Shown here piece by piece: positions 1-36,707 of a DNA stretch of 36,707 nt (position 1 is the first letter of the stretch; every line of letters begins with the position of its first letter). The notes below the pieces were generated by a model that was given only the letters and a program-made list of their open reading frames with translations, searched no databases and was not told the origin of the DNA. The DNA is from a virus. Both the position numbers and the translations under genes were made by a program. The stretch covers positions 1 through 36,707 of the IMG/VR virus record IMGVR_UViG_3300018876_001671; one strand, written 5' to 3'.

Positions 1-138
1 ACTAAGATTGAACATGCGGCCATCTTTATGTGTAGTAGAGATTGTGATTGGCAACTATGGGAAGTGGGACCAGAGGAATTTAAACAATGGGAAGAAAAAT
101 GGGCAAACAGGGTAGCAGAGTTCTACAACTTGTCATAA
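1..138 (+). CDS. 3' end of an unrecognised protein (partial)
   Basis: The first reading frame is open from the window edge to the TAA at 136-138 and gives 45 residues. The peptide is rich in Trp, Glu and Cys (CSRDCDW near the start, several EEKW-like stretches later). I do not recognise the family, and the start lies outside the window. It reads in the same direction as the following virion-type genes, and a late-promoter octamer overlaps its stop codon, so it probably closes the preceding transcription unit. Confidence 0.6.
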   Translation, partial: TKIEHAAIFMCSRDCDWQLWEVGPEEFKQWEEKWANRVAEFYNLS

Positions 139-141
139 ATA
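134..141 (+). promoter_or_regulatory. T4-type late promoter CATAAATA
   Basis: CATAAATA differs from the T4 late consensus TATAAATA at the first base and overlaps the stop of the upstream partial gene. With T4 spacing, transcription would start near 147, giving a short leader that contains CAGGAG before the ATG at 160. Confidence 0.6.
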
Positions 142-159
142 CTGTATCAGGAGCACGAG

Positions 160-819
160 ATGGCAGATACAAGAACTAGTAAAATTCAAGTAAGGCAGGG
201 CAATTTTGCAGACTTGCCAGTATTAGATCCAGGCGAGATTGGATACGCTAAAGACCAAAGACGTTTGTTTATTGGCAACGACACTGTAAACATTGGTACA
301 GGTAATGGTGTACTAACACAGTTCACAGTGCCTGTTACATTGAGCAAACCTAATATTATTACTGTATTTGCAGCTGGAACCGCTGTTGCCGCCGCAGATT
401 ATACACTGCAAGGCACAACACTCACATTTGCAAGTGCTCCAACTGGTGCAATTACTGTAAGTTTCAACAGTGAGATTGGCATTGTTACTGACTCTACATT
501 ACCAAGTGCAATTGAACTACCTGCCGCAGGATCAACAGCCGATACTGGATTCAGTGTAGACACAACATTGTACAATATTGTAGTTATGGACTACACATTA
601 GAAAGCACAAGCGGTGTAAGAGTCGGACAGTTGCGTTTTGCTACTGATACTAGTGCGTCAACAAGTACAATAGATGATCAATTTACACAAACTGCTGCAG
701 TTGGCATAGTGTTTAATGTTGACATTGCAACTGCAAATACTATGAAACTACAGTACACAGACAGCGACAATAAAATTTCTAAATTCAAATATACATATCA
801 ACTTTGGAACAGCAATTAA
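160..819 (+). CDS. Tail-fibre/baseplate-type virion protein
   Basis: 219 aa. The N-terminal 40 residues (KIQVRQGNFADLP, then GEIGYAKDQRRLFIGND) match a motif common at the start of phage tail-fibre and adhesin proteins, where a short repeat reads roughly as K-I-x-x-R-R-G-x-x-x-x-L-P and G-E-x-G-Y-x-x-D-x-x-x-L-F-I-G. The rest is Thr/Ser/Ala-rich beta-type sequence. There is no signal peptide or membrane segment, as expected for a virion protein. A late promoter and a CAGGAG ribosome site sit directly upstream. The exact virion position is not determinable from sequence alone; fibre or baseplate attachment is inferred from the N-terminal motif. Confidence 0.7.
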   Translation: MADTRTSKIQVRQGNFADLPVLDPGEIGYAKDQRRLFIGNDTVNIGTGNGVLTQFTVPVTLSKPNIITVFAAGTAVAAADYTLQGTTLTFASAPTGAITVSFNSEIGIVTDSTLPSAIELPAAGSTADTGFSVDTTLYNIVVMDYTLESTSGVRVGQLRFATDTSASTSTIDDQFTQTAAVGIVFNVDIATANTMKLQYTDSDNKISKFKYTYQLWNSN

Positions 820-1262
820 TACACACAGCTTGGTTTGAGGCTCCTAGCACTCGGCTGAGCAAATGGCGAATATTTAGGCAAGCGTTAAACACAAACAACA
901 CATATGATGTCTGTGAAACGGTTGTTCAGTGGTGGAAGATGGCACCAATCAGCAGTTGGACTATCGATCCAGTTAACAGTAGCACATGGCCCACACCTTG
1001 GGAAATGTTGCACAGCGGAGATTTTTGTGACAACAGCCTAGCATTAGGTATGAGTTACACTATCTATTATGCAAATGAAACGATACCCAACGAACTGTTG
1101 TACATCGTTGACAGAAAAAAAAGTATACAAAGATTATGTGTGCATATTGACAATAAGTATCTGCTTAACTTCGAACATGGAGCGATAAGTAAATTACCAA
1201 CCAAGGATATGGCAATAACTTATCAAAAGAAAATTGCAGATGTGATAAAACACAACACATAA
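804..1262 (+). CDS. Conserved-looking protein of unknown function
   Basis: About 152 aa if read from TTG at 804, overlapping the upstream gene by 16 nt. The frame has no ATG near its beginning and no clear ribosome site upstream of 804, so the start is uncertain; translational coupling to the upstream gene is possible. The protein is rich in Trp and Tyr (VVQWWKM, SSTWPTPWEML) and has no membrane segment or recognised domain. Its position after a fibre-like gene and before the reductase operon suggests late expression with the virion genes, but no function can be assigned. Confidence 0.6.
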   Translation: MEQQLIHTAWFEAPSTRLSKWRIFRQALNTNNTYDVCETVVQWWKMAPISSWTIDPVNSSTWPTPWEMLHSGDFCDNSLALGMSYTIYYANETIPNELLYIVDRKKSIQRLCVHIDNKYLLNFEHGAISKLPTKDMAITYQKKIADVIKHNT

Positions 1263-1268
1263 CCGATA

Positions 1269-1297
1269 TTGACAGAACAATAAGTACAAGATAGACA
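1269..1297 (+). promoter_or_regulatory. Possible sigma70-like promoter for the nrd operon
   Basis: A perfect TTGACA at 1269-1274 is followed after 17 nt by TAGACA, a poor -10 (3 of 6 matches). It lies in the short gap before nrdA and could drive nrdA-nrdB-grx. The weak -10 keeps this tentative. Confidence 0.35.
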
Positions 1298-1311
1298 AAG
1301 GAAAAACAACG

Positions 1312-3621
1312 ATGAGCGAAATTCAAGTAATCAAACGAAGTGGTGGTAAAGATACATTAGATTTAGAAAAGTTACACAAAGTAGTGTTTCATGCATGCAG
1401 TGACATTAATGGCGTAAGCCCGAGTGAAGTAGAGATTAAAAGTAGTTTACAATTTTATAATGGTATCACCAGTAGTGAGATTCAAGAAACGCTTATCAAA
1501 AGTGCGGCTGATTTAATCAGCGAAGAAACACCAAACTATCAGTGGGTTGCAGGTCGTCTTATTGTGTATCACCTTCGCAAAATGGTTTACGGCGACTATG
1601 ACCCATGGCCATTGCTAGACATTGTGAGACGCAATGTAGAAGAAGGATGGTATGATCCTGCACTATTAGAAGATTACACACAAGAAGAATGGAACGAATT
1701 AAACAACTTTGTAAAGCATGACAGAGATGAAAACTTTACATATGCCGCTATGGAACAATTCCGTGGCAAATATCTTGTACAAAATCGTGTAACAAATGAA
1801 ATTAAAGAAACACCGCAAGTAGCATACATGTTAATTGCAGCAACATTATTTGCAGATTATCCAAAAGAAACACGTATGCGTTGGGTAAAGGAATATTATG
1901 ATGCAGTTAGCAATTTTTATATCAGTTTGCCTACTCCTGTTATGGCAGGTGTTAGGACACCTCAGCGACAGTTCAGCAGTTGTGTACTCATTGAAAGTGA
2001 TGACAGCTTGGATAGCATTAACGCTACTACTAGCAGCATTGTTAAGTATGTTAGCCAAAAGGCAGGCATTGGCATCGGAGCAGGAAGTATTAGAGCACTC
2101 GGTAGCCCAATCCGCAAAGGAGACGCTTACCATACAGGAGTTATTCCGTTCTATAAAATGTTCCAAAGCGCCACAAGAAGCTGTAGCCAAGGAGGTGTGC
2201 GCAACGGAGCCGCCACACTGTACTATCCAATTTGGCATTATGAAGTTGAAGATCTGCTAGTACTCAAAAACAACAAAGGTACAGAAGAGAATCGTGTACG
2301 TCAAATGGACTATGGTGTTCAATTCAACAAGTTGTTTTATGAAAGATTAATTAGTAACGGACAAATTACATTGTTCAGCCCAAGTGATGTTCCAGGTCTA
2401 TACGAAGCATTTTTTGCAGATCAAGACAAGTTTAGAGAACTATACGAACGTGCAGAACGTAATACAAAACTACGCAAGAAAACTATTAGTGCAACTGAAT
2501 TGTTTAGTCAATTTATGGAAGAGCGTAAAAACACAGGACGCATTTACTTACAGAATGTAGATAATGCAAATGAACACGGTTCATTTAAACCAGACCTAGC
2601 ACCAATCAGACAAAGTAACCTATGTGCAGAGATCGATTTGCCTACAAAACCGTTAACTGATTTTAACGATGACGAAGGTGAGATTGCACTGTGTACACTG
2701 AGTGCTATTAATTGGGGTAACATCAAAAAACCAGAAGACTTTGCAAAGCCATGTGAGCTAGCAGTACGTGGACTTGATGCACTACTCAGCTATCAAAACT
2801 ATCCAGTCAAAGCGGCAGAACGTGCTACAGCAGGCAGACGTCCACTGGGTGTAGGTATTATTAACCTTGCGTATTGGATGGCCAAGAATGGCATGACATA
2901 CAGCAATCCAGACTTAGAAATGATTGATACATTTGCTGAGGCTTGGAGTTACTATCTAATCAAAGCAAGTGCAGACCTAGCAGTAGAGCAAGGTGCATGC
3001 TTGTGGAACAATGAAACAAAGTATAGTGATGGTATTACACCTAACCAAACATACAAAACAGATGTAGATGAACTAGTACCACACAAAGAGCGTATGCCTT
3101 GGAGAGAGCTAAGAGAACAACTCAAAGCTACAGGTATTCGTAACAGTACACTAATGGCTCTTATGCCTGCTGAAACATCAGCACAGATTTCAAATGCTAC
3201 AAACGGTATTGAGCCACCACGTAGTTTGGTAAGTGTTAAACAAAGTAAACACGGCATACTAAAACAAGTTGTGCCTGGCATCCATCATCTTAAAAACAAG
3301 TATGAGCTGTTGTGGGATCAGCGTAGTCCAGAAGGCTATATGACTATTATGGCTATACTACAAAAGTATATTGACCAAGGTATCAGTGTAAACACAAGTT
3401 ACAATCCTGTGTTCTATGAAGATGAAAAGATCAGCATGAGTGAAATGCTTAGACATTTAATGATCTTTTACAAATACGGCGGCAAGCAATTATACTATTT
3501 CAACACATATGATGGTCAAGGCGAAATAGATATTGACAAACTTAACGAACCTGCTAATATAGAGATCGATGATGAATATCAAATTGAAGATGAAGAAGCC
3601 TGCGACAGCTGCACAATTTAA
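1312..3621 (+). CDS. nrdA: Class Ia ribonucleoside-diphosphate reductase, alpha subunit
   Basis: 769 aa, full length. It reduces NDPs to dNDPs for phage DNA synthesis, in complex with NrdB. An ATP-cone occupies the N terminus (VIKRSGGKDTLDLEKLHKVV). The active-site features are visible: Cys in QFSSCVL, the N-L-C-x-E loop (SNLCAEIDLP), Cys in EIALCTLSAINWG, and a C-terminal redox pair CDSC in the last residues. The C-terminal pair is spaced CxxC, tighter than in E. coli NrdA. ATG 1312 is preceded by AAAGGA. nrdB follows 9 nt later and a glutaredoxin overlaps nrdB, so the three form an operon. Ribonucleotide reductase genes are standard in T4-like phages. Confidence 0.97.
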   Translation: MSEIQVIKRSGGKDTLDLEKLHKVVFHACSDINGVSPSEVEIKSSLQFYNGITSSEIQETLIKSAADLISEETPNYQWVAGRLIVYHLRKMVYGDYDPWPLLDIVRRNVEEGWYDPALLEDYTQEEWNELNNFVKHDRDENFTYAAMEQFRGKYLVQNRVTNEIKETPQVAYMLIAATLFADYPKETRMRWVKEYYDAVSNFYISLPTPVMAGVRTPQRQFSSCVLIESDDSLDSINATTSSIVKYVSQKAGIGIGAGSIRALGSPIRKGDAYHTGVIPFYKMFQSATRSCSQGGVRNGAATLYYPIWHYEVEDLLVLKNNKGTEENRVRQMDYGVQFNKLFYERLISNGQITLFSPSDVPGLYEAFFADQDKFRELYERAERNTKLRKKTISATELFSQFMEERKNTGRIYLQNVDNANEHGSFKPDLAPIRQSNLCAEIDLPTKPLTDFNDDEGEIALCTLSAINWGNIKKPEDFAKPCELAVRGLDALLSYQNYPVKAAERATAGRRPLGVGIINLAYWMAKNGMTYSNPDLEMIDTFAEAWSYYLIKASADLAVEQGACLWNNETKYSDGITPNQTYKTDVDELVPHKERMPWRELREQLKATGIRNSTLMALMPAETSAQISNATNGIEPPRSLVSVKQSKHGILKQVVPGIHHLKNKYELLWDQRSPEGYMTIMAILQKYIDQGISVNTSYNPVFYEDEKISMSEMLRHLMIFYKYGGKQLYYFNTYDGQGEIDIDKLNEPANIEIDDEYQIEDEEACDSCTI

Positions 3622-3630
3622 GGAAATAAT

Positions 3631-4770
3631 ATGAGCGTATTAAATGAACAACAACGAAACAAGCATCTCGAAAGTTTGATGTTTTTAGACCCTAATGGCG
3701 GCGTCGACATCCAGCGTTACGATGCATTAAAATATAAACAGTTTGACAAATTAACAGACAAACAACTAGGATTCTTCTGGCGTCCGGAAGAAGTTGATGT
3801 ACTAAAAGATAGTGCAGACTTTAAACAATTGACTGAACATGAGAAACACATCTTTACAAGTAATCTCAAAAGACAAATCTTGTTGGACAGTGTACAAGGT
3901 CGTGCGCCAGCTGATAGTTTTAATCCACTAGTAAGTTTACCTGAACTTGAAAACTGGGTAACAACGTGGACGTTTAATGAAACTATCCACAGTCGCAGTT
4001 ACACACATATTATCCGTAACATCTACAGCAATCCAAGTATTGTGTTTGACGAAATGATGGACATTGCAGAGATTATGGATTGTGCAACTGATATTAGTAA
4101 GCACTATGACGACCTTATTGAAATGGGCATGTGGTATAATCTTCTCGGAGAAGGCACACACCAAATTGTTTCTAATCGTAAAGCACGTAATGTTGTAGTG
4201 GACAAATATGAACTTAAAAAACTAATCTGGAAAGCTATGATGAGTGTAAACATTCTAGAAGGCGTTCGCTTTTACGTGTCGTTCGCATGTAGCTGGGCAT
4301 TTGCTGAACTTAAAAAGATGGAAGGCAATGCTAAGATTATTAAACTTATTTGTAGAGATGAGAATGTACACTTAGGTAGTACCCAAACGTTACTTAAACT
4401 GATGCCCAAAGATGATCCTGACTTTGCACGTATCCAAGAAGAAACTCAGGACGAAATGGTACAACTATTTGTGGATGCAGTGGATCAAGAAAAAGCATGG
4501 GCTGATTATTTGTTTAAAGACGGATCGATGATTGGGCTAAATGCACAATTGTTGCATGAATATGTAGAATGGACTGCTAACAAACGTATGATAGCGGCAG
4601 GACTACCTAGCCCGTACAAAGGCGGTAGTAATCCTCTGCCATGGACACAAAAGTGGATTGCAGGTGCAGAAGTACAAGTAGCACCACAAGAAACAGAAAT
4701 TAGTAGTTATGTTATTGGCGGTACAAAACAGGATGTGAACGGAAGCACATTCCAAGGAATGAAACTTTGA
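3631..4770 (+). CDS. nrdB: Class Ia ribonucleoside-diphosphate reductase, beta (radical) subunit
   Basis: 379 aa. The small subunit carries the di-iron centre and tyrosyl radical passed to NrdA. Expected ligands are visible: Asp in LLDSVQGR, Glu and His plus the radical Tyr in NETIHSRSYTHI, Glu in NILEGVRFY, and Glu/His in CRDENVHLG. A helical ferritin-like fold of normal length follows from the family. ATG 3631 lies 9 nt after nrdA with AAGGAA upstream. The stop TGA overlaps the TTG start of the glutaredoxin (TTGA), which indicates tight coupling of the three genes. Confidence 0.97.
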   Translation: MSVLNEQQRNKHLESLMFLDPNGGVDIQRYDALKYKQFDKLTDKQLGFFWRPEEVDVLKDSADFKQLTEHEKHIFTSNLKRQILLDSVQGRAPADSFNPLVSLPELENWVTTWTFNETIHSRSYTHIIRNIYSNPSIVFDEMMDIAEIMDCATDISKHYDDLIEMGMWYNLLGEGTHQIVSNRKARNVVVDKYELKKLIWKAMMSVNILEGVRFYVSFACSWAFAELKKMEGNAKIIKLICRDENVHLGSTQTLLKLMPKDDPDFARIQEETQDEMVQLFVDAVDQEKAWADYLFKDGSMIGLNAQLLHEYVEWTANKRMIAAGLPSPYKGGSNPLPWTQKWIAGAEVQVAPQETEISSYVIGGTKQDVNGSTFQGMKL

Positions 4771-5042
4771 TAACACTTTACAGTAAACCACTGTGTCCTT
4801 ATTGTGACATGGCAAAAACTTATCTGAAAAACAATAATATACAATACGAAGAAATACGAGTGGATACCAATACAGAAGCTAGAGAGTTTTTGATCAATGA
4901 AGGGCATAGAACTATGCCTCAAATATATCATAACGGAAAACTCTTAGTTTCTGGCGGAGGGCAAGCACTTGTTCGTATGGATCCAAATCAAGTTAAAAAA
5001 CTCATAGGAGAAATTATAGATGTTGGTGATATCCAATTATAA
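4767..5042 (+). CDS. Glutaredoxin
   Basis: 91 aa. A dithiol glutaredoxin with the classic CPYC active site near the N terminus (LYSKPLCPYCDMA), the TMPQIY cis-Pro loop, and a C-terminal GGGQAL GSH-binding region. It is the likely electron donor to the phage NrdAB reductase, like T4 NrdC. The start is TTG at 4767 inside a TTGA overlap with nrdB; AAGGAA lies 8 nt upstream and no ATG is available before the conserved core. The weak start may hold its level below that of the reductase. Confidence 0.92.
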   Translation: MITLYSKPLCPYCDMAKTYLKNNNIQYEEIRVDTNTEAREFLINEGHRTMPQIYHNGKLLVSGGGQALVRMDPNQVKKLIGEIIDVGDIQL

Positions 5043-5337
5043 AAAAGGTGATACAGTTAGTATCAAATTAAGCACAGGCGAGGAGTTAGTTGCACGTTTC
5101 GACAGTAGCGATGCAGATGCTATCAAAGTTGTAAAGCCTTGTGTAATTACACTTAACCCGCAAAACGGACAAGCTATGCTTATTCCGTGGCTTATGAGTA
5201 TCGACACAGCAAGTAGTGATCCAGTACAGATTCACAAAACACATGTAATTGCTACAAACAAACCAAACAAAGGTTTGGGAGACGCATATATGCAAAGTAC
5301 AACAGGCATTGCACCGGCTAGTTCACTGCAACTATAA
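5020..5337 (+). CDS. Small unknown protein with possible Sm-like barrel
   Basis: 105 aa. ATG 5020 lies inside the end of the glutaredoxin gene (23-nt overlap) with GGAG 9 nt upstream. The first 60 residues (KKGDTVSIKLSTGEELVAR, then PCVITLNPQNG and MLIPWLMSI) look like a short five-stranded beta barrel of the Sm/Hfq type, where G-D-x-V-x-I-K-L-x-x-G-E-E-L opens the first strands. This is a pattern-level inference; no family is assigned. The C-terminal tail is low-complexity. The gene sits at the junction between the reductase operon and the virion genes, with a late promoter just after its coding region begins to end. Confidence 0.65.
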   Translation: MLVISNYKKGDTVSIKLSTGEELVARFDSSDADAIKVVKPCVITLNPQNGQAMLIPWLMSIDTASSDPVQIHKTHVIATNKPNKGLGDAYMQSTTGIAPASSLQL

Positions 5338-5340
5338 ATA
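5333..5340 (+). promoter_or_regulatory. T4-type late promoter TATAAATA, leaderless geometry
   Basis: A perfect TATAAATA overlaps the stop of the upstream gene and is followed by GTTGT and then the ATG at 5346. With T4 spacing (start six bases after the octamer) the first transcribed base is the A of the ATG, so the PAAR gene would be read from a leaderless mRNA. Confidence 0.75.
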
Positions 5341-5345
5341 GTTGT

Positions 5346-5666
5346 ATGGCATCATTTGTACACAGACAGGGCGATACTAGAAGTTGCGGCGCAACTACAA
5401 TAACACGAGTAACAGATGTTCGTGTAAACGGTAGACCCATAAGTGTGGACAACGATCCAAACACACATGGCGGCGGCAATTTAAAAGCAAGCGTAACAGT
5501 AGGACATGTCAGAGCAAACAGTATTCCTGTGATACTAAATGGTGATAGTGCAAGTGCTGATAATCTCTGTCCTATTCCAGGCGGCAATCATTGTTCACCT
5601 AGTGCAACAAGTGCAAGTCCTGATGTTAGAGCAGGCGGCTATAGTCCAGCGAGCGGTCCACAATGA
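5346..5666 (+). CDS. PAAR-repeat spike-tip protein
   Basis: 106 aa. The Gly/Ala/Ser-rich sequence with regularly spaced His and Cys (FVHRQGD, THGGG, VGHVRA, CPIPGGNHCSPS) matches the PAAR fold, which caps the membrane-piercing spike of contractile tails (T4 gp5.4) with a zinc-stabilised cone. No SD sequence precedes the ATG; instead TATAAATA sits 5 nt upstream, predicting a leaderless transcript. The stop overlaps the next virion gene by 4 nt (ATGA), so the two are co-translated. Function and location (tail tip) follow from the family. Confidence 0.85.
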   Translation: MASFVHRQGDTRSCGATTITRVTDVRVNGRPISVDNDPNTHGGGNLKASVTVGHVRANSIPVILNGDSASADNLCPIPGGNHCSPSATSASPDVRAGGYSPASGPQ

Positions 5667-8212
5667 GTTTTAAAGATTTTCCAAATGGTCTAAATGACCT
5701 TAATGAATACTTAGATGCACGGCATCATATCAGCGGTACAACTGGCAGTGGAACAGATTCACTCAAAGTTGTTGCTAGTGCTGAATATAGTTTTACACTC
5801 AGAGAACTTCTTTGCGGTATGCTCAGTGGTAATGGACTTAAATTACCAAACGTACAATTGTGTATGCATGCTAATATCAATGCATTGTTGGGTATTCCAG
5901 GATTGCAAAGCGAACTACACGATGCTCTGACAGAGCTAGTAGGCAGTGTTGAACAATTTATGGATCACACCAAATTGGACAGTGTACTAGGACGTCTAAA
6001 TGGTGTACTAGCAGAAGCACAAAACGTTGCAAACTTGATCAACTTCTGTGCAACACCTGTAAATCCAATTGCTATTCCAAACATGCTAGAACGTGCTATG
6101 GGTAGTTTCCTTGGTGCTGGTAAAGACATCATTGACCAAATCGGCGGTATTGCTCCTGAGAATGTGTGTGCATGTATTGGCCCAAGTGGCTTTAATGCAA
6201 GTGTGTTTAATGGCGGAATACTTGGTACTATTGCAAATAACATCAACGACATTAATGCAGGAAATCTTGGACAAAGTGTTATTGACAGTATAAGAGCTGA
6301 CATTTCTAATGTTACAGGCGGCATTACCAATCTTATAAACTTTGAAAACAACATCAACGGCAGTTATGCACAAGGCGGTAGTCAATTTGCAACACCAGAC
6401 TCTGGATGTAATACACAAATTGGTGTTCTACACAATTCAAACACAGGCGGAGTTAGCGGTAATGCAAGACTTGTAAGTCAACTTAAAAGTTTATATGATA
6501 GATTGGGTGCATATCCTGTACAGTACAGTTTGGGGTCTGGCACAGGTACCACAGGTACAGGACATCAATATGATTCAAACGGTGACCGTATACTGCAAGG
6601 AGAAGTGATAGAGTATCCGAATATATTCCACTTGTTACTTGAAGATAGCTTACTTGAAATTATACAGCGTGATGATAATCCCAATCCTACAGTAGACAAT
6701 CAAACACCTGTGTACGATTACTGTGGCAATATTATCGGATATACCAGCAACTTTGCACAAAGAGAAACAACATCAAGTGAAGGTTCAACTCCTACTGTGC
6801 CAAACAGTCCTGGATATAATGCAGGCGGACTTGTAACAGATTCTAGTAATATTGCTAGTAGCGGAGGTGCAGGCGATACAACTGTAATCAACAATTTTAA
6901 CAACAGTGGAAACACACTGTTTGTTGTAGGCAGCGAAAGTGCAATGCTTAGTGTAAATGCCGCAACAAATGATATTGTAGTACGCAGTGATATCTTAACC
7001 ATATTCACTAGAAAAGATACAAATCAGTTTAGTACAGGAACTATCAATGATTTTCAACAAGCCACAAGTACACTGTTTGACTTTCTTAATAATCTGAATG
7101 TAGAATCAGGAAACGGACTTGTTGTAAAAGATGCAGGCGTTAGTAGAGCTAGAAGTGTTGTTGGCGGCGCTGGTCAAATACAAGTTACAAATGGTGACGG
7201 CGCAGGTGGTGATATTCAAATTGACCTACAACCAAACACAAGATTTCCAGGCACTGCGGCTATTAAGATACCAGCTGGAAACACTAGTCAAAGACCTAAT
7301 ACTGAAGTAGGCGAAATACGTTATAACACTGACACACATGTTATCGAAGGTTACTTTGGTGATACAGGTACTTGGAAAGTAATTGGCCCTAATTCAATAA
7401 ACTTTAGTATACAAACTGCACTTAATTTAGGTAGTGGACAACAAGTATTCAAACAACTTAACGGTACAGAACTACAGTTTAGAACAATTACATCAGCTGG
7501 AGGTATTGCACTTACCAGTAGTGGCACAGAAATACAAGTAACTGATACAATAACATCGAGTAATGTAGGCAGTGGTGGTCAAATATTTAAAACAAGAAAT
7601 GCAAATAACTTTGCATTTAGAACACTCACTAGCACAGATAGTAGTGTTACAATTACACAAAATACAGACACAGTTGATCTAAGTGGAGATCCCGATGTAC
7701 GCAAAAGTGATGCTGTACAGACAACAGACGGCACTGCGGTTGCTGTTAATTTTCATGGCGGCACTATTTCTCCAGCAAATGGAAAAACTTGGTTCTTTGA
7801 CATACGTGCAATTGGTGTTGCTACAAGTGGAGAAAAACAAGCATTTAAGATTGAAGGTGTAGTAACAAATGTTGCTGGATCACAATCAATAGTTGGCACT
7901 AACAATAAAGTTGATTATGTACGTTCAGGAACAGCAGACCTAGCACAAACACCCTGGGATCCAATGGCAAGTTATAATTCAAGCGATGTAGTTGAATATG
8001 ACTTGAACGTATACACAGCCAACAACAATATCACAGGAGGAGCTCTTAGCAGTAACTTACCTCCTGATCAAGATTCAACAAACTGGACACTGAGTTATTC
8101 AGGATGGAACGTTACGGCAGAAGTGGTTGGCGGCAGTTTCAGTATTAGAGTAAAAGGTACAGCAGGTAAAACTGTTGATTGGAAGCTAAGATTTACCAAA
8201 GTTGAAGTATAA
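5663..8212 (+). CDS. Large virion structural protein, probably tail/baseplate
   Basis: 849 aa, overlapping the PAAR gene by ATGA. The first 250 residues are helical with several Cys (LPNVQLCMH, ENVCACIGPSG). Long Asn/Gly/Ser/Thr-rich beta-type stretches follow, and the C-terminal 150 residues resemble a receptor-binding or fibre head region. There is no signal peptide or membrane segment. Its place directly behind the spike-tip gene and its composition suggest a tail-associated structural protein, of a kind seen in marine T4-like phages. I cannot name a T4 counterpart. Confidence 0.7.
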   Translation: MSFKDFPNGLNDLNEYLDARHHISGTTGSGTDSLKVVASAEYSFTLRELLCGMLSGNGLKLPNVQLCMHANINALLGIPGLQSELHDALTELVGSVEQFMDHTKLDSVLGRLNGVLAEAQNVANLINFCATPVNPIAIPNMLERAMGSFLGAGKDIIDQIGGIAPENVCACIGPSGFNASVFNGGILGTIANNINDINAGNLGQSVIDSIRADISNVTGGITNLINFENNINGSYAQGGSQFATPDSGCNTQIGVLHNSNTGGVSGNARLVSQLKSLYDRLGAYPVQYSLGSGTGTTGTGHQYDSNGDRILQGEVIEYPNIFHLLLEDSLLEIIQRDDNPNPTVDNQTPVYDYCGNIIGYTSNFAQRETTSSEGSTPTVPNSPGYNAGGLVTDSSNIASSGGAGDTTVINNFNNSGNTLFVVGSESAMLSVNAATNDIVVRSDILTIFTRKDTNQFSTGTINDFQQATSTLFDFLNNLNVESGNGLVVKDAGVSRARSVVGGAGQIQVTNGDGAGGDIQIDLQPNTRFPGTAAIKIPAGNTSQRPNTEVGEIRYNTDTHVIEGYFGDTGTWKVIGPNSINFSIQTALNLGSGQQVFKQLNGTELQFRTITSAGGIALTSSGTEIQVTDTITSSNVGSGGQIFKTRNANNFAFRTLTSTDSSVTITQNTDTVDLSGDPDVRKSDAVQTTDGTAVAVNFHGGTISPANGKTWFFDIRAIGVATSGEKQAFKIEGVVTNVAGSQSIVGTNNKVDYVRSGTADLAQTPWDPMASYNSSDVVEYDLNVYTANNNITGGALSSNLPPDQDSTNWTLSYSGWNVTAEVVGGSFSIRVKGTAGKTVDWKLRFTKVEV

Positions 8213-8215
8213 ATA
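8208..8215 (+). promoter_or_regulatory. Perfect late-promoter octamer over a stop codon
   Basis: TATAAATA overlaps the stop of the 849-aa virion gene. Transcription would start near 8221, about 140 nt before the ATG at 8361. It may add late transcription to the next operon, which also has an early-type promoter. Confidence 0.5.
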
Positions 8216-8218
8216 CTA

Positions 8219-8299
8219 TGTCAAGAATTAATTTGTCTTTTTTGCATCTTTTTTCTTGACAATCAAGTCGTCTTGCCATAAACTCTTACTATAGTAAGA
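8219..8299 (+). promoter_or_regulatory. Sigma70-like promoter with palindromic operators
   Basis: This 148-nt gap holds TTGACA at 8256-8261, then after 17 nt TAAACT (4 of 6). Three dyads overlap it. TGTCAAGAA (8219-8227) is a perfect inverted copy of TTCTTGACA (8253-8261), which includes the -35. AAGTCGTCTT (8265-8274) resembles the AAGACGTCTT palindrome in two promoters downstream. TCTTACTATAGTAAGA (8284-8299) is a perfect 16-bp palindrome without a loop, as expected for a dimeric DNA-binding protein rather than an RNA hairpin. The arrangement suggests a regulated promoter for the genes from 8361. From 8300 to 8360 I see only a leader with AAGAGAGG. Confidence 0.6.
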
Positions 8300-8360
8300 A
8301 TGAATGGAAAGATGTCATGGCACATAATAGAACTAACATAGGCAAAGAGAGGCTAAAAAA

Positions 8361-8651
8361 ATGAGGTCAAAAGACACTGGCAATGGAAGAAGAATACTCG
8401 CAAAAGTAGAAGTCCCACTAAGTGTAGAAGACATTGCGACTTATGCACTAAGATATTTGGATGAAGTGGGAGACGATGATCCAAAAGATACCATTATTAA
8501 CAGCAATAAACGTGAAATATTTAACATGGCTAAGGGTGCTATTTTCCGTTGGGGAACAGAAGAACCTAAAGTATACATTGCAGAAAATATGAATGGGCAT
8601 TTCCAACCAATTGAACAAATAGTAAGACACAAGTTTCCGGAGTGTGATTAA
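8361..8651 (+). CDS. Small unknown protein
   Basis: 96 aa. It has a charged N terminus (RSKDTGNGRRILAKVEVPL) and a mostly helical middle with an acidic run (YLDEVGDDDPKD). No signal, membrane segment or recognised domain is seen. It is the first gene after the palindrome-rich promoter, and its TAA overlaps the next ATG (TAATG), so it is coupled to the following gene. An early or middle regulatory or host-takeover role is possible from position only. Confidence 0.7.
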   Translation: MRSKDTGNGRRILAKVEVPLSVEDIATYALRYLDEVGDDDPKDTIINSNKREIFNMAKGAIFRWGTEEPKVYIAENMNGHFQPIEQIVRHKFPECD

Positions 8652-8941
8652 TGGCGGATATAATCGACTTCAAAGTCGAACGTGCAAAACGCAAAAGCGG
8701 ATTCAAAGATACTGCATTAATCAAAGATATCATACATGAAGGATATGATCCTTGCGATTATGTAGAGGTACAAAATTATTATGCTTGGAAAAACTTTCAA
8801 GGATTCATTAACACAGAAGTTGACATAGAACACAACTGGACTGATGAATCCTTAGACAAACTAATGCAAGATATTAAGATGTGGAACGATACAGAGAATA
8901 CAACTGTCACTGTAGAATTTGATCCAAAAATTTTCGAATAA
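8651..8941 (+). CDS. Small unknown protein
   Basis: 96 aa, starting at the ATG that shares bases with the preceding stop (TAATG). The N terminus is basic (FKVERAKRKSGFKD); the rest is acidic and aromatic (CDYVEVQNYYAWKNF, then EHNWTDESLD). No recognised domain or membrane segment. It ends just before another strong TTGACA promoter, so this two-gene unit is separate from the genes at 9.0 kb. Confidence 0.7.
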   Translation: MADIIDFKVERAKRKSGFKDTALIKDIIHEGYDPCDYVEVQNYYAWKNFQGFINTEVDIEHNWTDESLDKLMQDIKMWNDTENTTVTVEFDPKIFE

Positions 8942-8956
8942 AGATGCAGAAAAAGG

Positions 8957-8985
8957 TTGACAGTAAGACGTCTTGACTGTAATAT
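8957..8985 (+). promoter_or_regulatory. Sigma70-like promoter with AAGACGTCTT palindrome in the spacer
   Basis: TTGACA at 8957-8962 is followed after 17 nt by TAATAT (4 of 6); TGTAAT at 8978-8983 is a closer match but only 15 nt away. A perfect 10-bp palindrome AAGACGTCTT (8965-8974) lies in the spacer two bases after the -35. It is flanked by ACAGT on the left and ACTGT on the right, extending the dyad. The same palindrome at the same offset recurs at 9885-9894. Confidence 0.6.
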
Positions 8986-9015
8986 GTATATGTAAGTTAG
9001 ACAAAGGAGTTACTT

Positions 9016-9165
9016 ATGTTTGCAGTAGTAGATTTTGACCGTCAACAGTCATTCTTTTTCACCAGCTTTCAAGCAGCGTCAGATTTTATCACGCAGTACC
9101 CTGTGCAGGAAACTGTTGTTGTAGTTGACCTGTCAGAAGGTCATGCAGTATGTGAACAGTTATAA
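9016..9165 (+). CDS. Small protein of 49 residues, unknown
   Basis: ATG 9016 is preceded by AAAGGAG at a good distance and by the promoter at 8957. The product begins MFAVVDFDRQQSFFF and has a compact alpha/beta pattern (short strands around VVDF and VVVVDL) without a membrane segment. The frame is open for 49 codons to TAA at 9163-9165. Signals at both promoter and ribosome-site level make it a credible gene, but no function is visible. Confidence 0.6.
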   Translation: MFAVVDFDRQQSFFFTSFQAASDFITQYPVQETVVVVDLSEGHAVCEQL

Positions 9166-9182
9166 AAAGAGAGGACTTAGAT

Positions 9183-9500
9183 ATGCAAGTAGCAGTTATA
9201 CACACAGCGTTCGAAGATACACCTAACACAGTGGCATTTGTTGATGTTCCTGACGGAACTGAAACCAATGATGCACTTGAGTATGCATATCGTTGGACTA
9301 ACAACGTAATGGGTAGTTGGTCAATCAAAGAAGAAACGTTCTCAAACGGAGAACCAAACGGTGACTACAATCCTAATGTAACAGTAATGGCACCATTGCA
9401 CGAAGGTGGAATGGGTCTCCGGTCAACATCAATGGGGGACCAAATGTTGATTGGCAATAAAAAATATAAGGTCGCAATGTGCGGCTTCGAGGCAGTATAA
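9183..9500 (+). CDS. Small unknown protein
   Basis: 105 aa. ATG 9183 follows an AGAGAGG ribosome site 17 nt after the previous gene. The N-terminal half (MQVAVIHTAFEDTPNTVAFVDVPDGTETNDALEYAYRW would span one domain; key residues are the VAVIHTAFED strand and the DALEYAYR helix) looks alpha/beta. The C-terminal half is Gly/Met-rich. No domain is recognised. It shares the 8957 transcription unit. Confidence 0.65.
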   Translation: MQVAVIHTAFEDTPNTVAFVDVPDGTETNDALEYAYRWTNNVMGSWSIKEETFSNGEPNGDYNPNVTVMAPLHEGGMGLRSTSMGDQMLIGNKKYKVAMCGFEAV

Positions 9501-9565
9501 TACGGGCGAATTTGGGAGGAACTAACCGGACACTTAGTCCAATTACTCTAAGAAAGGAACCTGAA

Positions 9566-9826
9566 ATGAGTAAAACACTTTATAAAACTACAGCAATCGA
9601 AGCTGGAAAAATGGCACTTGGTGCCGCAAAAATAATTGCAATCAGTGCTACAGGTTTAGTAGCATGCATTGCATTTTGGATGTATGCAATTGGTTGGGAA
9701 GGTGATAGTGGCTTCTTTGCTGGCATGATTAGCTACTTGGTATTGGGCAGTATGTTCATTATGATTAGTGGCGCATATGATCGTGCCAAGCTAAAAGAAA
9801 AATATCCAGATATTGATTTTTCTTAA
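9566..9826 (+). CDS. Small membrane protein with two predicted TM helices
   Basis: 86 aa from ATG 9566, chosen because AAGGAA precedes it and the sequence MSKTLYKTT opens a typical protein; an upstream ATG at 9479 would overlap the previous gene and has no ribosome site. Two hydrophobic segments (around IIAISATGLVACIAFWMYAI and MISYLVLGSMFIMISG) flank a short GWEGDSG loop, and the tail is charged. It is an inner-membrane protein of unknown role. A terminator follows within 25 nt. Confidence 0.65.
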   Translation: MSKTLYKTTAIEAGKMALGAAKIIAISATGLVACIAFWMYAIGWEGDSGFFAGMISYLVLGSMFIMISGAYDRAKLKEKYPDIDFS

Positions 9827-9845
9827 AAAAAGTTGTAAACCATTG

Positions 9846-9875
9846 AAGTGCAAGGATTCTTTCTTGCACTTTTTT
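9846..9875 (+). terminator. Rho-independent terminator
   Basis: AAGTGCAAG (9846-9854) pairs perfectly with CTTGCACTT (9863-9871) around an 8-nt loop, and a run of six T ends at 9875. It closes the 8957 unit; the next promoter's -35 begins one base later. Confidence 0.85.
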
Positions 9876-9876
9876 C

Positions 9877-9905
9877 TTGACAATAAGACGTCTTGGTGTT
9901 ATTGT
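9877..9905 (+). promoter_or_regulatory. Sigma70-like promoter with AAGACGTCTT palindrome
   Basis: TTGACA at 9877-9882, 17-nt spacer, then TATTGT (4 of 6). The spacer contains AAGACGTCTT at 9885-9894, at the same offset from the -35 as in the promoter at 8957. The downstream leader (TGTATATGTA, then AAGTTAGA) is also shared with that promoter, so the two are duplicated copies of one promoter-leader element. Confidence 0.65.
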
Positions 9906-9937
9906 ATATGTATAAGTTAGATAAAACGGAGACAAAC

Positions 9938-10240
9938 ATGCAAGCAACTGATCATAATACTTACCAAGCGTATGTAGCACACAACAGAAAACTTGGTTAC
10001 AGTGTTATTCCTGAAAGTTTGTACAATGCTCTTAAAGAGCAAGATGAAATGTACAACCGTTTTAAAACAGATATGATCGCAACTGTTGAGATGACAGATA
10101 ATCTCAACGAAGATGGAAGCATCAACTGGAACTTTGTTGACAGTGACATGTATATGTGTTGGAGCGTTGTTCTTGATGGAGAGCAATACACTGCTTGGTT
10201 TGATGAAGCCGCTAATGAAATTGAAGGAGCAATGGTTTGA
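9938..10240 (+). CDS. Small unknown protein
   Basis: 100 aa from ATG 9938, preceded by CGGAGA; upstream in-frame starts lie inside the promoter and are rejected. The product (MQATDHNTYQAYVAHNRKL at the start) is acidic, with helical N-terminal half and a beta-type C-terminal part (MYMCWSVVLDGEQYTAWFDE). No domain is recognised. Its stop shares bases with a TTG start of the next gene (TTGA). Confidence 0.7.
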   Translation: MQATDHNTYQAYVAHNRKLGYSVIPESLYNALKEQDEMYNRFKTDMIATVEMTDNLNEDGSINWNFVDSDMYMCWSVVLDGEQYTAWFDEAANEIEGAMV

Positions 10241-10422
10241 TACGGATTTTTAATTCAGCTGTACCCGGCGAGCGTACTATAGATATTAGCGAAGTCAATG
10301 TTGTAACGCAAAAGATTGACTTTTATGGAAAACCTTATATACTGTTTGAGCATGAGGATTATCCACTTGGCGCATTACGTGCTGAGTATGATGGTTCTTA
10401 TTGGCAGTGTGATTTAAACTAG
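10237..10422 (+). CDS. Small unknown protein, TTG start
   Basis: 61 aa. AAGGAG at 10224-10229 places the start at TTG 10237, which overlaps the previous stop as TTGA. The sequence is a compact beta-type protein (RIFNSAVPGERTIDISEV, KIDFYGKPYILFEHE) ending WQCDLN. No family recognised. The same TTGA arrangement is used by the glutaredoxin gene at 4767. Confidence 0.6.
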   Translation: MIRIFNSAVPGERTIDISEVNVVTQKIDFYGKPYILFEHEDYPLGALRAEYDGSYWQCDLN

Positions 10423-10432
10423 GAGACCAAAT

Positions 10433-10615
10433 ATGGTACAAGAACTTCAAGATATCGAAACACTTGAAAATGCAATCATCAACCTAACAGAAGGTGCTAG
10501 TGATGAAAAGCGAATGGCAATACATTCGCTAGAACACATGATTGCAACAAAGAAAGCAATAGTAGAAGAGTTTGAAAAACAAGCTCCTGGCTATCAGTTT
10601 GAACTTGACATATAA
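10433..10615 (+). CDS. Small helical protein, unknown
   Basis: 60 aa from ATG 10433 with AGGAG about 10 nt upstream. Nearly all of it is predicted helical with heptad-like spacing (LQDIETLENAIINL, then HSLEHMIATKKAIVEEF). No membrane segment or domain. A promoter for the next gene (TTGACA at 10605) lies within its last codons. Confidence 0.65.
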   Translation: MVQELQDIETLENAIINLTEGASDEKRMAIHSLEHMIATKKAIVEEFEKQAPGYQFELDI

Positions 10616-10633
10616 CACAGGGTGTACTATATT
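10605..10633 (+). promoter_or_regulatory. Strong sigma70-like promoter TTGACA-N17-TATATT
   Basis: Perfect TTGACA at 10605-10610, 17-nt spacer, TATATT at 10628-10633 preceded by GTAC. The same -35/-10 pair with ACTATATT occurs at 15931 and 25464, which defines a promoter class in this genome. Confidence 0.75.
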
Positions 10634-10655
10634 GTATACAAAGGAGCGTAATACA

Positions 10656-10880
10656 ATGAGTACCTACGAAGTTGAAACTGTGTTTTATAATAATCATGGT
10701 GGCATCCAAACAAAAAATTACGACTTGTTCAGTGACAAAAGACAAGCAGTCAAACACATGAACAGTCAAATAAAACAAAAACAATACTTGATGCCACGTG
10801 GTAAAATCAAAGACGGTCGTGTTCAGCTGATTGATGAAAATGGTAAAATCAGAGAACAACTAAGTCTTGGTGAACTGTAA
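10656..10880 (+). CDS. Small unknown protein
   Basis: 74 aa from ATG 10656, preceded by AAAGGAG at 10650 region; an upstream in-frame ATG at 10572 lies inside the preceding gene and before the promoter, so it is rejected. The protein starts MSTYEVETVFYNNHGG and is Lys/Gln-rich and soluble, with a beta-hairpin-like ending (GRVQLIDENGKI). No family recognised. A late-promoter-like octamer overlaps its stop. Confidence 0.7.
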   Translation: MSTYEVETVFYNNHGGIQTKNYDLFSDKRQAVKHMNSQIKQKQYLMPRGKIKDGRVQLIDENGKIREQLSLGEL

Positions 10881-10883
10881 ATA
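10876..10883 (+). promoter_or_regulatory. Possible late promoter TGTAAATA
   Basis: TGTAAATA is one base from the TATAAATA consensus and overlaps the stop of the upstream gene. The predicted start near 10889 leaves a short leader with AAAGAGG before the endolysin ATG at 10905. Late timing suits a lysis gene. Confidence 0.45.
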
Positions 10884-10904
10884 ACATAACCAAAGAGGCA
10901 GAGT

Positions 10905-11534
10905 ATGTTAAAATTTGTTACCTCCGCATTGAGTATGACATTGAACGGAGCAGTGGCCATTGGGCTAATTGCGTATTCGTATTCAGCAACAGCGGCAAAA
11001 AGTGAAACAGCAATTGTTCCACCTGAGATGATTGAAGCACTTGTTGCAAGTGTAATTGAAAATGAGCAAACGCCTACAATCTATCCTGATCTAATCGACA
11101 ACCCACAAGCACATTGTTTGGCACTAAATGTGTATTACGAATCACGAAGCGATAATCTAGCAGGACAATACGCAGTTGCAGATGTTGTATTAAACAGAGT
11201 ACGTGATGCAAGATACCCAAACACTATTTGTGATGTAGTATATCAAGGAAAGAAAAAACCCAGTTGGAAAGATCCTGAACGTATGGTGATGGTTCGAGAT
11301 GCTTGTCAATTTAGTTGGTATTGTGACGGGAAACCAGACGTTCCAGGTGACGAAACAGGATGGGCTAATGCACAGTATGTAGCAGGTAGTATTCTATTTG
11401 CAAACAAGTATCGAGGCATTACTGAAGGTGCAACACACTATCATGCTAGCTATGTAAAGCCTTATTGGTCTACAGACAGTAGTATGAATCATATTGGTAG
11501 AATAGGAAGTCATATCTTTTATCGTTGGGACTAG
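10905..11534 (+). CDS. SleB-type cell wall hydrolase (endolysin candidate)
   Basis: 209 aa. The N-terminal 30 residues hold one hydrophobic segment (GAVAIGLIAYSYSATAA) that could be a signal peptide or a signal-arrest-release anchor. The domain from about residue 65 matches the Hydrolase_2/SleB family of lytic transglycosylase-like enzymes: CLALNVYYESR carrying the catalytic Glu, AVADVVLNRV, then CQFSWYCDG, and a C-terminal ATHYHA motif. It would cleave peptidoglycan in the periplasm at lysis. A late-type octamer precedes it. No holin is identified beside it, which would fit an SAR-type endolysin. Confidence 0.88.
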   Translation: MLKFVTSALSMTLNGAVAIGLIAYSYSATAAKSETAIVPPEMIEALVASVIENEQTPTIYPDLIDNPQAHCLALNVYYESRSDNLAGQYAVADVVLNRVRDARYPNTICDVVYQGKKKPSWKDPERMVMVRDACQFSWYCDGKPDVPGDETGWANAQYVAGSILFANKYRGITEGATHYHASYVKPYWSTDSSMNHIGRIGSHIFYRWD

Positions 11535-11542
11535 CATAAATA
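11535..11542 (+). promoter_or_regulatory. T4-type late promoter CATAAATA, leaderless geometry
   Basis: CATAAATA ends 5 nt before the ATG at 11548, so the predicted first base of the transcript is the A of the start codon. No SD is present between. Confidence 0.65.
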
Positions 11543-11547
11543 AATGC

Positions 11548-12231
11548 ATGTTAGTAAACGAAATCATAACGAAAACTATTAGCGAGGGTCCTAACGACCC
11601 TGCTATTTTTAAAGCAATATTCACTGCTGGAGGCCCTGGCAGTGGAAAAAGTTTTGTTGTAAAGAATAGCGGTTTCGAAAGCATGGGATTTAAAATCGTT
11701 AATAGCGACACAGCATTTGAAAAGATGCTAGCAAAGATGGGTATGAAAGCAGACCCAGATACTATCTACAGTCCACAAGGTCAGGACGTAAGAGATAAAG
11801 CTAAAAATATTACTAGAAAAAGACAGGAAATCTATACTGATACAGGTAGACTTGGATTAGTAATGGATGGCACTGGTAAAGACTACGAAAAAATCGTAAT
11901 GATGAGTGAAAAACTCCGTCGGTTAGGTTACGAAACTGCAATGGTATTCGTCAACACTGACTTAGAAACTGCACAACAGCGTAATAAACTTAGAGATCGC
12001 ACTTTGCCAGAAGATGTAGTGTCTAAGATGTGGAGTCAAGTACAAAATAATATTGGAAAGTTCCAAAGATATTTTAAAGAAGATATGTTTATTATTGACA
12101 ACAGCGAAGGTTCTGATGTCCAACGTGATTTAACAAGTGCATTTAAACAGATAGGTGCATGGTCAAAAACTATTCCCAACAACAGAATAGCCCAACAATG
12201 GATGGCTGTCCAAGCAAAATCCGATAAATAG
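11548..12231 (+). CDS. P-loop kinase (zeta-toxin/polynucleotide-kinase-like) with possible capsid-targeting leader
   Basis: 227 aa. A Walker A motif GGPGSGKS lies at residues 28-35, followed by IVNSD and LVMDGTGKD, the layout of AAA_33/zeta-type kinases; a basic lid region (QQRNKLRDRTLP) comes later. The substrate is not predictable. The first 14 residues (MLVNEIITKTISEG) resemble T4 capsid-targeting leaders that end in I/L-x-E before a small residue, so the protein may be packaged and injected; this is inference. It is transcribed from a late promoter 5 nt before the ATG, with no SD, fitting a leaderless late mRNA. The ATG at 11544 is out of frame. Confidence 0.75.
   Translation: MLVNEIITKTISEGPNDPAIFKAIFTAGGPGSGKSFVVKNSGFESMGFKIVNSDTAFEKMLAKMGMKADPDTIYSPQGQDVRDKAKNITRKRQEIYTDTGRLGLVMDGTGKDYEKIVMMSEKLRRLGYETAMVFVNTDLETAQQRNKLRDRTLPEDVVSKMWSQVQNNIGKFQRYFKEDMFIIDNSEGSDVQRDLTSAFKQIGAWSKTIPNNRIAQQWMAVQAKSDK
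12223..12230 (+). promoter_or_regulatory. Late promoter variant GATAAATA
   Basis: GATAAATA overlaps the stop region of the kinase gene; transcription near 12236 leaves a leader with AAAGGA before the ATG at 12255. Confidence 0.5.
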
Positions 12232-12254
12232 TATAAAGATAAAGGATTTTGCAT

Positions 12255-12602
12255 ATGTATACGTATCAATGCAACACAATAAGAGTGATAGACGGAAACA
12301 CAGTTGATGCAATCATCGACTTGGGTTTTAATGTTACTATAAGACAAAGAATTAAATTATACGGCGTACATGTACATGATATCAGAAGTGCGGACGAAGC
12401 AGAAAAAAATAGTGCAATGTCAGCTAAAATAAAACTTACAGATTTGTTAGGTCAGCAATTTTTCTGTGAAACAATAATGAACAAAAGAGGCAAAGCCGGA
12501 AGAACAATGGGTAAAGTTTACACCATTGACTCCATAGGTGGCAAAGTCGACGTCAATGCTAGAATGATTGACGATGGGTATGCCAAAAAGTTTGGAGAGT
12601 AA
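12255..12602 (+). CDS. Degenerate staphylococcal-nuclease-fold protein
   Basis: 115 aa from ATG 12255, with AAAGGA 8 nt upstream (a TTG two codons earlier is less likely). The SNase layout is clear: VIDGNTVDAIIDLGF, RIKLYGV and GRTMGKVY. Compared with staphylococcal nuclease, the DGDT Asp is replaced by Asn and the DTPE segment by HVHD, so the calcium ligands and general base are lost while two Arg positions remain. It is therefore probably not an active nuclease. An intact paralogue is at 32260 and shares the DLGF and YG spacing. It may bind nucleic acid or protein. Confidence 0.8.
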   Translation: MYTYQCNTIRVIDGNTVDAIIDLGFNVTIRQRIKLYGVHVHDIRSADEAEKNSAMSAKIKLTDLLGQQFFCETIMNKRGKAGRTMGKVYTIDSIGGKVDVNARMIDDGYAKKFGE

Positions 12603-12605
12603 ATT

Positions 12606-14729
12606 ATGATATTTGGAATATTAACAATGCTAATCGCACTGTGCATCAGTGCCGTTGCAATCTATTACAGTGTAGCTGGATTGGTTGCTATTTTTGCCGC
12701 CGCCGCAGTTCCAATTATTATTATGGGCGGAGTGTTAGAAGTTGGTAAACTTGTCACCGCAGTTTGGCTTCATCGCTTCTGGGATAGAGCTGCTTGGTGG
12801 ATGAAATTTTATCTCAGTATCGCAGTTGTGGTTCTTATGTTTATTACTAGTATGGGTATATTTGGTTTCTTATCAAAAGCACACATCGAACAAACCACAG
12901 CAAGTATGGAGACTGTAGAACAAGTAGCAAGACTTGAAACAGAAATAGCTAGACAAGAAAGTATTATTGTTAGAGCTGAACAAAAAATTGCCAAAGCAGA
13001 AAGCAGTACAGGTAACCTCAATGAGGACATCCAAGCACAGATAGACAAAGAACAAACACGTATTGACAGTGCATACACAAGAATAGAACCTGCTATTGCA
13101 GAACAAAACACTATTATTCAAACACAACTTGATACTATGGACAGCAGAGTTGCTGTGTATGAAGACGAAATTACAGCGTTAGACAAAGAGCTACAACGTT
13201 TGAATAACTTGGTATCCGAATTGAGATCGGATCTTGCCAACACAACTGTTGCAAGTATTGAACAACAAGTACAACCTTACTTGGATCAGATTGCACAGTT
13301 AGATGCAGACTTGGATCGCATAAACACACAAGCAAATGAATACGAAGCACGTATTAGTGCAGTAGAAGCAGACAACAGCGCAGTAGAAAGTTTACAAAAA
13401 CAAATTGCAAACATAGAACAATCAATTGTTGTTACTACAAATAAACTGCAAAGTACAGAACGTGCTAAGATACAAGAAGGACAGGCTGTTATAGGTGTTA
13501 CCAGTGATGGACTATTTGGAGGCAATACCCGACGAGCATTAACAACTTGGGTAGAGGCACAACAGCAACGTATTTCAGATCTTCAAGCACAAGAAACACA
13601 ATTGAGAACTCAAGCACAAAGTGTAGTTGAAACAGAGCGCACACGTTTAACAGACTTGGTCAAAGACTTGCGTGGCAATCAAACAACTGCAATACAAGAT
13701 CGTAAGCAAGGGTTACTGGAAGCAATCGATACAGTACGTGCAGGTGCTATTGATGTCGCAAAACAAAGTAAAGAAAGTATACAAACAAAAATTGATGCAG
13801 TGTTAAACACAGATATTCCTGCTAATAGAAGTGCTAGACAAGTTGCCCAAGATCAAATTACAAAACTTAGACAAGCAGATGATCCCCGTATTAATGCCGC
13901 TAGAGATACTATAAAACAATTACGTGAAGGTGCTGATGCACAAATAGCCGCAAGTAATGATCTCATACAGCGTCTAAGAGACCGTATTAGAGTAGATGGC
14001 GGCGCAGATGTTGATGCTATTATAGATGATCAGCAACAACGTATTGTTAATGCAAATAATCTAATAGATAATATGACAGAAGAAAAATATGCAATTGAAG
14101 CAGAGTATCGTAAATTAGAAGCAGAAGTGGGGCCTATCAAGTACATTGCTGAATTCATATACGACGATGCAGACAAAGATATATTAGAACAAGCAGTACG
14201 CTGGGTTATTATTACAATCATATTTGTATTTGATCCACTAGCGGTTATGTTATTGATTGCCGCACAGTACACATTTGAATGGCGAAGGAATGAAAAAAAT
14301 GCACATGATAATGAACCTACACCTCCAGAACCTACAAATGATAGACGAAATTCTGGGGACACAGTACAAGAAGACCTACAAAGAGATGATGTGGCAAATA
14401 ATGAACGAGATGGAGAAGCCAGCAATGAATCTAATGTTTCACAACGGGAGACAGTGGAGGAAGCTCAAGGATCAAATGTTAACAGCAAAGAAGACGAATT
14501 GGCCGTTCTCTTAGATAAAGCAGAACCTGATGTACTCGAGCAAGTTGCCAAAGAACTTGAAAAAGAGGTTGACAATATCCCATACGACCCGTATACTGAT
14601 AATAGAGACGATAGCGAACTTAGTGCGCAAGAGCTGAGTCAAAGACGTAATATAAAATTATATTCGTCAGACGGACGTTTAGCTGGTACTGGTAAAACTA
14701 TTAAGAGCATAAAGATAAAAAAGGAATAA
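12606..14729 (+). CDS. Giant membrane coiled-coil protein with peptidoglycan-binding-like motif
   Basis: 707 aa. Residues 1-95 contain three to four hydrophobic helices. Residues about 96-525 are a long Gln/Glu/Ala-rich coiled coil with regular heptads (VEQVARLETEIARQESII and similar). A further membrane segment follows at about 529-556, then an acidic, Asn-rich tail. Within the coiled coil, near residues 293-315, TSDGLFGGNTRRALTTW resembles the DGxFGxxTxxAL core of PG_binding_1 domains. The topology suggests a loop of over 400 residues reaching into the periplasm and touching the cell wall. Large proteins of this general kind occur in marine T4-like phages; a role in envelope remodelling, lysis timing or exclusion is inference. 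Confidence 0.75.
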   Translation: MIFGILTMLIALCISAVAIYYSVAGLVAIFAAAAVPIIIMGGVLEVGKLVTAVWLHRFWDRAAWWMKFYLSIAVVVLMFITSMGIFGFLSKAHIEQTTASMETVEQVARLETEIARQESIIVRAEQKIAKAESSTGNLNEDIQAQIDKEQTRIDSAYTRIEPAIAEQNTIIQTQLDTMDSRVAVYEDEITALDKELQRLNNLVSELRSDLANTTVASIEQQVQPYLDQIAQLDADLDRINTQANEYEARISAVEADNSAVESLQKQIANIEQSIVVTTNKLQSTERAKIQEGQAVIGVTSDGLFGGNTRRALTTWVEAQQQRISDLQAQETQLRTQAQSVVETERTRLTDLVKDLRGNQTTAIQDRKQGLLEAIDTVRAGAIDVAKQSKESIQTKIDAVLNTDIPANRSARQVAQDQITKLRQADDPRINAARDTIKQLREGADAQIAASNDLIQRLRDRIRVDGGADVDAIIDDQQQRIVNANNLIDNMTEEKYAIEAEYRKLEAEVGPIKYIAEFIYDDADKDILEQAVRWVIITIIFVFDPLAVMLLIAAQYTFEWRRNEKNAHDNEPTPPEPTNDRRNSGDTVQEDLQRDDVANNERDGEASNESNVSQRETVEEAQGSNVNSKEDELAVLLDKAEPDVLEQVAKELEKEVDNIPYDPYTDNRDDSELSAQELSQRRNIKLYSSDGRLAGTGKTIKSIKIKKE

Positions 14730-14738
14730 TATAGCCCT

Positions 14739-15164
14739 ATGAGGGAAAACCCTATATATACAGTAACACCGCCTGACATGTTATTACCCGACAATGGCCC
14801 TGTGATTACTGTGCTAAGTAGTAACACAGAATTTGTATTAGACTTAGAAGCTCTTTATGAAAACATATTTAAGACTGTACCTATTACATTGTACCATCCA
14901 GACGGTGCAATAGATGATGCTAACTGTGCATGGGTAATGAGTATGATGAGATTCAGTGATACTATCTATGTTGATTTAGATAATATTACAGAGCTGGGCT
15001 TGGTTTGTGCATTTATGGTTAAGAAAAAAGGAACTGTTTATTTCAGTGAAAAGAATAAACGCAAGAGCGTGGTGCGTTTGTTGAATACAATACCTGAAGT
15101 AAACGTATATGATAATATAGGAGAATACGCAGAAATGATGTTGAATACTCTTGAAGAACTTTAA
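14739..15164 (+). CDS. Protein of unknown function
   Basis: 141 aa from ATG 14739. An alternating strand-helix pattern (GPVITVLSSN, DTIYVDLDN, GTVYFSEKN, VNVYDN) suggests a Rossmann-like alpha/beta fold. No nucleotide-binding motif or membrane segment is seen. Its last 14 nt overlap the start of the IF-3 gene, so it may be co-transcribed and coupled with the translation genes downstream. Confidence 0.65.
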   Translation: MRENPIYTVTPPDMLLPDNGPVITVLSSNTEFVLDLEALYENIFKTVPITLYHPDGAIDDANCAWVMSMMRFSDTIYVDLDNITELGLVCAFMVKKKGTVYFSEKNKRKSVVRLLNTIPEVNVYDNIGEYAEMMLNTLEEL

Positions 15165-15681
15165 GAAGAACAACACTGCTATAAAGCAGGTTAACGAATC
15201 AATCACATACAGACAATTGCGTGTGGTTGGTGAACAAGGACAATCAGGTGTTATGTATAAAAATGAAGCACTTGACTTGGCTAAAAGACAACAAGTAGAT
15301 TTGGTAGTGATCAACGAAAAAAGTGATCCACCAATTGCAAAATTACTCGATGCTGGTAAATATTTCTACGAACAAAAACGTAAACAAAAAGAAGCCGCAA
15401 AAAAGCAACGAGAAAGTAAAATTGTAATCAAAGAGATGCAATTCAGATTAGGTATCGGTGATCACGACTTTGATACTAAACTTAAAAATATTATTAAGTT
15501 CTTAGACAAAGGTAACAAGGTAAAGTGTGTTATACGATTTAAAGGCAGAGAAAATGCCAATAAGCAACAAGGTTTTGGTATAATGGATCGTATTATACAA
15601 TGTATCCAAGACTGTGATTGGGATGCCAAACCATCTATAAACGGTAATCGAATGATTGGCGTATTGACGAGGAAAGAATGA
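15151..15681 (+). CDS. infC: Translation initiation factor IF-3
   Basis: 176 aa, full length. It binds the 30S subunit, keeps 50S away and checks start-codon and initiator-tRNA pairing. The N domain (VNESITYRQLRVVGEQG, then EALDLAKRQQVDLVVI, DPPIAKLLDAGKYFYE), the basic linker helix (KRKQKEAAKKQRESK) and the C domain (KEMQFRLGIGDHDFDTKL, KVKCVIRFKGRE) are all present. The likely start is TTG 15151, overlapping the preceding gene; no ATG exists before the conserved domain, and an ATA at 15181 is another option. Cellular infC genes also use rare starts that IF-3 itself polices. The stop overlaps bS21 (ATGA). A phage copy would let the virus tune host initiation. Confidence 0.93.
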   Translation: MKNFKKNNTAIKQVNESITYRQLRVVGEQGQSGVMYKNEALDLAKRQQVDLVVINEKSDPPIAKLLDAGKYFYEQKRKQKEAAKKQRESKIVIKEMQFRLGIGDHDFDTKLKNIIKFLDKGNKVKCVIRFKGRENANKQQGFGIMDRIIQCIQDCDWDAKPSINGNRMIGVLTRKE

Positions 15682-15926
15682 ATAGAGACAGATATAAAGA
15701 TAGAGACGAAGTAAACAAGCGAGGCTTGTATGTCGAAGTAAGAAACAACGATGTAAGTCGTGCAATACGCAAGCTCAAGAAGCTATGCAACAACGAAGGC
15801 ATGGCAAAAGACATGCGTAAAAAAGACTTTTATGAAAAGCCCAGTGCAGTAAAGAAACGTGCCAAAGCACAAGCACGTAAGCGTTGGTTAAAAGAACAAG
15901 AAAAAAATAAAGAAAAATGGCAATAA
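15678..15926 (+). CDS. rpsU: Ribosomal protein bS21
   Basis: 82 aa. YVEVRNNDVSRAIRKLKK, then DFYEKPS and a basic tail (KKRAKAQARKRW) match bS21, which sits beside the 3' end of 16S rRNA near the anti-SD. ATG 15678 overlaps the IF-3 stop and has GAGGAAAG upstream. Viral bS21 genes are known in marine phages. Paired with IF-3, it supports replacement of host initiation components so that phage mRNAs are favoured; this consequence is inference. A strong promoter for a noncoding region starts 5 nt after the stop. Confidence 0.93.
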   Translation: MNRDRYKDRDEVNKRGLYVEVRNNDVSRAIRKLKKLCNNEGMAKDMRKKDFYEKPSAVKKRAKAQARKRWLKEQEKNKEKWQ

Positions 15927-15930
15927 AAGG

Positions 15931-15959
15931 TTGACATTGTGGTTAACCTATACTATATT
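15931..15959 (+). promoter_or_regulatory. Strong sigma70-like promoter for a noncoding RNA
   Basis: TTGACA at 15931-15936, exactly 17 nt, TATATT at 15954-15959; start expected near 15966. The spacer contains GGTTAACC (15941-15948), an 8-bp palindrome that could be an operator. Same class as the promoters at 10605 and 25464. Confidence 0.8.
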
Positions 15960-15965
15960 AAGTGT

Positions 15966-16413
15966 ATAACAAAGACGACGGTCTGAGTTAGATAGTGCAA
16001 GGAAGAGGGGTAGACAGGCCCCGAACTTGGCTAGTAGCTGTAGTGGCAGCGCATGAGCATGGAGACATGAAGATGCGACTTCGAACGTAACTGTACGATG
16101 CTAGGCTCCTGGGTATATGACAGCGAGACTGTAAACCTGGGTTGAGGGTATTCTCGAGTCCCTCCTATCCATATTAACATAGTGTTTTGATATACACACC
16201 AGAGTAGATGCACCTACTTTCCTGTGCATAGGACAAGAGCTCGAAAGGCAACAAGTGAGTGTGTATTTCAAAGTAACTGTGTTGTTACTTTAATCCGAAC
16301 TGTAACAAGAAAGGAAACCCATTAGACAAGAACTATAGTGGGATAATTAGAAATACACAAACAGAGATGGGTTGCGCCGTAATACGCACGTTAGGGACTA
16401 CGGTTAGTCCCTA
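15966..16413 (+). ncRNA. Long structured noncoding RNA candidate
   Basis: About 450 nt follow the strong promoter, with no credible ORF on either strand. Many stems are visible. A two-part hairpin at 16050-16077 ends in CATG-GAGA-CATG with a GNRA loop. GAGGG/CCCTC (16144-16148 with 16160-16164) exposes the palindrome CTCGAG. Hairpins at 16203-16218 and 16220-16233 have fully complementary six-base loops (ATGCAC and GTGCAT). AAAGTAAC/GTTACTTT pairs at 16270-16291, and GTGTATTTC pairs with GAAATACAC (16261-16269 with 16350-16358). AACCCAT pairs with ATGGGTT (16316-16322 with 16367-16373). A 9-bp terminal hairpin with loop CGGT spans 16392-16413. I do not recognise it as tRNA, RNase P RNA or another known class. 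The 3' end is taken as the terminal hairpin; position beside IF-3/bS21 hints at a translation link. Confidence 0.7.
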
Positions 16414-16421
16414 GATAAATA
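16414..16421 (+). promoter_or_regulatory. Late promoter variant GATAAATA
   Basis: GATAAATA directly follows the terminal hairpin of the noncoding RNA. A start near 16427 gives a leader with a GTAGA/TCTAC hairpin (16427-16431 with 16443-16447) and AAAGGAG before the ATG at 16479. Confidence 0.5.
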
Positions 16422-16478
16422 AACATGTAGATGCCAATAGGGTCTACTAAATCAATCTTGCTTTAAAAGGAGATTACT

Positions 16479-16676
16479 ATGCAAGCAAATTATATTAATG
16501 GACTTGTGGACCAAATCCACACACAAACAAAAACTTTCCTAAACACAATTGATCCAAGCGAGCAGTACACAAAACCTGTACGAGCTATGGCTGATGCAAA
16601 CACAGCGTTTGCTAAAACTTGGGCCGATGCAACAGAAACAATGACCTCTGCTTACACAGCGGCATTGAAAGTATAA
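16479..16676 (+). CDS. Small helical protein, unknown
   Basis: 65 aa from ATG 16479 with a strong AAAGGAG. The sequence is almost entirely amphipathic helix rich in Thr and Ala (VDQIHTQTKTFLNTID, then MADANTAFAKTWADATETM). It vaguely resembles short phasin-like proteins, but the similarity is too general to assign. It lies just before Hsp20, whose ribosome site AAGGAG overlaps its stop, so the pair is probably co-expressed. Confidence 0.65.
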   Translation: MQANYINGLVDQIHTQTKTFLNTIDPSEQYTKPVRAMADANTAFAKTWADATETMTSAYTAALKV

Positions 16677-16687
16677 GGAGAGTGATG

Positions 16688-17119
16688 ATGAATAGATTGA
16701 CAACTTTAGATATTAACAAACTCACTCCTTATGCTGTAGGCTTTGACAGAGTATTTGACGACATGTTCAAATATGTACAACACAATGCCAATAGCACAGG
16801 GTATCCACCTTACAATATAGTAAGAGATGGAGACAAGTTTCAAATTGAAATCGCACTAGCAGGCATTGCCAAAGAAGATTTGGAAATTACTGTAGCAGAA
16901 GGTGTGCTTACAATTGAACACAATCCAGAAGGCGAAGTAGAGCCAGAAGGTTGGCAATGGATTCACAAAGGCATCAGTCAGCGTAAGTTCAAGCGTAATT
17001 TTACACTGAGTGATGACATTGTTGTAAATGGATCAAGAATGGAAAATGGTATGCTTTATGTTGAACTAGAGCGTATTGTTCCTGAAGAAAAGAAACCACG
17101 TACAATTAAAATTAAGTAA
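16688..17119 (+). CDS. Hsp20/alpha-crystallin small heat-shock protein
   Basis: 143 aa. YAVGFDRVFDDMF at the N terminus matches IbpA-type proteins; the alpha-crystallin domain follows (YNIVRDGDKFQIEIALAGI, DLEITVAEGVLTIEH, then RKFKRNFTLSDDIV and MENGMLYVELERI), with a short KPRTIKIK tail. It is an ATP-independent holdase that keeps unfolding proteins soluble. Of two adjacent ATGs, 16688 is preferred because AAGGAG lies 7 nt away. Hsp20 genes are a hallmark of marine T4-like phages. A stable hairpin follows, then ClpS. Confidence 0.93.
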   Translation: MNRLTTLDINKLTPYAVGFDRVFDDMFKYVQHNANSTGYPPYNIVRDGDKFQIEIALAGIAKEDLEITVAEGVLTIEHNPEGEVEPEGWQWIHKGISQRKFKRNFTLSDDIVVNGSRMENGMLYVELERIVPEEKKPRTIKIK

Positions 17120-17125
17120 AATAAA

Positions 17126-17147
17126 GTGGGGGGAGAAATCCTCCCAC
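17126..17147 (+). terminator. Stable GNRA hairpin after Hsp20
   Basis: GTGGGGGGA pairs with TCCTCCCAC around a GAAA tetraloop (nine pairs including one G-T). There is no T-run, so it may be a weak terminator or an mRNA 3' stabiliser. It separates hsp20 from the ClpS late promoter. Confidence 0.6.
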
Positions 17148-17154
17148 GATTTAC

Positions 17155-17162
17155 GGTAAATA
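17155..17162 (+). promoter_or_regulatory. Late promoter variant GGTAAATA, leaderless geometry
   Basis: GGTAAATA keeps the TAAATA core and ends 5 nt before ATG 17168, the spacing seen at 5346, 11548, 18646, 26312 and 26695. There is no SD between it and the start. Confidence 0.5.
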
Positions 17163-17167
17163 TTGAT

Positions 17168-17467
17168 ATGGATACACAACTCGAAGATAAAACCACAAAC
17201 GAGTTAGACATTGCAAAACCCAAACAGTATCAAGTTATAGTTTACAATGATGATACAACACCAATGGAATTTGTAATAGAGCTACTTAAAAATATATTCA
17301 TGCACACACAACAAAGTGCAGAAGGCATCACAATGGCTATACACAACGAAGGCAAGGGTGTAGCTGGTGTGTATTATTATGAAGTAGCAGAACAAAAAGT
17401 ACATGAAAGCATTTTGGTTAGTAGACAAGCAGGTTATCCACTAACACTTGACATTGAAGAACTATAG
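17168..17467 (+). CDS. clpS: ClpS-type Clp protease adaptor
   Basis: 99 aa. VIVYNDDTTPMEFVIELL, then AIHNEGKGVAGVYYYEVAEQKV and a C-terminal YPLTLDIEE match ClpS. The N-degron pocket is intact (Asn-Asp-Asp and the His in AIHNEGK). ClpS binds the N domain of ClpA, delivers N-end-rule substrates and reduces ClpA action on SsrA-tagged proteins. The upstream GTG at 17126 lies in the hairpin and is rejected; ATG 17168 sits 5 nt after a late-type octamer and lacks an SD. With the phage tmRNA and Hsp20 it suggests control of host proteolysis. Such phage adaptors could redirect ClpAP (inference). Confidence 0.92.
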   Translation: MDTQLEDKTTNELDIAKPKQYQVIVYNDDTTPMEFVIELLKNIFMHTQQSAEGITMAIHNEGKGVAGVYYYEVAEQKVHESILVSRQAGYPLTLDIEEL

Positions 17468-17476
17468 AGGTAAATC

Positions 17477-18634
17477 ATGAGAATTGAAGATGAAGTTAAA
17501 TTGGACTACAGTGATGTGCTGATTCGTCCAAAGCGTAGCACCTTGGGCTCACGCAAAGAAGTACGAATGGAACGCAAGTTTCAATTTGCAAACTATGATC
17601 GTGATATAGCACAGCCTGAGTCTGATGAATATCATTATGAAGGTATTCCTATTATGGCAAGTAACATGGACGGTGTTGGCACATTTGAAATGGCTGATAG
17701 ACTAGCTGAATTTAAAGTGTTCACTTGTTTAGTAAAAACATACAGTGTAAACGAATTAGTTAGCTACTTCGACTGCGAAGAAACATTCCGCAGAGATAAT
17801 GTTGCTATGAGTATTGGCATCAAAGACGAAGACCAAACTAAGTTTAGATCAGTTTATGAACAAGTTGGTGAAAAGCTCAAGTATGTGTGCATCGATGTAG
17901 CAAATGGATACAGTCAACGTTTTATAGAATATGTAGCTGAATTTAGAATGCTGTATCCTAACATTGTAATCATTGCAGGTAATGTTGTTACCGCAGATCA
18001 AACACAGGAGTTAATACTAAATGGAGCTGATATTGTTAAAGTGGGCATTGGTCCCGGGTCTGTTTGCACTACTCGCATACAAACTGGTGTTGGATACCCG
18101 CAGTTATCGGCGGTCATCGAGTGCGCTGATGCAGCACATGGACTTGGGGGTCACATTATTGCTGACGGTGGGTGTACTTGCCCTGGAGATGTCGCTAAAG
18201 CCTTTGCTGGCGGAGCAGATTTTGTTATGCTTGGCGGCATGCTTGCTGGGCACGATGAAGGCGGTGGTGAAGTAATTACAAAATATTACGAAACAAATGA
18301 ACGTAACTATGAAATGAGCCAAGGCACACTAGGCAGATTTGAGAAAGTTATAGAAACTAAAAAGTTTGTACAGTTCTACGGTATGAGCAGTAAGACTGCT
18401 AACGACAAACACTTTGAAGGTTTAAAAGATTATCGTAGCAGTGAAGGACGCACAGTGCTAGTACCATATCGTGGTCCAGTTGTAGTAACACTACAAGATG
18501 TTCTGGGAGGTGTGCGCAGTACACTTACATACGTTGGTGCAAACAAACTCAAGCAACTCAACAAGTGTACAACTTTTGTTAGAGTACACAATCAATTCAA
18601 TCGAACATACGAAAGTACAACGACTGGAAATTAA
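17477..18634 (+). CDS. guaC: GMP reductase
   Basis: 385 aa. A TIM-barrel enzyme of the IMPDH/GMPR family that converts GMP to IMP with NADPH. The catalytic loop [11 protein letters not shown] carries the active Cys; the phosphate-binding [15 protein letters not shown] and [17 protein letters not shown] motifs match GMP reductase, and there is no CBS insert as in IMP dehydrogenase. ATG 17477 has GAGGTAAATC upstream and lies 9 nt after clpS. It is slightly longer than E. coli GuaC, with a C-terminal extension. With Prs, MazG and NrdAB it forms a purine and nucleotide supply set. IMP dehydrogenase is the alternative but less likely. Confidence 0.9.
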
Positions 18635-18640
18635 TAAATA
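18633..18640 (+). promoter_or_regulatory. Late promoter AATAAATA, leaderless geometry
   Basis: AATAAATA overlaps the guaC stop and is followed by GTTGT and ATG 18646, the same 5-nt linker sequence as before the PAAR gene and the gene at 26695. No SD is present. Confidence 0.6.
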
Positions 18641-18645
18641 GTTGT

Positions 18646-19986
18646 ATGAGAGCATTTGAACTATTAGAATCTAGAGGTGTAACTGCAAGGGCGCCTGGAG
18701 AAACATACGTTAGCGATACTGATCCTAGCGACATTCTTACCATACAGGATATTACAGTACTACCTGCTGAAGGTGACTCATATGAAGATATGGATCAAAT
18801 GATGCAGGCTGTAGACAGTGCTATTCCAGACACAAATACACGCATAGATGATAACAAACCCAATAGTGGAACCAAAGCTGCTATACTTGCTACAGTAAGT
18901 GATAAAGATGGCAAAGGTCAAACACATGTAAGATACATCAGAGCTATTCCACCTCAAGGTGTACACACTATGTGGAAAACACTTAATGGTTATAAGTTTA
19001 GTAAAGGTGCTGAACAAGAAAGTATCCCAATCAAACCAAGTGACTTGGTACCCGATGAAAACTATCGTAGTGCAACTGAACTAGCACAGCAAATTAAAAC
19101 AGGTTCAAAAGACTTGGGAGAGCTGGGCGAAGTTATGGAAATGGCAGTTGATCAAGCACTAGCTGGAACAAATCAACCTATTCCAGGCGGCGACAAATAT
19201 TATAATGTACTACAAAAATACGGCGGCGAGTATCTAGGGCCGATTGCACTTATGAGTAAACCCAATAGTGTTACTGGCGATACTGCTAAGATGATGCAAC
19301 AGTTTGGTCTTAATAACTTTGCTGGTTCAAGAGTAATGTTTCCACAAGACACTGCAATGGAACTAATTGACAGTGTTATTATGACACAAGATGGACGCAG
19401 TATTCAAATCTCTAGTAAGATCAGTACAAGCGGCGGAGCAGCTAGTAGTTTAAGTGGTGTGTACAAACAAATGACTCCAGAGATCGAACAACGTTTTCCA
19501 GAAGGTGCAAAGATTATTGAATTACTAGCAACTGAAAGTAGTGTAAATGGTCCACTTAAAGTAGCACGTATGTTTAACATCATTGACGATAGTGATATTC
19601 AAGCAATGGCAAACTTGGACAAGCGTACACAAAACATTGGCGATTTACAAAGCGAACGCTTACAACAAATGACACAGCAACAAGGTGTTGCTAATGGTAC
19701 ACAAGAAAGACCAGACTATAGAGTATTTTGGCACACACTAACAGCCGTTATGAATGCAGTTATTCCTGTTGTAAATGCAAATGAAAACTTTAAAAATGCT
19801 ATGTTGGAAGTACTCAACAACAATGAATATGTGCAATTGGTAACCAAAGCCGTTAAACAAGGAGACGCAGTAAGTATGCAATACTACACTAAGTTTCCAG
19901 CAGTTTTTAAAGGTGCGCCTCAATTGGTTAACAAGACTTATTTTGCAACTGGGCAAAAAGGTCGTATTGGCTTCAAACTAAAATAA
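18646..19986 (+). CDS. Large leaderless late protein with possible capsid-targeting leader
   Basis: 446 aa, no recognised domain. The N terminus MRAFELLESRG fits the T4 capsid-targeting pattern: a short leader ending L-x-E before a small residue, where the prohead protease cuts. The middle has IQISSKISTSGGAASSLSG, a striking Gly/Ser segment after a strand, and the C-terminal half is helical (MNAVIPVVNANENFKNAML). No membrane segment. It is expressed from a late promoter with no leader. A packaged, injected internal protein is the working hypothesis; a plain virion protein is the alternative. Confidence 0.65.
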   Translation: MRAFELLESRGVTARAPGETYVSDTDPSDILTIQDITVLPAEGDSYEDMDQMMQAVDSAIPDTNTRIDDNKPNSGTKAAILATVSDKDGKGQTHVRYIRAIPPQGVHTMWKTLNGYKFSKGAEQESIPIKPSDLVPDENYRSATELAQQIKTGSKDLGELGEVMEMAVDQALAGTNQPIPGGDKYYNVLQKYGGEYLGPIALMSKPNSVTGDTAKMMQQFGLNNFAGSRVMFPQDTAMELIDSVIMTQDGRSIQISSKISTSGGAASSLSGVYKQMTPEIEQRFPEGAKIIELLATESSVNGPLKVARMFNIIDDSDIQAMANLDKRTQNIGDLQSERLQQMTQQQGVANGTQERPDYRVFWHTLTAVMNAVIPVVNANENFKNAMLEVLNNNEYVQLVTKAVKQGDAVSMQYYTKFPAVFKGAPQLVNKTYFATGQKGRIGFKLK

Positions 19987-20263
19987 CTGCGCTATTTCAA
20001 CGCAGCTAAGAATATTACAAAATCCCCATATCTTCTAACTTATGCTATAAATTTTTATAGGTATGCAGTAATTGCATAACGGCTTTTTGAAATCTGCTAT
20101 AGCTTTTAGGTCAGAAATGCTGTACTATAATTATAAATAAATGCGTACAAACAAAGCGACCTCAGCTTTTCAAAAATGAGTGACACTTGGCAAAGACCAG
20201 TGACGCCGGAAATAGACCGGGGTATTGCTTCCCTCAAGCATCCAAACAATTAGGAGAAAAATA
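19987..20263 (+). promoter_or_regulatory. Regulatory gap upstream of the DUF1127 cassette
   Basis: The gap holds several dyads: CTGCG/CGCAG (19987-20005), CTATAA/TTATAG (20045-20060), and a perfect TATGCA/TGCATA (20062-20067 with 20073-20078). A perfect -10, TATAAT (20126-20131), lies beside a perfect late octamer TATAAATA (20132-20139), so both host-type and late RNA polymerase forms could start near 20138-20145. The -35 is poor, suggesting an activator. A 25-codon ORF lies at 20176-20253, and CCGG repeats (20208-20221) could form a small leader hairpin. Confidence 0.55.
20176..20253 (+). CDS. Possible 25-residue leader peptide
   Basis: ATG 20176 opens 25 codons (MSDTWQRPVTPEIDRGIASL at the start) ending at a TAG that overlaps the AGGAG used by the next gene, as expected for a translationally coupled leader. 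Its own ribosome site is weak. It may be a real small protein, a leader peptide, or chance. Confidence 0.35.
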   Translation: MSDTWQRPVTPEIDRGIASLKHPNN

Positions 20264-20434
20264 ATGGCAAAGATGCTATACAGTAATCTTGTGAGTATGT
20301 TTGGGCGCAGATCAACGTTCGAACGAGAAATGCTTACATACGCAAAAACAGAATATGGCAATGATTGGCAGTACGCCTTTGAATACATGAAAACACACAA
20401 CGGTCGTGGTCCGAGAGCAGGAGTATACAACTAA
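20264..20434 (+). CDS. Small protein, first of the DUF1127 cassette
   Basis: 56 aa from ATG 20264 with TAGGAG upstream. The sequence (FGRRSTFEREMLTYAKTEYG, then WQYAFEYMKTHNGRGP) is a basic, helical, soluble small protein. It resembles small alphaproteobacterial proteins in length and composition but no domain is assigned. Its TAA overlaps the ATG of the DUF1127 gene (TAATG), so the two are coupled. Confidence 0.65.
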   Translation: MAKMLYSNLVSMFGRRSTFEREMLTYAKTEYGNDWQYAFEYMKTHNGRGPRAGVYN

Positions 20435-20700
20435 TGACACAAGCAATTTTAACAGCATCAGGCGTGATACAAGACGCAATCACAGGATTTATGGATCTTA
20501 TCAAAACATTAAGAAAAAAATCACAGATACGTGCTAGACAACGAGCAACATACAAAGAATTATCTAAATTAAGTGATGCAGATTTATCTGATATTGGCTT
20601 ATGTCGCGGTGATATTTACAGCATCTCACGTGGTAACTTACAAGATGCAAGTGAAGAAATCAAAGCAAGAACAAACAACAATTTAAAAGGATGGGTATAA
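20434..20700 (+). CDS. DUF1127-domain small basic protein
   Basis: 88 aa. Residues about 33-60 (ARQRATYKELSKLSDADL then SDIGLCRGDI) match the DUF1127 motif, in which a conserved L-S-D-x-x-L-x-D-I-G-x-x-R-x-x-I follows a basic helix. DUF1127 proteins are abundant in Alphaproteobacteria; members are implicated in RNA turnover and phosphate or carbon metabolism, and one in Rhodobacter binds RNA. A phage copy could mimic or titrate the host protein (inference). Start and stop both sit in TAATG overlaps. Confidence 0.8.
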   Translation: MTQAILTASGVIQDAITGFMDLIKTLRKKSQIRARQRATYKELSKLSDADLSDIGLCRGDIYSISRGNLQDASEEIKARTNNNLKGWV

Positions 20701-20897
20701 TGACTGCGGCAACAATTAGAAATAATACATGGGGACTAACATGTAAAGTATGTAAAGTATTGCAAACAGCACTAGTAACGTTTGCAATGGGTGTATGGGC
20801 ATTTGGCGAATCAGCAGGTAGAGCAAGAGCCGCTGAAGCACTTTGGAGAGAAGGTTACCACGAAGAAGCAAAACGTTTAATGTTGGAGAAACGATAA
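20700..20897 (+). CDS. Small membrane-type protein of the DUF1127 cassette
   Basis: 65 aa from ATG 20700, in a TAATG overlap; an ATG three codons upstream is in the same frame but lies within the previous gene. A hydrophobic stretch (LQTALVTFAMGVWAFGESAG) is followed by a helix, RARAAEALWREGYHEEAKRLM. The latter pattern occurs in small alphaproteobacterial proteins, often near DUF1127 genes, as far as I recall. Two Cys (CKVCK) precede the hydrophobic part. Function unknown. Confidence 0.7.
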   Translation: MTAATIRNNTWGLTCKVCKVLQTALVTFAMGVWAFGESAGRARAAEALWREGYHEEAKRLMLEKR

Positions 20898-21031
20898 TGT
20901 TTAAAAAATTTATCAAAGCAATGGAATACAGAAGTTATTGTATGGCAATTAGAGAACTAAGAAGCAGAGGCTACTATAAAAAAGCTGATGAGATTAGTGA
21001 GTTCAAACATAAGATGTATCCAACATATTAA
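20897..21031 (+). CDS. Small basic protein, last of the DUF1127 cassette
   Basis: 44 aa from ATG 20897 in a TAATG overlap. MFKKFIKAMEYRSYCMAIRE at the start, then LRSRGYYKKADEISEF, form one or two basic helices. The A-x-R-E-L-R-x-x-G-Y pattern echoes the helix of the preceding protein. No domain is assigned. It ends the cassette of four genes linked by single-base stop/start overlaps. Confidence 0.65.
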   Translation: MFKKFIKAMEYRSYCMAIRELRSRGYYKKADEISEFKHKMYPTY

Positions 21032-21061
21032 AAGTGCTACGTTTTAGCGCATGTAAAAAAG

Positions 21062-21103
21062 TATATAGTGGGCTTGAATTTTGATTCTTGTCCACTATAT
21101 AGT
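21062..21103 (+). promoter_or_regulatory. Promoter embedded in an inverted repeat
   Basis: TATATAGTGG (21062-21071) is a perfect inverted copy of CCACTATATA (21092-21101). TTGAAT (21074-21079), 18 nt and TATAGT (21098-21103) form a plausible sigma70-like promoter whose -10 lies in the right arm. It would drive the genes from 21125. A small GCTA/TAGC stem lies just upstream. Confidence 0.5.
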
Positions 21104-21124
21104 ATAGCATGAAGGGAAATTTCA

Positions 21125-21283
21125 ATGAGTGAAAAAACTAACTATTGCACTACAAAAGATCTTGGCAAAGCATTTGCTATAATTGCTTTCTTTATAGTAG
21201 GCATACCAGTATTAATGGTAGACAATGCCAAATACTGTAAACAAAGTATCTTACCTTGTTATCCTTGGGTGACGCCAGAATGA
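21125..21283 (+). CDS. Small single-pass membrane protein
   Basis: 52 aa from ATG 21125, with AAGGGA upstream. After a 14-residue polar N terminus, one hydrophobic helix (AFAIIAFFIVGIPVLMV) is followed by a short tail with two Cys (YCKQSILPCYPW). The stop overlaps the next ATG (ATGA). Inner-membrane protein, function unknown; a lysis-related role is possible from its pairing with a membrane/lipoprotein-like gene, but this is speculative. Confidence 0.6.
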   Translation: MSEKTNYCTTKDLGKAFAIIAFFIVGIPVLMVDNAKYCKQSILPCYPWVTPE

Positions 21284-21495
21284 CAGACGAAGAAGTAAGA
21301 GCAGCCGCACAAGTAGAAGCAGAGCGCACATTTGAAGCGTTCATGGTATGGACAAAAAGAGTAACATTATGGAGCATATTCTTTTTGTTGGTTGTCGTTG
21401 TTGGATGTAACAGCGGCGTAGAGGATGGACAATATCCTGGATATAATGGGGAACAATATAGTCCCTCTAATCTCAATGTAAAGGACAATAAATGA
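21280..21495 (+). CDS. Small membrane or lipoprotein-like protein
   Basis: 71 aa from ATG 21280 in an ATGA overlap. A charged, helical N terminus of about 28 residues is followed by a hydrophobic stretch ending LLVVVVGC, which resembles a lipobox but lies late for a signal peptide, then a polar Gly/Asn/Tyr-rich tail (VEDGQYPGYNGEQY). It could be a single-pass protein with an exported tail or an unusual lipoprotein. The stop overlaps the next gene as ATGA. Confidence 0.6.
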   Translation: MTDEEVRAAAQVEAERTFEAFMVWTKRVTLWSIFFLLVVVVGCNSGVEDGQYPGYNGEQYSPSNLNVKDNK

Positions 21496-21707
21496 AACCA
21501 AACAAAAAATTTGAACTCGAGGTTAGAGATATAGAAATTATCGAACAAGCACTAAGAGCAAAAGCTGGCAGACGTGGTCTGGCAATTGCTTCTGGAGAAA
21601 CATCAAAAAAACTTAGAGATGAAATGCACGAAATACAAGAGTTACTAGGAAGAATACACAATCAAAAAAATTGGTATTCTCCCAAAGGATTTACACCAGG
21701 CGGCTAG
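21492..21707 (+). CDS. Small coiled-coil protein, unknown
   Basis: 71 aa from ATG 21492 in an ATGA overlap. The body is helical (LEVRDIEIIEQALRAKAG, then KLRDEMHEIQELLGRIHNQ) with a conserved-looking LLGRIHNQKNWY ending followed by a Gly/Pro tail. No domain assigned. Its TAG shares the tetramer CTAG at 21704-21707 with the stop of the convergent lipase gene, so no terminator separates the two strands. Confidence 0.65.
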   Translation: MKPNKKFELEVRDIEIIEQALRAKAGRRGLAIASGETSKKLRDEMHEIQELLGRIHNQKNWYSPKGFTPGG

Positions 21708-22453
21708 TCAGTGTGCTTACTGATGCGTTCAACATATCCTGGCATACTGTGATCGTAGATACTATCAAACCATTGGCGTTTACGAAACGCCGCACGATAT
21801 CCTCTGAATCTATCTTTAAATCTTTGCCAAGCAGTAGCATTTCTAATATTGCCATATGTATTGATATAGTGTAATTCACCTACATGTCTATAGAACAAAA
21901 AGCTAGGCGGAACACGCGGCACAATATCGTTGTTATTCACAAATCTATAACATGTAAATTTGCTGTTGAACTCTTTAACCCAACTTCTAGTACCAACACG
22001 TGGCGATCCATAGTTATAGCATATTGTTCCCTCGGGCAATCTACTACAAGCAATAGTACTCATAGCACCACCTAAACTGTGACCACATGTGTACACTTGT
22101 GTAAACTTGCGCTTGGCTAACCATGCTTCAATTTGATCCCACAGTTCGTCTACTTCGCTTTTAAATCCTTTGTGTACTCTGCCTTCACCTAGTTCGTTGC
22201 GCACATGCAGTGCATTAAGATCCGCTTTGATATCGTTAAATTGTGTGGGTTCTGTACCTCTAAACGCCAACACTACATAATCATTTTTACTCATACCGTA
22301 TGCTTGAGCACCATCTATATTAAAGAATCTTATGTTCTTATATCCCATAGCAGAGACAGCTTTTTTAAATGTTTTTTCTTCTTGGTATGCTAAGTTACTT
22401 AGATTTGCACATTCTAGTGCGTTCTCATAACTAAACTTATTTTTTAACGCCAT
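21704..22453 (-). CDS. Class 3 (alpha/beta hydrolase) lipase
   Basis: 249 aa. VVLAFRGTE carries the oxyanion-side motif, YTCGHSLGGAMS the nucleophile Ser in GxSxG, NNNDIVPRVPP the catalytic Asp, and YDHSMPGYV a plausible catalytic His, the full Lipase_3 triad. There is no signal peptide, so it would act inside the cell, possibly on host membrane lipids or storage esters. The start at 22453 is chosen because GAGGAG lies 7 nt upstream; a GTG 11 codons earlier lacks one. It overlaps the upstream MscS-like gene by 17 nt, forming a late minus-strand operon. Confidence 0.88.
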   Translation of the reverse strand: MALKNKFSYENALECANLSNLAYQEEKTFKKAVSAMGYKNIRFFNIDGAQAYGMSKNDYVVLAFRGTEPTQFNDIKADLNALHVRNELGEGRVHKGFKSEVDELWDQIEAWLAKRKFTQVYTCGHSLGGAMSTIACSRLPEGTICYNYGSPRVGTRSWVKEFNSKFTCYRFVNNNDIVPRVPPSFLFYRHVGELHYINTYGNIRNATAWQRFKDRFRGYRAAFRKRQWFDSIYDHSMPGYVERISKHTD

Positions 22454-22889
22454 TCTTGATCTCCTCGATAGCTTCTTTGTTGGCACTTATTTTTGAATCT
22501 TGTGCAAGGTCAATCATAGCCTGCAACTTTTGTGCTTTTTCCATATCTGAATCTAAGTGGAGATCTTTGTTAATAACTTTTTCAAGTTTTAATGTTGGGA
22601 TGCGTTCATTGGGTACATAACGCCAAGTATATCCTTGTTCGCCGTACACTCCAAACACTGTTTCAGTAAGTCCAATTTTAACAATGACGCTGTCACTGCC
22701 ATCTAATATGACTTTGTCGCCTTCATTGAAAGCTCTATTCATTTTGAACATCATACCTTTGGCAATTTTAGTTGCAAAGTCTTTGAACCATAATGTTATT
22801 ACTAGTAACAATAATGCACTTATAAAAGGCATTAATAAATTGGTGATTTCCAAGCCTACACCTGAGGCACTCATTATTTCTGCGTCCAT
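22437..22889 (-). CDS. MscS-like membrane protein (minimal channel core)
   Basis: 150 aa from ATG at 22889, preceded by GGAGAG. After a short exterior segment, one strong membrane helix (LLMPFISALLLLVITLWF) leads into FATKIAKGMMFKMNRAFNEGDKV, resembling the TM3b-to-beta-domain junction of MscS. VILDGSDSVIVKIGLTETVF and YVPNERIPTL match the MscS beta domain. The sensor helices TM1-TM2 are missing, so it is either a minimal channel or a protein that joins host MscS oligomers. The C terminus is helical and charged. It is co-expressed with the lipase from a late promoter at 22905-22912. Confidence 0.7.
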   Translation of the reverse strand: MDAEIMSASGVGLEITNLLMPFISALLLLVITLWFKDFATKIAKGMMFKMNRAFNEGDKVILDGSDSVIVKIGLTETVFGVYGEQGYTWRYVPNERIPTLKLEKVINKDLHLDSDMEKAQKLQAMIDLAQDSKISANKEAIEEIKNGVKK

Positions 22890-22904
22890 GTTTCTCTCCA
22901 CTTG

Positions 22905-22912
22905 TATTTATT
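22905..22912 (-). promoter_or_regulatory. Late promoter AATAAATA for the minus-strand operon
   Basis: Read on the minus strand, AATAAATA lies 16 nt upstream of ATG 22889, leaving a very short leader with GGAGAG. It overlaps the -35 of the divergent plus-strand promoter by two bases. Confidence 0.6.
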
Positions 22913-22939
22913 GACAATCGAGTTAAATACGTGTACAAT
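22911..22939 (+). promoter_or_regulatory. Strong sigma70-like promoter TTGACA-N17-TACAAT
   Basis: TTGACA at 22911-22916, 17 nt, TACAAT at 22934-22939 (5 of 6) with TG directly before it. It drives the genes from 22957 and is divergent from the overlapping late promoter. Confidence 0.8.
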
Positions 22940-22956
22940 ATTGCAAAAGGAACACA

Positions 22957-23169
22957 ATGTCACACAGCGTAGAACAATTTTATCACAAAGCAAAAGTGCT
23001 ACATGAGAAAGCTATAGCACTACACAGAGAAAGATATCGTGTACAAGGAACATACGATGCACATGCTTGTCAAGTAATGCTTGACGATCTAAGAGCTTTA
23101 GCATTTGATATCCAACACGGAATGATAGATTTTGATATTGATTTTGGCAAAGGATCAAATCCTCAATGA
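22957..23169 (+). CDS. Small unknown protein
   Basis: 70 aa from ATG 22957 with AAAAGGAA upstream. The N-terminal two-thirds is helical and His-rich (VEQFYHKAKVLHEKAIALHR, then YDAHACQVMLDDLRAL), the end acidic (IDFDIDFGKG). No domain assigned. The stop overlaps the AlgH/YqgE-like gene as ATGA, so both share the strong promoter at 22911. Confidence 0.65.
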   Translation: MSHSVEQFYHKAKVLHEKAIALHRERYRVQGTYDAHACQVMLDDLRALAFDIQHGMIDFDIDFGKGSNPQ

Positions 23170-23711
23170 ACATGAGCCAGCAATTCCTTGTTAGTTTACC
23201 TATGCTGGGAGACAGTAACTTTTTTAAAAGTGTTGTCTATGTAGAGAATCATGACGGAGATGGAGCAAAGGGATGGATAGTAAACAAAGAACTAGATGCT
23301 AGAGTTGCTGTAAGATTGCGTAAAAGTATTCAGCTTGGAATAAACGCTCCTATATACTACGGTGGACCTGTTGAAGTTAATCAATGTTTTGTATTACACA
23401 GTAGCGATATAATGCTTGCACAGAGTTTAAAAATCAATGACAATTTGTGTGTGACCAGAGATAAATCAATTATTACAATGCTCAATGAAAATAAATTTCC
23501 ACAAAACTACAGGATTATAATTGGATGTGCTAGTTGGGGTCCTGGTCAACTTGAAAGTGAATTACTGGGCAGTAGAACCGGCGGTAAAAGTATGTGGGTC
23601 AGTGCTGACTATCAAAAAGATTTTATGTGGAGTGCAACAGCAGAAGAACAGTGGTCACATGGTATTGAAAACAGCGCCAAGCAAAAAGCAACAAACTATT
23701 TGAATTTTTAA
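23166..23711 (+). CDS. AlgH/YqgE-family (UPF0301, DUF179) protein
   Basis: 181 aa. FLVSLPMLGDSNFFKSVVYV, then GAKGWIVNKEL, YYGGPVEVNQCFVLHS and IIIGCASWGPGQLESEL match the DUF179 family, where the hallmark segments are MP-x-x-x-D-x-x-F-x-x-S-V-V-Y, the GG-P-V loop and G-x-x-x-W-x-x-G-Q-L-E-x-E. The biochemical role of YqgE/AlgH is not settled; members have been linked to regulation and redox-type functions. Phage copies are unusual to my knowledge. ATG 23166 overlaps the upstream stop; a second ATG at 23172 is possible. It is expressed from a strong host-type promoter. Confidence 0.88.
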   Translation: MNMSQQFLVSLPMLGDSNFFKSVVYVENHDGDGAKGWIVNKELDARVAVRLRKSIQLGINAPIYYGGPVEVNQCFVLHSSDIMLAQSLKINDNLCVTRDKSIITMLNENKFPQNYRIIIGCASWGPGQLESELLGSRTGGKSMWVSADYQKDFMWSATAEEQWSHGIENSAKQKATNYLNF

Positions 23712-23938
23712 TGTATACAGTAGAAATGGATCTTGACGAAATTACTATCACATTGTTAGATGACAGTGGCAACTATGCTGATGTAATCATCAACAGTTTT
23801 GATGATATCGTTTACATAAGACAGTTTGAGGATAATTCAACTACACCTCAAGCTATTGCACTAAGTCCTCAGATGTGGGAAGAATTGATTTCAGCTATGC
23901 ACAGTCCTGAGGGTGCATTTCGTACTGTTCGAAAATAG
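23711..23938 (+). CDS. Small acidic protein, unknown
   Basis: 75 aa from the ATG in a TAATG overlap. A beta-rich N terminus (TVEMDLDEITITLLDDSG, ADVIINSFDDIVYIRQF) is followed by one helix (SPQMWEELISAMHSP). Acidic and soluble; no domain recognised. Third gene of the unit driven from 22911. Confidence 0.65.
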   Translation: MYTVEMDLDEITITLLDDSGNYADVIINSFDDIVYIRQFEDNSTTPQAIALSPQMWEELISAMHSPEGAFRTVRK

Positions 23939-23968
23939 ACCTGTTAGCGTACAACATTGTAACAGTTA

Positions 23969-23976
23969 TGTAAATA
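23969..23976 (+). promoter_or_regulatory. Possible late promoter TGTAAATA
   Basis: The same variant octamer as before the endolysin gene. A start near 23982 gives a leader holding AAGGAGGT before ATG 24003. Confidence 0.35.
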
Positions 23977-24002
23977 CACTTAATCAATTCAAGGAGGTCG
24001 TT

Positions 24003-24221
24003 ATGATTGCAAACAAACTAGCTAACCTGACAGATGCAGAGTTACAACTTATGGAAAAAATATTACATAAAGAATTTTTATACGAAGCAGAACAAAATAA
24101 AACCTGGAAAACTAAAAATAGCTATGAAAGACCTTTTCAACGTAGTCGTGGAATTATGAACTGCATTACTGCAATCAAAGGACAACGTGAATTGAACAAG
24201 ACTCTGGAAACTCGCTGGTAA
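24003..24221 (+). CDS. Small basic helical protein, unknown
   Basis: 72 aa from ATG 24003, behind one of the best ribosome sites in the window (AAGGAGGT); upstream in-frame starts overlap the previous gene and lack one. MIANKLANLTDAELQLMEKI at the start, then a basic, aromatic middle (NKTWKTKNSYERPFQRSRG) with a final helix. No domain assigned. The tmRNA promoter begins 10 nt after its stop. Confidence 0.7.
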   Translation: MIANKLANLTDAELQLMEKILHKEFLYEAEQNKTWKTKNSYERPFQRSRGIMNCITAIKGQRELNKTLETRW

Positions 24222-24230
24222 ACTTTTTAC

Positions 24231-24261
24231 TTGACAACCTTATAGAAACCATGTATAAATA
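24231..24261 (+). promoter_or_regulatory. Dual promoter of the tmRNA gene
   Basis: TTGACA (24231-24236), 17 nt, TATAAA (24254-24259) forms a near-consensus sigma70-like promoter. The -10 is also the start of a perfect late octamer TATAAATA (24254-24261). Both readings predict the same start near 24267, so the RNA could be made early and late. Confidence 0.75.
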
Positions 24262-24266
24262 TAGCT

Positions 24267-24600
24267 GTAAACGTTGAAGCAACGTGAACGCATACTGGAC
24301 TGGGGGGCAGTACCCCACAGCTCCACCATAAACACTCTGTAGTTACCAGAACCTGATGGTACCCAGAAGTAAGGACAGACGCAGAGTGTTTATGATGGGG
24401 CTGAACTAGGATCGACAGGTGTTGTAGTGAAGTGGAGTTTACCGGATGACTGCGTTATTGGTCAACATTCATAATTGCAAATGATAATTATGCGCCAGAA
24501 ATGGCTTTAGCTGCCTGATTTAGGTAAGTGGGGGTTGGCAACGAACCTAGCAACAGAATCGTTGCATATTTACTACACCTGTATAAATTATGTCTTTAGG
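24267..24600 (+). ncRNA. ssrA: Circularly permuted (two-piece) tmRNA
   Basis: The acceptor half comes first and ends CAGCTCC-ACCA (24318-24328). A 68-nt intervening segment follows, whose ends form a 12-bp perfect helix (24328-24339 with 24382-24393). The coding half then starts GGGGCTG (24397-24403), which pairs with CAGCTCC and contains the G3-U70 pair needed for alanylation. GATCGACAGG resembles the D-arm region of tmRNAs. The tag frame is at 24477-24518. ACAGGTGT and ACACCTGT (24405-24412 with 24574-24581) could form P2, and GCAAC/GTTGC a hairpin at 24551-24566. The T stem is TGGGG/CCCCA but the loop GGCAGTA departs from TTCRANY. The permuted order is known from Alphaproteobacteria and a few other lineages. 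Processing of the intervening segment is inferred. 3' end approximate. Confidence 0.93.
24477..24518 (+). CDS. tmRNA proteolysis-tag reading frame
   Basis: The resume codon GCA opens ANDNYAPEMALAA followed by TGA. With the alanine from charged tmRNA the tag is A-ANDNYAPEMALAA. The AANDN opening matches alphaproteobacterial tags and the ALAA end is the ClpXP degron of many bacteria. It is not an independent gene; translation begins after trans-transfer. Confidence 0.92.
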   Translation, partial: ANDNYAPEMALAA

Positions 24601-24638
24601 GACTTGATTTTTATCTAGAATGTGTTAAATATAGTTTG

Positions 24639-24664
24639 ACAGCTGAATAATCAGCTGTTTTTTT
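24639..24664 (+). terminator. Rho-independent terminator after tmRNA
   Basis: ACAGCTG (24639-24645) pairs with CAGCTGT (24652-24658) around AATAAT, followed by seven T. It closes the tmRNA transcript; the outer-membrane protein gene starts 22 nt later. Confidence 0.9.
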
Positions 24665-24686
24665 AAGAACCTTAAGGAAAATAATA

Positions 24687-25460
24687 ATGAATCGTTTACT
24701 AGCAGTACTTCTAGCTACAACTGTAAGCACAGGCGCTTTCGCTGAAACTGAAATCGCAGGTACAACTATCGCAGGTGAAGTAGAAGTCACAATTAAAGAA
24801 AATGCCGCAGGAGACTGGGGCTCAACAACTGTACTAGATTTAGGCATTGCAAGAGAAGGCACAGCGTTTGGCGGATTTAACTTCGCATCAACAGACGGCG
24901 GTGATCTTACACTTGACGAATGGCAACTAGGTACAACAATCGGCACAGAAGCAACTGTATCACTTGGTAAACAAGGTGATATTTGGGTTGGTGCAGAAGG
25001 TGAACATACAATTGCAAATCCAAAAATGGACGAAAGTGTAATTGTAGACTTAGGATCAGTTGCAGTTGCAGCTGAGTTTGGCGACTATAAAAATGACGTA
25101 AGTGACATTGAAGCAGTTGCTGGTGCAATGCACTGGGGCGAAGATGCACTTAGTGGCACAATCGCACTTGACTACGACTTAGATGCAGAAAGCTGGACAT
25201 TTGGATCACGTGTTGATGTAGATAGGTTTGGCGGTGTAGTGACATATGCAGAATCAACTGAAAAGTTAGCATTTGAAATTGATGCCACTGGACCTCGTGG
25301 TGTCACAGCATATATCAATGGTGACGAAGATGAACTAGCACGTAACATTGGTGCAGGTTATGAAATGGATTTCAATGGCATGACTATTGAACCAAAAGCA
25401 AACTACGATCTTGATGCTGAAGAATTTTCACCAAGTATTGTAGCAAGTTTTAACTTCTAA
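24687..25460 (+). CDS. Secreted outer-membrane beta-barrel (porin-like) protein
   Basis: 257 aa. A clear signal peptide (MNRLLAVLLATTVSTGAFA, cut before ETE) is followed by alternating beta strands throughout (TTVLDLGIAR, GGFNFAS, VAVAAEFGDYK, GTIALDYDLD, FGSRVDVDRFGGVVTYAES, EPKANYDL). It ends with Phe (ASFNF), the usual terminal residue of outer-membrane proteins. It is acidic and short for a trimeric porin, closer to an 10-14-strand barrel (estimate). Host-type porin in a phage could alter the surface to block superinfection or change uptake; neither is shown. It lies after the tmRNA terminator with AAGGAAAAT as ribosome site; no own promoter was found, so readthrough may matter. Confidence 0.8.
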   Translation: MNRLLAVLLATTVSTGAFAETEIAGTTIAGEVEVTIKENAAGDWGSTTVLDLGIAREGTAFGGFNFASTDGGDLTLDEWQLGTTIGTEATVSLGKQGDIWVGAEGEHTIANPKMDESVIVDLGSVAVAAEFGDYKNDVSDIEAVAGAMHWGEDALSGTIALDYDLDAESWTFGSRVDVDRFGGVVTYAESTEKLAFEIDATGPRGVTAYINGDEDELARNIGAGYEMDFNGMTIEPKANYDLDAEEFSPSIVASFNF

Positions 25461-25463
25461 GAC

Positions 25464-25492
25464 TTGACATCTGTCAATAAATATACTATATT
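25464..25492 (+). promoter_or_regulatory. Sigma70-like promoter with palindromic -35 and embedded late octamer
   Basis: TTGACA (25464-25469), 17 nt, TATATT (25487-25492). The -35 is half of a perfect dyad TTGACA-TC-TGTCAA (25464-25477). AATAAATA (25476-25483) lies in the spacer and could serve as a late promoter starting near 25489. Confidence 0.7.
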
Positions 25493-25521
25493 ATACATAT
25501 AGACAAACAGAGGAGTCAGCG

Positions 25522-25704
25522 ATGTTAGTAGGTTACGAAGGTTATATAGCCGTAGCAATTTGTTTATTTTGCACATGGTTAGGTTATACGCAAGGAAAAC
25601 GTAACGGAATTGAAAGTACCTTAGACGGTATGATAAAACTAAAACTACTAAAAGTTCTTGATAATGGAAGAATTGTCGCTGGCACCAATTTAGACACAAA
25701 ATAG
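25522..25704 (+). CDS. Small membrane-anchored protein
   Basis: 60 aa from ATG 25522 with GAGGAG upstream. An N-terminal hydrophobic helix (YIAVAICLFCTWLGYTQG) is followed by a basic stretch and a helical, polar C terminus. An inner-membrane protein, unknown role. It has its own strong, apparently regulated promoter. Confidence 0.65.
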   Translation: MLVGYEGYIAVAICLFCTWLGYTQGKRNGIESTLDGMIKLKLLKVLDNGRIVAGTNLDTK

Positions 25705-25753
25705 TTTGAAAAGAACTTAGCGGTATCGAGATAAGACATAAGTAATTACAAGT

Positions 25754-25783
25754 ACAACACCTGCACTAAGTTGCAGGTGTTGT
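25754..25783 (+). terminator. 12-bp perfect hairpin without T-run
   Basis: ACAACACCTGCA (25754-25765) pairs with TGCAGGTGTTGT (25772-25783) around CTAAGT. It lies 17 nt before the next ATG. Without a T-run it could be a processing or stabilising hairpin or a weak terminator. The rest of 25705-25800 shows nothing else. Confidence 0.55.
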
Positions 25784-25800
25784 CATGATTAGGATACCGA

Positions 25801-26310
25801 ATGCAATACAAAGTTGTTTTAACTATATTACTTTTATCTGCGTGTGAGCCTACTGTAATAGTAGATGGCAATGCAATACCAAATGCTCCAGAGCATATTC
25901 AAACTGCACTCAACAAGTATGGATTCAACGAGTATCAACATAGAACTGTACTCAAAGAGTATGTAGGTGTTGATCCAAAACGCACAGAATGGTGTGCAGC
26001 ATTTGTAAATGCAGTACTACACGAAAGCGGTATATCGGGTAGTGAAAGTGTAAGTGACGTTCCATTAATGGCAAGAAGTTTTTTAACTTGGGGTGAAACT
26101 ATACAAGAACCCAAAGCAGGAGATCTAGTAATATTTCCAAGAGGTAAACAAGGATGGCAAGGACACGTAGGTTTTTATGTTGGTAGTATATACAGAAACA
26201 ATGTTGAATACTATCGTATACTAGGTGGCAATCAAAACAATAGTGTAAACATAGAAATATATCCTGCAAGCAAAGCATTAGGTATTCGACGAGCACCGAA
26301 TAAATATTAG
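25801..26310 (+). CDS. Lipoprotein NlpC/P60-like (TIGR02594-type) peptidoglycan hydrolase
   Basis: 169 aa. MQYKVVLTILLLSAC is a lipoprotein signal with lipobox LSAC, so the protein is probably lipid-anchored. The domain matches the TIGR02594 group of CHAP/NlpC-like cysteine hydrolases: RTEWCAAFVNAVL (catalytic Cys), PKAGDLVIF, GHVGFYVG (catalytic His) and LGGNQNNSV. It would cut peptide bonds in peptidoglycan from a membrane position, perhaps in lysis or envelope remodelling. AGGA precedes ATG 25801. Its stop overlaps a late octamer for the next gene. Confidence 0.88.
   Translation: MQYKVVLTILLLSACEPTVIVDGNAIPNAPEHIQTALNKYGFNEYQHRTVLKEYVGVDPKRTEWCAAFVNAVLHESGISGSESVSDVPLMARSFLTWGETIQEPKAGDLVIFPRGKQGWQGHVGFYVGSIYRNNVEYYRILGGNQNNSVNIEIYPASKALGIRRAPNKY
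26299..26306 (+). promoter_or_regulatory. Late promoter AATAAATA, leaderless geometry
   Basis: AATAAATA ends 5 nt (TTAGT) before ATG 26312; the predicted transcript begins at the start codon. It overlaps the last codons of the hydrolase gene. Confidence 0.6.
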
Positions 26311-26311
26311 T

Positions 26312-26623
26312 ATGTTCAAGTTTATTAAAAAATTGTTCGAACCTGAGCAAGTAGACTGGAGTGATGTTGAACAACTGGAATCAAGAATACGTGATATTCG
26401 TACAAGGATCTACAGAGAGAAAAGTACCCAGAAGCCAGTTCTTCCAACACACAGGGTTTACTCAACGTCCACGTTACAAGACATCAAAAACAAAAGTAAT
26501 GACCTTAGAAGAAGCCTCGCAGAAGGATCAGAAGTATCTCCAGAGTTTAGCTACAACACAACAAAGGCGGAGTCACCCGCAGACGAATTCAAAAGAAAAC
26601 TTCTTGCCAAAAGAAAAACCTGA
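26312..26623 (+). CDS. Basic unknown late protein (frame 2 reading)
   Basis: 103 aa, starting at the ATG of a leaderless late promoter. The first 35 residues (MFKFIKKLFEPEQVDWSDVE at the start) read like a genuine N terminus. Downstream of about residue 40 the +1 frame (to 26681) has codon use and composition more like the neighbours, and extends 58 nt further with a Lys/Pro-rich tail ending GDLGF. Either two genes overlap, a +1 frameshift joins them, or the sequence has an indel. No domain recognised. Confidence 0.55.
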   Translation: MFKFIKKLFEPEQVDWSDVEQLESRIRDIRTRIYREKSTQKPVLPTHRVYSTSTLQDIKNKSNDLRRSLAEGSEVSPEFSYNTTKAESPADEFKRKLLAKRKT

Positions 26624-26681
26624 AACAAAGAAACCAAAACCCAAGAAAAGAAAAGATCCTCTAGGAGATCTTGGCTTTTAA
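26499..26681 (+). CDS. Overlapping +1-frame coding stretch
   Basis: In the +1 frame relative to the gene at 26312, an open stretch runs from 26361 to the TAA at 26679-26681. ATG 26499 opens MTLEEASQKDQKYLQSL and the end is Lys/Pro-rich (KPKPKKRKDPLGDLGF). CGT, CCA and ACA codons just upstream of 26499 also look coding, which favours a fusion with the N terminus of the 26312 gene through a frameshift over an independent start. No SD precedes 26499. Confidence 0.4.
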   Translation: MTLEEASQKDQKYLQSLATTQQRRSHPQTNSKENFLPKEKPETKKPKPKKRKDPLGDLGF

Positions 26682-26689
26682 TATAAATA
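26682..26689 (+). promoter_or_regulatory. T4-type late promoter TATAAATA, leaderless geometry
   Basis: Perfect octamer followed by GTTGT and ATG 26695, identical to the arrangement before the PAAR gene. The octamer overlaps the stop of the +1-frame stretch. Confidence 0.75.
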
Positions 26690-26694
26690 GTTGT

Positions 26695-27480
26695 ATGGGA
26701 AGACCACTAAACAAAAGAAACTTCGGAGCTTCAACAGCTGGACAATACCAATTCAAGATTCAGTTCAATGATGGTTCTGGAAGTATGCCTGGATATATTA
26801 TCAAGCAACGAAGTGCTAGACGCTTTGAATGTTCAAATGCAGGCGGCACAAAGACAAAAATATGCTCACTAGTAGACAAAGCTAGTGCAGATTTACTTGA
26901 AGGCGAAATGTCAATGACATGCCAAGATGGTATTCATACTCGTCAAATAGTAAAAATTTCAGGTCGTAAAGTAACACTAGACAACAATGAATATGCTCCT
27001 TGGGTATTACAATCAAACGGAGTTGCAGGTTATGTTATAGTCGAAGACGCAGGGGAAAGCATAGGCGCTGGCGCTGATTCAACCCTCGGTACAGATGATG
27101 ATGTATTTGTGGGTGCCGCAGACATTGAAGGTGATGATAGCGGCGGCGGATTTAGTGGAACTACATTTACTGTTACAGTAGCAGGCGGTAAGTTCTACAT
27201 TGACGGTGTACAGCAAGCAACTGTAACACTCAATGAAGGTAGTACATATAGATTTGATCAAAGTGACAGTAGTAATGGTAGCCATCCACTTAGATTTAGC
27301 ACAACTGCTGATGGTACACATGGCGGTGGTAGTGAATATACAACAGGTGTTACAAACTCGGGTATTAGTGCTGGTCAATCAGGATCATATGTACAAATTG
27401 TTGTTGCAGTTGGTGCACCTACACTGTACTACTATTGTGTTAATCACAGTGGCATGGGCGGGCAGGCTAATACACCATAA
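26695..27480 (+). CDS. Virion-type protein with cupredoxin-like C-terminal domain
   Basis: 261 aa from ATG 26695 (a TTG eight codons earlier lies before the promoter and is rejected). MGRPLNKRNFG opens a basic N-terminal region with an SH3-like beta pattern. The last 110 residues (TFTVTVAGGKFYIDGVQQA, STYRFDQSDSSNGSHPLRFS, then LYYYCVNHSGMGG) resemble a cupredoxin fold: a His in SHPLRF and a C-x2-H-x2-M cluster. Such modules appear in marine phage structural proteins; copper binding is unproven. Late, leaderless transcription fits a virion component. Its last 14 nt overlap the convergent gene at 27467. Confidence 0.7.
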   Translation: MGRPLNKRNFGASTAGQYQFKIQFNDGSGSMPGYIIKQRSARRFECSNAGGTKTKICSLVDKASADLLEGEMSMTCQDGIHTRQIVKISGRKVTLDNNEYAPWVLQSNGVAGYVIVEDAGESIGAGADSTLGTDDDVFVGAADIEGDDSGGGFSGTTFTVTVAGGKFYIDGVQQATVTLNEGSTYRFDQSDSSNGSHPLRFSTTADGTHGGGSEYTTGVTNSGISAGQSGSYVQIVVAVGAPTLYYYCVNHSGMGGQANTP

Positions 27481-27829
27481 GCACATAAAACAAATAGCAA
27501 CTGTAGTGTGCCATCTGATCTATTGCTTGAACTTTCCAAAATTTGTTAGACTTCATATCTAATTTTACACGTATAGTGTATATTCTCTTTACATAATCAA
27601 TAACAGCATGCAATACAAAATCTAGCAGTGTGATTATTATAGCCCAATAGATCCCTGCAAATACAAGTGTAACTAAACCTGTAAGCAGTGCATGATCCAT
27701 GCTGTGTAACCAAAGTTTGGGTGTGTATAGTTTTTGTTTGTCACCATACTTTGGTTTGTTTAATCTGCTCTGTAACCACAAGTCGGCTACAGCATGTTTT
27801 ATAAGAAGCAAGTAAAAATAAATTATCAA
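27467..27829 (-). CDS. DUF3307-type membrane protein
   Basis: 120 aa. LLIKHAVADLWLQSRLNKPK, LWLHSMDHALLTG, DFVLHAVIDYVKRI and AIDQMAHYSCYLF match DUF3307, small multi-pass proteins with conserved His and Asp in membrane helices. Function of the family is unknown. The start is probably TTG at 27829, with GGAGAA upstream over the end of the preceding minus-strand gene. It ends convergently inside the cupredoxin-like gene, with no terminator between. Confidence 0.75.
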   Translation of the reverse strand: MIIYFYLLLIKHAVADLWLQSRLNKPKYGDKQKLYTPKLWLHSMDHALLTGLVTLVFAGIYWAIIITLLDFVLHAVIDYVKRIYTIRVKLDMKSNKFWKVQAIDQMAHYSCYLFYVLMVY

Positions 27830-27834
27830 TGTTT

Positions 27835-28026
27835 TTATTCTCCAAACATTCCAATTAATTCAGGTCCGAAACTACCAGCTGCCCATCCAAGAGCAACAAT
27901 AGCAACAACCCCCATTACGAGCCATTTCATTTTAAAATCGTCTACATCCATGCGTAGTGCCACTAGTTCGTTACCTAATATACGAACACTTACTTCTAAT
28001 TTACCTTTATCATCTGCTTCTGCCAT
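27835..28026 (-). CDS. Small C-terminally anchored membrane protein
   Basis: 63 aa from ATG 28026 with AAAGGAG upstream. A soluble helical N terminus (GKLEVSVRILGNELVALRMD) is followed by a basic patch and one hydrophobic helix (WLVMGVVAIVALGWAAG). Unknown function; it is transcribed with the DUF3307 gene from the late promoter at 28060. Confidence 0.7.
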   Translation of the reverse strand: MAEADDKGKLEVSVRILGNELVALRMDVDDFKMKWLVMGVVAIVALGWAAGSFGPELIGMFGE

Positions 28027-28059
28027 ATCTTTCTCCTTTAGAGCTTGACTTTGTATTGA

Positions 28060-28067
28060 TATTTATG
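28060..28067 (-). promoter_or_regulatory. Late promoter CATAAATA (minus strand)
   Basis: On the minus strand CATAAATA lies 33 nt before ATG 28026; a leader with AAAGGAG follows. It is divergent from a late-like octamer at 28096. Confidence 0.6.
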
Positions 28068-28095
28068 TATGTATATATCTAAGAAGATATTGAAC

Positions 28096-28103
28096 GGTAA
28101 ATA
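28096..28103 (+). promoter_or_regulatory. Possible late promoter GGTAAATA
   Basis: GGTAAATA, the same variant as before clpS, ends 7 nt before ATG 28111. The predicted leader would be one or two bases. Confidence 0.35.
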
Positions 28104-28110
28104 TATAACC

Positions 28111-28191
28111 ATGGAAGATCCCAATGAAGATTGGTTGAACACTTGCGATGACCCATGCGATGATGTAACACATTGGATAGGGAACATATGA
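28111..28191 (+). CDS. Very small acidic protein, 26 residues
   Basis: ATG 28111 opens MEDPNEDWLNTCDDPCDDV and ends at a TGA that overlaps the next ATG (ATGA). The peptide is highly acidic with two Cys. The overlap supports translation, but no SD is seen; a late-like octamer lies 7 nt before the ATG. Function unknown. Confidence 0.45.
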   Translation: MEDPNEDWLNTCDDPCDDVTHWIGNI

Positions 28192-28418
28192 GTAGAAAAC
28201 TAATCACTGAGCATAAACCATGGCCTGGTAAAATATACAAATTTTTTGTAGTTGATGACAGTGGCCATGTATTAGAGGGCGATCTTCCAAGCGAAGAGGA
28301 CGCCTGGCTTGTCATTGACTTTCATGAACAACAAGAAGGTTTGAGAAACTTGCACATTGAAGTAGAACACAAACCACAGGTAAAAAAAGGATTTGGAAGA
28401 GATCCAGATCTACATTAA
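28188..28418 (+). CDS. Small unknown protein
   Basis: 76 aa from ATG 28188 in an ATGA overlap with the 26-residue ORF; GGGAAC precedes it. KIYKFFVVDDSGHVLEGDLP and WLVIDFHEQQEGLRNLHIEV give an alpha/beta pattern. Soluble, no domain recognised; a basic tail ends KKGFGRDPDLH. Confidence 0.65.
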   Translation: MSRKLITEHKPWPGKIYKFFVVDDSGHVLEGDLPSEEDAWLVIDFHEQQEGLRNLHIEVEHKPQVKKGFGRDPDLH

Positions 28419-28421
28419 TGG

Positions 28422-28455
28422 TTGACATTGCTAGCGTAAGATGCTAATGTATACT
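28422..28455 (+). promoter_or_regulatory. Possible promoter upstream of 28475
   Basis: TTGACA (28422-28427) begins just after the previous stop. At 17 nt the -10 is poor (TAATGT); TATACT at 28450-28455 is good but 22 nt away. A TAGC/GCTA dyad lies in the spacer. Tentative. Confidence 0.4.
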
Positions 28456-28474
28456 TGTAGTAAAGAGGTGTATA

Positions 28475-28642
28475 ATGACCTTAGAAGAAGCAATGAAACT
28501 AAAAGCCTTTCACGATGCTTATTATGAGAATCAAGCTGAGCGTGAAGTATGGAACGATAAAGCTATAACCAAAGAGCAATTCTTTGAAGTATGGCTAAGG
28601 AGAGATGAAGAATGCAATACTTTGAAAAAATCTTCCACGTAA
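28475..28642 (+). CDS. Small acidic helical protein
   Basis: 55 aa from ATG 28475 with AAAGAGG upstream. MTLEEAMKLKAFHDAYYENQ and a second helix (KEQFFEVWLRRDEEC) make a short helical hairpin-like protein. Its end overlaps the glycine-zipper gene by 31 nt. No function visible. Confidence 0.6.
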   Translation: MTLEEAMKLKAFHDAYYENQAEREVWNDKAITKEQFFEVWLRRDEECNTLKKSST

Positions 28643-29160
28643 TTGTTATCAGTGGATTTATTGGACTTGTTGCTGGAGCAGCACATGCAAATAGTTTTAC
28701 TACAACAGGTAAACTAATTCGCAAAGAACCCATCTACACACAAGTAACACAACAGACACCTGTAAATGAATGCTATACAGTTGATGTCCCTGTGTACGGA
28801 AATGTACAAGGCGGCGGTGATGCCGCAGGCGGCGCACTAGCGGGTATGATTATTGGTGGTATACTAGGTAAAGGTGTAAGCGGTAATGACAATGGTGCAG
28901 CCGCAGGTGCAGTAATTGGCGGTCTAATTGGCGCTGACAAAGGTGCTAATACCTCAAAACGTGTTATCACAGGATATCGACAAGAACAACGCTGTGAACA
29001 AAGATACGTAAATGAACAAAAAACGATTGCAAATCAGTATCGTTTAGTGTATCTTGTAGATGGGCATGAGTTTGCATACACTGTAAACAAAGCTCAAGGC
29101 CGTAACGCATGGGTTGGACAAACCAAACGTTTTCGTATCCGTTATCAAATGTTAGACTAA
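28612..29160 (+). CDS. Exported glycine-zipper (17-kDa antigen/SlyB-like) protein
   Basis: 182 aa. An N-terminal signal (VIVISGFIGLVAGAAHA, cut before NSF) is followed by a Cys-containing beta region (PVNECYTVDVPVYG). A glycine zipper comes next (GGALAGMIIGGILGKG and GAAAGAVIGGLIGADKG) as in the 17-kDa surface antigen group. The C-terminal beta domain (YRQEQRCEQRYV, YRLVYLVDGHEFAYTV) resembles the same group. Such proteins sit in or near the outer membrane. There is no lipobox Cys. ATG 28612 lies inside the preceding gene with AGGAGAG upstream. In a phage it could alter the host envelope or exclude other phages (inference). Confidence 0.8.
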   Translation: MQYFEKIFHVIVISGFIGLVAGAAHANSFTTTGKLIRKEPIYTQVTQQTPVNECYTVDVPVYGNVQGGGDAAGGALAGMIIGGILGKGVSGNDNGAAAGAVIGGLIGADKGANTSKRVITGYRQEQRCEQRYVNEQKTIANQYRLVYLVDGHEFAYTVNKAQGRNAWVGQTKRFRIRYQMLD

Positions 29161-29172
29161 GAAAGTATTTAA

Positions 29173-29403
29173 ATGAACAACAAAGTAGTATATGCTAATG
29201 AAGCAACAATCACTAGCACACGAACAGGTACAGAAGTTGTAGCTGAAATAGATAACTTTAAATTCCAACAACACCTAGATGCATTCATCGCGACAAACAA
29301 AATACCAATGCGGTGGAATGGTAAAACTTATGTAGGTAATGTAAGCGGTATGGAGTTTACAACAGACGGTCCCAAAGAGTCAATCAAGTATACACGGAGG
29401 TAA
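29173..29403 (+). CDS. Small unknown protein
   Basis: 76 aa from ATG 29173. Strand-helix pattern (KVVYANEATITSTRTGTEVV, FKFQQHLDAFIATNKI, KTYVGNVSGMEFT) suggests a small alpha/beta protein. The ribosome site is weak. Soluble, no domain. Just before its stop an ACGGAGGT sequence serves the next gene. Confidence 0.6.
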   Translation: MNNKVVYANEATITSTRTGTEVVAEIDNFKFQQHLDAFIATNKIPMRWNGKTYVGNVSGMEFTTDGPKESIKYTRR

Positions 29404-29405
29404 TT

Positions 29406-29789
29406 ATGAGTATGCATTTAGTTGGTCCATATATGACCACAACAAAGTATAATCGTAAACAGAAAAAGCCCAATGCTAAAGTAGCAAAAGCACAAGCTGA
29501 GCATGAAAAATGGTTACGCAAACAAGGCGTACATCCTGAACAATTAGAAGCAAAGAAAGCAAAACGTGGAAATATTGTTACTAATACTATTCCTGATTAT
29601 CGTGCAGATGCCTGTAGCATTCCTACTAGTGACAAAGTTGCAGGACATGGACCTGCAAAAGAAAGTATGACATACAGTGGCGAACGTCAGCTACTAGGTA
29701 TTGCTACAATGCACAAGTCAAACATGGTACCTATATTTGCCGATAAAAAAGAAGACGCAAAAGACATAGCAAACATGAGGCGTGGATAA
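29406..29789 (+). CDS. Basic unknown protein
   Basis: 127 aa from ATG 29406 with GGAGGT upstream. The N-terminal 55 residues are strongly basic and helical (YNRKQKKPNAKVAKAQAEHE, then LEAKKAKRG), suggesting nucleic-acid contact; the C-terminal half is polar. No known domain. TAATG overlap with the next gene. Confidence 0.65.
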   Translation: MSMHLVGPYMTTTKYNRKQKKPNAKVAKAQAEHEKWLRKQGVHPEQLEAKKAKRGNIVTNTIPDYRADACSIPTSDKVAGHGPAKESMTYSGERQLLGIATMHKSNMVPIFADKKEDAKDIANMRRG

Positions 29790-29914
29790 TGAACGAACAA
29801 GATGCAATGTGGGAAGTATTTGATACAATGATACCCGAAGAAAGTTGGGTACCAAACGAACATGAAAAATGGCTAATCGACAAGATAGCACAAGCACTAA
29901 AAGACTTAATATGA
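29789..29914 (+). CDS. Small acidic protein, 41 residues
   Basis: ATG 29789 shares bases with the previous stop (TAATG). MNEQDAMWEVFDTMIPEESW, then a helix (EKWLIDKIAQALKDLI). The stop overlaps the next ATG (ATGA). The two overlaps argue it is translated; function unknown. Confidence 0.6.
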   Translation: MNEQDAMWEVFDTMIPEESWVPNEHEKWLIDKIAQALKDLI

Positions 29915-30063
29915 AGTGGTGGGACTATCCAGTTTGTTTATTTTTTGCCTTTCAAGTTTGGATAGGTATTTTATCTTTGAACTTGATTTCTTTAGCGGTT
30001 ATGTGTATACTATGGTTACAATATGAGGAGTTTAGAAAACGTGGCAATTCACGCAATGATTGA
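29911..30063 (+). CDS. Small two-helix membrane protein
   Basis: 50 aa from ATG 29911 in an ATGA overlap; an upstream in-frame start at 29869 is rejected for lack of a ribosome site. MKWWDYPVCLFFAFQVWIGI and LNLISLAVMCILWL are hydrophobic, and the tail is basic (YEEFRKRG). It overlaps the exonuclease gene. Function unknown. Confidence 0.6.
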   Translation: MKWWDYPVCLFFAFQVWIGILSLNLISLAVMCILWLQYEEFRKRGNSRND

Positions 30064-30628
30064 TTTAGAAACGTTGGACACCAGTCCACGTTGCACTGTG
30101 CTAACTATTGGCGGTGTTAAGTTTAATCCTCACACATCAGACGAACCTCACAGCGAATTTTATTTTCGTTTGGACTTAGACGAACAAGATAAACTTGGAC
30201 GTACAGTTACAGACGATACCATTGAATGGTGGGCCAAACAAGATCCCAAAGTAAAAGAAGAAGCCTTTCGAGAAGATGATAGAGTCGGGCTGAAACATTT
30301 CCTAGACCACTTGACCAAGTGGATGGTAGGTGTCGATGTATTATGGGGTCATGGATATGGCTTTGACGTTACTATTGTAGAAGATATGTATCGTCAAATG
30401 GCTACACCTATTCCATGGAACTTTTGGCAAGTAAAAGATGGTCGAACATTCTTAAGTTTACTGCCCAGCGATCCTCGCAAAACTATGCAACAGGATCTGC
30501 ACAACGCTCTTGCTGATAGTTATTATCAAGCAAAAGCAATACAAATAGCATATGCTAAATATGCTGAGTGGACTAACGGTTCGACCCACTATAAAGACTC
30601 CGCACCAACCATAAGTCAAGGAGTTTAA
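30041..30628 (+). CDS. DEDDh 3'-5' exonuclease (DexA/RNase T-like)
   Basis: 195 aa. The exonuclease fold has MIDLET (first Asp and Glu), WGHGYGFDVTIVED (third acidic residue) and HNALADSYYQA (His and last Asp of DEDDh). PF16473-type sequences with W-x-x-Q and R-T-L-x-x-L segments fit T4 DexA-like phage enzymes. It would remove 3' nucleotides from DNA or RNA. GTG 30041 is preferred because GAGGAG lies 10 nt upstream, giving MAIHAMIDLET, close to the usual start of the family; an ATG six codons earlier has no SD. It overlaps the preceding membrane-protein gene. Confidence 0.85.
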   Translation: MAIHAMIDLETLDTSPRCTVLTIGGVKFNPHTSDEPHSEFYFRLDLDEQDKLGRTVTDDTIEWWAKQDPKVKEEAFREDDRVGLKHFLDHLTKWMVGVDVLWGHGYGFDVTIVEDMYRQMATPIPWNFWQVKDGRTFLSLLPSDPRKTMQQDLHNALADSYYQAKAIQIAYAKYAEWTNGSTHYKDSAPTISQGV

Positions 30629-30629
30629 T

Positions 30630-31082
30630 ATGGCAAAATATCAATCAACAAAAACATACGGGCATAACATTGGACTAAGTGCAGTGTTCCGTCAACCACA
30701 CGCAGATCATTCACATTGTAGATTCTTGCATGGATATAGTTTAGCATTTAAGTTTACATTTGGTTGCGATAGTTTAGATCATCGCAATTGGGCTGTAGAC
30801 TTTGGTGGACTAAAGCCATTGAAGAAATGGTTAGAAGACACATTTGATCACAAGACAGTAATTGACAGAGAAGATCCATTCTTGTATAAGTTCACAGAAC
30901 TTGAGAACATGGGCCTAGCAGAAATTACAGTATTAGATGGTGTAGGTGCAGAAAAGTTTGCAGAACATGCTTGTAAATTTGCAGACAAATTAATACGTGA
31001 AGCAACAGACAATCGTTGTTATTGTGTGAGTTGCGAATGTAGTGAACACGGAGCGAATAGTGCAATCTATCACAACGAATGA
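30630..31082 (+). CDS. queD: 6-carboxy-tetrahydropterin synthase-like protein
   Basis: 150 aa of the QueD/PTPS family, which makes a precursor of 7-deazaguanines (queuosine, or modified phage DNA). FRQPHADHSHCRFLHGYSLA holds the catalytic Cys and zinc His region; VDFGGLKPLKKWLEDTFDHKTVI and HGANSAIY are the other conserved blocks. The second His of the HGH zinc motif is Tyr here (HGY); I recall HGY in a proteobacterial branch, so it may be a subgroup trait. No other queuosine genes are in the window, so the pathway must be completed elsewhere or by the host. AAGGAG precedes ATG 30630. Confidence 0.85.
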   Translation: MAKYQSTKTYGHNIGLSAVFRQPHADHSHCRFLHGYSLAFKFTFGCDSLDHRNWAVDFGGLKPLKKWLEDTFDHKTVIDREDPFLYKFTELENMGLAEITVLDGVGAEKFAEHACKFADKLIREATDNRCYCVSCECSEHGANSAIYHNE

Positions 31083-31311
31083 TTTAGAATGGTGTGCTAA
31101 CTGGACACAGGACAATAGGTATTATTGTACTATGTTTATAAGAAGCAAACGATATAGTAAGCCAAAAGGTTTTCATAAATTACTTGAAGACCTTTTTGGC
31201 AATGACTATGGTGCGTTTAGATACGACAATCATCGTAACGGTTATGAATGCTGGTTTAAAAGTAAAGAAGACATGTTAACATTAAAGTTATTGGCTAGAA
31301 ATGGACACTGA
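31060..31311 (+). CDS. Small unknown protein, GTG start
   Basis: 83 aa if read from GTG 31060, with GGAG 6 nt upstream and a 23-nt overlap with queD; a GTG at 31042 lacks an SD. ITTNDLEWCANWTQDNRYYC, then a basic middle and aromatic end (GAFRYDNHRNGYECWFKSKE). No domain. It overlaps the MIP18-like gene by 11 nt. Confidence 0.6.
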   Translation: MQSITTNDLEWCANWTQDNRYYCTMFIRSKRYSKPKGFHKLLEDLFGNDYGAFRYDNHRNGYECWFKSKEDMLTLKLLARNGH

Positions 31312-31606
31312 ACAACAAATCATAGAAAAATTAAAAGAAGTATATGATCCAGAGATAAGTATCAACATATATGATCTTGGATTAATATACAATATTGACA
31401 TTGATAATTTACCCGATGTCAAAATCACACACACATTAACAAGTGCGTTTTGTCCAGCGGCAGACGACATTATTGAAGATATCAGAAGTGCTACACTTAG
31501 TGTTGATAATGTAAACGATGTTGATGTAATTACAACTTTTGATCCTCCATTCGGACCATGGAATATGAGTGAGGATGCAAAACTAATATTAGGAGTATGG
31601 GAATGA
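31301..31606 (+). CDS. MIP18/SufT-like (DUF59) Fe-S assembly protein
   Basis: 101 aa. LKEVYDPEISINIYDLGLIYN is the DUF59 signature (D-P-E-x-x-x-x-I-x-x-L-G-L-I-Y); TSAFCPAADDI carries the Cys, and VVTTF-type DPPFGPWNMSED closes the domain. Family members (SufT, Cia2/MIP18, PaaD) assist Fe-S cluster assembly or delivery. It starts the Fe-S gene group here (ferredoxin, A-type carrier). ATGA-style overlap links it to the next gene. ATG 31301 lies in the preceding gene. Confidence 0.85.
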   Translation: MDTEQQIIEKLKEVYDPEISINIYDLGLIYNIDIDNLPDVKITHTLTSAFCPAADDIIEDIRSATLSVDNVNDVDVITTFDPPFGPWNMSEDAKLILGVWE

Positions 31607-31875
31607 AATGGATTAAACAAATCTTTGGAATCAAAGATGACACTGTAGAATTAGATGACAAGTTTACTAATGCAAGTGCTACTAGTGAATTGGTTGTTAA
31701 GCCTAGGGTTGAACAATCGAACAGCGATATGCAAACAACAGCTAGTCTGAATAAAATGACAAAAACACAGATTGACGAACTAGCAAAAAACGCATTAGGT
31801 GTTGAGTTAGATAGACGTAAAAAGAAAGAGACAATGATTGAAGATTACCTATCGGCGCAATCTGAGGTAAAATGA
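31603..31875 (+). CDS. Unknown protein with SAP/HeH-like C-terminal helix-extension-helix
   Basis: 90 aa from ATG 31603, in an ATGA overlap with AGGAG 7 nt upstream (ATG 31597 is too near). A basic N terminus ([10 protein letters not shown]) is followed by a polar linker, then [20 protein letters not shown] and [12 protein letters not shown], a helix-extension-helix pattern like SAP or HeH DNA-binding motifs. Function unknown; the motif match is tentative. It overlaps the ferredoxin gene as ATGA. Confidence 0.6.
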
Positions 31876-32228
31876 CATACATTGTAAATGACGCTTGTAT
31901 CATGTGCAAGCACACAGATTGTGTTGAAGTCTGTCCTGTTGACTGCTTTTATGAAGGTGAGAACACACTTGTAATTAATCCAATTGAATGTATTGATTGC
32001 GGTGTATGTGAACCCGAGTGTCCGGAAGGCGCAATATTTCCTGATACTGCACCACAAGCAGATGGCTGGGTAGAAATTAATCAAAAGTATGCAGACCTAT
32101 GGCCTGTTATCACACAGAAAAAAGATCCTATGCCTGATCACAGTTATTATGGTCCTAAAAATGGAACTTGGGATCCAAATGAATCAAAAACACATCTACT
32201 AAGTGAGAAGCCAGGCGAAGGGGACTAA
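31872..32228 (+). CDS. 7Fe/8Fe-type ferredoxin (FdxA-like)
   Basis: 118 aa. [18 protein letters not shown] and [15 protein letters not shown] give the two cluster-binding motifs: the second is a full CxxCxxCxxxCP, the first is C-x2-C-x4-C-x3-CP as in 7Fe ferredoxins of the FdxA group. A C-terminal extension ([20 protein letters not shown] and on) is typical of that group. It carries low-potential electrons in the cytoplasm. In this context it may feed a phage or host reductive enzyme. ATG 31872 is in an ATGA overlap. Confidence 0.92.
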
Positions 32229-32230
32229 CT

Positions 32231-32238
32231 CATAAATA
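32231..32238 (+). promoter_or_regulatory. Late promoter CATAAATA
   Basis: CATAAATA follows the ferredoxin stop; a start near 32244 gives a leader with AAGAGGAG before ATG 32260, a leadered late gene in contrast to the six leaderless ones. Confidence 0.65.
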
Positions 32239-32259
32239 CTCCTATAAGAGGAGAAAATT

Positions 32260-32682
32260 ATGACGCAACCAAGTCCCTATAGTTATAGGGTAAAAAGCAT
32301 AGTAAAAATCATTGACGGAGACACATTTGATTGTATAATGGATTTAGGATTCGATGTGTTATTAGAGGCAAGAGTACGTATGTACGGAATAGACACACCG
32401 GAAAGTAGAACAAGAGACCTAGAAGAAAAGAAGTTCGGATTACTGGCTAAAGATTGGCTAGGCAATCATCTAAATGACGATATTATTATATCAACTGAAT
32501 TAGATAATGAAAAAGGCAAATTTGGCAGAGTACTCGGAACAGTATGGGCAGAAGGTATCAACATCAACGAAAAAATGATCGATGAACATATGGCAGTAAG
32601 ATATCATGGTCAAGCTAAAAGCGATATCGAAGACGAACATTTGAACAATCGGCAACTACTAAAAGAACAAGGAAAAGTATAA
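32260..32682 (+). CDS. Staphylococcal-nuclease-like (SNase) nuclease, intact active site
   Basis: 140 aa. VKIIDGDTFDCIMDLGF has the DGDT calcium-site Asp; RVRMYGIDTPESR carries the Arg, Asp and Glu of the active site; KFGRVLGTV carries the second Arg. All catalytic residues of SNase are present. No signal peptide, so it acts inside the cell, perhaps in host DNA breakdown. It is a paralogue of the degenerate copy at 12255 (shared DLGF and YG segments). GAGGAG precedes ATG 32260, and a late promoter lies upstream. TAATG overlap with the Fe-S carrier. Confidence 0.9.
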   Translation: MTQPSPYSYRVKSIVKIIDGDTFDCIMDLGFDVLLEARVRMYGIDTPESRTRDLEEKKFGLLAKDWLGNHLNDDIIISTELDNEKGKFGRVLGTVWAEGININEKMIDEHMAVRYHGQAKSDIEDEHLNNRQLLKEQGKV

Positions 32683-32987
32683 TGTTATTGACAGTCACTG
32701 AAACCGCAAAAAACTATTTGGCAAATATGACCAAGCAACACGACAAACGTTACGTGAACTTGGCAGTCAAAGGCGGCGGTTGCAGTGGCTTTCAGTATGA
32801 ATGGACATTCACTGACGAGCCTGAAGGCCCTGTGATCGAAGACATACTAAGTTTAGATCCTATGGCAGAAATGTTTGTGTTTGGATGCACAGTAGATTAT
32901 GTTAACGAATTAGGCGGCAGTTACCTGACCGTAAAGAATCCCAACGCAACTGCTTCATGCGGTTGTGGGGAAAGTTTCGCAGTATAA
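32682..32987 (+). CDS. A-type iron-sulfur carrier (IscA/ErpA-like)
   Basis: 101 aa. LTVTETAKNYLANM, then LAVKGGGCSGFQYEW (first Cys), YVNELGGSYLTVKNPNA and SCGCGESF (Cys pair) match the A-type carrier family; three Cys hold the cluster passed to target proteins. Marine T4-like phages often carry one. It lies 3 genes from the ferredoxin and MIP18-like gene; they may service phage or host Fe-S enzymes under iron-poor conditions (inference). ATG 32682 lies in a TAATG overlap. Confidence 0.93.
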   Translation: MLLTVTETAKNYLANMTKQHDKRYVNLAVKGGGCSGFQYEWTFTDEPEGPVIEDILSLDPMAEMFVFGCTVDYVNELGGSYLTVKNPNATASCGCGESFAV

Positions 32988-32998
32988 CGGAGGACTAA

Positions 32999-33946
32999 AT
33001 GAAAATTATTACTGGAAGCAGTAACCAGCCTTTTGCACAAAAGGTTGCGGAACACTGTTTTACCGATCTCGTTCCAGCAGAACTTAATCGGTTTAGTGAC
33101 GGAGAAATATGTGTAGAGGTTAAAGAAAACATCCGAGGCAAGGATGTTTTTTTAGTGAATAGCACCTGTACTCCTGTAAACGAAAGTTTAATGGAACTAT
33201 TAATTATGATAGACACTGCTAAACGTAGCAGTGCGCAGAGAATTACAGCAGTAATTCCGTATTTTGGATATGCAAGACAAGATCGTAAGAGTGCAAGTCG
33301 TACTCCTATTACTGCAAAACTAGTAGCTGATCTATTGCAACGAGCGGGCGCAGATAGAATTTTAACAATGGATCTACATGCAGGACAAATACAAGGTTTT
33401 TTTGATATTCCTGTGGATGATTTAACAAGCCGTGTAGTATTTGCCAAAGACATCAAACGTTCGATTGGCATTAGAGAAGAACCTGAAGTAGAACAAGCAG
33501 GCACAGTGTTTGTGTCACCGGATGCAGGCGGCGCTGTTAGAGCTCGTAAGTTTGCTGATATGTTTCATGGAGATATTGCTATTGTGGACAAACGCAGACC
33601 TGAAGCTGGTGTAGCGGAAGTTATGGCACTAATTGGCGATGTAAAAAACAAGCATGCAATCTTAGTAGATGATATTGTGGACAGCGGCGGTACATTGTGC
33701 AAAGCGGCTGAAGCTATCTTAGATGCAGGTGCGCTAAGTGTTCGTGCATACATTACACATGGTGTACTCAGCAACGGTGCAAGTAAAAAGATTGATGCTA
33801 GTAAACTAGAAGAACTGGTAATCAGTGACAGTATTCCTTACAAAGGCACAAGTAAAAAAGTGAGACAAGTGAGTCTAGCACCTTTGTTTGGCGAAGCAAT
33901 GCGTAGGATTACCAACGAAGAATCAGTGAGTAGTTTATTTCAATGA
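32999..33946 (+). CDS. prs: Ribose-phosphate pyrophosphokinase (PRPP synthetase)
   Basis: 315 aa, full-length class I enzyme. It makes PRPP from ribose 5-phosphate and ATP for nucleotide synthesis. Key segments: ELNRFSDGEICVEV, YARQDRKSASRTPITAKLVA (ATP-binding flexible region), MDLHAGQIQGFFDIPVD, SPDAGGAVRARKFA and the PRPP-binding VDDIVDSGGTL. Compared with E. coli Prs length is normal. GGAGGACTAA precedes ATG 32999. The stop overlaps the aldolase start (ATGA), so the two are one operon. It supports purine and pyrimidine supply together with GuaC and NrdAB. Confidence 0.95.
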   Translation: MKIITGSSNQPFAQKVAEHCFTDLVPAELNRFSDGEICVEVKENIRGKDVFLVNSTCTPVNESLMELLIMIDTAKRSSAQRITAVIPYFGYARQDRKSASRTPITAKLVADLLQRAGADRILTMDLHAGQIQGFFDIPVDDLTSRVVFAKDIKRSIGIREEPEVEQAGTVFVSPDAGGAVRARKFADMFHGDIAIVDKRRPEAGVAEVMALIGDVKNKHAILVDDIVDSGGTLCKAAEAILDAGALSVRAYITHGVLSNGASKKIDASKLEELVISDSIPYKGTSKKVRQVSLAPLFGEAMRRITNEESVSSLFQ

Positions 33947-34746
33947 CAAGATTTATAGCAGCAATGGACCACAGTGGCGGTAGTAGTCCCGGCGTACTAG
34001 AACGTTACGGTTATACTGATGCGCACAACTTACCACATGAAGTAGTAATGGATGATATCCATTTGATGCGATTGCGCATGGTGAACCATCCAGACTTTAA
34101 CGGCGAAAACATCAGTCATGCAATACTGTACAAAGACACAGTAGACAGAGGCATGGTACCTATACTAGAAAACAAAGGTATTAGAGCTATTCTTAAAATA
34201 GATAGTGGATGTGAAGATAATGGTTACCTAAAATACTTTCGTTGGGACGAAATGACACAGTATGCACTGGACAACAATTGTGTGGGTACCAAGATGCGCA
34301 GTATTGTAAAAACACATGGCGCACTAAACATGATTGTAGATCAACAGTTTGCACTTGCTAAAAGTATAAGTGAAGCTGGATTGTTACCAATTGTAGAACC
34401 AGAGATTCCTATTGATCACGAAGATAAAGCAGAGTTAGAAAATTTATTAAAAGAAAAACTATCTGAACACTTGAAAAAATTCGAAGGACGTTGTATACTA
34501 AAACTAACACTACCAGATCAACCAAACTTGTACAAGGATCTTACCATGTACAATAACTTGGAAAAACTAGTAGGGTTAAGTGGAGGATATTGTACTGCTG
34601 AAGCATGCAGACGTCTTTCACAAAATGATCAAATGACTGCAAGTTTTAGCAGAGCACTTAGTGAAGGATTAAACATAAATCAAACAGATGCGGAGTTTAA
34701 TGCAAAGCTATCTGAAAACATTCAACAGATACTGAAAGCGGTGTAG
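33943..34746 (+). CDS. Class I fructose-bisphosphate aldolase
   Basis: 267 aa. AAMDHSGGSSPGVLERYG, HAILYKDTVDRG, ILKIDSG, GTKMRSIVK, IVEPEIPID, CILKLTLPDQPNLY and SGGYCTAEACRRLSQN with ASFSRALSEGL follow the bacterial class I aldolase pattern, including the Lys candidates for the Schiff base and the phosphate-binding C-terminal segment. It cleaves or forms fructose 1,6-bisphosphate. Somewhat shorter than cellular members (about 300), mainly through loss near the start. It shares an operon with prs, suggesting carbon flow toward ribose phosphate. Cyanophages use a transaldolase-type enzyme in a comparable way. Confidence 0.9.
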   Translation: MTRFIAAMDHSGGSSPGVLERYGYTDAHNLPHEVVMDDIHLMRLRMVNHPDFNGENISHAILYKDTVDRGMVPILENKGIRAILKIDSGCEDNGYLKYFRWDEMTQYALDNNCVGTKMRSIVKTHGALNMIVDQQFALAKSISEAGLLPIVEPEIPIDHEDKAELENLLKEKLSEHLKKFEGRCILKLTLPDQPNLYKDLTMYNNLEKLVGLSGGYCTAEACRRLSQNDQMTASFSRALSEGLNINQTDAEFNAKLSENIQQILKAV

Positions 34747-34940
34747 TGGCAAAAACTTGTAGTGAACACCATATATTGTTCCAACAAAATGCCGCAGGCG
34801 ACTGGGAAGCCAATGACACAGTTTGTGGTTTAATAGTTGGAACACAAGTATGGTATTGCTGTCGAGAACACATGGAACAACGTATACAACCTGATTTAAG
34901 TGTAAAGTATGTAAAGAGCGAAGGAGTAAGTGATGACTGA
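34746..34940 (+). CDS. Small Cys/His-rich protein, GTG start
   Basis: 64 aa from GTG 34746, which overlaps the aldolase stop (TAGTG). Four Cys and several His (CSEHH, VCGLIVG, WYCCREHMEQ) could bind a metal, perhaps zinc, though no known finger fits. Soluble. It overlaps the next gene by 8 nt. Function unknown. Confidence 0.6.
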   Translation: MAKTCSEHHILFQQNAAGDWEANDTVCGLIVGTQVWYCCREHMEQRIQPDLSVKYVKSEGVSDD

Positions 34941-35196
34941 GATCCAGCAATCCGTACCAGCCAACTACTATGGACACCCTAATGTGTATCCCAACAGCGA
35001 ACACATTAAACCGCCAATGGAAAAAGAACGTATTCGAGTTGTAGAGCAAGCAACTAGAGCAGAAGTAAAACTTGCACAAACAAAAGCAATTGAAGAACGT
35101 TATCAAGAAATACAAGCGTTACGAGATCAAGCAAAATTAAGATATGAAACTGGCTCAACTACAACAGTAGGCGAGTTTATAGATATAGAGGTATAA
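34933..35196 (+). CDS. Small coiled-coil protein, unknown
   Basis: 87 aa from ATG 34933, with GAAGGAG upstream. A polar, Pro/Asn-rich start (PANYYGHPNVYPNSEHIKPP) is followed by one long helix with heptads (KERIRVVEQATRAEVKLAQT, AIEERYQEIQALRDQA) and a short acidic tail. No membrane segment. It abuts MazG directly. Confidence 0.65.
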   Translation: MTEIQQSVPANYYGHPNVYPNSEHIKPPMEKERIRVVEQATRAEVKLAQTKAIEERYQEIQALRDQAKLRYETGSTTTVGEFIDIEV

Positions 35197-35604
35197 ATGT
35201 CACAAGTAGATTTAAACAAATACAAAGACTTTGTAGAAAAAGTCACCAGTAGTGAAAGCAATGCATTTGGCGCATTGCACAGTAGAATGATTGAACTAAG
35301 TGAGCAAGGTATAAATCCTGCACTGCTACTCACAGCTAGTATCGGTATGGCTAGTGAAGGCGGAGAGTTTAGTGAGATTGTAAAGAAGTGTACATTCCAA
35401 GGCAAGCCCATGAACGAAGAAACAATCTTTCACATGAAGCGTGAACTAGGAGACATCATGTGGTATTGGGTCAACGCATGTCGTGCTATTGGAGAAGATC
35501 CAAATGAAGTAGTAGCAGAGAATGTACGCAAACTTGAAAGCCGTTATCCAGGCGGCAGTTTTGATGTATACTTTTCAGAAAATAGAAAAGACGGTGATTT
35601 GTAA
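35197..35604 (+). CDS. mazG: MazG-type nucleotide pyrophosphohydrolase
   Basis: 135 aa. GMASEGGEFSEIVKKCTFQG and HMKRELGDIMWYWVNACRAIG carry the E-x2-E...E and E-x2-D magnesium-binding residues of the all-alpha MazG fold; NVRKLESRYPGG is the usual end. MazG enzymes hydrolyse NTPs/dNTPs; phage copies have been proposed to modify host (p)ppGpp signalling or to recycle nucleotides, but this is not settled. Common in marine T4-like phages. ATG 35197 directly follows the previous stop. A hairpin and terminator follow. Confidence 0.92.
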   Translation: MSQVDLNKYKDFVEKVTSSESNAFGALHSRMIELSEQGINPALLLTASIGMASEGGEFSEIVKKCTFQGKPMNEETIFHMKRELGDIMWYWVNACRAIGEDPNEVVAENVRKLESRYPGGSFDVYFSENRKDGDL

Positions 35605-35662
35605 ACTGTAATCTACACAGTTTATAAATAACGGTGTACGCAAGAAATTGTGTACACTTTTT
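35603..35662 (+). terminator. Tandem hairpins; terminator after mazG
   Basis: AAACTGT/ACAGTTT (35603-35609 with 35617-35623) starts over the mazG stop. A second stem GTGTAC/GTACAC (35634-35639 with 35652-35657, 12-nt loop) ends in five T and is the likely terminator. Late TATAAATA lies between the two. Confidence 0.65.
35623..35630 (+). promoter_or_regulatory. Late promoter TATAAATA for pstS
   Basis: Perfect octamer; a start near 35636 gives a 70-nt leader carrying a GCCC/GGGC hairpin (35672-35683) and GGAG before ATG 35706. The start falls inside the terminator stem, so the late transcript escapes most of it. Confidence 0.6.
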
Positions 35663-35705
35663 ATTATGATGGCCCAACAGGGCAGACCAAATATGGAGAA
35701 AAAAT

Positions 35706-36707
35706 ATGGTACGATCATTCGTAGCCGCACTCGTGGCGGTTTTTGCAGTAACAACAGTTGCTGAAGCACGAGAAATTAGAATTGTAGGTAGTTCTACAGT
35801 ATATCCTTTCACAACAATCGTAGGAGAAACATTTGCCGCAGAGGGCAACACTGCTCCAGTTATTGAATCAACTGGCACAGGCGGTGGCATGAAACTATTC
35901 TGTGCAGGTACAGGTGTTGATCACCCAGACTTTACAAATGCTTCACGTGCAATCAAATCATCAGAAGTAGAGAAGTGTAGTGCAAATGGAGTAACACCCT
36001 TAGAAATGCTAGTTGGTTATGACGGTATTGTGTTTGCAACCAGCAACGAAGGCGAAGCATTAGAAATCACACCACGTGAGTTGTTCCAAGCATTAGCAAA
36101 AGATGTCCCACAGGAAAATGGCGACCTTGTTCCAAACCCATTCACAACTTGGAACCAAATCAATCCAAAATTCCCTAACACAAAAATTGAAGTATTAGGA
36201 CCACCACCAAGTTCAGGAACACGTGATGCGTGGAGCGAACTGGTAATGGAAGCAGGCTGTAAGACTTATGGTTGGGTAAAAGACCTTAAGAAAGCAGACA
36301 AGAAAGCATACAAAGGTATCTGCCACGGTATCCGTGAAGATGGTGCTTATGTAGAAGCAGGTGAAAACGATAACCTTATCATTCAAAAACTTGCTAACAA
36401 TCCAAATGCTTATGGTATCTTTGGTTATTCATTCCTAGACCAAAACACAGATGTTATCCAAGGTTCACCGATTGGTGGCGTGGTTCCAACATTTGAATCA
36501 ATTGCAGATGGTAGCTATCCAGCAAGCCGCGGACTATATGTGTATGCTAAAAAAGAGCATATGGGTGTAATTGACGGCATGACTGAGTTCATGGAACTAT
36601 ATCTCAGCGATGACGTAGCAGGTCAAGACGGTTCACTAGGTGATGCAGGACTTATTCCTCTACCACAAAATGAACTTGACACAGTACGTGCAAACGTGTT
36701 AAACTAA
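35706..36707 (+). CDS. pstS: Phosphate-binding protein PstS
   Basis: 333 aa, complete; its TAA is the last codon of the window. A signal peptide (SFVAALVAVFAVTTVAEA, cut near Arg-Glu) directs it to the periplasm. IVGSSTVYPFTTIVGETF, TGGGMKLFC, DFTNASRAIKSSE, PPPSSGTRDAW and GIFGYSF are the PstS phosphate-site segments. It captures phosphate for the host PstCAB transporter and thereby supplies phage DNA synthesis. Phage pstS genes are common in phosphate-poor oceans. No clear Pho box was seen; a late promoter precedes it. GGAG lies 8 nt before ATG 35706. Confidence 0.95.
   Translation: MVRSFVAALVAVFAVTTVAEAREIRIVGSSTVYPFTTIVGETFAAEGNTAPVIESTGTGGGMKLFCAGTGVDHPDFTNASRAIKSSEVEKCSANGVTPLEMLVGYDGIVFATSNEGEALEITPRELFQALAKDVPQENGDLVPNPFTTWNQINPKFPNTKIEVLGPPPSSGTRDAWSELVMEAGCKTYGWVKDLKKADKKAYKGICHGIREDGAYVEAGENDNLIIQKLANNPNAYGIFGYSFLDQNTDVIQGSPIGGVVPTFESIADGSYPASRGLYVYAKKEHMGVIDGMTEFMELYLSDDVAGQDGSLGDAGLIPLPQNELDTVRANVLN

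What the first reader, a model, noticed from the sequence alone, without database searches (positions are those of the whole stretch)
20264..21031. Four-gene cassette joined by TAATG overlaps and centred on DUF1127
The ATG of each of the last three genes overlaps the previous stop by one base (20434, 20700, 20897), giving strict coupling of four small, mostly basic proteins. DUF1127 proteins are typical of Alphaproteobacteria and linked to RNA turnover and nutrient responses. This looks like a host-acquired regulatory cassette.
Basis: partly seen in the sequence, partly recalled or inferred. Interest (0 to 1): 0.65.

Follow-up and report, generated by a model that had tools for sequence, protein, structure and literature searches.

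The report
Phage DUF1127 operon with structured leader
A group of uncultured, probably marine bacterial viruses carries a tightly coupled set of tiny basic proteins built around DUF1127, in most cases behind the same previously undescribed folded RNA leader, and part of the set copies a two-gene operon found in streamlined alphaproteobacteria, so it looks like a borrowed and rebuilt tool for reprogramming the infected cell.

Summary
In detail: four small ORFs, three exact TAATG junctions, one DUF1127 protein. The junctions are under selection: DUF1127-ORF3 is kept in 68 of 71 independent viral loci (the other three are contig ends), with the one-base overlap in 65 of 68.

The feature extends upstream. 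A T4-type late promoter (20132-20139) precedes a leader of tandem hairpins (20153-20240) ending in a near-invariant element. It covaries strongly, is absent from Rfam at the loci tested, and in every recovered viral contig with enough sequence it precedes cassette genes.

"Host-acquired" is partly right. ORF1 plus a DUF3563-like gene form a TAATG-coupled operon in an order of small-genome Alphaproteobacteria (46/150 genomes; 19/20 inspected loci). Many phages put DUF3563 in the DUF1127 slot. ORF3 and the leader were found only in viruses (ORF4 not searched in cells). The cultured phage Melnitz has the same three genes, last two swapped.

Most likely function (inferred): a late operon of small helical proteins that rewires host RNA or signalling, with the leader as a control site. 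The mechanism is untested.

The parts
20132..20139 (+). T4-type late promoter box TATAAATA
   Evidence: Exact TATAAATA within 260 nt upstream of the leader element in 48 of 88 distinct leaders against 42 of 1760 random 260-nt stretches. All six copies in the window are on the + strand, though six is only marginally above chance.
20153..20169 (+). leader hairpin A, loop GACCUCA
   Evidence: Predicted fold; recurs in many leaders as GAGC-GACCUCA-GCUC and similar
20184..20202 (+). leader hairpin B, loop CAAAGA
   Evidence: nAWAGA hairpin unit: 61 in 46 distinct leaders against 0.3 in shuffles
20203..20223 (+). leader hairpin C, CCGG-AAATAGA-CCGG with A-U/C-G base
   Evidence: The 5-bp relatives of this hairpin are 100% paired, with 17 compensatory cells against 4.8 in shuffles, 0/500
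20219..20243 (+). near-invariant element GGGGTATTGCTTYCCTCAAGCATCC, including hairpin D (20226-20240, loop CCCUC)
   Evidence: At least 119 viral stretches; single copy in the window; CM R1 hit 59.1 bits
20252..20256 (+). Shine-Dalgarno AGGAG of ORF1
   Evidence: Sequence, 7 nt before the ATG
20264..20434 (+). ORF1, 56 aa, YAKTEYxxDWxYAxxYM family
   Evidence: A3 alignment; cellular homologues in 46/150 genomes of one order; no Pfam or PHROG match
20434..20700 (+). ORF2, 88 aa DUF1127 protein with phage-specific N-terminus MTQAILTA and C-tail NxNLxGWV
   Evidence: PF06568 E 2.6e-10; alignment A2; tail conserved at protein level with varied codons
20700..20897 (+). ORF3, 65 aa, GRARAAxELxRxGYxxEAxxLM family
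   Evidence: Alignment A1; at least 396 viral relatives; cellular genome hits lie in phage contigs
20897..21031 (+). ORF4, 44 aa, ORF3-like helical module
   Evidence: hhalign against ORF3: probability 73, E 3e-5 over 28 columns; kept in 12 of 71 loci; slot holds a second DUF1127 in L073

Best explanation
Shown: a phage gene unit with a T4-type late promoter motif, a roughly 100-nt leader of tandem hairpins (many with nAAAGA hexaloops, then an invariant UUGCUU-YCCUC-AAGCA hairpin), and a chain of small basic, predicted helical proteins whose one-base stop/start overlaps are conserved. Inferred: late in infection the overlaps make the proteins in fixed proportion. DUF1127, or DUF3563 in the same slot, acts as an adaptor that binds host RNA and/or a regulator protein as cellular DUF1127 proteins do, with ORF3 as its constant partner. 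ORF1 mimics or displaces the host ORF1-DUF3563 operon. The structured leader is the control site of the operon, most simply an mRNA-stabilising and protein-binding array through which one of the products limits its own synthesis. The net effect would be to shift host RNA stability and energy or nutrient physiology towards virus production.
For: Conserved pair and TAATG; purifying selection; leader covariation and hairpin-unit excess; element exclusively ahead of cassette genes in recovered contigs; late-promoter enrichment; cellular ORF1-DUF3563 operon with the same junction; DUF1127 and DUF3563 interchangeable in the slot and sharing the C-tail NPNL[KR]GWI in L175, L219 and L234; cultured phage Melnitz with TATAAATA, ORF1-like, ORF3, DUF1127; literature: CcaF1 binds RNA and is involved in processing its own operon transcript together with RNase E (PMC10253847).
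Against: No tool here shows RNA binding, autoregulation or expression. The R1-type leader is absent from the HSP20-type loci tested and from Melnitz L155, so it is not needed for the DUF1127-ORF3 pair. In the window the leader is not unusually stable as a whole (z -0.45 to -0.77); the support is comparative. DUF1127 can act by protein contact alone (PMC12501420). T4 gp23, gp20 and gp45 profiles missed the ORF1-type contigs except G014, so the T4-type promoter reading rests on the motif.
Confidence: 0.4

Rival explanations
1. The DUF1127 protein works by protein contact, binding a host sensor kinase such as PhoR and resetting phosphate uptake; the leader is only a translation or stability element.
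For: Three Agrobacterium DUF1127 proteins and E. coli YjiS bind PhoR, and DUF1127 proteins from several species restore pst control (PMC12501420); Salmonella YjiS associates with the inner membrane and with SsrA/B (PMC11707872). The window ends in a gene with a weak phosphate-transporter PHROG match at 35706.
Against: Loss of DUF1127 raises phosphate uptake, so adding one should lower it, opposite to what a phage is usually thought to want; no co-variation of the cassette with pho genes was tested.
Confidence: 0.22
2. The proteins are assembly or modulating factors for membrane bioenergetic complexes and belong to an energy island of the phage.
For: Neighbouring genes in 270 fetched viral loci (some loci repeat a contig): pseudoazurin-like in 61, COX4-like in 50, DoxX-like in 41, ATP synthase subunit c-like in 24; many ORF3 proteins have a hydrophobic N-terminal helix; small single-helix membrane-type proteins follow in many chains.
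Against: Neighbours vary while the core pair is constant; ORF1, ORF2 and ORF4 are basic and have no long hydrophobic stretch.
Confidence: 0.2
3. Accessory small genes of no specific regulatory role, kept together by operon structure, with a leader that merely protects a late mRNA from RNases.
For: Phages often carry conserved small ORFs of unknown role (general knowledge); the leader is a hairpin array near the presumed 5' end.
Against: Near-invariant 25-nt element and invariant loop sequence, slot replacement by DUF3563, shared C-tail and pN/pS of 0.18-0.27.
Confidence: 0.15
4. The conserved leader is a coding leader peptide rather than a structured RNA.
For: 42 of 77 distinct leaders have some ATG-open frame through the core element.
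Against: The open frame is 0, 1 or 2 in different loci and absent in 35; stems change on both sides while pairing is kept.
Confidence: 0.03

Closest known systems
CIN1 locus of alphaproteobacteria: DUF1127 gene ccaF1 with CcsR/cuckoo sRNAs (R. sphaeroides)
   Same: Small DUF1127 protein in one transcript with tandem hairpin RNAs; here some hairpin loops carry CCUC, reminiscent of the anti-Shine-Dalgarno loops recalled for cuckoo RNAs (own knowledge)
   Different: RNA lies upstream, not downstream; no CCUCCUCCC loop in the window leader; promoter looks T4-late, not RpoH; further coupled genes ORF1, ORF3, ORF4
Cellular ORF1-DUF3563 operon of small-genome Alphaproteobacteria (L285, L286, L297-L314)
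   Same: ORF1 homologue as first gene and the same TAATG one-base junction
   Different: Two genes only, second is DUF3563 rather than DUF1127, no ORF3, different leader sequence
Methylophilales phage Melnitz genes 44-46 (MZ577096, L155)
   Same: TATAAATA, ORF1-like, ORF3 family, DUF1127, with a one-base overlap between the last two
   Different: Order ORF3 then DUF1127; no R1-type leader element; annotated hypothetical apart from DUF1127
Agrobacterium SDPs and E. coli/Salmonella YjiS (DUF1127)
   Same: DUF1127 domain, small basic helical protein
   Different: Phage protein has its own N-terminus MTQAILTA and C-tail NxNLxGWV and a near-constant ORF3 neighbour

Membership tests
DUF1127 (PF06568) | Pfam profile match over the curated cut-off | tested here: met
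   40.3 bits against 23.3, residues 34-62
DUF1127 (PF06568) | RNA or PhoR binding seen for studied members | not testable with these tools
   Needs biochemistry
CIN1 / CcsR (cuckoo) locus | DUF1127 gene co-located with a hairpin RNA | tested here: met
   Leader directly upstream in the same predicted transcript
CIN1 / CcsR (cuckoo) locus | CCUCCUCCC-type anti-Shine-Dalgarno loops (recalled) | tested here: not met
   Loops are GACCUCA and CCCUC/UCCUC
CIN1 / CcsR (cuckoo) locus | Match to an Rfam family | tested here: not met
   No Rfam match in the window leader or at the element in six loci
Host-acquired cassette | Same gene set in cellular genomes | tested here: not met
   ORF3 and leader absent from sampled cells; only ORF1 (with DUF3563) and the DUF1127 domain are cellular
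T4-type late operon | TATAAATA at the expected place | tested here: met
   48/88 against 42/1760
T4-type late operon | T4 gp23, gp20 or gp45 clamp in the same phages | tested here: inconclusive
   HSP20-type contigs and G014 have gp23 and gp20; the other ORF1-type contigs show none, but are fragments

The most novel reading that the evidence does not exclude
The leader array and the DUF1127/ORF3 proteins form a phage-encoded ribonucleoprotein regulatory circuit, a viral counterpart of the CIN1 locus, in which the hairpin RNA titrates or is bound by the phage small proteins (or a host RNA-binding protein) and so reprograms host mRNA turnover late in infection.
Probability: 0.2. Interest if true: 0.82.

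Novelty: new variant of a known kind. Interest (0 to 1): 0.62.

Why it matters
DUF1127 is one of the largest families of small bacterial proteins and its role, RNA or protein binding, is disputed. A widespread viral version with a fixed partner, an interchangeable DUF3563 slot and a covarying leader RNA gives defined, testable partners. It also joins an unexplained two-gene operon of streamlined alphaproteobacteria to its virus copy, and a cultured phage-host pair (Melnitz and OM43 H5P1) carries a version that can be tested. The leader appears to be an undescribed RNA family.

Tried and rejected
Leader as coding peptide: frames differ across loci. Leader loop pairing with the ORF1 Shine-Dalgarno: possible for UUUCCUC loops but not for the CCCUC loops of the window group, so not supported by comparison (inspection). 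ORF3 as a divergent DUF1127: profile comparison gave nothing. DUF3563 as a divergent DUF1127: nothing. Cellular ORF3 hits: L073 and L074 are phage contigs in MAGs, and the L074 bin holds nine gp23 matches. The one cellular R1 hit (L279) looks like a chance match. DUF1127 and ORF3 models are all-helical but of low confidence (pLDDT 62 and 66, pTM 0.37 and 0.35), so no fold search was made. An 8-kb DNA search (16001-24000) against cultured phages found only GMP reductase. Relatives cannot be drawn for a virus record.

Full report
OBSERVATION. ORF2 is a DUF1127 protein; all four are basic and evolve under purifying selection. The window is a 36.7-kb virus record with genes for ribonucleotide reductase, an endolysin and T4 gp5-like and other baseplate or tail proteins.

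CONSERVATION. ORF2 found 71 viral loci. Iterated profiles place ORF3 next to DUF1127 in 68 of them; in the other three the contig ends. ORF1 is present in 22 and ORF4 in 12 (raw counts there include the window and L072, the window itself). The TAATG overlap is kept at ORF1/ORF2 in 21 of 22 and at ORF2/ORF3 in 65 of 68 (one of the 65 is TGATG). The C-tail NxNLxGWV of DUF1127 is held at the protein level: L uses five codons, V four, G three. It recurs as NPNLKGWI or NPNLRGWI at the end of DUF3563-like proteins that take the DUF1127 slot in other phages. Two broad types exist: ORF1-DUF1127-ORF3(-ORF4) behind a leader RNA, and HSP20-DUF1127-ORF3 in contigs of which the three tested carry T4 gp23 and gp20. 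Some loci are near-identical, so the counts are of loci, not of independent evolutionary events.

LEADER RNA. Upstream of ORF1 lies GGGGTATTGCTTYCCTCAAGCATCC. Wherever enough downstream sequence was held, cassette genes follow: ORF1, DUF1127 or DUF3563, ORF3, or (L188, L201, L203) an ORF3-like protein. The hairpin before the element is formed in all 14 sequences of A6, with 17 compensatory cells against 4.8 in shuffles; a second, further-upstream hairpin in A8 gives 22 against 6.7. Sliding the structure destroys pairing. The final hairpin never varies in these sets, so covariation says nothing about it, but L034 has a variant with stem AUGCU/AGCAU. Leaders hold 61 nAWAGA 4-bp hairpins in 46 distinct sequences against 0.3 by chance. 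Rfam gives no match. A covariance model finds the element once in the window, 59.1 bits.

PROMOTER. TATAAATA lies at 20132-20139. In 48 of 88 distinct leaders it stands within 260 nt upstream, mostly 115-165 nt before the element, against 2.4% of random stretches. This implies, by analogy with T4, a late transcript starting near 20145.

ORIGIN. Of 289 sampled alphaproteobacterial genomes none gives a credible match to ORF3 or the leader except a Rhodobacteraceae bin with nine gp23 matches, i.e. phage contigs. DUF1127 itself is in 56 of 190, mostly over the domain only. ORF1 matched two genomes of the class sample, and 46 of 150 in their order of 0.8-1.6 Mb genomes. In 19 of 20 inspected loci the next gene is DUF3563-like and overlaps by the same TAATG. 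So the first gene and the coupling have a cellular counterpart; DUF1127, ORF3 and the leader were not found with it (ORF4 was not searched in cells). The direction of transfer is not shown, and the order has no name in these tools.

CULTURED RELATIVE. Phage Melnitz has TATAAATA, then an ORF1-like gene, an ORF3 gene and DUF1127, the last two overlapping by one base. The Melnitz paper's text does not mention DUF1127. The ORF1-like call there is by eye (RTEYAN motif), not by a profile.

MECHANISM. [quoted passage not shown] The phage unit combines a DUF1127 protein with a multi-hairpin RNA in one predicted transcript, which makes an RNA-linked control loop the simplest reading, but nothing here shows binding. 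The neighbourhood of energy genes in related phages (pseudoazurin, ATP synthase c, DoxX, COX4-like) supports a rival in which the proteins act on membranes or respiration.

VERDICT. The cassette is real, conserved and larger than reported. It is a viral module with a partial cellular counterpart and an apparently new leader RNA. Literature search found no description of phage DUF1127 cassettes or of DUF3563 function in the held library; that library omits most subscription papers.

Noticed in passing
L016, L022, L080-L083, L141 and others: Phage gene for an ATP synthase subunit c-like protein (PF00137, 44.4 bits) near the cassette, in 24 of 270 fetched viral loci.
   Followed up: partly
L008, L010, L013, L166, L172, L173, L211, L234 and others: Pseudoazurin/plastocyanin-like blue copper protein gene (PF00127) close to the cassette in 61 of 270 viral loci.
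   Followed up: partly
window 21280-21495: ORF6 has a sub-threshold match to COX4_pro_2, subunit IV of bacterial aa3 cytochrome oxidase (a relative in L078).
   Followed up: partly
window 16619-17119; L014-L058 upstream of DUF1127: Phage HSP20 gene; in T4-like contigs it directly precedes DUF1127, whose Shine-Dalgarno can pair with the HSP20 3' end (UCCUCGU/ACGAGGA), suggesting coupling.
   Followed up: partly
L211 1152-1216: Sub-threshold ROSE_3 RNA thermometer match (34.3 bits, gathering 43).
   Followed up: no
L073 1084-1326, L098, L117, L147: Second DUF1127 gene directly after ORF3 in the slot otherwise held by ORF4.
   Followed up: partly
window 17477-18634, 21704-22486, 30630-31082, 32999-33946: GMP reductase/IMPDH-like, class 3 lipase on the minus strand, QueD-like and ribose-phosphate pyrophosphokinase genes in the phage.
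   Followed up: no
L285 1340-1425, L286 1350-1440: The cellular ORF1-DUF3563 operon has its own conserved hairpin-rich leader (GUCUC-AUAAA-GAGAC and a hairpin just before the Shine-Dalgarno), unrelated in sequence to the phage leader.
   Followed up: no
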